Below, piece by piece: positions 1 through 64,000 of a DNA stretch of 64,000 nt. The position numbers were made by a program, and so were the translations under genes. The notes below the pieces were generated by a model, which was given only the letters and a program-made list of their open reading frames with translations, was not told where the DNA came from and searched no databases. Source of the DNA: Tubiluchus corallicola (taxonomy: Eukaryota > Priapulida > Priapulimorpha > Priapulimorphida > Tubiluchidae); the NCBI GenBank assembly GCA_030141605.1, contig JAQGDQ010000250.1, positions 186,001-250,000 of the forward strand, written 5' to 3'. The stretch's first letter is position 1, and each line of letters starts with the position of its first letter.

Positions 1-75
1 ATCGCTCATTTAAATATTTATTCAATCATTTATTTATTTAGTTATTTAATTAATTATTTATTTACTTGCTTGCTT
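1..75. repeat. (ATTT)n low-complexity tract
   Basis: Imperfect repeats of ATTT/ATTA and GCTT. Simple sequence; no coding potential is claimed. Confidence 0.8.
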
Positions 76-655
76 TCTTAATTATCTGCTCATTTAAAAG
101 TAGTTAAAAGCATTTTTACAGTCTGCAGCATTAGAGGCAGGAAACTTTGACCTGTGTGCATTTATATTGTTGAGAAATTTTGAGTTTGATTTTTAAAAAT
201 TAATCAGAAAATACTCACTGCATAAACTGTTTGTTACTATGAAAGCACTGTAACTTAAATGTATTACTAGTGACCTATTTAGAATATATACAAAAAGTAT
301 GCTTGGGGTGGAAATGTTCCGAGGCCGTATCCCGGATGTACTTAAAAAAATAGGGGACAACTGTCGGGTGCAGCCGCTGCGAAATGTCACCACTAGAGCC
401 AAATTTGGGAAAATCTAAGACACAACTACATTAACAACCTAGAATAAACAAAGTTTTAGATATAATTAATCACTACTTAGAAAAAATAGCTACTTATCTA
501 TGTTTGAAACTTTTATTCTGTAATGATAAAATAATCTACCCTATGTAGTGACTGTCTCGTTCGATTTAAGAGCATAAATTTTTTTGGTCATAAAATTTTA
601 ACCTATTGTCCTCTTGTGCTAAAAGGGATCTGTCTGTCACAATTTTGCTTATGGA
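76..655. other. Non-coding AT-rich sequence
   Basis: No gene recognised. A small GC-richer island lies at about 300-400. The short open frames here show no family signature. Confidence 0.5.
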
Positions 656-1100
656 AAATATTATTTTATAGTATTTCAAGGAAACAGGCTACTTATTGCA
701 TTACTACATTAATGCACTCAATACCTGCGCTTATATCTGTGCTCATTCTTCTATATTACTTAATCTTCTATATTAAATATCAATTAATATATTTATTGCT
801 GTTTGAGTGATCAACTGTTTCACAGGAAGCAAATTTTACAAGGCGCCGCATGCTAGAAACCACATACGTAAGCCCCGTTACACACGTGATCACGTGATCC
901 AGCATTCGGCGCCTTGTAAAATTTGCTTCCCGTGAAACAGTTGATCACTCAAACAGCAATAAATATCTTAGCTGATATTTAATATAGAAGGCTGATTAAT
1001 ATAGAAGAATAAGTGCAGATATAAGCGCAGGTATTGAGTGCATTAATGTAGTAATGCAATAAGTAACCTGTTTCCTTGAAATACTATAAAATAATATTTT
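656..1100. mobile_element. Fold-back (palindromic) element with ~200-bp arms
   Basis: The left arm, about 656-854, is the reverse complement of the right arm, about 901-1100, with only scattered mismatches and small indels. The loop, 855-900, carries a perfect 14-bp palindrome CACGTGATCACGTG at 883-896. The transcript or single strand would form one long hairpin. There is no open frame of note, so it is a non-autonomous fold-back or MITE-like element. The outer boundaries are soft and I saw no convincing target duplication. Confidence 0.8.
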
Positions 1101-3119
1101 TCTTAAAAGGAAATCTCGACATTTCTCCATGCCGCCAAAATCCCGGCATTTTTAATCATGGGGTTGGATGAGGCAATTCCCGGCTCGGAACTTTTTTTGC
1201 GGTGCATTTTTCGGGCAAAAGTGACTCAGCCCCCGCTCCCCTGGGAAAAATCGGTCCCTACGGAAAGTCAAGATGTCATGGAGAAGCCATACTCAGGTTT
1301 CAGGTGGCAAATCTCTCCCTGTTCTAGGCTGCTGGCTGTGCCGTGGTAAAATTGAAAGGTTTGTTCATACATTTCGCAATGTTACCGCAAATCAGTCAAA
1401 TTTCAATATGCCTATTGTATTGCGCTAATGTCCGCATCTAAACTAATGTAAAATGAAAAAAAAATTATCACACATCTGAGGTCATGCAAAAAAAAATCGA
1501 AATTTTCAATTTGTATTGCATTTTTGGCGGCTATAAATTTCATTAGAGAATGTGCAGACCTTCTTATTTCCACATTATGCAAATAACACATAACTCGTTT
1601 GTATTTGTATTAGACATACAAGATGAGGCGTGAGTCAGAATTTACTATCCGCGGCATCAGAGAACTAAAGTTACTGCCAGTAAGATACATAGCTTTGTGC
1701 TATATAAGTTGCCAAGTTCGATTTATTGACATTCGAATGATAGTCGTATGTGCGCATGGCATGCGTTGATAAGTGATAAATAAAGATCAATAAGCTTTCG
1801 TCGATACCGCTTGCTTGGCTATTAAGCAGAGCTCTTCCATCATTATAGCTCTTTAATGACCTATAACAAATAATTATTAAAAGTTCTTACCACCCCTCCC
1901 CCGCCCAAGCATATTCTGAGTTAGTTTGCATGCCTAAGTCTTAATGAGACCATTTAGGTATTATAGTTTAACATGACAGAATTGTTAGTACATCAAAGAT
2001 TAATTATTGGGCGCCTGTATTTATGTCATAAGTCATAAGTCATAAGTCATTTATTTCACATTACACATTTTCAATAGTTTCATGTACAATATCTAGTGAA
2101 AGGGCCTACAATGAACATAATACAAATAAGAAATACTGCACAAGAAAAGCCTCAAACACTGTTCACCTATATACGAATGTAAATGTGTTGCGGGCAATCA
2201 AAAAGCAGGGCTTGTTAGATTGTCCCACACAGTGAAAGAAAAAAAAGTAATGGAAATAATCTGAAAATTTAAAGCGAATCGTATCATAAAAAAACATTAG
2301 TGCTTGAAATGGAATGATGTAATGAATGAAGCTCATATATGAGGTGATATAAAAGATAGAAAGACTATGTATACGTGTAAGCTACGTAAATCATGTGAGC
2401 AGAACATTGTAATTACAAATTTTCATAAGTAATTATATAAGTTTCATTACCTTTTTAGCTCACAATACAATATACATGTCTGTTTATTAAATAAGTAAAT
2501 TTATTGAACCACCATTACATTACATTACAAATAAATAAACAAGACAGACTTAATCAAACAGTGAAAGAAACGTTTACTAGAGATAAAAATATACAATATA
2601 TGTAACTTAGGCACAATTATTATACGGCCACACTAACTAATAGTAGCTTGTAAGTGACATTAACAGTACTTAACTTTAACTTATGCAAAATTGCACTGGT
2701 TCCTTTGAGCATAAATAAAGCTAATAATATCCTTTCAAATGCACAGTAGACATCTGTAACAATAAATCTATAATAAAAAAGCGAAAGGTTTTTGTTTGCT
2801 ATTGATTCTGTGCTTAATTAATGATTGTGTTTTTTATTTATTTAATTTATTTAATGTCGATTATTTACATGAACAAACATGAGCTCTTTACCGACTAAAA
2901 TCGTCTGTCTTTTTATTTGTGCGCATACATCATTATATCAATTTTACATTAAACTAACATTCATAACATTACACTGAGTATCTGCTTTTGAACAAATATC
3001 AAACAGCAGATCAAAAATATCAAGTAATATGCCATAAAGGGCAAGAGAAGGGAATTTTAGAATACATTTGTATTCCAAGACATGCCCTACAAAGTTATAT
3101 TACTTAGCATTAGCTTACT
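1101..3119. other. Non-coding region with a retroelement-like tail
   Basis: No gene recognised. A GC-richer patch lies at about 1130-1280. At 2026-2050 the 7-mer GTCATAA is repeated in tandem, followed by TTTATT. On the minus strand this reads as AATAAA-like sequence plus a tandem tail, which resembles the 3' end of a non-LTR element. The rest is AT-rich. Confidence 0.45.
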
Positions 3120-3730
3120 TGTTTGAAAACTTGTGTATCTTAATAGAATATTCCTAATAATTTAAAATGTTTAGGCCAACTGGTAAAACGGTAGCAACTC
3201 ACGTTTCCCAGTGTGCACCACTGACTCACCAAAAAACATATTGAACTGCAGGCAGTACCTCGCCAACAAGGGCTAAAACCGCCCGGGTTGGTTCGGTGCG
3301 GACGCCAAGCAGTCTATAACTCTTCTGCTATCGATCTACGAAACAACAGAATGATGGATGAGAAAAACGATACTTTTATTAACAAATTACATGAAGTAGA
3401 TTCAAAAATAATGATTAAATAGAGTTTATACTGTCGTGGGTTAAACTAACTGAACCAGTAAAACAGCAGAGAAGACTTTTTTTATACAGGCCAGATGCAT
3501 AACTTGGCTTCAACAGAAACTTACCTTTAGTGTAAAAGGAGCGTTCAGTACAATATTATTGATCTTATTGACAAGATAGAAGATATAAGTACAATTTATA
3601 CCCTTGCTTATTTGTTTATTTGTTTAAATGACTTACCGTTAAAAATAACAGGCGCCGCGAGAGTTTTAATTTTCAAGTTTTGCACAGCGTTGCTGATAAT
3701 AGCAATTTAAAAGTAAGTGATGTAAAATTT
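3120..3730. repeat. Dispersed repeat, copy 1 (interrupted)
   Basis: The blocks at about 3140-3235 and 3560-3725 match, in the same order, sequence at about 37,350-37,640. Shared landmarks are the phrase CCCAGTGTGCACCACTGA, then ATCTTATTGACAAGATAG, then TCAAGTTTT with GCAGCGTT(G/A)CTG. Copy 1 has about 320 extra bases between the first two landmarks. The family is unknown. Confidence 0.6.
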
Positions 3731-4960
3731 CAAGACGAATTTTTAAAGCTTTATTTATGAAGATTGTCTTCTAATGCTTTAATGTATCTAAGTTAACCGA
3801 GGTAGTGATAACACTTTTTTTTTAGTTTACAGGCGCCGCACAGATAAGAAAAGTTTGAATAAAATGCTTATTTCTTGCGAAAACATAATTCTTTTTAAAA
3901 TATTTTCATTTTAAATGGTTACTTTTTGAGTGTGCCTCAAGTAACAAAGAGTTAGAATATTGTTTATTAATGATCCACATTATATACTTTTAATGTACTC
4001 TTTGTGTATGTACAACAAACACGGGCGATAAAGACTTTGTAATCTTTTATTTCTGTTTGCTTTATTCGTTATATTCGATTTCCATGTCTGCGGGCTGATC
4101 AAACGATCAAGCGCTTTGATACATCAAATACTTCCGTCACATTTTATCTACATAAAAGACCCGCTTAATGATATAATAAACTTATAGTATACAATTAATA
4201 AATAGCTTAATGTTGACACAGGTGACTGGCTGTTTTTATCAACTGACGCTAGAATTAAACAAAAAATACGGAAAAGTTTTTGGTGTTGTTTTTAAATTTT
4301 TCACTACAGGTCTCAATCGAATAGGAAGATTATGACCAGAACGGGTAATTCATTTTGACATACAGCCGGAGTTCTTGTTGTCATTTTTATTTAAAGTCAT
4401 CAATTTAGTGCATTCCAGTTTTGTGGTAACTTCGTGACATTGTTGTGAGATGCTTTTAAATATTATTATTTTAGAAGCTTGCGACTGTGCACTGTGGCGA
4501 AAAAATCAGTACCTAAAACTGGTGATTTTAAGATGACATTTGATATCGACTTACTAATTATAGCATAGTAAATTAATTATCTTGTTCTGTTCAGCTAATT
4601 GTCAATTTTAAAATGTCTGCCTACGCTAAAGAAATTTTACACGGAATTTACGCAGTAAGAATTACTGTTATTATCATTCTTCGGGCTCGGTCTTTTCAGG
4701 CGAGATCATAAAAATACAAAAAAGGACTCGTCCCCTCAGATGGGTCATACCACAAGCTTCTTGAAGCTCGCTACTCCATACAGCATTTTTATGGTATACT
4801 GTACAGCCATATAACTAATCATACAATATCTACCATCTATCGGCTATCGTACTTAGTATTGTGCGTACTCTACAGTTCCATCCGATGGAGGTGTCTACCA
4901 AGAGCCCTGTGATATGACCAGTTACTCTATCGGAGATGCCATCCCCACTTATTACATAAA
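3731..4960. other. Non-coding AT-rich sequence
   Basis: No gene or clear repeat recognised, apart from a GGCGCC-bearing phrase at about 3830. Confidence 0.4.
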
Positions 4961-4974
4961 CCGAAAACTTATTT

Positions 4975-5190
4975 ATATATACATTTACGTTCCCCAAACA
5001 GATTGCGGTGCGTTAGAGGTTCTTAGTATAGGTTGCTATGTATTTTGAAAGTTTGTTCATGTGGCGACATCTTTGAGTTACTATTTTTATATATTTTTAC
5101 ATCTTCACGAACAGTTTGTGGTGCGTTAGAGCTGTTTAGTATTGGTTGCTATGTATCTTAAAACTTTATTCGAGTGGCGACATCTCTGAA
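4975..5190. repeat. Two-copy tandem duplication, unit ~110 bp
   Basis: The halves at about 4975-5082 and 5085-5190 align along their length. Both contain GTGCGTTAGAG, then TTAGTAT-GGTTGCTATGTAT, then GTGGCGACATCT. Divergence is moderate, so the duplication is old. Confidence 0.65.
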
Positions 5191-5234
5191 TTCAAGTTCG
5201 ATTTGTGTGCATATTGGTAAGGCTTTCTGCTGAG

Positions 5235-5325
5235 CGATGACGTCATTTGTTTTGACAGCGCAACGAGTAACGCGTTGGTCTACAGATCACACGGTTGCAA
5301 GTTCAAATCCCGTAGTAATCCAGTT
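5235..5325 (+). mobile_element. tRNA-derived SINE head
   Basis: Pol III-type internal promoter signals are visible. There is an A-box-like stretch around AACGAGTAACGCGTTGG (5262-5278). A good B box, GTTCAAATCC, lies about 35 bases further on. It does not fold into an obvious complete tRNA, so it is read as a SINE or tRNA pseudogene. Confidence 0.5.
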
Positions 5326-5898
5326 TATAAATACTTTATTAACCGGTGAGTTCTTTTTTTGCATGCTCTATGATCTTGCCATGTACTTTGCACTTTCATC
5401 GACTCAATTGAAAATGACTAAATAGAGAATTTTTTGAAAAAAAAAAATCTAACTTTTGATACTCACTCCAACAAACGACTATTTGTTGAATAATTTTAAA
5501 CCGTTTAGAACTGTGAGTATTCGACATTCTATGCGGATCTAAACATTTACAACAGCTGTATAAAACTGTTTATATCGCCGAACGAACGGCAATCAAAAAT
5601 CCGTAATAAGTAATAAAACCATTTAAAATGAAAATAACAGCCAGCACCCACTTAAGCAAAGAAATGGCTTATATTCAGACACAAACATTAGCAACATTTC
5701 AACTAGTTATGGTTACCTTCAGGCAACAATCCACATAAATAAAAATACAGTGTAAAAAATTACAAAAATCGACGTTGTGGGATTCCTTCTATGTTTGTTT
5801 CTAAATAAAAGATATAGCTTTCTTAAGTGGGAGCTGAACGTAATTTTCATTTTATTAATTCGTTTTCTCCATCATCAATCATTTAAAAATTAGATTAA

Positions 5899-6045
<147 letters not shown>

Positions 6046-6132
6046 CAAATAATATCTCATAAGTGCTTTGTAGCTAGGTGACAGTTTGAAACAGACACTT
6101 GTACAATGTACATCTAATACGCCACAAGTGAA

Positions 6133-6178
6133 AAGAAGAAGACGAAGAAGAAGAAGAAGAAGAAGAAGAAGAAGAAAG
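6133..6178. repeat. (GAA)n microsatellite
   Basis: AAGAAG tract of about 45 bases, interrupted once by ACG. Confidence 0.95.
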
Positions 6179-6342
6179 AATGGTCCCATGACAGACGCCA
6201 GACTGTTTGGCATACATAGTTGCGGCATCTATTTTCCATCAATTATCTAAGGAGGATTCTGAGAACAGGTGACTAATCCATCGCTCAGTTGCTTTACTTT
6301 GTCCTCCAATACATGAGCAGGTGCTCATTAAAGCTGACCCCT

Positions 6343-6606
6343 GTGGTGGCGGTGGCGGTGTTGTTGGTGGTGATGTTAGTAGTTTTGGTGGTGGTGGTGG
6401 TGGTTTTGGTGGTGGTGGTGGTGGTGGTGTTGGTGGTGGTGGTGGCAGCGGTGGTGGCGTTTTCGGCGGTGGTGGCGGTGGTGTTGGGGGTGGTGTTGGT
6501 GTTGTTGGTGGTGGTGGCAGTAGCGGTGGTGATGGCAGTGGCAGCGGTGTTGGTAGTGGTGGTGGTATTGATGGTGGTGTTGGTGGCGGTGATGGTGGTG
6601 GTACAG
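6343..6606. repeat. (GGT/GGC)n imperfect microsatellite
   Basis: About 260 bases of GGT with GGC, GAT and AGT variants. Open frames reading Gly, Val or Thr runs here are by-products of a triplet repeat without stops. Confidence 0.95.
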
Positions 6607-6639
6607 CAGTAGTGGTGACAGTTCATATTTCGCTATAAA

Positions 6640-7850
6640 ACAAATTTAACTTGATTTTCGTTCAACAACAAATCTGAAGTCGCAAAACTGCCAACTCTCA
6701 CGCAAAGCACTGTAAGATGGCATGCACTGCAGAAGTAGCAAAAGTAGCCAGGAAGACATTAAAGACTAATTTATAGTAATGACAAGACACATGACACATT
6801 CCTTCTTTTTCTGTGATAAGCTTCAGACGTAAATTACATAAATTAACATCAATACAAGTTCCCGAGCAGAATACTCGTGGAAGAGAAAGAAACTCCTAGA
6901 AATCTAATGTCCGGGGTCTGAATAATAGCCATTAACAAGTGAATACTAAGAGTGTATCACTCCGCCAATATTCAATACTTCTTGCGCTGCATAAACACCA
7001 GCCATGTTATCTTTCGCTTTTGTTACAAGACTTTTGCATAAGAGTAAGCCACTGTTTCAATAGAAAGAGTCGTATTGACGCAAGAAATTATGTTCCAAGT
7101 TCGATATTTATTATAAAACCTACAATGTCAATATGCAGAAACTGAAATTTGAGGAAATTCTTCCAAACAGCGCAGAATCCAATCAATGAAATGAGTCACT
7201 CAACATTTGTGCAGATTCTGAAACAGCGCACACATAATCCTCACTCGTTTTCTTCCCAGTGAAAACTCACTTTGCAAAGTGAAATTAGACACATTTGAAA
7301 TCCGAAATATTTCGATTTTATCATTTTCATGCTTTATGAAATTTTTGCATTTTCATACTTTCTCTTATTTTATTATTCTTCTCCTGCTCGATTCTTTTTT
7401 CTTGTTCTTTCGTTTCAAATATGATAATTAATTTTTTTACATTTTACTGTTTAGAAGTGCCACTTTTCAATATCGTGCAAAACTAAACAGCAAAAATAAC
7501 AAGCCTTTCGTCATCGTCTTTGTTTGGATTTTGTTAAGTAAAAAAGCTTTTTTTAACCTCTGAGAGTGTATCTGACTTGCAGTGCGCTTCACATATAATT
7601 AAAATTAAAAATCATTATTAATTTCGACAAATTTCGTGTTCTATTAACAAAAAATGAATAAAAATAAAGTAAAACTATTCTATAACTGCGAGCACTGGTA
7701 CCTAAGAATCAAATCAAAGAGACTAAAATCAGTAACAAAGAAACCAAAATTGTCGTGCTTACAGGTTCTTCGACAGGATCCTCCTCCTCCTTGTTCATGC
7801 TCGACAGGACTGACAAGTCTAATCCTCAGTGAAGTACTAGAAACGCCACT
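6640..7850. other. Non-coding AT-rich sequence
   Basis: No gene or repeat family recognised. Confidence 0.4.
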
Positions 7851-7854
7851 TATA

Positions 7855-8110
7855 ATAGTCATAATAATCTTTATTTAAAGTCGCTTTTTGGTGAACAATT
7901 AACAATAGCTCAGGCATTAAATAACAGACTACAACTACGTAACAGAAGCTATTATTACGCCACTTTTACCCTAAATACCACGAGCCAGGCGGCAGGGCAA
8001 TAGCAAGTACCATTTTTAAAGTCATTGGTATTTCACGGCCGCTGTATCGAACTCACGACCTCCCAGACGGAAAGCGGACGCGTTACTACCAGATTAAACC
8101 GTCTGGTATA
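7855..8110 (-). mobile_element. tRNA-derived SINE, near complete
   Basis: Read on the minus strand from about 8110. It has an A-box-like GGTAGTAACGCG, then about 35 bases later a B-box-like GAGTTCGATAC. A body of about 150 bases follows. The 3' end reads CGACTTTAAATAAAGATTATTATGAC, here shortened to its key part AAATAAAGATTATT, which looks like a LINE-type 3' tail. The length of about 250 bases is normal for a SINE. Confidence 0.6.
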
Positions 8111-8182
8111 GCACGTTGTTTTCCAATATTGATTTTTTTCCAATTAAATCCTTTACAAAGATATGAAAGAATATGTATTCTT

Positions 8183-8375
<193 letters not shown>

Positions 8376-8399
8376 AATATTCTTTATATATAATTACAA

Positions 8400-9036
8400 C
8401 ACACATATATATATTATATATGTATAAACGCAAATTATTTTTCAAAATAGTTATATTAGTAGAAAATATGGCCAAGCAATGCTCAGCTACTATCTGTCTA
8501 TATCTCTGTGAAGTTTATTTAGGCAAACTTTCCATCCTGTCTTTAACGGTTTACGAAAACACTAGCTAATGCATTCAGTAACCAGCCAGAGACATAATCA
8601 TATGTCCAAACATAACACGCCAAGAAATTTTAATATGCTTCACGAGAACAGGGTCAAAAATGTAAATCGCTTCTAATAATAGCGTTCACTGGCTTCTATT
8701 TTCGCTAACATGGATATATAAATCTTCGCGCCAAGCACTAGTTATGTGATTTTATATGAAACTCGAAAAAAACGCTAATTCAGTGTAGTTGAATTGAAAA
8801 CCGGACTGCCCATCACGTTTTGAGAGAGAGGCGAAGAAAAGACGGGGGGGGAAGTGAAGAGGAATTGTACGGTAAGGAATGTAATAATCTCTGCTGACGT
8901 TTCCAAATAGTAATGTTTAGTTTTGCCTTTTACGTGTTTATGAACATCATTGTTTTTTTCAAACCTTGAGTGGCAATTTTTTGCTGACGGTTCAATCTTC
9001 ATTTTTTAAACTCCGATTCATAATCGTCATAGTTTG
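8400..9036. other. Non-coding sequence
   Basis: No gene or repeat family recognised. A short poly-G run lies at about 8844. Confidence 0.4.
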
Positions 9037-9356
9037 GTAACCCGCAGGGGCGTATCAAGACTTTACGACGCCGTAGGCTGATAGTTCTGACCCTCCCAGC
9101 TCTATTGCGAATTTACGGTTACTTATGTAATCAGCTTGTAAACAATTACTTGTGGTGTATTAGAAATACTATTAACCTAATTGCTACGTATTCATTTTAA
9201 TTACATGTATTTGCATAGCGCTTATATTTACGCAGTTTGCGCAACTGCTTATTGTGTAATACCTTGCACCTGTTCATTATGTGGCACTCAGTAACTGCCT
9301 GGTAACCTGCCAGTATAGGCTAGTAACCTATTGGTTAATACGCCCCTGGTAACCCG
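9037..9356. mobile_element. hAT-type MITE with 8-bp target duplication
   Basis: The element runs 9045-9348 (304 bases). It starts CAGGGGCGTAT and ends ATACGCCCCTG, an 11-bp perfect terminal inverted repeat. It is flanked by identical 8-mers GTAACCCG at 9037-9044 and 9349-9356. An 8-bp target duplication with a CAGGG-type terminus is the hallmark of the hAT superfamily. There is no transposase frame, so it is non-autonomous. Confidence 0.92.
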
Positions 9357-9999
9357 TTGGCCCCGCAGTGTTTTTGAGCAGAAAATGAAGCATCATTTTG
9401 ATATAATTGACATGGAATCAATCAAACAACTAGCTGTAAAAATTTCAACGTGGCGTCGCAGAAAAGCTCCATGCTGAGTCGCCTATTCGTTGAAGAAACC
9501 CCGCCATTGAAACCATATTCTCTTTATAAATTTTGTAAACATGCATCGTGGATTTCGGCATTAAACAAAACAGATTGACATATTGTATACTCTTAAACCA
9601 TGCCGACTTGCAAGATGTTTTCAATATTTTGCCCTATTAAAGAATGAAATAGCCTCACTGTTATACTAAACTAACTAACTTTGATCATTTTGTAGCTGCT
9701 GAAGGCGACTGATCAACAATTTAAAGTCAAACGAAACTCCAGACAGAAGTTGCTCCGACCAGTAATTGAAATACGGTGCAGTAGTGCAATAGGACTATAA
9801 TTGCGATAGAAATATTTTTACTTAGTCGCATAACGTTAGTTGTTGGGTGTTATGCTACAAAATGTAGAGGATGAAATTAGTGAAGATGTGTTCTTTTACA
9901 ATTCTTTGTCCTCTAAACTCCTTCAAGTTAGCCCTTTAACTGTATTTTTCATACCCTATACTACTAATAAATTTATTTCTCAGTGCCTGGGATATGTTT
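9357..9999. other. Non-coding sequence
   Basis: No gene recognised. Confidence 0.4.
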
Positions 10000-10038
10000 C
10001 CTCTCTCAGTCTCTCTACTCTCTCTCCCCCCTCTCCCT

Positions 10039-10098
<60 letters not shown>

Positions 10099-10250
10099 TG
10101 TCTGCTTCTCTCTCCCTTTTTCTCTGTATCTTCGTCCTTCTTTCTATTTCTCTCTTCTCTCCCTCTCTTTCTTTCACTCTCTCTCCCTCTCTCTCCTCTA
10201 CCTTCATCTAGCCATCTCTCTTTTTCTCTCTCCCTTACTGTCTTCTTTTT
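10000..10250. repeat. (TC)n-rich tract
   Basis: Pyrimidine-rich on the plus strand, with a pure CT core at about 10,042-10,092 and degenerate flanks. The Ser/Leu and Arg/Glu frames here are simple-repeat artefacts. Confidence 0.95.
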
Positions 10251-12484
10251 CATTTGTCTCTGTTTTCTCCTTGCCCATTGCTCATGTTTGCTATACACTG
10301 TGCCACGCTTCCGTCGCGTTGCCGCTTCAATAGCAAAAACGGCCACACACGCGCCTTCTCCAAGCCTTCCCTAACTGACATGTGGTGTGAAGGTGAAACA
10401 CTTACATTGATGTGCTGATTCATAATATCCATAGACAAATATTTATAATTGAGAAGTGTATTACAGGCTTTAACGACATGTGTGGCACAACAAGAGGAGA
10501 TCCACCATTATAAAATAAGATTTGGTCTGAAGATAGCAGGCGCCAATCAGAAGTGGGCGGGCATGTTCTAAAACGATATATAACTGGCTGAAATAAATCT
10601 TGCAGATTTGTCAATTATTCAATTTTTTGTAGCAATGTGGCATTTAGGTATGTCTTCTATCGAGAACTGGAGCATTAAAATTAGTATTTAAAAAGCCTAA
10701 TATCTTACATTAACATACTATAAAAATTTAATTATGTTGTTTTCTGGTTCTTTTAACCTCCTTTGAACCCAAAAAACAAAAACCACTATACAAGTGCGAC
10801 ATACAGGTTTAATCTTTTTTGCCAAAGAATATTTTATGCCAAAGTCCTTGCCAGAAAATGAGTCATTAATTAAACTGATAACTGTAGGAACTGTAAATAT
10901 TTTCCCCTTAATTTCGCTTTTTAAAATTCTACGATATTTTTCTGTATTTTCTCTGCCTTTGCAAAATGTATTTTGTTGAATTTCCAGGCGAATCGATGAT
11001 TAAAAATAAGGCAAGAGATGTCAAAGGACTGAGCGTAAAACCTAACAAACAAGGTGGTCTTGCAGGGTTAGTTTTAGACTGCTTAGTGCTTTGCTACCTT
11101 TATTATATCAGCAGCTTCTTGGTATTGCTGTATACTTGCTTTAACTGGTGCTTTCTATATGCATTGCTTTTTCGACATTTTACAAACTTTTGGAATTCTG
11201 TAGTACCGCTGTTTGGGTTATACATGGTCTTACTAACACTAGAACGGCCTATATTTAAGCTGTTTGGCCCACACGGAGTGTCCACTTGAGTCACGATGAT
11301 GACAGATTGTTTTTAGCAAAAATTGTTGTATGTGGGCAATACTGAAGACTCCTTTTTCGCTATGTGAAATAAAAATCATGTCAACATTTTGAAAACATGG
11401 TTCAAAATTCTGAATTAAAAACCAACAGTAAGCATAGATTTTGTGGTACGTATTATGTCTTAACGAAACCAATAATGCTGTGGAGATTTTTTTCAAGACT
11501 TCTGGATAATAATAATAATAATAATAATAAAATTCTTTATTGCTGTTAAAATTACACATGGATGAACTGTAAGCTACATTCAAAAATTGATAGTGTAACT
11601 CATTACCGTTTTAATAGGTGAAGCACTTATCTACTGTAGTTTGTCAGCGGCCCCTCTTCTATGCATATATGTAAAATCATATTGTTATTACGATTGTTAT
11701 TTTTGTGTTTGATAGGCAAATTTACATTTTAATTCGTGTTTGATAAAAGTTGTGTAACCAGTTCCTTGCTACACTCACTGCACATTAATTTTCTCAAGGC
11801 GCCTTGGAGAAGTTTTCTCTAAAATGTTACTATTGTCACTGGCCGCCATGAGCGGCACCACTGCGTCTGCATTCCACCAATTCTTCGCCAACAGAAACGG
11901 ACTTCTAATTGCAATGTATTTGTCCAGATGCAACATTTTAGCGAGTGGCAAAGACTGGGGATAGATCAAATTAAAACACTCCAAACTATCATTTCTCGCT
12001 TGAAAGAGAGCGAAATGTTAGTTTGTAGAAAGAGCAAACGTTCAGGCTTTGTCCAGGGTATCTTCTCAAACATGGCGGACGCTAAAATGACTCAAATCTT
12101 ACTTTGACGGTGAATCAAATCAAACAAGGTGTCATTGCAACTTCTTCAAAGGTTAGAAGGCACTTAGCCGAATTCTTAACTAATGCTGTAATGAAAACAA
12201 AAAACAATGGACGGATCCTGGTTAAACGCCATTGCCCATTAGCAAGGTAAACATATCAATGGAGCGTGTGTACTCGAGAAAGACAAAAATGACCATGATA
12301 AAGCAAGGCTACAGAACGTGGGAAACAGCAGTTAGGACTTTTCTTGATTATGATGCAAAACAAAACGACTAATTTCACAAATTTACGAAACTTTCTCACT
12401 AATGAATTAATTATTACAATATGAATGTCAAGATGATTGTTACTGAGGGTAAGAATCCATCATAATTAATTAAATTTTGATATC
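10251..12484. other. Non-coding region; retroelement tail at 11,507-11,560
   Basis: No gene recognised. At 11,507-11,530 an (AAT)n run abuts AAATTCTTTATTGCTG. On the minus strand this reads CAATAAAGAATTT followed by (ATT)n, like the 3' end of a non-LTR element. A 12-bp palindrome CAAGGCGCCTTG lies near 11,795. Confidence 0.45.
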
Positions 12485-12600
12485 AAGCTTGAAAGACAGG
12501 AAATGTGAAAAAGCTGCAACACAGTCTGGATTTGAACAAGTAACCTTCTGCTTACTAGGCTGACGCCTTTAGATCACTAAGCCACCACATTCCCCAGTGA
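12485..12600 (-). mobile_element. tRNA-derived SINE, family copy 1
   Basis: On the minus strand an A-box-like GTGGCTTAGTGATCTAAAGG is followed by a B box, GTTCAAATCC. Then comes GCAGCTTTTTCACATTTCCT and CTTTCAAG. The same head and the same post-tRNA body recur at 40,350-40,466, so this is a repeated SINE and not a lone tRNA pseudogene. Confidence 0.6.
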
Positions 12601-12604
12601 TCTA

Positions 12605-14780
12605 GGCAGTTCAAAAAGCTCATTTGTTGTAGTTAGCAAAGCAAAATTCGGCAATTCCAATCTTAGATCTATTACACATTAGAGTGATTCTAACTAACTA
12701 GATTGCCCTTGAAATTTCCGATGGTACAATTAATTATTATTAACTTAGTGTTAAGATTGTCGTTAACTGTGGAAAAAACCAACAACTAAATTGAATGTTA
12801 ACATTTTTATTTTGAAAACTACATCAAAATTTAATTAATTGTGGGTTTATACCACCTTTCTCTACTTTTTGCCTTTATAAATCTTTTCATATTGGTTTCA
12901 CTGCATAAAATTTACTACTCCTAAATTACTAAAGTTTCAACTAACCGCATTTGTAATACATGTTTTTGTTTTTTCCACAATCCAAACTGCCAGTACTTCT
13001 CACCAATAATAAGTGACATTCACAACTAGCATTCATCAAACATTGTTTACAAACTGCCAGTCTCAAATAAAAAATATACAAATAAGGAATGGTACACGCC
13101 TTTGTCACTCATACCCATTGCTGTGGAGTAATACATTTTGATAAAGTCCTTTAGTTAGGTAATTTTTTATAAAAGTGCTTTTACGACAACAGAACATTCA
13201 TAACCTTCGGCAAAGAGTCTCTGTTGTTTTACGCTTACGATAAGCTGAAGTTACTTCATGAGTTGTCTGCCTCATGTGACGACATTTACCTGATAAAACT
13301 GCTAAGAATTTTAGTTGTAACAGTAGATCAACAACTAAATGCTTTTGTTAAAAAAGCTGTATATACGCTAGAATGAAATTTTTATGAAGACATGGTTCAT
13401 AGAAAGAGAATTTTATTTATTATAAAATTTACAGATATTGTTGCAAAGTCAGTTTGATTAAAAAATTAAAATCTTCCTATGCTTTCTTCTGGTTGATTAC
13501 AGGAAAACTAAAGAAGTGTCTCAAAACAAAATGCTGACACTTAAGATTTCATGCTCGTACATTGGTTGTGAACATTTCAGTAAAATTCTGTTTTTAATAT
13601 TTCCAACAGAATTCAACAGCTTAAATTGTGTCGTTGTCACACGCTGGTATCGACGTCTATCATCAATTGGGGGTCTCAGCACTGGGACTGGCTAATTCCG
13701 GAATCCCTTTTCCCATGAGTGACCTCTGCTTATAGTCCTAAGTACTTGTAAATTAATTCTTAAAGATTTTTTGAAAGTGACGGCTTGAGTTGCTTTTCAA
13801 CTGGTTTGTTAACCTATGGCGCTCGTAAGATTCATAAAATTTTGTATGACTCCACCGGAGCTTCATCCATCAAAATGAGTTTTCTAAACTTTCTTGGTTC
13901 ATCCTGTCATAATACTTCATTACGTTGTCTTTGTTCTACTTTGTTATTGTGCTGTGACAAAATGATGATGCCCAAAAAACTAATTGATTTAAAATCAATT
14001 AATTTGAACGCAATATCATAATTTCTACTTTACTACCCCACAAATTAGGTTTGTTAAAGTATCATTAAAGTTCTCCTGAGACTTCACAAGTGACAGTCTC
14101 CAACTGCTCCATCTTGAAAATAAGATCACTGAGTGCTCTTCTGAGATTTGCCATGCTCATAATCGCAAAAGAAGAAGTTAAAGTTCCCTTAAATCTCAAA
14201 AATTCTTTATTTTCAGTAGTTCTTATAAGTCAATATCTCATTTTCCAGTCTAGCTGGTGTTTCTGTGCCCAGTGCCCACACTTGTCAAACACTTGTCAAA
14301 CATTTCAAATCACAGCAGTGCTCTATCTCCCTTGCCACTATATGCGTCTCATTTAATGCATGTATATCGAAGAAATTACACAAATAAGTACTCTATTAAA
14401 TTTACTTATTGTTTGATCAGTTACTTGTATGAAGATTCGCTATTCTTCCGGCTAGATTGTCAAATAAAGCTAAACGCGCACTGTCAATATTATACAAGAA
14501 AATTAGATATTATCTTTGGCGTATAAAAGAGCAGTGTTCTTCCAAACACATGCCTTGATGTTATTAGTCACTTAACGTTATGAAGTGCATTGCGTGCGCT
14601 GTGAAATAAGATTCGTGGCGGATCTAAGACTAGGTACCGATTTAAAGCTTTCACTGAGTGAAACTTGTGCATTTTAATTACCATTAAACCATGTTTTGTT
14701 TGTACGGATGCGAATAAGAAAGAAATGAATACTAAAAGAGCTAGTTGGTTGAATAGTTGAGTTACTGGTAACTTGAATAG
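12605..14780. other. Non-coding AT-rich sequence
   Basis: No gene or repeat family recognised. A few open frames of 60-90 codons lack any family signature. Confidence 0.4.
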
Positions 14781-15215
14781 CTGATTACACCAACTGACCA
14801 ACAGACTAACTGGCTGGCTGGTTGAACTGACTGACTAATTAAAACTAAAAAGTTTTAATATAACTGAAAGTTTGAAAATCTGATTAGTTTAACATTACAT
14901 TGTTTGCTTTTGTTGGCTGGTTTGTTAGTTGGTGGTTTGGTGGGTTGGAGGTTTAGTTGGCTAATTTGTCTGGCAATCACTTAATTCATTGAGAGAAATC
15001 AACTGAATAATGTAGATTATATTAGTCAGTCAGTCAGCCAGCCAGCCAGTCAGTCAGTCAGTAAGTCAGTCCAGTCAGTTAGTCAATTAGATAGTCAGTC
15101 AGTCAATCAGTCTATCAACCAGCCAAGTAATCAACCAATCAACCAATCATTCAATAAATCAACCAATCAACCTGCTAACCACTCATCCAATAAATTAATA
15201 AGTCAATCAATCAAC
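14780..15215. repeat. Cryptic tetranucleotide repeat (CAGT/CAAT/GGTT)
   Basis: The clearest part, 15,025-15,200, is CAGT/CAGC/CAAT-like repetition. The flanks from 14,745 carry GGTT and GACT variants. Confidence 0.8.
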
Positions 15216-18200
15216 TCGGCTATCATAACAGAGTGCAGCTGCATACGCTAAAGTAATATTGTTGTTTCCCAATAACCGTCAACTAGTCCTTGTTTAAGAA
15301 GACGATAGCTGAACCATGGGTGGGGTGAATACCACAACTGCTCTAAAGCCTTTCATGGAGCTGCCTTAGCTTTCATTCCCCAAGCTATTATAAGGGTTCT
15401 TTAGTTAAATGGACCCAGTATAATAATCATCAATACAATAGCGAATTGTGCATTTATTTGCTATGAGTTGTGTGTGTGTCGGTCGCACAAGTGTGAAAAC
15501 AAGACATTAATTAAACCCACGAACATTAGACGTGATTTAATATGACGCAGAATTAATTGCTTTACGCGTTAATTAGTGTTTGCCAAGATCGTATTAGCAA
15601 CATGGTGGATGGACTCAGGTTTTGTTTATTTACAAACTCTTCAGTTTCAGCGCCTTTTGTGAGGATGAAGAAGGTCTGCGTTTATCATAAATTTCTTTTG
15701 CCTCGCCATAAAAAAACGAAGTGAATAAATAAATAAAATTATTTGTATAAGTAAAGAACAAGACAAAATTGAGGAACTCCTGCTGTTTCCCTTCTTATCT
15801 CAGGCCAGCGGACTAATTCGTATTGTAATTAAAATTTTTCAGTGACTGATTCTTCAGTTAAACTATTTATGAAAACAATGAGTAATAATAATAGTAAAAA
15901 ATTGGACAAAGTTTATTAATAATTTGCTTAAATATGTTATAATAATTAATTACTAACCAAATAGTCGTTAACTAATAGACAGATAGACAAAATTATAATA
16001 AATAAAACATAAATAACAAATAAATATAATTAAACAACCAACTAAGAAAACAAAAGCGAAAGTGAGATGGATCAATAAGCCTTCTCAAACAACATAATTA
16101 TATGACTCTTTTTGAAATTCTTATTAACGATGTGAACCAACAATTATTTGCAACTGCAACGTTGTTGATAATTTTGAAATGAAGATTAGTCATTGAATTT
16201 CATCAAATCAATTTATACGCTTTTCTAACGCGATTTCATTTCGTACAAAACTTGAACATTTTTGGATTACTGATCTAAACTTTCAATTATAGTAACCATG
16301 ACAACGCAAATTTAATCCTTAATGACAAGAATACATGATAATTAATTAAAAAATTCCCACAATTAAAAAACGTGGAAAAAAGGCGACTTTTCAAAACTAC
16401 CATTGTAGTTTACGTTCAGGTGAAAGAAAAGAAAAAACCATAAAAGGCTAATAGTAGCCATTAAGTTTTAGGGAGTTTTTTTTGTACGTTTTGATGATAT
16501 TATAAGCGTTATTAGTATTTCGCCTATAACTGACAAAAAATTAAAAAATTCTCATCAATCCAGCATTAATGACCATATTTATGCCTTTAGCCACGAAGCC
16601 CATTAATTATTTCAGCATTGTGACCAGCTACAAATAACTGGGACTTATTAATAAAAGAAACTTTAATCTATGTACCCTAATAAGCCTTCTCTTAATGTAC
16701 AAAGAAATTCAATTCCTTTGAATTTATTTTCAAACACTTAGCTATTTGTCACTGTATCAATTTCTTTTGTTCAGGTCTGCTTATTCATTACCTATTCGGC
16801 TTCTGTGAAATACCTAATTAGTGCATAATAGGCTCTGCCTATATAAACTGGTTGTATGTTTGTAAATTTATCACCGATGATGACAACAGCAGCCTGTCGA
16901 AACGTTTGGCAAGATTTTAACTTTTTAATGTAAAATTTTTTACTAAAGTTATGTTGTTTTTAACTATAAAACTATTTAACTATTGTGTAAAAATAATCAC
17001 GGAACCACAACAAACAAAAACAAAGAAGTATGAAATCAGCGTGACAGCCACAGAACACAGTACGAGAGGCAGTAGAAACTAACACAACATATTTCTTCCT
17101 TTATTTCGTCTGAAGGTAACTATGGTGTAGTTTGAAGCGATCCGTTTTCGTGTTTTTTCCTCGCTTCTCAATTCTGGGATATTTTAAATCAACTAACAAT
17201 AACCTCTTTTCTAATTAGGAATTAATTAATAATTGTATGATTATCTAATAAAGCAAGCATGTGTAGCATGTGTAGCGGATATTAAAGGAATAGGACCACC
17301 ATGAAGCAGTGAAACACATTTAGACAGCTGAGTAATACATTTACAGCAATCTTCCGCTTTCTAGCAATCTTTCAAATTAGTGGCTCATCCAAACCAAAAT
17401 CGGCAGTAAATCTTCTGCACCGCCAATTCATTTTGATCATTAATCTCTTAGTTTATGACAGCGTAAAATAGTTGCAATAGACCTACATGGATGGACCAAT
17501 TTCATTGAATTATTTTGCATATAATCTCATTCATACATGCAATGCAGGTTGCTTTATTAGTACCTGCACCTCCCCCCATCTTAACCTATAAGCCATTTGT
17601 AACCTGCGTTATGAAAATATTATTACATTAAGCTAACTTCCTCCATTTCGCATACATTTTGACCCAAATCAACAACTTACTGCAGCAACCAGCAAAGTGC
17701 AGGGCTTCTAAATACCACATTCTTTCCAGATGAGAAAATTTCCATGCAATAAATTAATAGACGTAATTTATTGGTAAATCATTCACTTTACTAATTAATT
17801 TAAATTGTTATGCACGATTTAACGAATAGTTTAGTTTAATAATAATAGTTAATAATTTAGTTTAATGAATATATAGTTTACAGGAGCCAAATAAGAAAGA
17901 CTATTTACAAAAAAGAACTAGAGGTCCTTTTAAACCATTTTAAACGAAATTTTAAATCTTTCATAATAGTTTACGATCTTGGCCAGAAATCGCCATGCTG
18001 CTTTAAATGCCCACGAATAACAAATTTTTTATTGTTGCTGTTGTGGTGGGCTGTGCCTATTTTTGTTTTGGCATTTTTCTCATTTCTCCTTCTTAATGCA
18101 TGTTTAAAATATTTAGTATCTATTTTAGATTATGTTCATTGAACTACTCATTTATATAACTAAAATAACTAACAGGAACGATTTTAGAATATTTGTTTTA

Positions 18201-20910
18201 TCAATAATTGTTTGTTTGTCTGTAGTGTCGCTGTATTTCAAAATTGAAATTGTACGTATGTCTTGTTATTTGTACCGTATATATTTTTGACTCACATAAA
18301 TAAATATATTAAAATATGTCATGATATTTTGTGGAAGGTTGTTCCAGTAATGCTGTTGTTTAATTAACTAGTACTAAGCTAGCCACTGTGCACAACGAAT
18401 GTTTATTAAACTCCTGACCTTTCATATGGGAGGAAACGTGTACTCTTTATTAAAGCTAAACTAAAGCTACGCTCACATAGTGAAAATTACACATCCCCGC
18501 ATTAGTCCGTTCACATTCTCATGGCTTCATTTATAGTTTTTAGTTCATACAACATCACTGTCATCGTCACTCTAGCAATAAGTTGCTACATCAAGTTTCG
18601 CTGATTTCATTTAAAGCGATAACTACCATACTTCACGGGTCAAGAAGTTGCCATCAACTCCATACAACTTTCATTCCTTGTAAAAATTTCATTATCAAAG
18701 TTTAACCAAAGTTCAAGCGGAAAAAATGTTCAAAATATAGCACTAAAAGCCAAATGCTTTACTTTTACGACTATAATTTTATAGTCATTTTTATTACAGT
18801 ATATACAATAAAACTTCAGCTAAGAAGGTTCACAGTTGACACTGAAGACAAAACAAAAACTAGGATCAAAATATTTACGCAGTTCTACAATCTACCAGGA
18901 ATTATAAATAAGCACAATACTGCTACGTAATTGCAAAAAAAATTTGCATACTTGTGCAAAACTTCAACAGTTCAGTCTATGTAAAACGATTCGTACCTTG
19001 ACGCTTGCAAGTGGCGCCCTCTATACACGGTAAAGGTAATACATTGCAAATTTTTGTGATTTAACCAAAAATCACAAGCTGGCGCACCTTTAAACACAAT
19101 TCTTCTTTCTTCTGCGATTTTCCAAATTATTCCTTACCTTTTTATAAGTATACTTACAGAAAGTAAGCACGGTTATTTTAGTATTTACACATTACTGTTG
19201 ACGCATTATCTTATAAATGATAAAAATTCTAGTAGTGGTCTTAAATATAAACAAGGCAAACAACACTTTTCATAAAACAACTCCAACCAAAAATTTAGAT
19301 ATACTGGGTATTTTGCTCAATCAGGAAAGTGTCGGCTCTTTGCTTTAAAACATATTTACATATATGTACACAGATTTACTACAAATCCTGAACGTTTTGG
19401 TACCTTGTTTTGACAACTATTTGCTACCTAGACTTAATACAGTAGTAGATTCATAACATTGAAAGCGCCTCGCAATTATGCACAGTGCATAAACAGTGTC
19501 GGGCTTCATAAACTTTGAATGATCAGTCAATAACAATCTCGCCATCATCATTATAACGTTCGTCCTAACTGTATTCGTATGACTGACTTACTACAAGTAA
19601 AAATTCAGAAAAATATTACATTATCATTTTTTTCCACTATAATAAAATCAATATTACAATAAAAGATCTAAAAAATAAAACCAACTAAACAAGTTCTAAT
19701 ACTTAGGCAAGAATGTTGGCAAACATCCAGCAACAAAATGAGATTTCAAGGTAAGTTAACAAGCACCAATTAAAGACAGTCAAAGGAGGTAGCAATTTTA
19801 AAAACATTAAATACTCAATAGAGTACCCTCAGTACATTGCTTGATGTATAATAAAGATGTGACCACACAAATCTCGGATACTTTGATTCATTTTTTAAAA
19901 AGAAACATTATTTCTATTTCTATTTCGAAATAATAAGTTGTACAAATTACATGTTATTACAATAATGAAGAAAGGGCAGGACGGTAATAGTTCCTCTTTT
20001 AGAAACTATTTGCAGTTCCTAGTTCCTCAGTGACAAAAACTATTTCCAGTACGGGGTTTTTTCAACTTTTTAGAAAAAGAAACTTGTTAAAGTTGCAAGT
20101 TTTTTTGCACCAAAAGGAAATTAGTTCAGTTCCCATTCGTTGCAATGTTTTTTCTATCTACTATGCACAGAATAAACAATGATAAACAATCTAAAATAGC
20201 TGGCGCCTCTTAAATATCCCGAAAACAGCTAATTTTGCTTTTCTTTATGGCTGCCTAACCAAAGAAAGCAAGGACAAACATGTGAAAAATAAATAAATTA
20301 GCAAAAGCAAAGTACAGGTTGGACGAGGAAAGAAATTTAAATAGTTCCACGTTCGTCTGTGACATTCAAAGTTTGTTATCATGAAATAGTTCCAGTTCCA
20401 AGTGCCCAAAGAAGGAAATAGTTCCAGGAGCTGCACTCCATGAACTAAGTTATTTTACAAGAAGAATTAGTTCCAATTTCAACTTCTTGAAGAATAATTT
20501 TTTTCCCTGACAAAGTTCCTTCACAACCCTTAGAAAGACCACAGTATTGTAATGATCCAAGAACACGAGGATTAACCATCTCGCAGAAAAAAGTACAGAA
20601 AAGTATAGCAGAATGTATCAAACTTCTACTATCATGATTATACTGCTGACACATAGGCAAGTATACATAGTTCATATAAGTAAACAAGGAAATTCAGAAG
20701 GCTAAGATAGTTAAAAATTTCTAAAATTCCCAACAAAAATCAGGATTTAAAGTTCCAGAAAATTTGTCCGCAAAATGAAAGACCTGCTTTCAAAATAATC
20801 TGCAGACAAATATTAGGAAAAATTCAACTTGATTTTAAATTTAAAAAGTTGATTACTTTTAATTCAGAGCTAAAAACTCAACTAGCCTAAAAATGTACAT
20901 TGTTATAATT
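15216..20910. other. Long intergenic stretch, no gene seen
   Basis: This lies downstream of the angiomotin gene. It is AT-rich, with many TAATTA/ATTAAT hexamers between about 15,500 and 17,900. A phrase with GATGATGAC and GTCGAAACGTT sits at 16,873-16,912. Between about 19,980 and 20,480 the phrase AGTTCC/AGTTCCAGTT recurs many times. No coding exon was recognised on either strand. Confidence 0.45.
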
Positions 20911-20916
20911 TTTATT
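20911..20916 (-). terminator. Candidate poly(A) signal of the angiomotin gene
   Basis: AATAAA on the minus strand, about 250 bases beyond the stop codon. It is the first perfect hexamer I noticed; usage is inferred only. Confidence 0.35.
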
Positions 20917-21163
20917 ATTTAGTTCCACTAACCTATTATAAGTAAAAGACACAACTTTCTTATGATTAAAAAAAGAAATATATACAAGGTAGTATATACA
21001 ATAAGCTTAACTGAAACTAAGATGCTCTTTAAAAGCAAAAAATGATTTTTTGCTCAAAAACGCACTGCTTATAAATAAATTTACATATAAATAAATGTCC
21101 TCAAACGGCCTGTCAAATTAAAACAACCTTCTAATCACGAATACACTCTAAGAATTACCAGTG

Positions 21164-21229
21164 TCAGACTCGCCAGTAGTGACCAGGATATGCTTGTTTT
21201 TCAGCCTGAAGTGCCGCTAAAATTGAGTC
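21164..21229 (-). CDS. AMOT: Angiomotin exon 13: C-terminus
   Basis: 66 bases including the TGA stop. It encodes ILAALQAEKQAYPGHYWRV at the C-terminus. Motins end in a PDZ-binding motif; W-x-V here fits a class II ligand. Confidence 0.8.
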   Translation of the reverse strand, partial: DSILAALQAEKQAYPGHYWRV

Positions 21230-24200
21230 CTGAAAAGCAAGCAGAAAAGATAGTAATTAAACAAAAGAACAATTAGCGAGGCAAGCATTTTATGAGAAGT
21301 ACAATGAACCCCTGTCATAAGAGACCTCGTTATAATGGATTTCCGATACAATGGACTGTGTTTGCTGTCGTGTTTTTCTGATTACAATGGACAAGTGCAA
21401 TATATCAATTGCATGTGTCTGGACAGGGACATCGACATGAAGCATTTTCGCAGAAGCATTATTAGTCAAACCCCTTTATAAGGCCAACCTCGCTTAATAA
21501 CACTCATATTTGTAGTAAAATAATATGTCTATATTTGCATAGACATGCATGCATTAATGCACCTCGTTAAAATGCTCTAATCCACTATAACGCCGAGTTT
21601 TTCTGCAGTCCCACAGTAGGCAGAATATTGAGGTTTGAATGTATTTATTCACCTTCGTATCTACCGCTTACTACAACACAAATATTTATTGCAACCTTTA
21701 ATGGGTTTACACGTAAAAACTCCCACAAAAGTTTTTCTAAGATTTCTGATGATTCACAATCAGCTTCCCCTGCAGCCTCTGAACCTGTGCGATGCGATAA
21801 GCGGGACATCCTTCTTCATGGACAAGATGGCGGAACAACTGAATTTAATAATTGCAGTCGGCAACAGAACTATAATACATCACAAACATTGCAAATCATT
21901 GCAAATTTTAGTCCAAGCTTTGGAATGACGCAAATGATGAACTAAAAACTATTCAGCCAATTCAATAATTTAAAATGAAATAAATATGAAATGCAATGAT
22001 TTTCAATAAATACAACACTTCTTAACATCCTACACCTATTGCAGCAGTCATACCACAATCCCGATACAGATTATGCAAAAAAGACATCATTGATAAATTT
22101 TTAAAGCTGATGTAAACATCGCACACACTACTGTCTTCTTTCCTACTATTTCCACTAACACATTATTCTTCCAGTCCTGTGTGATCTAACGTTTCTCCCT
22201 GTTCTTTTTTTTTGTTCAATTAGCAATTCCTTTTTTTATCTAGTTCACATGACCATGGCTTTATACAAGTCCTTGCTTCTGTAGCCCACTGTAGTATAAT
22301 TATTCTTTTATGATGACGATAGTGTATGAAATATAATAATTTACTATAGTATGAAGTAACAATTTTGACGTCGCCACGTATTGAATGTCACTATATTGTA
22401 CTGAATCCGATATAATAAAAACTTCAACTTCAAAAAACTACATAAAAATAAAATTGAGCACTAGGAAATGAACATAAGTAGAGATGTTGGATAAAATTTT
22501 GTCAACTGTTACAACAAATCGTGTGTTCTAAATAAACAAGATCATTTCAGTACTAAACTGGGTTCTGACTATAATAAAATAGAGCTCATTACATAATACG
22601 TACTTGACCAGATGTGGATATCACGGTGGATGTAGTTGCTGTAGAAACAGAAGACGTCAACGTATGCAAAGGAGATGGAGAAGGCAAATCGGCAGACGGT
22701 AGTGAAGTATCTTTGAAGATGAGTGTATTGTAGGATGTGTCGGAAAATGCCGACGTATCTGCCAAAGAAACAATTTGAAATCTTTAAAAGTTCAGATACA
22801 ATTTTAATTTTTCCTATTACCGTATATACTCGCATATAAGCCGAATTTAGAACTATAAAATACAATACTGAAATCAGGGGGTCGGCTTATATGCGCATGA
22901 AACAAAATGAACACAAGGACAGACACTAATGCCAATTTTTCAGCCACACATTTTCATCGCTATCTGACTCTTATAAGACTCTATCTCAGAAATGTTATAA
23001 TTTTTTGTGAATAAATAGAAAACAAAATATTTTCTTCTTTATTCATATCAAAATGTATAATTTGTTCTATTTCTTCTAGTATGTAACATAAAAGTAAGCA
23101 TTTTACATCTTTATAGTAAAAAATTTCTATGAACCAAAAATACCCAATTAACAAAATGTGACAAAAAGGGATCAATTTTGTTGATTGGGTATGGAGTAAA
23201 ATTAGACAAGTTGATGGTCGGCTTATATACGGGTTTTTGCAAAAACTGGCCATCTTAAAGCAGTTTTAGGGGGTCGGCTTATATGCGATGTAGGCTTATA
23301 TGCGAGTATATACGGTAATTATTTTTACTTTATAGTGAAGAGATCACAATAACGTTTACTTAGCACACAATGTAATTACTCAGCTCAACACCAACGTGTT
23401 CATAATGGTAGTGCCAACTAATGCAGCACTTGAATCAATTTATAACAAATGCTGGTCCACCCCTACAGCAATAATTGTTACCTTTTACAAAATCACAATG
23501 TGATTAATAGTTAAAAAGTTGGCACTTTACCAGGCAAAGTTTATAGGTGGATTATTCGTTTACTTCAGAATTCTGCCTGCCCAGTGTCTATAGTAGACCT
23601 AACAGGCATATGATGATGACATTTGTTTTTATCTGTTTATAGACCGGCTATGATTTTTTTTCATTTAGCATTCTAGGCGATTACGCAAATTAAATACTGT
23701 ATTTAGGTGATACTACTTAAAATACTGAACTGCACAGTGCTACAAATAAATTTTGTCTGCAAAAGTAAATAGAACATTTGTATGTTTTCAGGGAAAGCAA
23801 ACATTGCACCTGATAGAGAGCAGGTAATCTGCGAAAGGCTTTCATTGATCGAGGATTCACATCTGCCACACCTGAGACACCTCTGCCAGTTCAATACTTC
23901 ATCTTACAGGATTAACCTTGACAATGAGCTAGGTTCCAACCCTGCCACAACGATCTGCATATAACTGACTGCACAGTTAATATGCAGCTGAATAACCAAT
24001 AGACTACATTACACACATTCTTTTCCCTAAATTTCTAAAACTGAAGACAAACATCTGATGACAAAAACTAATTCGGAATGGGAAGCATTGGAATTTCTCG
24101 CTTATTGGGTTTTCTCTTCCCCAATGCCAGGATATATCATTTACAATGCCCTTTGCTATTGTAATAAAATCTGTTTCTTCGTGAATCTGATTTGTTATTG

Positions 24201-27200
24201 CTATGAAATCTGTTTTATAGTAAAAATTTAGAATACGGAGTAACTCTACTGTAACGTTACAATACAAAAAACTATACAATATAAAAACTTATCACACAAA
24301 TGAGAATGAGAACGGCATCACAGCAAAGCAGACGGCTTTATAAAGTTATTTCACAAACACGTGGCCCAGCAAACAACTTACCACCACTGCTGTCTTGTAC
24401 AGACTCTGCTCTGTCCATATAATGTGAAGACTCAAGCATCACTGATGCTATGGTTGATACATCACGTATGTCAGGCTGACTGGCAGAAGCTCCCTGAGCG
24501 AGCAGAGATGCATGCGGCGAATGGTGATGCGATGATCGTAGCATTGCATTGAATGCCGCAGCATCCTTCTCCACCAAGTGTTTCTGTAACACCTTAACCA
24601 TGGCTTCTTTCTCTGCTAATTTTGTTTTGTACTCTTGCATTCTGAAGCATTGGAAAAGACGATTCACTATTAAAGCGCAATATTTACAACGATAATTAAA
24701 TTATTTTAATCCATTTCAAACAAACTAAAATATAGTACGATATTAAGTACATTTATCAATATTATCTTTAACCCTTTCACTACAGAAGGCAGCACACTGC
24801 CGCCTATTTTTTTAATGCAAGGGACGGAAGGCGGTAGACTGTCGCCCAAGCTCAGTGCTTAGCACAGTCACCCAGGTCTGTTTATTTCACTGCTACGGCC
24901 ATGCAAAAACATTGTAGACTAACAGATGTGGGAGTGGGGTTACTTCACAACAAGTAATGCTAACCAGCCAATCAGCATCTGAAGCCAGGTGCATTCCATA
25001 ATACTGTACTCAGTGTACTGTATGGTATGTTCCTAAAATCACTTGTAGATCATTGACAAAACATATGTCTAGTTGATTGTTCTGCATCCTTATAAAATTA
25101 TTGCATATTATGGACTAGTATTGTGTCTTTTGTGAAAACTGGTTTCTAAACATAAGTACATACTTATTTATGATTGTGCGTACAAGTGTGCGCGCACGTG
25201 AGTGCATGTATAGAAATAAATTTAATAATTAATGTTAGTACTTAATAACAAACAACTACTTGTTTATTTACAAGTTTTCTGCTTTAGTAACACACCACAA
25301 GAATTTATTGTCAAATCTGCAAAAGTCAATGTGGCCCAGTTAAAAAGCAACAACGTAGTGAAAGGGTTAATCTGTAAATTTTCATTTTGCTATGATTGAT
25401 AAGTTAAGTGCGCATAATAATTATCTTTCATGCATTTATAATGTGCATACATTATCATGCAAAATACAGTATTAAGTCTGCATATAACGATTTACCATTG
25501 TAGAAAACGTATTTCATGTATAAGTACCAATGAAAAGGCACCTATACAAAAGCAAAGATGAGGATTATAAATGAAAAACTGGCAAAATTTACTTACAATA
25601 TTGAGACCCTTGCTACAGGCGTGTGCTTGGAAAAACAAACCAAAACATTATAACAGCATAATTAGAAACACTCTTTTCGTGAAAGCTTTAACAAACAATT
25701 ATAGTTAAGGAATTAAAATTACAAATTTTATACAAAAAAATTCTAAAATCTTACTTTGCTTCTAAAGCGGTATATTTCCGTTGCATTGAATACATCTCGT
25801 CCATTTGTTTTAACTTTTCCGCTCTGGCGATGGCCAGCAATTTCTCACACTCCTTCGACGTCTTCTCTAGTGCCGCTATCTTTGCGTCCCTAAAACAGTT
25901 CAAGAAGCTCTTAATATTTCTGCAGTAATCATATTTTTACAACACCGATGGAAAATTGGTAAAAACAATGTTGTGGCCAGCTGTTCTTTTAGTCAAAACA
26001 TGAAGTACACAGTAATTTTATGATAAGCAGTGATCAAGCAACAATGAATGTCTATGCAGTTTACAAAGTAAATTGTCTTTTGGCACAAACTGTTCCAAGA
26101 ATATGTAAGTAGTAATAATATGCTGGAACGTACAATAATCAAGTTAGATGGTAAGAAAGTGGGAATGGTGCAAGTATAACAGCATTTTTGAATCATCATG
26201 ACGTCATAATGCAGTGGTCCATTGTGCCAATTCTTTGTGTCTCCATTAGCAGAAATCAGCATGTTTATACTACACTGTTCCTTCTGGAACACCCTGTAGA
26301 ATTATGGCGGTGGAAAGAGAAATCACTACACAATGTTTATTTGGTATCTCTACATTTCACTAAGCTAGGGGGAAATAATGATTAAAGTAAGTTCAAAAAC
26401 ACAAATTCCTCAAAAAAAATCTCTTTCAAAAAATCATTTAACATTCTAAGCACGTAAGAATGTCCGAAATTCAAATTTGAGAGAATGTCAAAAGGCAAGA
26501 CCTTGTTTTGCCATGTCAACTTTTCTACTTTGCTGTAAAAAAACCTCTCTCGCTCAGGTGCACATTTGCTGCCTTCTTTGGCTAGTCTCAAAAATACTCC
26601 AAAGAAATTCTCGCTAAAAGGCGAGCCATTTGAACCAGGCTACCTTGACCCCTATCGACCATGTTAGCTCATTTCACAGGCTGAGTGATTAAACCTGTCC
26701 CATTAAACAGAAAAGGTGCCAGAGGGCTTGAATGAAACCAATAAAGGTGAAAAACAAACACGAGCCAGAGCAAATTGCAAATGAATTGTTCCTTGTTAAA
26801 ATAATGATGAGTAGTGTTTTACTACTGTACGGCAAACTGCATAATGCACTAGCATTCTGAAATTCGATTACCCAATGAAAAAAAGTGTCTTACTTCGGCA
26901 TAGAGGCAGCATCTATTGCCAACTGACGAATGGCGCTCTCTTCCGTAAACTTTTGCTCCCACTGTCAAATACAACAAGGATATTTTAATTAAGCTGAATG
27001 CACAGAATCACATTGAACAAAATGATGACAAATATTTCAACATTTTTTTTATACTAAGGTTATTTTGACTGCTCACTCTACTTTAATGCTTAACTGGTTG
27101 TAAGTTAGTTGTAGTTAACTAAATACTAAATGCTAAAATACGACAAAGACTAAAAAGCTTAGTTAAAGGAAAAAATAAAAAAGTTCTAGGCAAGAACTTT

Positions 27201-30200
27201 TTTCCATGCTAAATAAATAAAAACGAGAGATTACATAATTTCTGGTTTTACATCAGTAAGTATCAATACAATTTCAAAATTAATATAGTTTTACTATTTC
27301 AACATAGAAACTGCAAATGCAGTCAGTCAGTCCAAACTGTCCAATGACAATTATATAAGTAATTTCTTGTAATGAACTTACAGCCGTCAACTCTTTTTCT
27401 AAAGCTGCTATCTGTTCATCTTTCTCCTTCAAAGCTACCTTGAGCGAACTGAGTGATTCGTGATCTCCCACCGGTCGCTCAATGTTTGTACTTCCGCTTA
27501 CTCTGCCCTCCTAAAACAGGGAAAAGACAAATTATTACTCAAAGTACAAGTTGCAACAATGTGAACAACAGAAACAGACTGTAACAATCTGAGGAACAAC
27601 AGAAACAAACTGTAACAATATGAGGAACGACAGAAACAGACTGTAACAATCTGAGGAACAACAGAAACAAACTGTAACAATATGAGGAACAACAGAAACA
27701 GACTGTAACAATCTGAGGAACAACAGAAACAGACTGTAACAATGTGAGGAACAACAGAAACAGACTGTAACAATCTGAGGAACAACAGAAACAGACTGTA
27801 ACAATATGAGGAACAACAGAAACAAACTGTTACAATATGAAGAACAACAGAAACAAACTGTAACAATGTGAGGAACAACAGAAACAAACTGTAACAATGT
27901 GAGGAACAACAGAAACAAACTGTAACAATGTGAAGAACAACAGAAACAAACTGTAACAATGTGAAGAACAACAGAAACAAACTGTAACAATGTGAGGAAC
28001 AACAGAAACAAACTGTAACAATCTGAGGAACAACAGAAACAGACTGTAACAATCTGAGGAACAACAGAAACAGACTGTAACAATCTGAGGAACAACAGAA
28101 ACAGACTGTAACAATCTGAGGAACAACAGAAACAGACTGTAACAATCTGAGGAACAACAGAAACAGACTGTAACAATCTGAGGAACAACAGAAACAGTCT
28201 GTAACAATCTGAGGAACAACAGAAACAGACTAACAATGTAACAGACTGTAACAGACATGGGAAAGTGATCACCAAATAAATGAACAACGGATAACTTGAT
28301 AAAGGAATTTTAACAGGTAATCAAACTAGCAAACCTCAACTCACCCCAAGATGGAGTTTTAGATATCAAACTGTTACGTTTATCACTCAAGAACATATAA
28401 ACCATTAGATTTATTAATTCTGGCTTAACACAGTCCAATATCTTACTAAAGAACAAGACTAAACGATCATAAAAACATTTAACGGTTTAACAGATTACAT
28501 AGCGATCAGTAAGCAGTACAAATGACAAAAAAGTGAGTCTAAAACATCAGTGAGTCTAAAACATCCAACTAAACATAATTATAGATCATATAAATAATCT
28601 ATAATAAATTATATTATTATAGATAGTCTATAATTAAATAATAGATTATATTTGACAGGAATTTATCTTAAGTGTTTTTTAGTGATGCCTCAGAGCTTTC
28701 AGTGGAAAAAACATATGAAGACCAATAACGCATAAATGCAGCAAAGGAGTATTTTAGAAGTTTCCTGTACAGAACATGTTCGTATTGGTAAAAGCTAGCT
28801 GGCCATGAACAAACAGTAACAGTCTCATTTCTCAGACCAACTGTCCAACTTTTTAACTTTTGAACCAAAATCTTGTTTACATATATATGTATATATTTAG
28901 CTACACATCGTCTCTTACATGCTGAGCCCTAATAGTGCGTAGTTCTCTCTCCATTTTGGTGCGTAGTTGTTGCTCGGTTTGTTCACGCTGCTCCGTAATC
29001 TGCTGCAAAGAACTCAGCGCCCTCTGCAACTGCTCGACACGATCGACATACATTTGCTTCTTGCGATTCTGGAAATAAAATGAAAATGGAAAAGTTTCTG
29101 AAAAATGTGTTACTTTAAATATAATAATAATAACAATAACGGTAAAAATAATAATAATAATAATTTACTCTTAAAAATGCACTCCATCAGAAGATCTCAG
29201 TGCTTTTTACATTAGAGTTAAGAGATAAAAACATACAAACAATCATAATGAAGGTAATTAGGGAGTTACAATTTAAAAAGAATATCTATGTATGACATTG
29301 AATAAGAATTCACAGTTACAATTCACAGTGAAAATAGTTAAAACAGTTATAATCTAGAATTAATAGGATTAAAATTGCATGAAAATGAAAAGAGTCATGG
29401 TTAGAAATAATAATGCAGAACTTAAAATTATTTTACTAAAATGTTTTGAACACAAATCAATGAAACAAGCATAGCCTAACACGAGTCCGCAAAATGTTCT
29501 AGAACCAACTGTTCACACCTTTTTTGAAGGAAATTACAGAATTTAAAAAACGAATCCCTTTCCGTAGAGCATTCCAGAGTTTCGGACGTAAATATATACT
29601 ATACTCCTCCATATTTTACCATATAGTAGCAACATACTGAACAAGAAAAACTACTGTTTGCTTAACCAGCAAAAAATAACGAAAAATTAATCACTTTTCT
29701 TGGCTTCCAACCCTACTATCTTTATACAAACATCAAAATGAAGAAAAAAATTTAAAGGTCTTTATGATAACATACAATTTTTAACCACTAAAAAAGATAA
29801 ATTCATAAACTCAAAGTGAATGTGATAAACTGTCATATAGTATTAAAAACAACCACTTCTAAATCGCATTTGCTATAACTTCTGGAAATAAAGTGCGTAA
29901 TAAAAAGTACCGCAAAAATTCAATAAATTCTAATAACATCAAAAATGTAAGCACAAGAAGTAACTAGTACAATAATAAGCAAAACGATAATTATTAAGTG
30001 GTACATCTGCACTGCTTATAGCCATTTCACTTGTTCTATAAACAAAATGTATCAAATCTTTAATTTCATTAACTTTTTTCCAGAAAGTTGTAGCAACTGC
30101 TATCACAAAATAGCAACAAAAATACATTACAAATTCCTGATTGTATGATTTATATCTCTGCACGCTAAGCTTGTTCAAGTAAATTCAACTTTTTTTAAAC

Positions 30201-33200
30201 ATATTTATATATTTTAAACATATTTACAAACATTGAAAACTGGCAGCAAGAACAAGCATTAACCAAATTTTAGTGTGAATTACAGGAATTACAGGAATCA
30301 CACAATCATGTGCAACCCATCATTACAAACATACTTCTTCTTCTAATCGTGCCACGTTAGTCTGTGTGTTGTTTAAAGCAGAGTCCAGAATGTCAATGTG
30401 AGTTCTTTGTTCGGACAGCGTTGCACGTTGAGCTGCCAATTCTATCTCCTGGCGTTCTTTTGTTGCCATCAGCTCTTTGTCTGAAATAAATCGTATATAT
30501 TAATTTCGCTGGTATAGATATATATATATAAGATTCGAAGCTACAGCTCCGATGACGGCACCATTTGTGGCGATCTATATGTCAAACGAACGGTCTCGAT
30601 CTAGTGTCGTGCCATTGATGGTTTATTTTTCGAATCGGCCCCACCGGGAGGAAGGGGGGGGCGGCGAAAAACCTCAAAAAATAGCCATTTTTCGGCCATT
30701 TTTTTTGCAAAACTTATACCTCTTATTTCTGAAGAACGGGAATAGGCCATGGGTGGTGCTGGCTATGGATAGATAGCCCGTTCAGCGGTGGGTGTAGTAG
30801 GCGTATTTAGAAACAACAATTAATATTCCACCAAGTGATAAACACAGACAGCTGAACTAGAGACCAATGATAATTTTTAGCACACTGATAATGTAGCAAA
30901 GGAAAAAACTGTTTGGATAAATGCAGTTGCACTTCGAAGACACGAAAATACAAAAATTCAGTTGGTTATGCAAACTCTTAAATGGAGATTAATAACCAAG
31001 TGGTTAAACTAAATTGAAGGACAACATAAAAAAAAGAGAAAATTAAATAGCAATGCAAAGATAAAAATAAACTAAAAACAATTGCAAAACAAATTAAAAG
31101 AAAAGCTTATTTAAATCATCCACTATGAAGTCATTAACTTCAAACTTTACAAGGAATAAACTGCAAAAGAAGCAGATTTCGGTATGACCGACCCCATAAA
31201 TAAAAATTAAGGAACACGCCAAGCACAGGAACGTTACAAAGCAGCAAACATGTCATTTCTTTACCACAGCAGGAATGTGACAACCACTAGCAACACTATA
31301 CTTTTGCCGCACCCTTGTGAAATAATCCAGTGGGGTGCCCCATCCTTCAAAGGTACCATTTTGCAGCAAACTGCCGCACTGTGCCTTTTAAAATCAGTTG
31401 TAAAATTGTCTCAACTTAGCTTTAATTTTTTCAGTGATTCCATGTTACCAAGTATTTAGTAAACATTTATCATGCATTACTTTAACACCCTTGAAAGTTC
31501 TTATTCACGTCCAAGGATTTCTGGAACCCCATCCACCACAAATGAGCGACCTGTTGGTGAGAAGTTACCCCGGATAAAAAGACAGAATCCAGTACCGTAT
31601 TCTCCAGTTTCAAGCACTTATGTAGGGCAGGTACGTAGTTTCTGTTACTAAATCATTACAATCGTAGTACAGTAGGATTCAAGAAATTTTTTGCCGTTCA
31701 TTTATAATCATGCACCCAGCACTGGATACAATCTTTTAGTATAATTAAAGTCGCACGGCCAATGCTTGAATAGAGGGATGCAGGGGCAGACAGCATGTAC
31801 ATTGTTAAAAAAATAAATGCAAACGTTTTCCCATATCACATAAGAAGTACAAAACTGAGCACGAATTGAGTACGCAATAAGACTGTATAGCAATCACATT
31901 TGTTACAACATGTGGGCTCAAATTTTTACCATGTTTGCTGACAGTGTGCCTGGTTGACACTTTACAATTCGGGCACTGGACATGTCTCAAGTGAAAATAG
32001 TTGCCTAATGAAACAGTTAAATCTGATTCGGTAACATATATTGCGATGCCACTGTTTCCCAGCTGAATGTTGTATGAACGCATTACTGCCCTATACTTTT
32101 AGATCAAAAAATAAAAATGAAATACTTAATTTGGATTTCATTTTGTATGCTTACTTTGCGTAATAAGTTGAGCAATAATCGTGTCTCTTTTACTCAGTTC
32201 CTTCCGCAGTTCAGAGTCGTCAATTTCGTGCGCTTGCCTCTTCGACAACTGAGCGGTAGCCACATCTAATTGATCTAGAAATTGAAAATTCATACCATAA
32301 GAATGATAATAACACAAAGAAAATACAGATTTTGTGTGTAGTTAAATGTTGCAAAAACATTTTCACTAAACATTTTCCATCAAAGTGTGTCAAAGTAACC
32401 TTATATGAAAACATAGAATTGGTTTATATGAAGTACAAATATGGCAAGTTATACTTAGTCAAGCTAATCTGGTAGACATGTATGGTTCACTAGTAATAAC
32501 TGTGTTTCCATGCTAATAACTTTAGCCCATGCTAAAGGCGCTATAAGATATTCCGATGAAGATTAACATGACTACAGAATGAGAAATCTGCCATCGACAT
32601 TGGATAGTAAACAGCACATTATCGATTATTCCTTGAATGTCCAATGTTCAAGGAATGTAACATTAAAACAAGAAATGTAAGTTTCTTACACACTGAATGT
32701 TCAATCATGTAAGAAAAACACAATTTTAATTCTCAAATTCAAATTTAGGTCCATGTTTAAATTTTAACAAACCGTTTACTTGTTAAATTATAACAGTTTC
32801 TCAACGATTGTATTAGGCCTATACAGCTCAATTATATAATTAAATGCACATACAAAAAATATAAATTATACGTATGTAAGCAAGCTATACTTTTGCATAT
32901 ATTAAAAGAAAGGACAAGTCACTACCATGATGGGATTATTTTGCTGTTATCACTTAAACTTACAAAAATATAATTAAGAAATTTGCAAAAAACTGTGTAT
33001 AAAGCATAATACTAATTTATACTATTGCTGTATAGAAATGTTCAGGTGCTGTGGTAGCTGCCATTCACTCAAAATCATGATGTAACTGGTGGACCTCGTA
33101 ACTTTTCGTAAGCGCACGCTACTTTTAAGCTAATTCAAACTCTTGTAGCTTGCCTAATCTTCATGCAAAAATATCACAAAATTTGCTTTCAAGTTTTTTG

Positions 33201-35263
33201 TAAAAACTTATTATACATTTGATGGAAATTCACAGTATGCTGCCTTTCTTCAGCTAACGAACCATGTCATTGGTGCAATATACAAGTTCAATATGGAAGA
33301 GCTCGAGTATGAAATCATTGCCACTTTAAAGTGATGTCAAAATTACACAATGCTCTTATCACACTTCTATTACTTATTACTAAATGCTTTTATCATTTTT
33401 TGCAAACATTTAAATAAGCCTAACTTTTCAGAAGCATTGCCTTTCCTTTAATAACTGTTGCCAGTATCTAAGCTGCTACCAGCTAATATCAAAATAAACT
33501 AAAAAAGAATTAAAATCACCCAAGTACCTTTCAATTCCATATTCCTTTGCTTCAGTCGTCTAATTTCTGCCTCCAGCTTTAATCGGACAGTCTTCTCTAA
33601 CATCTCTCTCTTTTCTGATGAGCGTACCAAAGCTTCGTGACCCTCGTGGAGTCGCTGTATTTCTAATTCAAACTGCAAAGTACAGCAATGATAAGATTTC
33701 AAAACGCTCTGCCCTCAGATGAAATTAACCAACCCGCAAAAGAAATGTAACTGTAGGTATCTATAGATTATTACAATGGTGTCAACGGTACTAAAAACTG
33801 TACCATAGAAATAGTTTCTAAACTTTATATGGATCACCTGAATAAGTGACCATTCTACTATTTTCATGTGAAGTTGACGAACTTATGTTAATTTAAGTGC
33901 AGGAATGTTAGTTTTAGGTCACTTAAGACAGGCTACTTATCAAGTTTAAAAGGCAGTCTCCAAACTACCTGATAGCTTAAAAAAGCAACAATTGACAACT
34001 AGAGAGTATTCAGTTTATGAAAAATTTTCCCAACGTAAATCTCATGCAGTAATTACTACTAACATAATAACTTTGAATCCTTCCGCACCTTTTAAAGTTT
34101 GGTCATTTTACGATAATAGTGCTCAAACTCGCACCTTCACCTTTTGAAGTCTGGTCACTTTGTGATAACAGTGCTCAATCTTGCACCCTCACTTTTTAAA
34201 GTTTGGTCATTTTGTAATAATAATGCTCAATCTCACACCCTCAGTTTTTGAAGTTTGGTTATTTTGCGAAGTAGTGCTCAAACTCGCAACCCTTGCCTTT
34301 TGAAGTTTGGTCATTTTACGATAATAGTGCTCCATCTCACACCCTCACTTTTTGAAGTTTGGACATTTTACGATAATAGTACTCAATCTCACACCCTCAG
34401 TTTATGAAGTTTAGTTATTTTGCGAAGTAGTGCTCAAGCTCGCACCCTCACCTTTTGAAGTTTGGTTATTTTACGATAATAGTGCTCAAACTCGCACCTT
34501 CACCTTTTAAAGTTTGGCCTTTTTTCGATAATAGTACTCAAACTTGCACCTTCACCTTTTGAAGTTTGGTTATTTTGCGAAGTAGTGCTCAAACTCGCAC
34601 CCTCACCTTTTGAAATTTGGCCATTTTACGATAATAGTGCTCAATCTCACACCCTCGCTTTTTGAAGTTTGGACATTTTACGATAATAGTACTCAATCTC
34701 TCACCCTCACCTTTTGAAGTTTGGTCACTTTGCGATAGTAGTGCTCGATCTCATGCCTCAAGGAGGCATTTTCTTCCGACAACAAGTCCAACATTTTGCT
34801 CGCACGCTCTGCAAGGGCTTCTGCATTCTGCTTGGAGCCAAGTCTGCTGGATGATGATTTATCAGGGGTGACCGCTTGCCTACAATAAAACATCAAAGTT
34901 ATTTAAAGCAAAAAAAGACTAAAGATGCAATTTCACATTCAATCCTAAATTATATTATACATATGGAATATGACAACTAAAGAAAAGCTTTTACATTTCT
35001 AACAATACATTATTTTAATGTATTTACTCAGATTTAATTGTTTAGTCTTCAAGAACTAAGCACTTCAAAATAAGTGGGTCTCCTTCAAATAAATCTACAT
35101 CAAGTGTTTCTAACTATATGTTGCACTAGAAAAAAGAGCAAAGAACATTTGACATCTCCTCCCTGAACATAAACATAGCTGACAAAAGTTTATTACAATG
35201 CCAAACTGCAAAGATACACTCCAATCTACTGTAACAGTTGTTGTAATATAATGGTGGTGGTGG

Positions 35264-35307
<44 letters not shown>

Positions 35308-38300
35308 ATAATAAAGTATTTGCTTTTTCAATAATTTTTTTCAAATGCACTGCACAATTAAAATAATTTAGATAGAAGTACTAAAACCATATAATAGAAT
35401 TAGACATATCTATAAATCACAAAACTTTGCAAACACTCACCACTTACATATTAAAAACACGAGTTTTTAGTTTCCTTTTAAAAGAATTTAAATTTGTTCA
35501 TTTTCTAATTTCATTTGGCAGCTCATTCGAACATTTTGGCGCAATGCTTGAAAATTCAAATCAGCAAAGACTTTCTTTCTGTTAAAACGTACAAGTTCTA
35601 ATTCATTTGCTTTGCTAACTCGTATGCTCCTGTTATAAACACGAAACTGTAGACGATTACCCAAGTAAGCTGTAGCCAATCCATGCAATTCAATTCAATT
35701 GTAATGCTTTGCAAGTTAAAACTAATATTCTTAAATGTACACGACATCTGGCTCATAGCCAAAGATGAAAATGCAAAACACAAAGTAATGACACACTTCA
35801 GGTTTGATTGCCTATTATAGAGAAAAGCTTTAACATTTTGTTTTGCTTGACGTGTTTGAGCCATTAAACCAGACCTATAGGGACACCAAAAGGACTTTGA
35901 ATGTTTTTGCAGTTACAGAAAAAAGGAAGTAGAAAAGACAACTATAAAGGAAAAAAATTTCTCAAATTAATGAAACTCCAAATATATTCCTTGTTATGAC
36001 CAAATTATTTGACATTGCTACTAGTCCATTCCCAATGTCCATGTCAAGCACAAGAAAACTCAATGTTTCACCCAGACTTGATTACTGCATTCAAATAGTA
36101 TCACTTTTTACAACATCTTCAGTTGGATTACGCAAATAAGGGGTAAGCACATTGTCCTCATGCTGTCCCACCAGGTAAATCACAAATAGACTAACCAGTC
36201 ATGAGTGACATTTACATAATCTACATATATCATATCCTGTTTAATCCCAGGAAAGAGTGGCTAATACGGAAAGCCTGCAGGAAGTCTAAACTATGCTGAA
36301 CAGGATAAAGTGGCAAAAATACATTCAGAAGACACCAATGGTGACTAAGGAGTAAGTCGTACACAGAAGTGATGCCTGCAGAACATTGTACATGTTGCTG
36401 ACCAAGAGTTGGTCGTGAGTACTGTTCAATGTACAGGTGAAAACTGCACTGTAGAATAAAAAAGTGGTCTCATCTAAAAGTGAATCCACATTGGATACTA
36501 GTTTATTTTGTGTAGGTCTGTATTGTACATACAATCATTCTACCTGTTTGTGTTCCAAATCTAATGAAATAAATTCATAAATTTTTGGTGATAGATGTGG
36601 AATTGTGAATGGAATAGACCCAGCACTTAGAGGACTCAAAGTGACATACGCCTCACCAGCATGTTGTGGGACATAGCTGCAACTACCTCGATTGCAAAAA
36701 TAGGAAATTAGAGACTTAAAATGAAATAAAAATTGTATGTAATTGTTATTGCAAGTAAAATACAAAAGTAATAAAAGGTATGAAATGTATAGCCTAACAG
36801 TGAATTTGTGAATGATAGGTTAAACGCTATCATGCATTTATCACGAATAGTTATGATAGGGTAAGATCGTCACATAAGCATATTTATATCAATTTCTATG
36901 GCAGATGGTCAAACTGATCGAATTTTTTTACTACAACTAATTTTTATGCAAAAATAAACTTGGACATTGATTATAGCTTAATTCAGTGCATTAGATAACT
37001 TGCGAGATATCAGTAATGTAAACATGGTAGCTGACATGATTTGTTTAATTTAGAATGAGGTTGTCGCGGATGGACCATGGACAGACGTTTGTGATTGTGA
37101 TGGTATATGCACTATTTTCAGGTAGAGCATCGTGCTATTTTACTTGTAAAACTTTTTAATACAGTTGACATGTGCTTTATAAACTGTGCTCTTCTAATTA
37201 CTTTGTTTGCACTTGCCAGTTGTCATACAATAATATAAAAGTTGATGACAAACTTGACAGCTAAAAAACCTAGCTTTCCTAAAAAACAACTTTCCAAACA
37301 AAGTTGTATTAATTAGCATTATGCTTACCTGCCTGAAAGACTTATGAAACAAGAAAAGAAAATTCTTAATAATTTAAGTGTTCGCATCAACTGTTAAAAC
37401 GTCACTGACTCACCTTCCCAGTGTGCACCACTGAGTTATTTTTAATCTTATTGACAAGATAGAGTACGCTACGCATGTTCTGATTATCTCCTAAAACTCT
37501 ATTCAATTTTATCTAAACTTGTTTCAAATGACTTACCGGCAAAATGGCTGCGCCTCACTTAAAATTTTCAAGTTTTAAGCAGCGTTACTGCTAATACTAG
37601 CTCTGTGTGCAATAAGGCAGTATGTAAGTGATCTTGTGCTTTAACAAGAAATCAATGGTGCAAGTACACTTAATTTTACCATCTTTCAGCTTGTATATCC
37701 AAAAGCAATGCAGCAGAATGCCACAACGAAATATCCTGCGATGAAGGATGGATTATATTAGTAAAGCGAGCCGTCTATGCACCAGTACTGCATGATGGCA
37801 ATGTGTGTGGTACAATAAGTCGTGAAATTGTAAATGGTGCAACTATGGATGTGACAAGACAGTGGGCAAATCGATGCACTGGCCGACAAACTTGCACTCA
37901 GTTTAATAATAATCACACGCAACCACTAGCAGTTCAACTAGATGTCATATGTATAGAAGGTAACGCATCATTTGCACATAATCAGATAGCCATTTGTTTA
38001 ATATTAATCAAATATCTCATGACCATGGGGTTGCAAATTCTCATTTTGTATAGGATGGAATATAGGAGTCCATGACCTGATACATGGCAACACCATATCT
38101 ATTTAAAACAAACATGTGACAGCATTTAGCTTGCCTTCCATAAATTTAATATTAGGCTATAGATTCAGTATGTCCATTGTTCGTAACGGCAATGTTTACG
38201 TAATTTCATCAATTGACATGTTTTTGCATACATTAGAAACAGCAAAGTCTTAGGTTAACACAGAAAACACTCAAAAAGCCTCTCTCCGGTAAGACAAACA

Positions 38301-41300
38301 ATTTCCAAAAACTTGCGTATGGTTTTGACAATTTATTTTCACCTACTTTTCGCATTTCCAGTAATTTTTATACAGAACTCGTAATAATTCAATAGACTTT
38401 TGTTTAATAAACTCTTATATTTTACAACTGCTTGCAGACACTAAAAGGCATAAAAACAATTATTTTATGATTTTATATTGCAGCTATTTCCATTCAAGAC
38501 TTATGTGAAACGCCAGCTGGGAGAAACTACCACTACGTATCGTCTCCTAGTTTGCTAAATAAACAAACGAATCATACAAAATGTAGCATCAACATCACTC
38601 CCAAAAGCGATGCAATTGTGACAATTTATATTGAGTACTTAAACTTTGGTGCCTTTGGAGAAAAAACAGTGACTATTGCTAATGACGCAAAGCAGGTAAC
38701 ACTAGGTGGAAGGACGCACACTGTGTTGCCATCAACAAACAGAGTTCTAACAGGTGAATTTGGAACACCTGTTAATGTCAAATTAGAGAGAACAGCGAGA
38801 GCTGAGCAAACAGCAGGATTCTTGGCCTCTTTTACGGGTAAGATGCTGCAAGAATGTATAAATATATATGTACGTAAAGCATCGTAGAACCTGCATGTAA
38901 ACTGTAGGGAATTTCACAAAGTATCTTGTTGGCCACATTACCATGGTCACTCACCTGTGCATATCTGTCTCTACCTGGGCAAGCGAGTTAGTTGGTAGAC
39001 GTTCACAGGCTTCTTTAAAAGCAGTTTTTCACAGTATGACAGTGATATAATTTGTCAGATATATCGGTAAATACTAGATTTGCTTTATGGAGACATATGA
39101 TGTAAGTAAATACATCATTTTTATATTATTTTGAATCATTATGAACTGATCACTTTGAATATTTTAGTTTAATGAATGACAATCTTATCAATTTGATAGA
39201 ACGTCGTATAAATTAGTAAATTACCAAATTAGGTTTATTTACAGCATGATTTTGTGTTTAGTAAAGTTTAGAACTGCAGAATTAATTATGCAAAAATAGG
39301 CAAATCATTACAGATTATAAATAAGTTTATTAGACTGATTGAGTGCAGTTAATTTGTCGTTTTAACTTAATATAAAGTGGATTAATTTGACTATCGAACT
39401 ATACTTATTGCAGCCTTCAGTTAAATGCAAATTTGTAAAATGGCCTTTTTATTTTTTAATAGAACTGACGTATAAAACACTACAAATATTGAGTTGGATT
39501 ATGGCAGCCATTGAATGTAGACATAAATATTTATCTACGTCTGATTTGTGAACAAATGTTTCCATTTCAGAGGGGGCAGTTTACAAATGTGAAGCCAGTC
39601 CAACAAGCCAATCACCAATAAAGGAGATAGAAGCACAACACGGACACTTGCAGTCGCCTGACTACCCAAACTATGGCTCAAGGACCATGGAGGAAAACTA
39701 CAGCTGCAACTGGACAATAACAGTAAATGCTGCTCAGACAATTGAACTTTATTTTAACGTTTTTGAACTTGACGGCAGCAAAAATGCAGACGAATGCTTG
39801 GACTTTGTCCAGATAACAGAAAAAAGGTACAATGCTTTATTTTCTTGTAAATATTACATACCAGTAACAAATATAATACTAACTTTTCACATACTTACGC
39901 GGATACATTTATTTTATTAACTAATGATAAATTGATGAACTACTTTAAATTCAAACTACAAATTATTTGAAACCATTTTTGCATGTAATATGAAGTCATT
40001 TGCATAGGTTACTTGAAACGTAAATATATAAAAAAGTCACTAATTGCCTTAAATATCCTCCAATGAAATAAGATCAAGAATTTTTGTGAACTGATAATGC
40101 TGGCATACAGGTATGCATACATGGAAATCTTTTTTCTGATACAGTACAGATCAAACAAGTCAAATATATAAAGACTGCGGGCAGCAGAATGGTCACACCA
40201 TTCAGTCCACATCCAACAAGGTAACTGTAGTGCTCAAAAGTCGGAGATCCAGTAACACAGCAATATGGATTATTTACAGAGGTACAAATCACACGATCAG
40301 TTTTAAAACGCTTCTATCTGAAAGTCTGGTAAATGTAGCCTTGAAACCAATGGGCTATAGTGATCTACTAGTTAGAATAATGTGCTTGTACACATGCCAG
40401 AAAAACCTTAGTTCAAATCCAGAGTCAGCTTTCACTTTTTTAGGTTTCCTGCTTTCAAAAATTCAATAGTTGGGTCCATCATTAACTGATACGTGTAGTT
40501 GAAATTCAAAAATGTTGTTGGATTAAAAATCATTATGAAGCAACCATTTTTTAAACAATGACAGAATTCCTTCTTTTAGCATGGCCACCAGAGCATGCCT
40601 TACAAGTATTAGAAGACAGCACTACACAGTCCTTCTCACCCATCATGGCTCCCGGTGAGATTCGTCCAGGCTGGACAACTGTCACACCACCACTAGATGT
40701 GGAAACAACGACATCATCTTGGGTGAACCAGTTACTAAATCCAAATGGTAATGATACTGTATGTTTATTTACTCCTCCTTGTTTCTTTTCTGAGGCTTAT
40801 GTGGGGTTTCGAAAAATGTGGTTTGTCAGTTTCGGATCAAAATCACTGTAGATATATACCACATAATCTTGGCAGATATAGCAAGAGTGTACAGACTACA
40901 ATAACCATTTTAAACATAGATTAATATGCACAATTAATTTGTATGATAGGTTACACATGCCGTATCTATGTTTCTGTTATGCATACAGGATAAAAACTAG
41001 CTATAACTTTTCAACTGAGTAATGCTTTTTAAAAGCTTTACTTTGTTTTTTTAGGTACCTTTGTGCCAGACATGTGCGAGTTACCAGTTCTTGTTATTGC
41101 AGTTAGCAGTGCAATGGGTGCTTTTATACTATCAACATTTATTTGTTGTCTTTGTTGTAGGTAATGTATTCAGTTTTTGACTTACAAAATCTACTGAGTT
41201 AAAAATACTGCACTGTAGACCTAGGTCTACTCAGGAGAAACATCTGCCCCTATAAACAAACAATTGTCAGTGGAAAATGAGCACCTAAACATTTTTATTT

Positions 41301-44300
41301 GGCTAACATCATCTGTGCCAACTACCACATGTACTTTGAACAATCTGTCAGACCTAATTATTTGTAGCTTAAGTAATTAGAAACGTGATATTTGCACCTG
41401 GATAAAGAATCATTAAGCAAAAGTCTGACGAAAGGCACTCCCCTTAAGGCTTAATAAGAATGAAACTTTTTACACATAATTATGAAAGTCTCACCCATAG
41501 TTCATAGACTGCACAAACTGCTTTAGTTTGGCTCACCATATATAACTTTTTGTCATGTATTCTCCAACAGAAGAACAACAAAAGCAAAAACCTTTGTTGT
41601 GTTTGAAATTTTATTCACATAACTTTTTTGTTTGCAATTTGCAGACTGGTGAAACGATCAGTGAAAAGAAAACAACAGAAGATTGAAAAGCGTGCACAGG
41701 AGCTCTCCCGCCTCCAGCGCACCAGCCGGGCAAGCAGCGAAAATAACCAGACAACACAGCGTCCCAAAAAGCCGGCCTCCGCTAAACACATTTCGCACAA
41801 CTTCACCCATGCGGTGAACAGAATGAGTAGGTTTGTGACGGGGGTAGATGCTATTGACGAGGACAGTGAGTTTGATGACGAAGAATATGACCTAACACAA
41901 GCCGCCTCTAGCGCAACTGTAATGAGTGACACAGATAGATACGTAACAACGGCATCAACCAAACGTCGCACGGAGGAACCGCATTTCTACGGAAACCTCC
42001 AACAGCCGGACCAGGAGCAGTATGAAGTTATGACAGCGCCAGAACCTCAGTATGCTAACATAGGCATTCATAGGAACTATGCAAGATAAACGAGAATGCG
42101 AAAGACACAAAGAATCCTAGTAATATAAAAACTGTAAATACAAACATGGACACTCAGTACTGTACTAATAATTCAATGTCATGTTTTTATGTATTGTCAT
42201 GGTATTTAGGACTGCGAAATATACATGTCTAATAATTTTAGTGCATATTTGTGCTGTTTTTACAATAGGAACCTTTTGTTCTTAAGTACTTATTTGTTAA
42301 TTATTATGTGTAAATTTGTATCAGGAAACTTGTGTACCTGACACAATTGTGCACATCAACTGACATTTTTAAAACAGTATATTTTGTCAGCTAGTTTACA
42401 TTTTATTTTTAAAAACACCTTTGTGTTGATAGCTTGAGCAAACTTTAAAAAACTCTTAGGACAGCAGATATGCGCACAGTGCACATAAACAAAAAGCACT
42501 TTTTTTGTTTTGCACCGAAAGGCAGCATAGTTAAAGGAAAAATAATTGGACGACCCTGCATAAAAGATTAGGTCGTCAAACATTTGAAACAATTATAAAA
42601 CCAAGACTTCATATTTTCAACTTTCTTTCACGTTTCTCAATTGCCTAAGAGATAAAACCATAAACCAAAGATATATGAACATCCTCGATGCAATAAACTG
42701 CTTTAAATAGTACCCTTATCTATTTTTGATAAAAACGGTGGTTGAAAGCGCTTAAAGTGAGACACTAAAACATATCATACATTGCTTTGAAATGATGTTC
42801 AAGAGTCAGATACATCTGGTGTTGTTTCGCACATATATGCAGTGTGAGCAACATGATATTACTGATTACATTTTCTTCTCGGCTACATAAATCATGGCCA
42901 CTTTTTTACTACACAACGAAAACAAATTTTAGAATTCCAAAGCCGGCTTCTTTTGCCACTAAGCAGACAGCGCAAACCCATCCAGAGCCTCGCGTTTAAG
43001 TCGGCATGCACCAGTTCAAGGCTTGGAATTTTGGAATGCAAAAAAGGCCCAGAAACAGTCTGTAGTTAATGATGCTTAATGTAGACAGTGGTGCTGATGC
43101 GGCTGCACTCTAGATAAACAGCCAGTGAGAAGCAAATTAACGGTGGTTGCCTAGCAAGTTGAAACTAACTGAACTGCACATACCGTTCATTTTAACAAAC
43201 TTATCCACCCAAAATAACAAATAAAACAAGCAGTTTAGCTAATTAAAACAAACAACAAGTTAACCGAGGTACTTAAACTAAAAAAAACAATACCACAAGG
43301 TTTGCAAGAACTGGAGAAAACTGATAATCGTACTATGATATTAGACAAATGTAAAAAGTTGACTAAGAACAGCTAAAATCAAATCAAATACTGAATTCCA
43401 TGCAACCACGTGTCATATTTTGAATCTTTTTCTTTTCTCGATTGAGGTCACATTTGCTCAGCCAAACATGTCATGCAGGTATGCTTGTTAAAGCTGCCGT
43501 ACTTTATATATTTAAAAACCCTCAGTCAGACAGTGTTACATCAATCAGACATTGTCATGTTAATTAGCAAGTCGAAAATGGTACTGACAAGCCACAGGCA
43601 TGGCAGTGATTAGTTTTTTCTGGGTTAACTGTTACCTGTCAAGAGGACAGACTTATTTTAGAACTCTATCTGCCCAATGTCTATAATAAACGTAATGAGA
43701 GTATGATGGTAACGAGATGACTTAGTTAATCAGATGCTGAATCAGTCAAGTATCACCATCAGACAGACGTAGTCACATTAGTTAGACATATTGTTACATC
43801 AGTCAGACATTGTCATATCAAAAACTATTAGGTCAGTCAGACGTTGTTACATCAGTCAGACATTGTTACAGTAGTCAGACATTACCATATCAGTCAAAAA
43901 CTATTAGGTCAGTCAGACATTGTCATATCAGTCAAAAACTATTAGGTCAGTCAGACATTGTCATATCAAAAACTATTAGGTCAGTCAGACGTTGTTACAT
44001 CAGTCAGACATTGTTACATTAGTCAGACATTACCATATCAGTCAAAAACTATTACGTCAGTCAGACATTGTTACATCAGTCAGACATTGTCATATCAGTC
44101 AAAAACTGTTACATCAGTCAGACATTGTCATATCAGTCAAAAACTATTAGTCAATCAAACATTGCTACATCAGTCAGACATTGTCATATCAGTCAAAAAC
44201 TATTAGGTCAGTCAGACATTGTCATATCAAAAACTATTAGGTCAGTCAGACGTTTGTCAGTCAGACATTGTTACATTAGTCAGACATTACCATATCAGTC

Positions 44301-47300
44301 AAAAACTATTACGTCAGTCAGACATTGTCATATCAGTCAAAAACTATTAGGTCAGTCAGATGTTGTTACATCAGTCAGACATTGTTACATCAGTCAGACA
44401 TTGTTACATTAGTCAGACATTACCATATTAGTCAAAAACTATTAGGTCAGTCAGACATTGTCATATCGGTCAAAAACTATTAGGTCAGTCAGGCATTGTT
44501 ATATTAAAAACTATTAAGTTAGTCAGACATTGTTACATTAGTCAGACATTACCATATCAGTAAAAAACTATTAGGTCAGTCAGACATTGTAATGTCAGTC
44601 AAAAACTATTAGGTCAGTCAGACATTGCCACATCAGTCAGACATTATTAGGTCAGTCAGACATTGTAATGTCAGTCAAAAACTATTAGGTCAGTCAGACA
44701 TTGCCACATCAGTCAGACTTCACATTACAGACAAATGTTGATCAATAAATTAGTGTAGATAGCCGTCTATTCTACACAATAATTACCGCATCCGATATAC
44801 TTACATGGAAAAACCAATATCAGTATCTAAACAGCGCAAATAGGTGTATTCACACATGTACAGACGTGACTCAAAAAAAACAACTAATCCTTGTCCAGAT
44901 TCAAAAAACTAGGAAGTTCTTTTCATGTTTACTAATTGTTTAGCCTTACTTAGAGTCAAATTTATGGTAAATCTAATTGAAAAACTCCATAAAAATACAT
45001 ATACAGTACACACATACAGTACATGTATGAATTGCAAAGTGTCTGCGAACAATAATGGTTATCAGTAACCATTTTATTAATCTGAAAATTACTAAGGCAG
45101 TCTGGTGTTTTTATAGAATAGTCACACAGCTGTTTTTACTTTGCTTTTAAATTAATAATTGCAACATTTAAGTTTGAATTTTGTATGTGCACAGCAGTCA
45201 GCAAAAAGGCAAAGTGACAAAGATTGTTTGTCTACACTAGAAAAATGTAAAATTAGAGTAAAAAAATCACTTGCGTGGTAAAACAATTAACAGAAGCTAA
45301 CTTTCGACTTCTTTGCACAAATTGAATTCACACACTGCAGTATGCCAAGAGAAAAAGCCATAAGGTTAGCTCTAAAAAATTACGTTTGTTTCTGATTTGT
45401 TGTCATTTTGCACTATGGGTAGCTGCTAGGTAGGGATTTTCATTTTTTTTATTTTTTGTCGCGTGACTACTTTGAAACGAATTAACTGACTTTTGACTAG
45501 ATCATTAAACCTTACTTTGATGAGTTCTTCACTTTTTTACACTTGTCTAAAAATGTCATTTTTATGAAAGAAAGATACCAATTCAATTTTAACTAATTAA
45601 CGAAAGATAAATACGCTTCTGCATACTTGATTTTTCATTTTAAATGACAAAGAATGTAACGGCATATGAATGTGTAACTGTAAGCACTAGTACTGGCCAG
45701 ATAGATCATAAGAAGAGGTATCACTCAAGTAGTTTCAGCAATTACTGTCCAAGCTACTCTCAGGACCAGACCATTTATGCTTACAGTATGGTTGAATATT
45801 AGTGTGTCCTGGCTAAAATATCAAGAAATTTCTTAATGTTACTATTAATATTAAATTTTATACTACAGTTTTAGTCTACTGAATGTAGCTGTACTATAAA
45901 CAGACAAATTAAAAACAGTTTTTGCATTGCATAAGTTTTGAATCAGTTTCTTGTGTCCATTACCTCAACATGTTCTGACGTTATTAGACGTTGGTTATCA
46001 GGTTAATTAAAAAGTCCTAAATATAAACTGTGCCAAGTTCTGAACTCAATGAAATTAAATGCTATGAGAGACTCACTTTTACTTTTACAGAAATTCAGAA
46101 TTTCTACATTTAACCAATAGTTAACTCTTTTTTGACACAGTTAGCCCAGATAAGGACAAACATTTGCATTAGTATTTACAGCTGAATTTGTCATGAATAA
46201 TTACTACTGGATTGTTTCATCGTGAGTCACACTGCCCAGGCTGCAGCAGTGTCTGATAGCTGTAGCAGTATACCTATCAAGTTTGCTTGATACCACTCAC
46301 GAGCGACTGCTGGTCATTTTGTTTGCATAATAGAAGCAGCTGGATAAAACGTGAATCAGTTAATGATTGATAGGCAAATAAAAAAATTTAATTTGATAAA
46401 TGCAAAAAGTAAATCGAATTGCACAATGCAAAAAATAAAATGGTGCAGTCAGTCGGCAACCGGAAACAAATACGATTTTTGTCGGCCCTATTAGTTTCTC
46501 AAATGAGTAATACAAAAACATTAAATATGAGAGGCAGCCTAAAATAGAAATTTGGTACCTGTCAGTCTGGGCAGTTCCTGCAGTTGCCATGTCTTCCTTA
46601 CTTCCACCAGCAGGAGTGGTCTCCTTTACACCGGAGGTTATTTGATGCTCATCAGTAGGGAACGGGTATTCAGGGGGTGGGGGAAGTTCAGTAAAGTGGT
46701 CTTCAGTATATTTTAGTCTAGAATGTCCTAACGAACTGTGGTACGGCGGCAAATAAAATGTGTCACTGGGTAATGTACTAACACCGTAATATGGCGGCAC
46801 CTTTAGATGTTCTTGAGAACCAGAATCACAACCCGTAGCGCTACCGTAGTGCGGAAATTTTAAGATATCTTGAGATTCACTACTAAATGTCACAGTATCA
46901 CCATATAACGGTAGCCTCAAGTGTTCCTGAGAGCCACCACTTGGCATCACAGAACTGGTATATAAACCAGGTTTTAAATGTTCCAGTGATCCACTAACAG
47001 ACTGCGCTACATTCGTACCATATAGTGGCGGCTTCAACTGTTCTTGTGATCCACCACTAGGGGATATGGTGGAACCGGGTGACACTGACGGCACTGGTAC
47101 ACTTTGCACTTTGGTACCAGACGTCAAATGCTGCACAACCTTTGCTTGTTCTGGTGATGCACTACCCTTATAAGCACCTCTTGAGGAGTAACTCGGTGGC
47201 TTTCGCCCTTCCGTAACATCACCAGTTCCCTTAGGATCGGCCATGTTAGCGTAATAATCTAGCGATGGAACGCGCTCGTCGATGGTTGAAAGATTCGGAT

Positions 47301-48260
47301 TTGAAAGTTTTGAGTCAAAGTGAAATCCGAGTCGTGATAGAATGCTGCTGTCATCTAAGCTGAAATCATATTTCTGCTGCTCTTGACCTTGTGGCTCTTG
47401 TCGAGTTGAATGACGCAGCACATGCTTCTCCTCGCTGGTCAAGTTCTCTGTGGACGAAGTCGATTCACTTCCTGAATAACTCTGACGATATCCTACGTAC
47501 AAATAAATGTGAGATAACGTGCTTTCAATGTGTAAATAAGAACAGTAATCAAGTTGTCCTGTCTCTTGAACAAATTCCCAAACAAGTAGTAAAGAAAATA
47601 GCTGAGTTGAACATGCTTAGTTGGTCAGAAAATGGATAGGTTACCACTTTTGCTTTTGAGTAGCTTCAACTAATAACCTAGCTATTTCTTTCAATGAACT
47701 GGGACACCTTTGCTAGTTCACATGCCTCATTTTGTATGGTTATCGTTAATAACGAGATAGATTCTGGTCCTGCCACAATCCTCTACTTAAGCAGCACTGC
47801 CACCGAGTGGTGGATTACGGCTTGCAGTCAGCTGAACTGTATTAAAAAAGTTTATCTCTGCACTAAACTACAAAAAAATCAGGAAATTAATCAAATTAGT
47901 TCCATCGCGCAAAAAATATCTTATAATAATAAGTTTATTAATCATCATTACATCCAAAAGACTGAATTACAGTACAGCATCAATTACAATATAAAAATTT
48001 TTAAAAAGAATAAGGTAGAACGTACAGTGACAAGCAGTACTACACTGTTACAAGATACATGAACAAAATAAATTAAAATTAAATGAGTCAGAACTTAAGT
48101 TTGGCATAGTGTAACACCAATCAGCATTATCAAGACCTTTACCAGAATGGACATGTTCATTTTTAGCCCAAACCTAACTGATAATACCTGGTTGCAGAAG
48201 GTGTCTATGGCTGGCTGCTGCACTGGCAGGACTCTGTTGTGAACCTTGCATATTCAGCAT
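21164..48260 (-). CDS. AMOT: Angiomotin (motin) family protein, 13 coding exons, 849 aa
   Basis: A scaffold of tight and apical junctions. Motins bind YAP/Yorkie and other WW proteins through PPxY motifs and restrain Hippo-pathway output; they also bind actin and PDZ proteins. Exons: 48188-48260, 46559-47492, 34711-34879, 33528-33672, 32155-32274, 30335-30480, 28919-29068, 27382-27510, 26894-26961, 25755-25889, 24382-24641, 22604-22758, 21164-21229. All have AG/GT borders and matching phases, and the sum is 2550 bases. Residues ~25-335 are disordered, with four PPxY motifs, three of them in or beside a tandem array. Residues ~336-730 are coiled coil with motin hallmarks, for example EKREMLEKTVRLKLEAEIRR and WEQKFTEESAIRQLAIDAA. 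Residues ~731-780 contain EKEAMVKVLQKH. The C-terminus is YWRV, a plausible class II PDZ ligand. Human AMOT p130 is longer, at about 1080 aa. Alternative start: Met4, which has a better context. The large second intron hosts another gene. Confidence 0.9.
21305..21610. mobile_element. Degenerate inverted-repeat element
   Basis: The left end carries CCTCGTTATAATGGATTT, and the right end read in reverse carries CTCGGCGTTATAGTGGATT. Several ATAATGGA-like phrases lie inside. It looks like an old MITE in the 12th intron, with no clean target duplication visible. Confidence 0.4.
22604..22758 (-). CDS. AMOT: Angiomotin exon 12
   Basis: 155 bases, phase 1 in and phase 0 out. A Ser/Thr/Pro-rich linker (LPSADLPSPSPLHTLTSSVS and following), low in conservation. 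It is called because splice sites and phases fit on both sides. A MITE lies 60 bases upstream of its acceptor. Confidence 0.75.
22818..23317. mobile_element. TA-flanked MITE with 23-bp inverted repeats
   Basis: The element runs 22,820-23,315 (496 bases). The left end starts CCGTATATACTCGCATATAA and the right end is its perfect reverse complement over 23 bases. Both sides are flanked by TA. The phrase GTCGGCTTATA recurs internally at about 22,881, 23,217 and 23,272. The dinucleotide duplication suggests the Tc1/mariner/pogo group. No transposase. Confidence 0.85.
24382..24641 (-). CDS. AMOT: Angiomotin exon 11
   Basis: 260 bases, phase 2 in and phase 1 out. It begins MQEYKTKLAEKEAMVKVLQK, which matches the motin block around EKDAMIKVLQQ. 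It then becomes Ser/His-rich and disordered. Confidence 0.9.
24768..25370. mobile_element. piggyBac-type MITE (TTAA target)
   Basis: The element runs 24,772-25,366 (595 bases). It starts CCCTTTCACTAC and ends GTAGTGAAAGGG, flanked on both sides by TTAA. A CCC terminus with TTAA duplication is diagnostic of piggyBac. There are GGCAG/CTGCCGCC subterminal inverted motifs near the left end and no transposase frame. Confidence 0.92.
25755..25889 (-). CDS. AMOT: Angiomotin exon 10
   Basis: 135 bases, phase 2 on both sides. It encodes DAKIAALEKTSKECEKLLAI and then a segment ending QRKYTALEAK. Coiled coil. Confidence 0.85.
26894..26961 (-). CDS. AMOT: Angiomotin exon 9
   Basis: 68 bases, phase 0 in and phase 2 out. 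It encodes WEQKFTEESAIRQLAIDAAS, an unmistakable motin signature. Confidence 0.92.
27382..27510 (-). CDS. AMOT: Angiomotin exon 8
   Basis: 129 bases, phase 0 on both sides. It ends ALKEKDEQIAALEKELTA, equivalent to the motin LREKEERILALEADMTK segment. The 31-bp minisatellite begins about 40 bases upstream of its acceptor. Confidence 0.88.
27552..28254. repeat. 31-bp minisatellite, ~22 copies
   Basis: Tandem units built on CTGTAACAATCTGAGGAACA plus ACAGAAACAGA. Variants alternate G/A in CAGACT or CAAACT and C/A/G in ATCTGAG, ATATGAG or ATGTGAG. Because 31 is not a multiple of 3 and the unit lacks stops on the minus strand, three overlapping frames of 142-250 codons appear; they are artefacts. 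It lies inside angiomotin intron 7. Confidence 0.95.
28919..29068 (-). CDS. AMOT: Angiomotin exon 7
   Basis: 150 bases, 50 codons, phase 0 on both sides. It encodes NRKKQMYVDRVEQLQRALSS, then QQITEQREQTEQQLRTKMER. Coiled coil, matching the motin segment with VDKVEKMQQAL. Confidence 0.9.
29120..29640 (-). mobile_element. LINE 3' end (CR1/L2-like), 5'-truncated
   Basis: Minus-strand translation near 29,588-29,502 gives RPKLWNALRKGIRFLNSVIS then FKKGVNSWF. This is the conserved tail of CR1/L2/Jockey-type reverse transcriptases (LWNSLP..IR....SFK..L). A 3' UTR follows with AAAAAGCACTGAGATC, and an (ATT)n tail at about 29,122-29,172. It lies in angiomotin intron 6, in the sense orientation. Confidence 0.65.
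30335..30480 (-). CDS. AMOT: Angiomotin exon 6
   Basis: 146 bases, phase 1 in and phase 0 out. It encodes ELAAQRATLSEQRTHIDILD and then a stretch ending NVARLEEE. This is a conserved motin segment. Confidence 0.88.
30545..30790. other. GC-rich island in an angiomotin intron
   Basis: Much more GC-rich than its surroundings, with a poly-G run near 30,653. No coding signature recognised; possibly a foreign repeat. Confidence 0.4.
32155..32274 (-). CDS. AMOT: Angiomotin exon 5
   Basis: 120 bases, phase 1 in and out. It encodes QLDVATAQLSKRQAHEIDDS and then ELRKELSKRDTIIAQLITQ. Coiled coil. Confidence 0.85.
33528..33672 (-). CDS. AMOT: Angiomotin exon 4
   Basis: 145 bases, phase 0 in and phase 1 out. 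It encodes FELEIQRLHEGHEALVRSSE and then KREMLEKTVRLKLEAEIRRL, the most diagnostic motin coiled-coil block. Confidence 0.92.
34086..34710. repeat. 52-bp minisatellite derived from the exon 3 splice donor
   Basis: Twelve tandem units of about 49-52 bases. The thirteenth, bordering unit is the real end of angiomotin exon 3 (34,711-34,750). Each unit on the minus strand carries a copy of the exon end (CACTATTATCGTAAAATGAC then CAAACTTCAAAAG) followed by the first intron bases GTGAGGGTGAGA or variants. Most copies keep GT after AAAAG; four have GC or CT instead. Confidence 0.92.
34711..34879 (-). CDS. AMOT: Angiomotin exon 3: start of coiled coil
   Basis: 169 bases, phase 2 in and phase 0 out. 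It encodes ALAERASKMLDLLSEENASL and then RHEIEHYYRKVTKLQK, which matches the motin coiled-coil start. Its 3' end, with the splice donor, is the seed of the minisatellite at 34,086-34,710. Confidence 0.88.
35262..35870 (-). mobile_element. LINE 3' end (CR1/L2-like), 5'-truncated
   Basis: Minus-strand translation, with frameshifts, gives APKCSNELPNEIRK, a stop, then TNLNSFKRKLKTRVFNM. This is the CR1/L2-type reverse-transcriptase C-terminus. The 3' UTR contains GTGCAGTGCATTTGAAAAAA and the tail is an (AAT/ATT)n run at about 35,262-35,315. Sense orientation within angiomotin intron 2. Confidence 0.65.
36325..36700 (-). other. Unassigned open blocks, possible exon or pseudogene
   Basis: On the minus strand, after TTGCAG at about 36,672, an open block encodes YVPQHAGEAYVTLSPLSAGS and on to EFISLDLEHKQ, then a GTAGAATG donor-like site. 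A second open block follows at 36,325-36,534. Adding the first block to angiomotin would break the frame into exon 3 (133 bases, phase 2 to 0). No family recognised. Confidence 0.3.
37055..37121 (+). CDS. Receptor exon 1: signal peptide
   Basis: MRLSRMDHGQTFVIVMVYAL then FS; hydrophobic core TFVIVMVYALFS. Phase 1 donor G|GTAGAG. Confidence 0.7.
37055..42089 (+). CDS. SUEL-lectin/CUB type I membrane receptor, 8 exons, 600 aa
   Basis: Exons: 37055-37121, 37690-37959, 38484-38837, 39571-39826, 40145-40281, 40580-40747, 41055-41160, 41645-42089. All are GT-AG with consistent phases, and the sum is 1803 bases. Residues 1-22 are a signal peptide. Residues ~23-112 are a SUEL (rhamnose-binding) lectin-like domain with seven Cys, including SCDEGWIILVKRAVYAP and RCTGRQTC. 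Residues ~113-230 are a CUB-like domain. Residues ~245-361 are a CUB domain (LQSPDYPNYGS, CNWTI, ECLDFVQI, DCG). A Thr-rich linker follows, then a membrane span at ~427-450 ending CCLCCR. The 148-residue tail has a basic juxtamembrane part, an acidic patch, and YGNL (Y568), YEVM (Y579) and YANI (Y589), which resemble Grb2 (YxN) and PI3K (YxxM) SH2 sites. Likely a cell-surface carbohydrate- or protein-binding receptor; the ligand is unknown. The whole gene lies inside an intron of the opposite-strand angiomotin gene. The start codon has A at -3. Confidence 0.85.
37340..37640. repeat. Dispersed repeat, copy 2
   Basis: Shares ordered blocks with about 3120-3730, namely CCCAGTGTGCACCACTGA, ATCTTATTGACAAGATAG and TCAAGTTTT. 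It sits in the first intron of the nested receptor. Confidence 0.6.
37690..37959 (+). CDS. Receptor exon 2: SUEL lectin domain
   Basis: Phase 1 to 1, a whole-domain cassette. Cysteines occur in ACIS, ECHN, SCDEG, VCGT, RCTG, QTCTQ and VICIE, spaced as in galactose/rhamnose-binding lectin domains. The family's usual DPC-x-G-x-x-K loop is replaced by NNNHTQPLAVQL. Confidence 0.85.
38484..38837 (+). CDS. Receptor exon 3: CUB-like domain
   Basis: Phase 1 to 1. Starts DLCETPAGRNYHYVSSPSLL and ends AGFLASFTG. The strand pattern and the GF.A.F ending resemble CUB, but only two Cys remain, so the call is CUB-like. Confidence 0.7.
39571..39826 (+). CDS. Receptor exon 4: CUB domain, first part
   Basis: Contains GHLQSPDYPNYGSRTMEENY, SCNWTITV and ADECLDFVQI, which are canonical CUB motifs. 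Phase 1 in, phase 2 out. Confidence 0.88.
40145..40281 (+). CDS. Receptor exon 5: CUB domain, second part
   Basis: Contains YKDCGQQNGHTIQSTSNKVT and ends NTAIWIIYRG, the second half of the CUB fold. Phase 2 in, phase 1 out. Confidence 0.85.
40350..40466 (+). mobile_element. tRNA-derived SINE, family copy 2
   Basis: A-box-like GGGCTATAGTGATCTA, B box GTTCAAATCC, then CAGCTTTCACTTTTTTAGG and TTTCCTGCTTTCAA. It matches the copy at 12,485-12,600 through both head and body. It lies in an intron of the receptor gene. Confidence 0.6.
40580..40747 (+). CDS. Receptor exon 6: extracellular linker
   Basis: Phase 1 to 1; Ser/Thr/Pro-rich (TTVTPPLDVETTTSSW). No domain recognised; probably a stalk. Confidence 0.75.
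41055..41160 (+). CDS. Receptor exon 7: transmembrane helix
   Basis: LPVLVIAVSSAMGAFILSTF then ICCLCCR. One hydrophobic span followed by a Cys cluster that could be palmitoylated. Phase 1 in, phase 2 out. Confidence 0.85.
41645..42089 (+). CDS. Receptor exon 8: cytoplasmic tail
   Basis: Begins LVKRSVKRKQQKIEKRAQEL (basic, stop-transfer side). Then come an acidic run DEDSEFDDEE, and tyrosine motifs EEYDL, FYGNL, QYEVM and QYANI, ending NYAR and TAA. Confidence 0.85.
42692..42697 (+). terminator. Candidate poly(A) signal of the receptor gene
   Basis: AATAAA about 600 bases beyond the stop codon. Usage is inferred. Confidence 0.4.
43745..44725. repeat. CAGT-rich satellite with a two-part unit
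   Basis: Irregular alternation of two modules: CATCAGTCAGACATTGTTA (19 bases) and CATATCAGTCAAAAACTATT plus AGGT. Related degenerate copies begin near 43,520. It lies in angiomotin intron 2. The Ser/Gln/Tyr frames across it are artefacts. Confidence 0.9.
44726..46558. other. Angiomotin intron 2, no further feature
   Basis: AT-rich intronic sequence between the satellite and exon 2. Nothing recognised on either strand. Confidence 0.4.
46559..47492 (-). CDS. AMOT: Angiomotin exon 2: PPxY-rich N-terminal region
   Basis: 934 bases, phase 1 in and phase 2 out; donor AG|GTACCAAA, acceptor TTTGTACGTAG. It encodes PPSY (residues 123-126), PPLY (179-182), PPYY (257-260) and PPEY (297-300). Between residues ~169 and 260 are five units of 19-20 residues built on GSQEHLKPPLYG. 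Three of these units have lost one proline (PGLY, LPLY, FPHY). The region is rich in Ser, Pro and Gly and is predicted disordered. Confidence 0.85.
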
Positions 48261-48301
48261 TTGCTAACTAGATCATCACTGAATTCCAGCCTAGCATCTT
48301 T
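48188..48301 (-). CDS. AMOT: Angiomotin exon 1: 5' UTR, uORF and start codon
   Basis: Coding is 48188-48260, starting MLNMQGSQQSPASAAA and ending in phase 1 before GTATTATC. An AG acceptor at 48302-48303 (TTTTCAG) implies an upstream non-coding exon that I did not locate. Between that acceptor and the start lies a nine-codon upstream frame (48268-48297, ATG to TAG). Confidence 0.75.
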
Positions 48302-51300
48302 CTGAAAACAAAGTAATTTAAATTACCCTCAACTACCACAGATCACAAACTCTAGTACCACAAACTACTTGGGTACAAAAAAATCACAGCACATTTGTTG
48401 CCATGTACTATGTGTGCATTTAAAATATTGTTCGCGTTCAACTTTAAAACAAAAGGGTGTTATTTTACATTAAAAACAACTGAACTGAATTAACGCATGT
48501 CCATAAACAGAATGTAACATGAAAAACAATGCACCTTGCTACTCCTACAAGTGTGTTTGTTGTTTGTTAATTTGATTTAAAGAAAGAGAGAGGAAAGGAA
48601 GGAGAGAAAGAGAAAAATAGAGGGGAGAAAGAGAGAGAATGTACACCCAAAATGATTAAAACACAAATGAATAATATGAAACTTCAATTATTTCTTTAGT
48701 AGGCCTTAAAAGCACTTCTCAACCTTATCACATGTAATACACAGTACTGCAATAGCGAAGCAGCTAAATTCCGTTTAGCCATTTAATAAAACTAGCGACA
48801 CTTTTAGGCCCAGAAAACACTCGAAGAACACCAGAATATGGCACCACAAATAACACTCTGGGTTATTCTGCACAGATGAAAAGATAGGCAGATCAAATAT
48901 ACTGATAGCTGAGACAAAATTAGCAGATTTCACTTTCTTATCAGTAAATGCTGCAGACAGGGGATCATGCTTTACTCAGCAGTAAGAAGCCAGCAGGATT
49001 CTAGCAGCCAATATGTTATGAACATTCAGGCATATAGATGATGCACAGCTTCTGCCTGACTATGTAATGGGATCAGATAGTAGCAAACATGTCAAAATAG
49101 TTGTTTTTGTCTGTTCAAAGCTGTAGGGGTTCCACACGCTTAAATGCTAACTTAAACATTGATCAGAGAAGGAGCACAATAAGTTAAATTATGTGAATCA
49201 ACCATGTAAAATGAAGGTTATCTTGAACTCAACAGGACCAAAGTTTAAACACCTAACATATTCAATATAATGGTTATTACAGCCATTTTTTATATGTTTT
49301 CCAATTAGATGATGATCAATTCATTTTAAATTTTAATACAAATGTAAACTTTTAAAACTTTTTTAATGATCGCTTTTCATTAAAACAAAAATAGGCTTTC
49401 AACAACAAGTATCTGTTACCAGCACCAAATCAGAATCATAACCCTCTTTAGAAAAAATTCTGCACGTGGCAAATTGCTAGGAATTTTGACTGTAAGCATT
49501 AACTTTGATCGATTCACGGGTTCAAAATCAACAGCCAAACAATATCCTGAATAAGGTACATGAACCTAACTGCTCTATGACCGGTGTGTGGATGCCCACA
49601 ATGCGATATATCCTCCCAAATTAGATACGGACTATATGGTTTCTGGGCGGTATAATTCCCAATCTGAAATCATGGTTCTGATATGTCAACCAAAATGTGA
49701 CATTGAACAACAGCTAAGCTATAGTGCTATGATCACTTCCATCTACCTTTCACTTACTCTGGTAGTCTTTTAAAACCAGCAAGGAGTATCCCAATGCTTC
49801 TCGAACGTTACCAAACTTTCAAGCATGTAAAAAGCAGGCAGTAGTATAGAATAGACAGATTTGCTTCAATTATGGAACCAAAATTTACCAATGTCTATGT
49901 TACTGAATAAGCATTAAGACCATTCAAGCAAGCGTTCATATTAAAATCAATAGCACTAAAGATTCCAGAAACTGTTAACTTAGCAGATATATGAGATAAT
50001 GATAAATACAAATATAGAAGTTGTTTACATTTATGAACAGTCAATGTGTATAACTGACTCCTTGACTGGACTCCCTCACTGACTCCATGATTATGCTAAG
50101 TATTGATAAACACTATAAAACACAAAAGAAATCTCGAAATGGTTTTAACAGAAAAAGATATTACAATTGTGGACGATTTAAACGTTTTTCTAACAACTGG
50201 AAAATGTCAACTAAATCTGAAACTTTTCAACTTGAAAGGGTATAGGATGTATATAATTAGAAAAGTATACAAATTTTTTCTTCTAACATAAAAGACAAAG
50301 CCAAAAATATAGATCACTGCATTAATCACCATCAAAACGTGCAATGTTATGTTGCTTGAGAATGAAAGCTGAAATAATGCAAGCAGAACTTGAAACCTTT
50401 TTCAACAGTATTAGCTAGACAATTTGCTGTTGAAAGTAACTAAAACTGTGGAAACTGTTAAGTAACTTATGAAACTTAGTAAAGAAAAGGGGCACAATCT
50501 TACTTTATCTTAAAAGCAATAAAACAATAAAGAGAAATATTCTTGAAAATAGTCTGGTATTTTAAATTAAGCATGCTTTCACAACACTTATGAGTTCCCG
50601 TGGTGATTCTTTTATCTGAATCTGAAATGGTCTCCTGATTATGTTCCCTCAAGTACATGAAATACGGTTTAGGGTTTTGGGTACATAGTTTGCCTTCTAC
50701 CATATCAGAAAAGTGAAGTTGCGAATTTCAGAAAGCCTACGTTGCAAAATGGTATCACTTTGTTATAATCATATGCGAATTAATTAAAGTACTTAGGTGT
50801 GCAGATTTTGATCAATGCCTACAACACTTTCAACAGCCACAATAAACTTTGGCACTTGGCATGCTAACATGGGCACTAAGCTGCCACTCATTACAATAAG
50901 ATGTAAGTGGAACCTTTGGGCAGCAGTGGAGAGTGCCCTAGGGCAGCCATACCGCATTCTTATGACTTAACATCTCCACAATTCATAATGGTTTTTACCA
51001 AGGATTTCATAGCATGTTTCTACTTACAAGCACTGAAATTTTTCTGAAATTTCCAACATTAAGCACATAAAAAAACATTTTTATGACATTACTACATCAA
51101 ACACTTCTGATTAAAGATAATCGATAAATGTTTGTTTTAAAATTTACTTATTTTACTTATATCATCAGAATATATTAATCATTTTAGCAGCAAATTGTGG
51201 TGAGTTATACATCATGCGAGTTGAAACTGGTTTTCCTGCACTAAACTTCCCTTGTCTTTTCCTTTAAATAACATACATGTGCAGTTCAATAATTTTTTAG

Positions 51301-51429
51301 TAAGGCATAAATAATATAAAAAAGAAATAATGGTTTAATAATAGGAATACAATAGGAATAATCGTTTATCGTGGCTTCTATATAAGCCTACTCGTAATTT
51401 AGGCAATTTACTATTTACTTAACTAAAAA
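48302..51429. other. Intergenic or 5' intronic sequence
   Basis: Upstream of the angiomotin start exon, so it may contain its unseen non-coding first exon and promoter. A purine-rich GA tract lies at 48,580-48,640. No gene recognised. Confidence 0.4.
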
Positions 51430-53230
51430 ATATCAGAAAGCTAATGTGGGAAGAAAGGTAGGGTATTGTAGACCATTTGTTTATTTTATATAAGAGTATG
51501 GTCAATATCATGGAAAACCAATTAAGTTAGTTTTATGGATGTGGAGAAGTGTTTTGACAAATTATAGCTACAAGACTGTTTAGCATATCTGTGGACCCTA
51601 AGATTAGAAGAAAAGTATATCATCATATTGTCTAAAATAAATAAGTGTGCAGATATAATAGTTGATAAGTGGGAGTAACAGATAAATTTCAAGTTGATAA
51701 GTTAGTCAAGAGGGAACAGTATGGGGACCTATTATGTGTTGTGTAAATTTAGATAAATTAAGTAAAAACAGCCAACAAAATAGAGTGCTAGTTGGTATAA
51801 CCGTTAGAATATATGTTGATGACATATTGGGAATAGGTAATGAAAATATCATTAGTCAAGTTGTGTCAACCTATAGAAGACCAGAAGACTTAAAAAGATG
51901 ACATTTAGTAAATCAAAGTCAAAGTCAAAGAAACATGCAGGACAGAAAAAAATGATTTGTTTGTAAGAAGTGGGATTCTAGAACAAACTTGTCAATATAA
52001 ATGTTTAGGAGACTATGTTACAGAAACGGGAGATCACTCTTTGAGCAAAAGTAAAAGTGGAGAAAAAGTAGGATATATGAAGAGAGAAGTTGGAATGAAA
52101 AAGAAGTTGGTACAGAGTGTATGAGAATTCTTTTGTTTGAATCAGTAATGATATTATCATTAATACATAACACTGAGCTTGGGCCGCATAAATAAAGTGC
52201 AGTGGGATGAAATGGAAAGATGCCCAGAAAGAAATGGCACTTGCAATCTTGAACCAAATGATTTCAACAAGTTATTGGGGCACTAGCATTATATTAAGCT
52301 TTTGGCCCATAGGACAAAAAATACATTATAAGCAATTAATGTTATTGCAAGTGTTGTGGATCTCCGAGGAAGAAAGAAATGCAAAAAAGGTATTTTAGCA
52401 GTGTTGGAAAAGGGAATTCCTGGAAGTTGGACTGAAAACATAAAAGAAACAGCAGAGTTGTATGAAATAGATATAAATGGGGAGAGATTAAAACAGATAA
52501 CTAAATCTAAATGGAAGCGAGAAATAACAGTAGCTATTAGTAAATATTTGGAGTACATTGCTAAAGAAAAGTGTCAGAAAATGAAAAAAAAACTGAGATT
52601 TATGGAAAATGGTAAAGGAAAGTGGAATAAGCAGGTGGATTATGTAATTAAGTGTAACCAAAAACAGTCTATGAAATAACAGAATGGAAACTGAACATGA
52701 TTAAAGTGAAAAACAAATTTCAAAAAAAAGTTTAAGAATAATCTGAAATGTCCTTTGTGCAAATTCCAATTCTTATTCTAATGTAAACGTAATCAACACA
52801 TCCTTTCATTCTCCATTGTTTCACCATCTTGCCACCACATCTTCACATTCATAACCTTTCATGATTTTCTTCTTTTATTTTACACCTCCTGCACCTCATT
52901 ATTCCATATCGCCTATTTGGCTCAGATCTCACAAGTTTTACTTTTGGTCTGAGCTAATAATTTGTCTTACTCATTGTAATTTATGTCATTTTTATGTAAA
53001 CTGACTTTTGGAACAAATAAACTAAACTAAACTAAAGGTAACTGTAAAATTCATGATGACACAATGGAACACTTGCTAATGTGTGAGAAAGCTATAAACA
53101 TATTGGGAGAAGAAGGTATAGACATTGAATTAAAAAAATTTGAAACAGGAAAATTAGTAATGATCAATACCAGGATACAGAAACTGATAAATGTTAGACA
53201 GAAAATGGATTTAGAAAAAGAAATTTAGTA
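51430..53230 (+). mobile_element. Decayed LINE with reverse-transcriptase remnant
   Basis: A plus-strand non-LTR retrotransposon with stops and frameshifts. Recognisable are RT motif A (FMDVEKCFDKL, stop, LQDCLAYLW at about 51,535), GTVWGPIMCCVNLDKL at about 51,717, and the YVDDILGIG catalytic motif at about 51,810. Next come CQYKCLGDYVTETG, STSYWGTSI, and a basic C-terminal domain at 52,356-52,679. A split zinc finger follows: CPLC at about 52,752, and CKIHDDTMEHLLMCEKA after an insertion. The end is a TAG stop at about 53,228. No endonuclease domain is seen, so it is 5'-truncated. Clade not assigned. Confidence 0.85.
52765..53037 (+). mobile_element. Retroelement 3' fragment inserted in the LINE
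   Basis: About 270 unrelated bases interrupt the LINE zinc-finger coding sequence. The fragment ends GGAACAAATAAACTAAACTAA plus repeats of ACTAA, shown here only by its unit, a typical microsatellite tail of a SINE or 5'-truncated LINE. Boundaries are approximate. Confidence 0.65.
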
Positions 53231-53960
53231 TCATAATGTCTACACTAGGTTGTGGGCAAAGCATGCTAAATGTAGAATTTTTAGACTTTTACTAAGTTTT
53301 AGTCTCTGTGTTATCCTTTTAGCCTACTAACGGAATTGTAACAGAGAGGCCAGTGTTAACCGCCTATTACTTGATTTACTCATTTGGTTGCAAACATCTT
53401 CAATCGTTAATTCCAAAATTTAAAAACAGTTTAACTGGAACAGGGTCGTCACCACAAGGAAAAAGTTTATAAGTGAAAGAACCAGCTTCTAGCAATCAAT
53501 CTCTGTGAAAACAAAACGACCGTCATACCTCCCAGATAATTCTAAACTGCATCACTACTGTGTGGCCTAATTCTTTGTGTATTTTATAATTTTTGTAAAA
53601 TGTCCAGTATTTTAAATGCCAATTTATCTCGAACGTCTGCTGTTTGAATCTCAGATGCCCTACATTTACAGTCAGTTATTCCGAGTTCAGCAATACAGGT
53701 ACTGTAAATCTTTCAAATTCAACGAAAGAAAAACTTTACTCGCTCGTTTCTCAACCCTTTCTAAAAAATCCACGGTCTTCATAATTATTTAAGCTCATAC
53801 TGCAGTCCAGTCCTCTCTCGTGGTGATTAAATTATATGAATAACGCTAAAATTTCTCAAATACCGATCATACCCACCATTTATCACGTCCCCGTTGCAAA
53901 CAAATCAAACGCCCAGGAAAAGTTGACAACTTGAAGTTGAAACAGCGAAAAAGCTGAAAA
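53231..53960. other. Intergenic, no feature recognised
   Basis: AT-rich; nothing recognised. Confidence 0.4.
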
Positions 53961-53964
53961 CCTG

Positions 53965-54500
53965 AAACAATTTTCAATTCAATTTTATTTGCACAAATCA
54001 AATACATACAATGTACATTGGCAAAAAATACACGTTAAATACTACATAAACCGGCTGTGTGCAAAGTTGTTTTCATAAAAAATGTTAAAATATGGTATAC
54101 TGATACTAACATCACAGTTACATAAAAATTGTATAACTTAGCAACGGAAAAAGGAAAATGACCTAAAAGTAGTAGGTATCTGTACCAGCTTTAGGTACCA
54201 GCTAGCTGGACCAGTGAAACCCCGGTAGGTTGCACAAGACTGTGAAAACTCAATGGAAGAATGTGCGCCACCCAATTTTCAAAAGCATTAACGATATTAG
54301 AATAATCTAATCCTGTGTTATACCTGTCAAAACACATCCCAAGCAGTTTCTAAGTATATAAAATCTAAGTACAAAATAAAATAACTTCTAGTATGTCGTC
54401 AAAGACTTTCAGAAGTATATTATTCAAGACTTCAAGAGTCAGTAAAGAATTCAGCAAGCGTCGTAAAATTTGCGACAAATGCATTTTTAAGAACCGTCCC
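53965..54500 (-). mobile_element. Probable non-LTR element 3' end with (TTGAA)n tail
   Basis: On the minus strand the sequence ends TTTGTGCAAATAAAATTGAA plus TTGAA: AATAAA followed by a pentamer tail, as in CR1/L2-type elements. The upstream part has no clear coding remnant, so the 5' limit is arbitrary. Confidence 0.45.
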
Positions 54501-56147
54501 AGTCTCCCATCGTCCCAGAGGGTGTTCCATTAGGACTCAGGACTGTGATTCCCAGTAATGATAACTTTATCTATACATTTGAAATTTTGAGAAATGAACT
54601 ACTACTGCTAATTACAAAGCATTCTACTTTTGTGATTTTTATACTAGTAAAATTACCGCCTGCAATGATCCAAGCTTGTTTATCCACATTTCTCCTTATT
54701 CCCAACAAACCACTGTTATGCTTTGCCATATATGTTGATAGGCAGTGATAATATGACTGTAGTGTAGATCAATGTAGACAGAAAGGTGTAAATTTACAGA
54801 GACATATAGAAAAACAGATAAGCAACCAGATTATAATAAGTGGGTAGGGTAGATGGTAAGTAAGCTGCTGGACAGGTAAGCAATTGAGCAGGTAATCAGA
54901 TTGGTGGAAGGCAGGCAATAGACAGACAGCCAGGTAGAGACGTAAATAGGCAGACGAACTGTCAAACAGACAGGCACATAAACATACAAGTAGACAAGAC
55001 AGACCGGTAAGGAATGATTATTAAACCGACAGATAGACACGTGTTGTGCTGTTGTGAGAATTAACAGCCAAATGCCCACTGCCCAGACGTACTTAGGCCA
55101 AACGTCTGCTGCCCAAGTGTCCACTTCCTAAAGGTGCACGTATTGTCTGAATTTCTGTTGCTATACACATGTGTATATGGTATTCAGTGAAAATTCTGTA
55201 CTGCAGTTATCCGACTATCCTTGACTTCTCTTTTAGACATTGGTAATGCTTTAAAAAAATGTAAACTTGTTGGTGATATCTGATTTAAAATATTTAAAAA
55301 TGGGTGTTGCACTATACATTCAGCCTTGTCTATGTCTAACTAGCGTCGATACTGGAAAGACCTACAATAGATTATTTTGAATGCTCTGTAAATTAATTAT
55401 ATAAATGCACGAAAGCAATCATAAATTTAAAAAGTCTGAAAAATTTTGCTTTCCAGACTGCTTTCCTGACTCAGACCAACTAGGGTCTATCATTTTCATA
55501 AGAAATTAAATACTTTTGTTTTTCTAACAAAAATTCTGGTTAACCATCGTTAAATAAATGTTTATCTCATATTATACTAAAAGAAGGAATGATCAATGTG
55601 ACACACTGAAATTACCATTAGAGTTGCCTTTACATTGGACAACATTTTGCATTATACAGTGTATCTCCAGGGTACATAGACTGTAGTGCAGTAATAAGGA
55701 GAAATGGTCATTACGGCACAGTTGACATGGACATTGACTTAATTTTAAGTGTTAGGGCTCTATATCAAGTTTTACGTAATCTTGTGAAGCCAATGAAGTA
55801 AACGTAGCTAATTACAAAAACAAAAACCTCGGAAATGTTGACATTTACACATGTGGTAACAGCAATTTACTCCAAGCAATAAACTTCAATGTGCAAAAGT
55901 TATCACAGACACATCAAACTATTAAATTTCAATAAAAGGATAAACTATCATTTACTATAAAGTTTCATAGTTTGTTTATACATGTAGTTGTATTACACAT
56001 ATAGCACAACAGCTATGTACAATAAGAATGACAAAATGAACAATTAACATACTTGAATAGGAATAACATGAGAAGCAGGGTTCACACACATTTTACTTTC
56101 TTCTTCCTAAAAGAAGCATGCACGACCTATAGCTAATAAGATGGTAT
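54501..56147. other. Intergenic, low-complexity patches
   Basis: A cryptic AGACAG/GGTAAG-type repeat lies at 54,830-55,010. An internal duplication around GCCAAATGCCCACTGCCCA and GCCAAACGTCTGCTGCCCA lies at 55,070-55,115. No gene seen. Confidence 0.4.
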
Positions 56148-56153
56148 TTTATT
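56148..56153 (-). terminator. Poly(A) signal of the WDR70 gene
   Basis: AATAAA on the minus strand, 77 bases after the stop codon. This is well placed for a short 3' UTR. Confidence 0.6.
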
Positions 56154-56230
56154 AACTACAGTACTAAGTGATTTCTAACCTGAAGTTACATTAACAAATA
56201 AAACAGTCCTACACTCTTTTGCTTCTCATG

Positions 56231-58108
56231 TTATACTTTCTTGCGTTTCCACGGAGGAAGATGTTCATCGTCATCATCATCATCTTTTTCATCTTCTTTA
56301 TGAAAAATTGGCTTCGGTTGAGTCTTTGTCCAGACACCCGTCCACATGGGGTTTTCAGCAGCATCTTTGGCATGTCGTATAATGGCCTCCCTGGGATCAA
56401 GGGAATCATCCTCTATAGGTCTTTCCAATGCGTGCATTTTAGAAATGTAAGCTGCTAATGTGCCACCAGAACTACCTAATCGGCCGCCCATGCCAGGACC
56501 TGCAACCGGGAGCTCTGGTCTGCGAGACTTCACTGGATCAGCCCTAGCCTTCTCTTTGACCTTCTTCGTGGATTTCTCTTTCTCTGTTCTAAACATGGGT
56601 AGCGCATGAGGAGTAATAATGGGCTCCTTCGCAAGATACTGAATCTGTTTTGTCTTTCTTTCATTTTTGACAACAGACAGCAAAGCACCACGATGACTCT
56701 TGTCGGGATCATAGAAGATCTTCGCCTGTCCATCGGCAGTTCCAACGATGATCTGATTGAGTTTTGGATGCCACAAGCATCTAATTATACTTGCCTCGGT
56801 GGAAACATCCATTTCATAATCTTTCACAAATGTATCTCGACTGTAGAACATTAATTTCCCACTCCCTTCACCTTTTTTCACCGAGGTGCCGGTGATGACC
56901 ATTTTGTCATTTGGACTAAAGATGCAGTCAGTCATGGGAAAGAAGTTTGTGAGATCATTCACAACATATAATGGTGTTTTCATGTGCCTCAGATCCCAGA
57001 GTTTCAGAGTATCATCGCCTCCACGAGATGCTAGAGCTTTCCCATCATATGAAAAGCAAATACAAGATGTTTCACTGCCTGCTTGATGAGCACCTCTGCA
57101 AACAATAGCAGTATTCACAAAGTTCTTACGATGGTCCCACATTTGGATAGATCCATCTACACAAGCAGCAGACACCAAGTTGCCATCCGGACTATAGCAA
57201 CATGTCGATGGAACTGTTGGAAGACCAGTTTTTGACCTCGGCTTAATTATGTTTTTATGCTTCTTTCCTTCTTGTTGCAAACTCCATAAGCGCACAGAAG
57301 TGTCAATCGAACAGGTCATAAACTCGTCTCTGTCTCGCGGATGCCAACACCCACAATTCAACATTCCACAGTGACCTTTCGTATTAGCCATGTCTCTTAT
57401 GTACTGATCCCCTTTAGCACACTCCATTTTTTCGAAACCATCCCTATCAATGACCTTCGCTTGTGCATTTCCGCTTGCAATGAGAATACAATCACCAGTA
57501 ATGCTATACTGCAGAGATTTGATCTGATGACTTTCACAAGGTCGTAGTGTCCGGAACGAGTGAAGCGATGCGTCCATACCAGCAAAGTCCCACAACTTCA
57601 CATCATAATCATAACTACCCGTAGCTAAACGTGCTCCATTGGGGTCTAAGGTCAGAGCAGACAACGAACGCGATCCATGGTCCAAGATGATTTCGTGGCT
57701 AATTGGCAACATGTTTTCAACACTAGCATCATTTTCATCCGACTCTCCTTCATCTGGATTATCTGCCACAGTCGCTGAACGTTGTCCATCTTTACTCTGA
57801 ATGATGTCATCATTATTATCAACTATTTTACTAGGTGGCACAGGAGGTCCTATAAAGTCGTCTTCGCTAGAATCATCGTTGTCATCAGAATCTTTACATG
57901 AGCTAGATGGTGAGGAACTATTGTCAGTAGGTCTAGAGGACTTTCCTTCAGGCTTCTTGATATTCTGCTTACTTGACATTGGTTCTTCTTCTAACTCTCT
58001 TTCAGCTAAAACCTTCTGTGATCTTTCCATAGCTGCAAGCTTTGCCTGCTGAAACACGACATCCAAATCAAACATCCTCGCTTTTTTCTCCATCTTTTCG
58101 TCAGCCAT
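56231..58108 (-). CDS. WDR70: WDR70 family WD40 protein, intronless, 625 aa
   Basis: A nuclear WD-repeat protein. WDR70 (also called gastrulation-defective protein 1 homologue) has been described as a CUL4-DDB1 substrate receptor linked to histone H2B ubiquitylation. The N-terminus starts MADEKMEKKARMFDLDVVFQ. An acidic Ser-rich segment follows with SSEDDFIGPPVPP (~residues 80-92), a hallmark of the family. WD40 repeats span ~135-490, with clear units at ATGSYDYDVKLWDFAG, MTCSIDTSVRLWSL, VSAACVDGSIQMWDH and ASRGGDDTLKLWDLRH. The conserved C-terminal signature follows: DPREAIIRHAKDAAENPMW then TKTQPKPIF. A DDDDDDE run and a basic WKRKKV end, probably nuclear-targeting, finish it. The length is near the family norm of about 650. 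I chose the ATG at 58,108 because it has A at -3 and G at +4. An in-frame ATG at 58,156 adds 16 residues but has a poor context. The frame is intact in a single exon. Confidence 0.95.
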   Translation of the reverse strand: MADEKMEKKARMFDLDVVFQQAKLAAMERSQKVLAERELEEEPMSSKQNIKKPEGKSSRPTDNSSSPSSSCKDSDDNDDSSEDDFIGPPVPPSKIVDNNDDIIQSKDGQRSATVADNPDEGESDENDASVENMLPISHEIILDHGSRSLSALTLDPNGARLATGSYDYDVKLWDFAGMDASLHSFRTLRPCESHQIKSLQYSITGDCILIASGNAQAKVIDRDGFEKMECAKGDQYIRDMANTKGHCGMLNCGCWHPRDRDEFMTCSIDTSVRLWSLQQEGKKHKNIIKPRSKTGLPTVPSTCCYSPDGNLVSAACVDGSIQMWDHRKNFVNTAIVCRGAHQAGSETSCICFSYDGKALASRGGDDTLKLWDLRHMKTPLYVVNDLTNFFPMTDCIFSPNDKMVITGTSVKKGEGSGKLMFYSRDTFVKDYEMDVSTEASIIRCLWHPKLNQIIVGTADGQAKIFYDPDKSHRGALLSVVKNERKTKQIQYLAKEPIITPHALPMFRTEKEKSTKKVKEKARADPVKSRRPELPVAGPGMGGRLGSSGGTLAAYISKMHALERPIEDDSLDPREAIIRHAKDAAENPMWTGVWTKTQPKPIFHKEDEKDDDDDDEHLPPWKRKKV

Positions 58109-58156
58109 GTTTAAAGTCTCGATCGAATTAGTGGATATAACAAAACTTTTTAACAT

Positions 58157-59330
58157 AAAAAATTAAATTATTGAACTAAATCAACAAAACGTGAAAAATG
58201 AGATTGAGTATTTTTTCAACCACGTGCAATTCATTGGCACTTTCACTGGGTTTCACGTCAGCAAGTGGACAAGTTAAATCATGTGCACGTGCTAATAATG
58301 TCTCACACTAAAATCGGGAAACTCTAGCTCCGTTAATCGTCGTTCGTTCTTAAATTCACATCGTGAAATGCGTGACTGCGGCGATCCTTTATAGTGGAGA
58401 AAATCTTTCCTGAAAATAAATGCTAATCAAGTATATTCACGTTTAGTATTCCACAACACAACAAAATAATAAAAATATAATAATCGAACATAAAAATATG
58501 ACAAATGAATGAAAATAAATATTTCCATCTCTATGTTTAACTATAGTAAATGTAGAATGTAGATAGTCTTGCACTTTGTTCAATACAGTACAGTTCATTA
58601 CAATCGAATCACAGTAACACAATTTTCGAGGGGCCAAAATAATTTTTCGTATTAAGCGTGATTCGCACCATCCGTTAATTAGCAATTAACCCACGTGTAG
58701 CCTCTACATCCATTTTCGTTTGATCAGTGAGCATAATTTAAGCTTCTCTGATCGCCCATTTTCCACACGTACAAACAGGAAAATTATATCATCACGTTGC
58801 CAGTCAGTCTAGAAGCAAATCCGCAAGTAAGGGGTTAGCGACACCACTTTTGCTGCTGCAGTATACCGATAAATACTGCTAATGCATTACCTGTAATGCA
58901 ATACTAAATGCCCAACAACGCTGTTCATTTGGATACGAGGCTGCAGCAAATACATGTATAGGCATTTTAAACTATAAGGGCTGAATTTTTATCACAGTGG
59001 CAAGGCATTTTAGAAATCAGCAACTTTACTGCAGGCAGTTATTTGTACAATCATTTCAATGATCAATTTAAATTATAACTTATTTTAAACCTAAAAATCT
59101 GTTCTCGCTTTATTCCAGGTGTTTCAGCTGTTGCCACTGATACTATTCGTGTTAAATATGTGGAAAAATCAATCGCTTATCGGTCTACGGTGATTATCTT
59201 TGCAGCCCTTTCCAATTTCCCTGACTTTTCAACCCATTTTCATCATTTTCCTTGACTTCTTACCAAATTATCTTTTTCCCCGACTTTCCAGTATAGCCTG
59301 TATTTTCAAGGATGTTCCCTGACCGTGGGA
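58157..59330. other. Upstream region of WDR70; MITE fragment at its end
   Basis: It should contain the WDR70 promoter; no TATA box is obvious. At 59,210-59,336 the phrases TTCCCTGACTTTTC and TTCCCTGACCGTGGGAACCC recur, ending CCTG. This resembles one end of a CAGGGTTCCCAC-type hAT MITE; I did not find the other end or a target duplication. Confidence 0.45.
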
Positions 59331-59587
59331 ACCCTGAAAGATTGGCAAACAATATTTCAGGATATACAGCCCACATATTAACCAAGGACTTTTTGAACTT
59401 AGTTACGTCATCGAATTCTCTACGGACCAACTTGCTGAATTCTAATGCTTAAGGTTACATCATATTAAATGTTTATTTCTAGGCATCTGATTTCCTAGGC
59501 CACAGGTTAATTAAGAGCACATCCATGTAGGAGAACACTTTATAAATATTTAATAGCTGCTACAGACAAGTTAAGGTATTAGACTGT

Positions 59588-59665
59588 TCATGGTGGCATA
59601 ATGGGTATCTGACCAGAACCAAAAAGCCTTAGGTTTAATTCTTCACTGGAAAATCAATATTTTTC
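59588..59665 (+). mobile_element. Degenerate tRNA-like SINE
   Basis: A-box-like GTGGCATAATGGGTA and B-box-like GGTTTAATTC about 35 bases apart. It lies between the acylphosphatase exon and WDR70. Family membership is uncertain. Confidence 0.45.
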
Positions 59666-59746
59666 AGTCATTCTATTGATTCCAAGTCTAATAAACAGTA
59701 ATGAAAAAATTAATATTTACTTTAGTGATAATAAATATTCACGTAC

Positions 59747-61054
59747 ATTTTATTAACAGCATCTTCTGGTCCTTGAACAACACCATCAACTGTATTACGC
59801 ATGGTATTACGACACCATCCAACCAAGTGCAGTGACTTTGCAGTCTGCTTTGTGTACTAAAAATGCAGATGCAGATGCATATTTACAAAACATGTTCTTA
59901 TACTAAAATCTTAAACAAAGAGTTCTTATAGTAACAACCTTTGCTTAAAGTCGGTTTTAGTTTTTGTTTAAATTCCTAGTTGAAATGTCAAGCACAAAGT
60001 GACACAAAAGAGTTAATCCACATGTAAAATATCACGAATGCTGCCAAGGTTTCTACTTTTAAAACTGCAACAACCGAATCTTCGGATGTGATTGGGCAGG
60101 TTACATATATAACCGTACTTGATATTATTTGATCGCAAGCAAACAATTTAAAAGTACCTCATTAAATTTTGCAAATGAATGGGCACTTGTTATCCACTAA
60201 AATGTTTGTACTTCATTTTCATAAAAATGCTTGAATACAAGTCATCAGCGATTATCACTGCATTTGTTATGTCAACAGTGGTGACCATAATGACCATCAA
60301 CAATAGTGACCATGGATGAGTAGTGATCATGGCACGTACAACAGCGGGTGTAGATGGAATGTTATTTTGAAAACTTATGCGGCATTGGTGTACAATTTAT
60401 TTTTAAGTTTCACATTACTGTAAAAGTATTTATTGTATGCACTTGTTTATTGTAATTTATGTACCCTACAGTGTTTCAGGGAAATATGTGTTGCCTATGT
60501 AGACCACATATAAAGTTGTACATTACTCATAACTACTATAATTTCTAATTCAAGTAGTATTGAAGTGTAGCATATAAGATTAGATAAGAAAAGATGAAAT
60601 TTATTCTGCCTTGGGGTATCCTTTCCTCATAATTTCATTATATCATGCACTGTGCACAGGTGTTATGTTGTTTTCATGAGAGTACTTGCAACGTATTAAA
60701 CTATAGATGAAGGCAAAAACATCGAGCAGTGCTTCGTGTGCCTCAGCTTTTTTGTCTTGGAATTTTCGCACTTATAAGCACTATTCATGTACGTAATTAA
60801 CAATGACCATGTAGAAACTAGGTTAATAGTATTACTAATACATCGCAAATAATTGTTTAATCTGTTCAGTACGTAATCAATCACAAATGCAAAATACAGT
60901 TGGGGGGGACAGATCTATCAACCTAGGATGTCAAGAAGTCTTGATATGCCCAACTGCCTAATATTGCTGACCAAGAAGACTGCAAAGCCATAAGAACATT
61001 GCAACAAAAGAAATTGAAAACTTTGACGTATATTTACCTTTCGAAAAAATACAC
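59747..61054 (-). CDS. Acylphosphatase, two internal exons (partial gene)
   Basis: Acylphosphatases hydrolyse acyl-phosphate bonds and are ~98-residue cytosolic enzymes. A 17-base exon (61,038-61,054) encodes GVFFRK between TTGCAG and GTAAATA. It joins in frame to an exon at 59,747-59,856 (TTTTTAG to GTACGTG). That exon encodes YTKQTAKSLHLVGWCRNTMR and then NTVDGVVQGPEDAVNKM. Family hallmarks are the catalytic Arg of GVxFR and the catalytic Asn of GWxRNT, followed by the GxVQGPED turn. Both catalytic residues are present, and MRN appears as a small extension relative to the usual RNTxxGTV spacing. Missing are the 5' exon with the first half of the phosphate loop (GxVQ) and the 3' exon with GSPxSRI. 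Either these lie outside or were not recognised, or the gene is broken. It shares orientation with WDR70 downstream. Confidence 0.7.
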
Positions 61055-64000
61055 CTGCAAAATAAAAATAAATAATTTAATTTAAACAAGCTAAAAACAT
61101 GGCCATTGGATCATTAATTAATACAAAATTTAATTATTCGAGTCTGAATAATTACTTTAATTTTTTGAAACTGCAATATTATACTAGATAAGTTGTTTGA
61201 AGAATCTATATTGAAATAAATTTTTCAATTTACATTTCAATAAGCTCAGCATTTAAAGAGACAAAGAGTAGCTAACAAAAAATACATTATAATGAAGCGA
61301 TTTGAAAGCCTAAACCACAGGTTCATCAGCTTGCCTCTTATTATATTTGTAGACGCGTAGAAACCATGTATAAATTCACGTATCCATTCAGCCTAGACAA
61401 TATCTACAGGCGAACAATTAGTTTCTGAACTCTTCTGGGCGTTAGATGCTCTGCTGACGACACATTTCATTCTTCTTTACGTACACTACTATAATACTAG
61501 TACCTGCTCTTCCAACTCGTTTATTTGCTAATTAAAAAAGCAAACTTTTTGCAATTAACAACTGCATCATCATCATACCCTAACTACCATCTTGAAGCAA
61601 GCATTGGTGAACTCATTGAAAACATCAAACCACTTGTATACCTTGAACTCTACCAAATACTTCGAAATTCACTGATAAATAATGAGAAGACGCCATACTT
61701 ACTCAATAGTAAACGCTCGACGTGTATTAGAAATGGCGCAATGTGTTTTGCCATTCAAACCACAGTGTCGTGCACTATCACACTGCTAATTGCCCATAAA
61801 TTTTCTAGGCGCAATGATTACACTCAGTCACTCAGTGATGACCTGCAGTGATGATAACTATGCATTAAGCACTGTGCAGTTATTAAATTCTTTTTTGTTG
61901 TTATTTTGCAAAATTTAATAATGCATAGGACTAAAATCTTAATAATATGTGTTTTCTATACGGCTTAACGTCTATTTTATTCTATTTTTGCCTAAAGCGA
62001 CTAATGTAAGTAACATTGTTTGGCAACAGTATGCACCTAAGCATGAAAGCCCAATTACCGTTATAAAGACATTCAATTTGGGCAAGTCCTGATAATGTAG
62101 GCTGACTGTCAAAAAAGGAGATGCTGTACTACCCGCTAAATGCAAGTTAATGCATTCATTTGTTGTTATTTTACTGATAACTTATGAGTGTGCATTGAAC
62201 AAGAAGACACGAACTAACACAGATAACTATAATTGCGATGTTGACCTTATGGTGCTCACCTTGCCATTCATATTATGTTATAGTAAAGTGGTAAAGAAAA
62301 AAAAGAAGGAGGTGATTTTTTTATAAAATAAACTTGTCACAATCCAGTGTGCTCTGTGCTAGTTCAACTAAACCAGATGCTGATATATTAATCACACCTG
62401 TCCACATTTTTCAAATCTTATTAGAGAGACCTCAACTTCTCCTAGAGGTATACTAGCATTTTATCTTTTATTTATTTGAGTTTGGGCAGCTATCACTTTT
62501 ATTCCACTTTACAATAGACTATTAGTATATATTATTGTTAATAGCACATTGCAAAATATTTTTTACTTAAAGTCATAAACCTTACAAGGTCTGATATAAT
62601 TCCTGAATGCTTCAGTTTCTAACTAACAGTTCTTTCTGACATTTATTTTCCTTATATATCCAAATTTCATTGCATCTTCTGGTTAATCAGGAATTGTTAA
62701 TATAATGGCATTAAGCCTTTATTATTTGGAATATCAGTTTTTTCTATTTACACCAGCTGCCATGAAAAACAAAACTTGGGTGACAAATTAACTTGAAACT
62801 GCTCTAAATAGTTATATTTACTTTAATTTTCTTCACTCTTATTGTTTGATCTTTGAATTAGTTTTTTTTTATTTCTTGCTGGAATTATTATAAATTTAAT
62901 AATTTACAAACTCCGCGATTTCATTATTTTCTTTTGTTCTTCTTTTTCATCAGTTTCATGAATTAAATTAAAGTTTTTGTTTCATTTATTAATTTAAACT
63001 TTTTTCATTTTATTTGGTACCTATCGTTCGCCACTTCAGTTGAAACACTTGTTGAACTTAAATGTTAACTTTTGCCAAGTTATCATTATTTTCTTTTATT
63101 TTGTTTTCATACTTTGTTGATTATTATTACTTTTCTACATCTGCTTGGCGGTAGGTCACACTTTATTTGAATTCTGGAGAGGTGGCGCTGACCTCATAAC
63201 TGATTTTTGGTCTGTTTGTCACCCCTTATCTTTTCTATTTTTTTTGCTCTTGTTTATGTCGATTTTGTAAATATCAATATAAATTATTTTACTTATTTAC
63301 TTTCAACAACTACCCACACTCATAAAGATGATAGTCTATACCGGCAACACGCCACACCTACCACAACAACAATCTGCTCTGCGCCAAGCACAGTACGCCA
63401 CACCATGCAACACTCCACTGACTGATCTCACAATGACGATTGACGATAGGTCCACACCACCATGTGACCACCATTGAACAACGTAGCGAAACTATGCATA
63501 ATATCAGAGAACATCTATGGTTGGCTCCGATAGGCGTCGAATTTCGGTGGATTCTTCTATTGCCAACATATTTTTGTTTCAATTTTGCGTGCTTGACAAC
63601 AGCAGTTAAATATGCAGTAATTTAACAATTTTTAGATTAAGTCTTCTCATTTAGGCAGTTTTTTCGTCACTACAGTTGGAATTGCCTGTGACCTCCTGTA
63701 CGTTCTTCTCAATAGTCTTGTAAATTATCGTTACATTTATGTATTAATTGTTTGCTCTGCTTAATTCAATTCAATTTTATTTTCTCAATAGCAGTTGAAA
63801 TTCGTCATTTACATTTCATTGCAGCTGAGAAGGAGCAGCGAAAGACCTATTGGTCACTTGGTCAGCTGATCCTTATTAAAAAAACAAGTTTACTCACAGG
63901 CTCATGACATTTTTTAGGTGTTTGTGTATATATAAAACTAAAAGGCAAAAGTAACAAAAATCAACTCAAAGCAGAAATCCAATTCAAAGCATAAGAAGGC
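61055..64000. other. AT-rich sequence to the window end
   Basis: It may hold 5' parts of the acylphosphatase gene. No exon was convincingly identified. T-rich sequence runs from 62,450 to 63,150. At 63,755-63,785 the minus strand reads AATAAAATTGAATTGAATT, which looks like another retroelement 3' tail. Confidence 0.4.

Follow-up and report, generated by a model that had tools for sequence, protein, structure and literature searches.

A minisatellite copying an exon end and its splice donor in an angiomotin gene of the priapulid Tubiluchus corallicola

The repeats closest to the one described here have been found in amphioxus, where the original Adh paper reportedly dates from 2002, and in the human gene IFI6 (6-16, G1P3), for which Turri et al. 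are said to have described in 1995 a minisatellite giving multiple splice donors. The IFI6 units are short (12 bp) and carry a donor consensus, and use of a unit keeps the reading frame. In amphioxus, minisatellites made of tandem copies of an exon-intron boundary, named “mirages”, are presented in the consulted sections of two papers for Adh3 and the globin genes BflGb6 and BflGb9 (PMC3087553), with further cases in TnC and PGBD5 (PMC3902484). According to these sections, the units measure 10-72 bp in Adh3 and 150-160 bp in the globins, BflGb6 units share 81-100% identity, and splicing of the genes was reported as regular (PMC3087553, PMC3902484). For IFI6, the consulted part of a paper citing Turri et al. 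1995 states that two downstream repeat units serve as donors (PMC4526556). Two related phenomena appear in excerpts of other work: intron gain via tandem duplication of AGGT segments (Rogers 1989, Hellsten 2011 and potato RdRp; PMC4974935), and internal tandem repeats at exon-intron boundaries of human paralogs, which can alter splicing (PMC2812944). The kind of repeat reported here has thus already been published for amphioxus, of which an earlier note on this DNA was unaware.

The window analysed here, to which all coordinates refer unless stated otherwise, is a stretch of 64,000 nt of the T. corallicola assembly. Its minus strand carries an angiomotin gene, as had been proposed: the hand-joined exons match the Pfam family Angiomotin_C (PF12240) with an E-value of 2.9e-18, scoring 66.6 bits where the cut-off is 23.5, and the individual exons, searched singly, score under the cut-off. 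The match covers residues 200-370 of the joined protein, outside residues 1-56, which are encoded by the exon adjoining the array (34,879-34,711, minus strand; exon 3 in the earlier note). This exon was assigned from its translation, the match of the joined exons and the continuation of its frame into the next exon; alone, it gave weak, sub-cut-off Pfam matches to other coiled-coil families, with bZIP_1 at the top, and a search of solved structures returned a single weak match, to 14-3-3 (E 0.042). It ends in ...KLQK (EIEHYYRKVTKLQK) in phase 0, and is separated by an intron of 1038 nt from the next exon (33,672-33,528, minus strand; FELEIQRLHEGHEALVRSS...), which forms a phase 0 junction with the true donor. 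A putative N-terminal angiomotin exon at 46,360-47,616 contains six [LP]PxY motifs, one of them inside LPPPPEY, and showed no match in Pfam. Plus-strand open frames at 37,674-42,089, resembling lectin- and CUB-type domains by eye, sit in an apparent long angiomotin intron and may represent a nested gene on the opposite strand. An uninterrupted open frame of 643 aa on the minus strand at 56,231-58,162 resembles, by eye, a WD40-repeat protein of the WDR70 type.

Tandem Repeats Finder (TRF) placed the array at 34,086-34,752, with a period of 52 bp and 12.9 copies, which agrees with the extent and unit length originally given, and also reported a 155-bp period with 4.2 copies at 34,086-34,746. The first TRF copy is the exon itself; it is followed without a gap, from intron base 1, by the twelve units that had been counted beside the real junction (34,710-34,089, minus strand). 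From TRF and alignment, each unit consists of about 10 nt of intron start and 42 nt of exon end, so that the make-up proposed earlier stands, with lengths that differ from the ~12 and ~40 nt first suggested. As in a mirage, the boundary is therefore copied in tandem units, and the array directly continues the real boundary. Ten units are 52 nt long and two are 51 nt; U9 (52 nt) has one gain and one loss, which cancel each other. Together the units occupy 622 nt, or 60% of the intron. A three-unit order was weakly significant (permutation p 0.011), as would be expected had the array grown in part by blocks of 155 bp. The assembly of 343.5 Mb contained at least one match to the array, at its own locus, a lower bound since the search skips very common words. 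A search of the assembly for COX1, aimed at the phylum through the mitochondrial code, gave no match. Relatives were found neither by pattern nor by protein in viral_contigs, nor by protein in genome_contigs (viruses, bacteria, archaea). A coding repeat was considered and ruled out by the stops and frame breaks in the units. RNA folding of the array was no better than that of 20 shuffles (z 0.43), and AATAAA and ATTAAA, as signals for premature 3' ends, are absent from the whole 1038-nt intron.

Aligned to the exon end (34,752-34,711, minus strand), a check that the earlier note had itself proposed, the array consensus agrees at 38 of 42 positions, and single units share 76.2-90.5% with the final 42 nt of the exon. 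The top match of the consensus in the rest of the window reaches 26/42 on the plus and 25/42 on the minus strand, and 20 shuffled consensus sequences gave 24-27. A similarity no better than chance, named in that note as an outcome that would speak against its proposal, was thereby ruled out. Over the 42 nt, mean identity is 84.3% between exon and units and 84.0% among units, and at 41 of the 42 columns one or more units share the exon letter, which is missing from all twelve at the remaining one. Since exon letters recur in the units, the exon is as near to the units as these are among themselves, and the rest of the window holds no similar sequence, there is good sequence support for an origin of the array from the exon-intron junction.

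That the exon was the source and the units are the copies is what we infer from its frame, which enters from upstream and runs into the next exon, while stops and indels occur in the units. Of the nine units that can be compared codon by codon, the three gapped ones being left out, three have a stop codon in the old reading frame. The differences between the exon and these nine units comprise 24 synonymous changes, 26 amino-acid changes and three stop codons, and variants inside the array number 21, 8 and 22 at codon positions 1, 2 and 3, fewest at the second. In our judgement, the exon-unit differences are richer in synonymous changes than free drift would lead one to expect. This excess and the second-position deficit count against the explanation that we prefer (see below); shared ancestry of the units could account for both. 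Because the units share changes by descent, no rate was drawn from these counts. The 10 nt at the head of the unit showed chance-level similarity (P 0.27) to the exon sequence that precedes the 42 nt, and the breakpoint of the original duplication is blurred; a 5-nt microhomology, TGAGG, is suggestive only. A tree of exon and units had poor resolution and placed the exon beside U10 (0.744), which is not taken as the birth order of the units.

Donor strength was scored in bits over nine positions with a simple hand-typed donor matrix, and U1 pairing energy was used as a second measure. The true donor D0, CAAAAG/GTGAGGGT (34,716-34,703, minus strand, as all donors here; junction 34711/34710), scores 12.2 bits, a value reached or exceeded by six of 1622 minus-strand GT sites at 24,000-47,600. 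Two copied donors are among these six: D2 (34,612-34,597) and D5 (34,457-34,442), both CAAAAG/GTGAGGGTGC, lie 104 and 259 nt downstream of D0 and equal its 12.2 bits. The nearest copied junction, D1 (34,664-34,649; CAAAAA/GCGAGGGTGT), is a degraded GC site of 2.3 bits, a single observation that proves nothing, and the last, D12 (34,094-34,079; TAAAAG/GTGCGGAAGG), scores 9.8 bits; the sequence past D12 is probably the original intron start. Among the remaining copies, the GT sites score 8.0 (D7 and D10) or 7.5 bits (D3, D4 and D11), the other GC site, D8, scores 5.7 and the CT sites D6 and D9 score -2.0 bits. As originally described, eight of the twelve copies have GT and the others GC (two) or CT (two); AAAAG/GT, which had been credited to all eight, is found in six, and the other two read AAAAA/GT. 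Splice signals are thus kept in many copies and lost from others, as in mirages, and the row of decoy 5' splice sites previously proposed is real as sequence, with 7.5-12.2 bits for the eight GT copies.

Six further donors of the angiomotin gene, from exons set by hand, score 4.3-7.1 bits. U1 pairing gives -10.1 kcal/mol for D0, D2 and D5, -5.1 to -5.7 for D7, D10 and D12, and -4.3 to -5.6 for the other donors of the gene, so that the statement that all eight GT copies are stronger than those donors is true by the matrix but not by U1 pairing. Columns of the donor site carry 1.56 minor states on average, compared to 1.21 in the other columns (permutation P 0.32); being as variable as the rest, they show neither upkeep nor removal of decoys. 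As a control, the other arrays of the contig were inspected, and repeated donor-like sites of at least 6 bits were present in at least five of twelve. Because such sites recur, the presence of GT within a unit is not special by itself; what is special here is that the array adjoins a real donor and copies it at 12.2 bits. A second donor, GTGAGG/GTGAGA (34,710-34,699; junction 34705/34704), which had been missed earlier, lies within the sequence of the real donor, in frame and 6 nt past D0, and scores 9.5 bits.

The survey covered 260 kb of the contig (GC 35.1%) and yielded 13 arrays of 120 bp or longer; among the seven whose surroundings were read, an exon-end copy was shown for the angiomotin array only. 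A 31-bp array with 21.6 copies (27,563-28,231) lies in the same gene and ends 52 nt before the acceptor of a different exon (first base 27,510); its minus-strand units contain the acceptor-like ...TCTGTTGTTCCTCAG and TTACAG, with 32 such sites under a loose filter, and the array showed no match to that neighbouring exon. A 19/76-bp array of about 960 bp (43,757-44,718) lies in an apparently long intron between the putative N-terminal exon and the exon at 34,879-34,711, and has strong matches only to itself and to a short piece at 43,522. A 74-bp array with 6.6 copies at contig positions 161,935-162,425 (L018 1935-2425), five units of which carry CCCC/GTAAGTTG, resembled a second mirage, but no adjoining exon could be demonstrated. 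A 35-bp array (L010 5473-5679) lies roughly 100 nt beyond an exon resembling monoamine oxidase by eye, and no exon-end copy was seen in it.

All twelve copied junctions lie beyond one shared in-frame stop: reading on past D0 gives VRVRD and a stop that ends 18 nt into the intron, close to the ~20 bases at which added codons had been predicted to run into termination. For D2 to D12, this stop is located at least 86 nt before the new junction. In vertebrates, a stop lying 50-55 nt or more upstream of a junction leads to message decay, and under that rule the use of D2 to D12 would call for decay. Use of the site 6 nt downstream of D0 would add Val-Arg in frame; no other alternative donor among those examined would keep the frame open.

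The explanation that we regard as probable is that of a boundary-spanning minisatellite, a mirage, in which the multiplied junction is mostly tolerated and D0 is still used. A duplication spanning the junction would have copied the final 42 nt of the exon together with roughly the first 10 nt of the intron. From the homology, unit number, divergence and weak three-unit order observed, we infer that slippage or unequal exchange expanded the copy to twelve units, partly via three-unit blocks of 155 bp, after which the units drifted. The original intron start would thereby have moved to the far end of the array, so that the donor used today would be the exon-proximal one, its intron side made by the array. 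The spliceosome most likely uses D0 nearly always, because it comes first, its score is unsurpassed and, apart from the +6 site, it alone leaves the frame open. The array would then be intronic DNA that is tolerated, and now and then a mis-splice to one of the downstream copies would yield a truncated, decay-prone message. Against this explanation, D2 and D5 match D0 in score, the proposed use of D0 is deduced from its frame and score, the breakpoint is blurred, and the priority of the exon over the array depends on its coding status, with the Angiomotin_C match lying outside this exon. The degrees of confidence expressed for this and the following explanations are not mutually exclusive.

With regard to origin, we give almost no credence to a similarity arisen by chance or to an array that is an artefact of assembly. 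Donor-like GT sites do recur in other arrays of the contig, but the agreement of consensus and exon end lies far above the best chance values, and units that differ by 16% on average over 42 nt are unlike assembly stutter. The reverse direction, in which the exon end was built from the array as an exonised repeat, seems hardly credible: it is consistent with exon and units being equally far apart, but the coding frame crosses the matching part from upstream and continues in phase 0 to the next exon, and the array units carry stops and indels. On the origin of the repeat the earlier note was right, and its suggestion that the array tunes splicing is unproven.

Such tuning would mean that some transcripts take decoy donors, adding VRVRD and a stop, with copy number setting their share; the outcome would be a fall in angiomotin through nonsense-mediated decay, or a short protein in which the N-terminal PPxY motifs are retained and most of the coiled coil is lost. 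This is compatible with an origin by junction duplication, and it gains from the matrix scores of the GT decoys relative to the other donors of the gene, from the stop-to-junction distance for D2 to D12, from the [LP]PxY motifs of the putative N-terminal exon, from the use of downstream repeat units as donors in human IFI6 (PMC4526556, in part) and from a C. elegans minisatellite that an excerpt describes as over-represented near alternative splicing regions (PMC4039745). We nevertheless consider it unlikely, as U1 pairing of D7, D10 and D12 is no stronger than that of the other donors, neither conservation nor depletion is seen in the donor columns, the nearest copy is degraded, and amphioxus arrays were reported, in the sections consulted, without splicing disturbance (PMC3087553, PMC3902484). 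An extension, in which a hypervariable number of decoys, each leading to the one fixed stop, sets angiomotin dosage and thereby Hippo-pathway output as a poison-donor minisatellite, appears more doubtful still. We find it very improbable that the array aids the true donor, its repeated U1 sites and the GGG present in most units acting as intronic enhancers that keep U1 close to the exon end: nine of the 12 GGG sites of the intron fall within the array, and D2 and D5 are strong U1 matches, but the donor columns show no constraint, and help for D0 seems unneeded because it ranks in the top six of 1622 GT sites.

Read as a mirage, the array is a clear example of a splice junction giving rise to a minisatellite and, since lancelet genomes are larger and closer to 41% GC, probably one outside the lancelets, which would widen the range of mirages. 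Junction-born minisatellites bear on intron lengthening and on the possible birth of new introns. The array is also a natural test of spliceosome choice among near-identical donors within 622 nt, in which D2 and D5 equal the true site at all nine scored positions and the main difference is place.

The angiomotin array is the same as the amphioxus mirages, in the sections consulted, in that a boundary was copied in tandem and splice signals persist in many, not all, copies. It differs in its host gene, in its setting in a 343.5 Mb assembly and in its twelve units, compared to three and six in two BflGb6 haplotypes (from a partial account of that gene). Like IFI6, it offers donors in minisatellite units, here predicted from sequence; unlike IFI6, whose mRNAs encode isoforms, all twelve copies would lead to VRVRD and a stop, and none keeps the frame. 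With AGGT-mediated intron gain it shares a tandem duplication over splice signals, but no new intron is seen: the copies remain in an existing intron, and donors alone were copied. Finally, unlike the repeats of human paralogs, which belong to recent segmental duplications, the angiomotin array is diverged, with at least one match in its own assembly.
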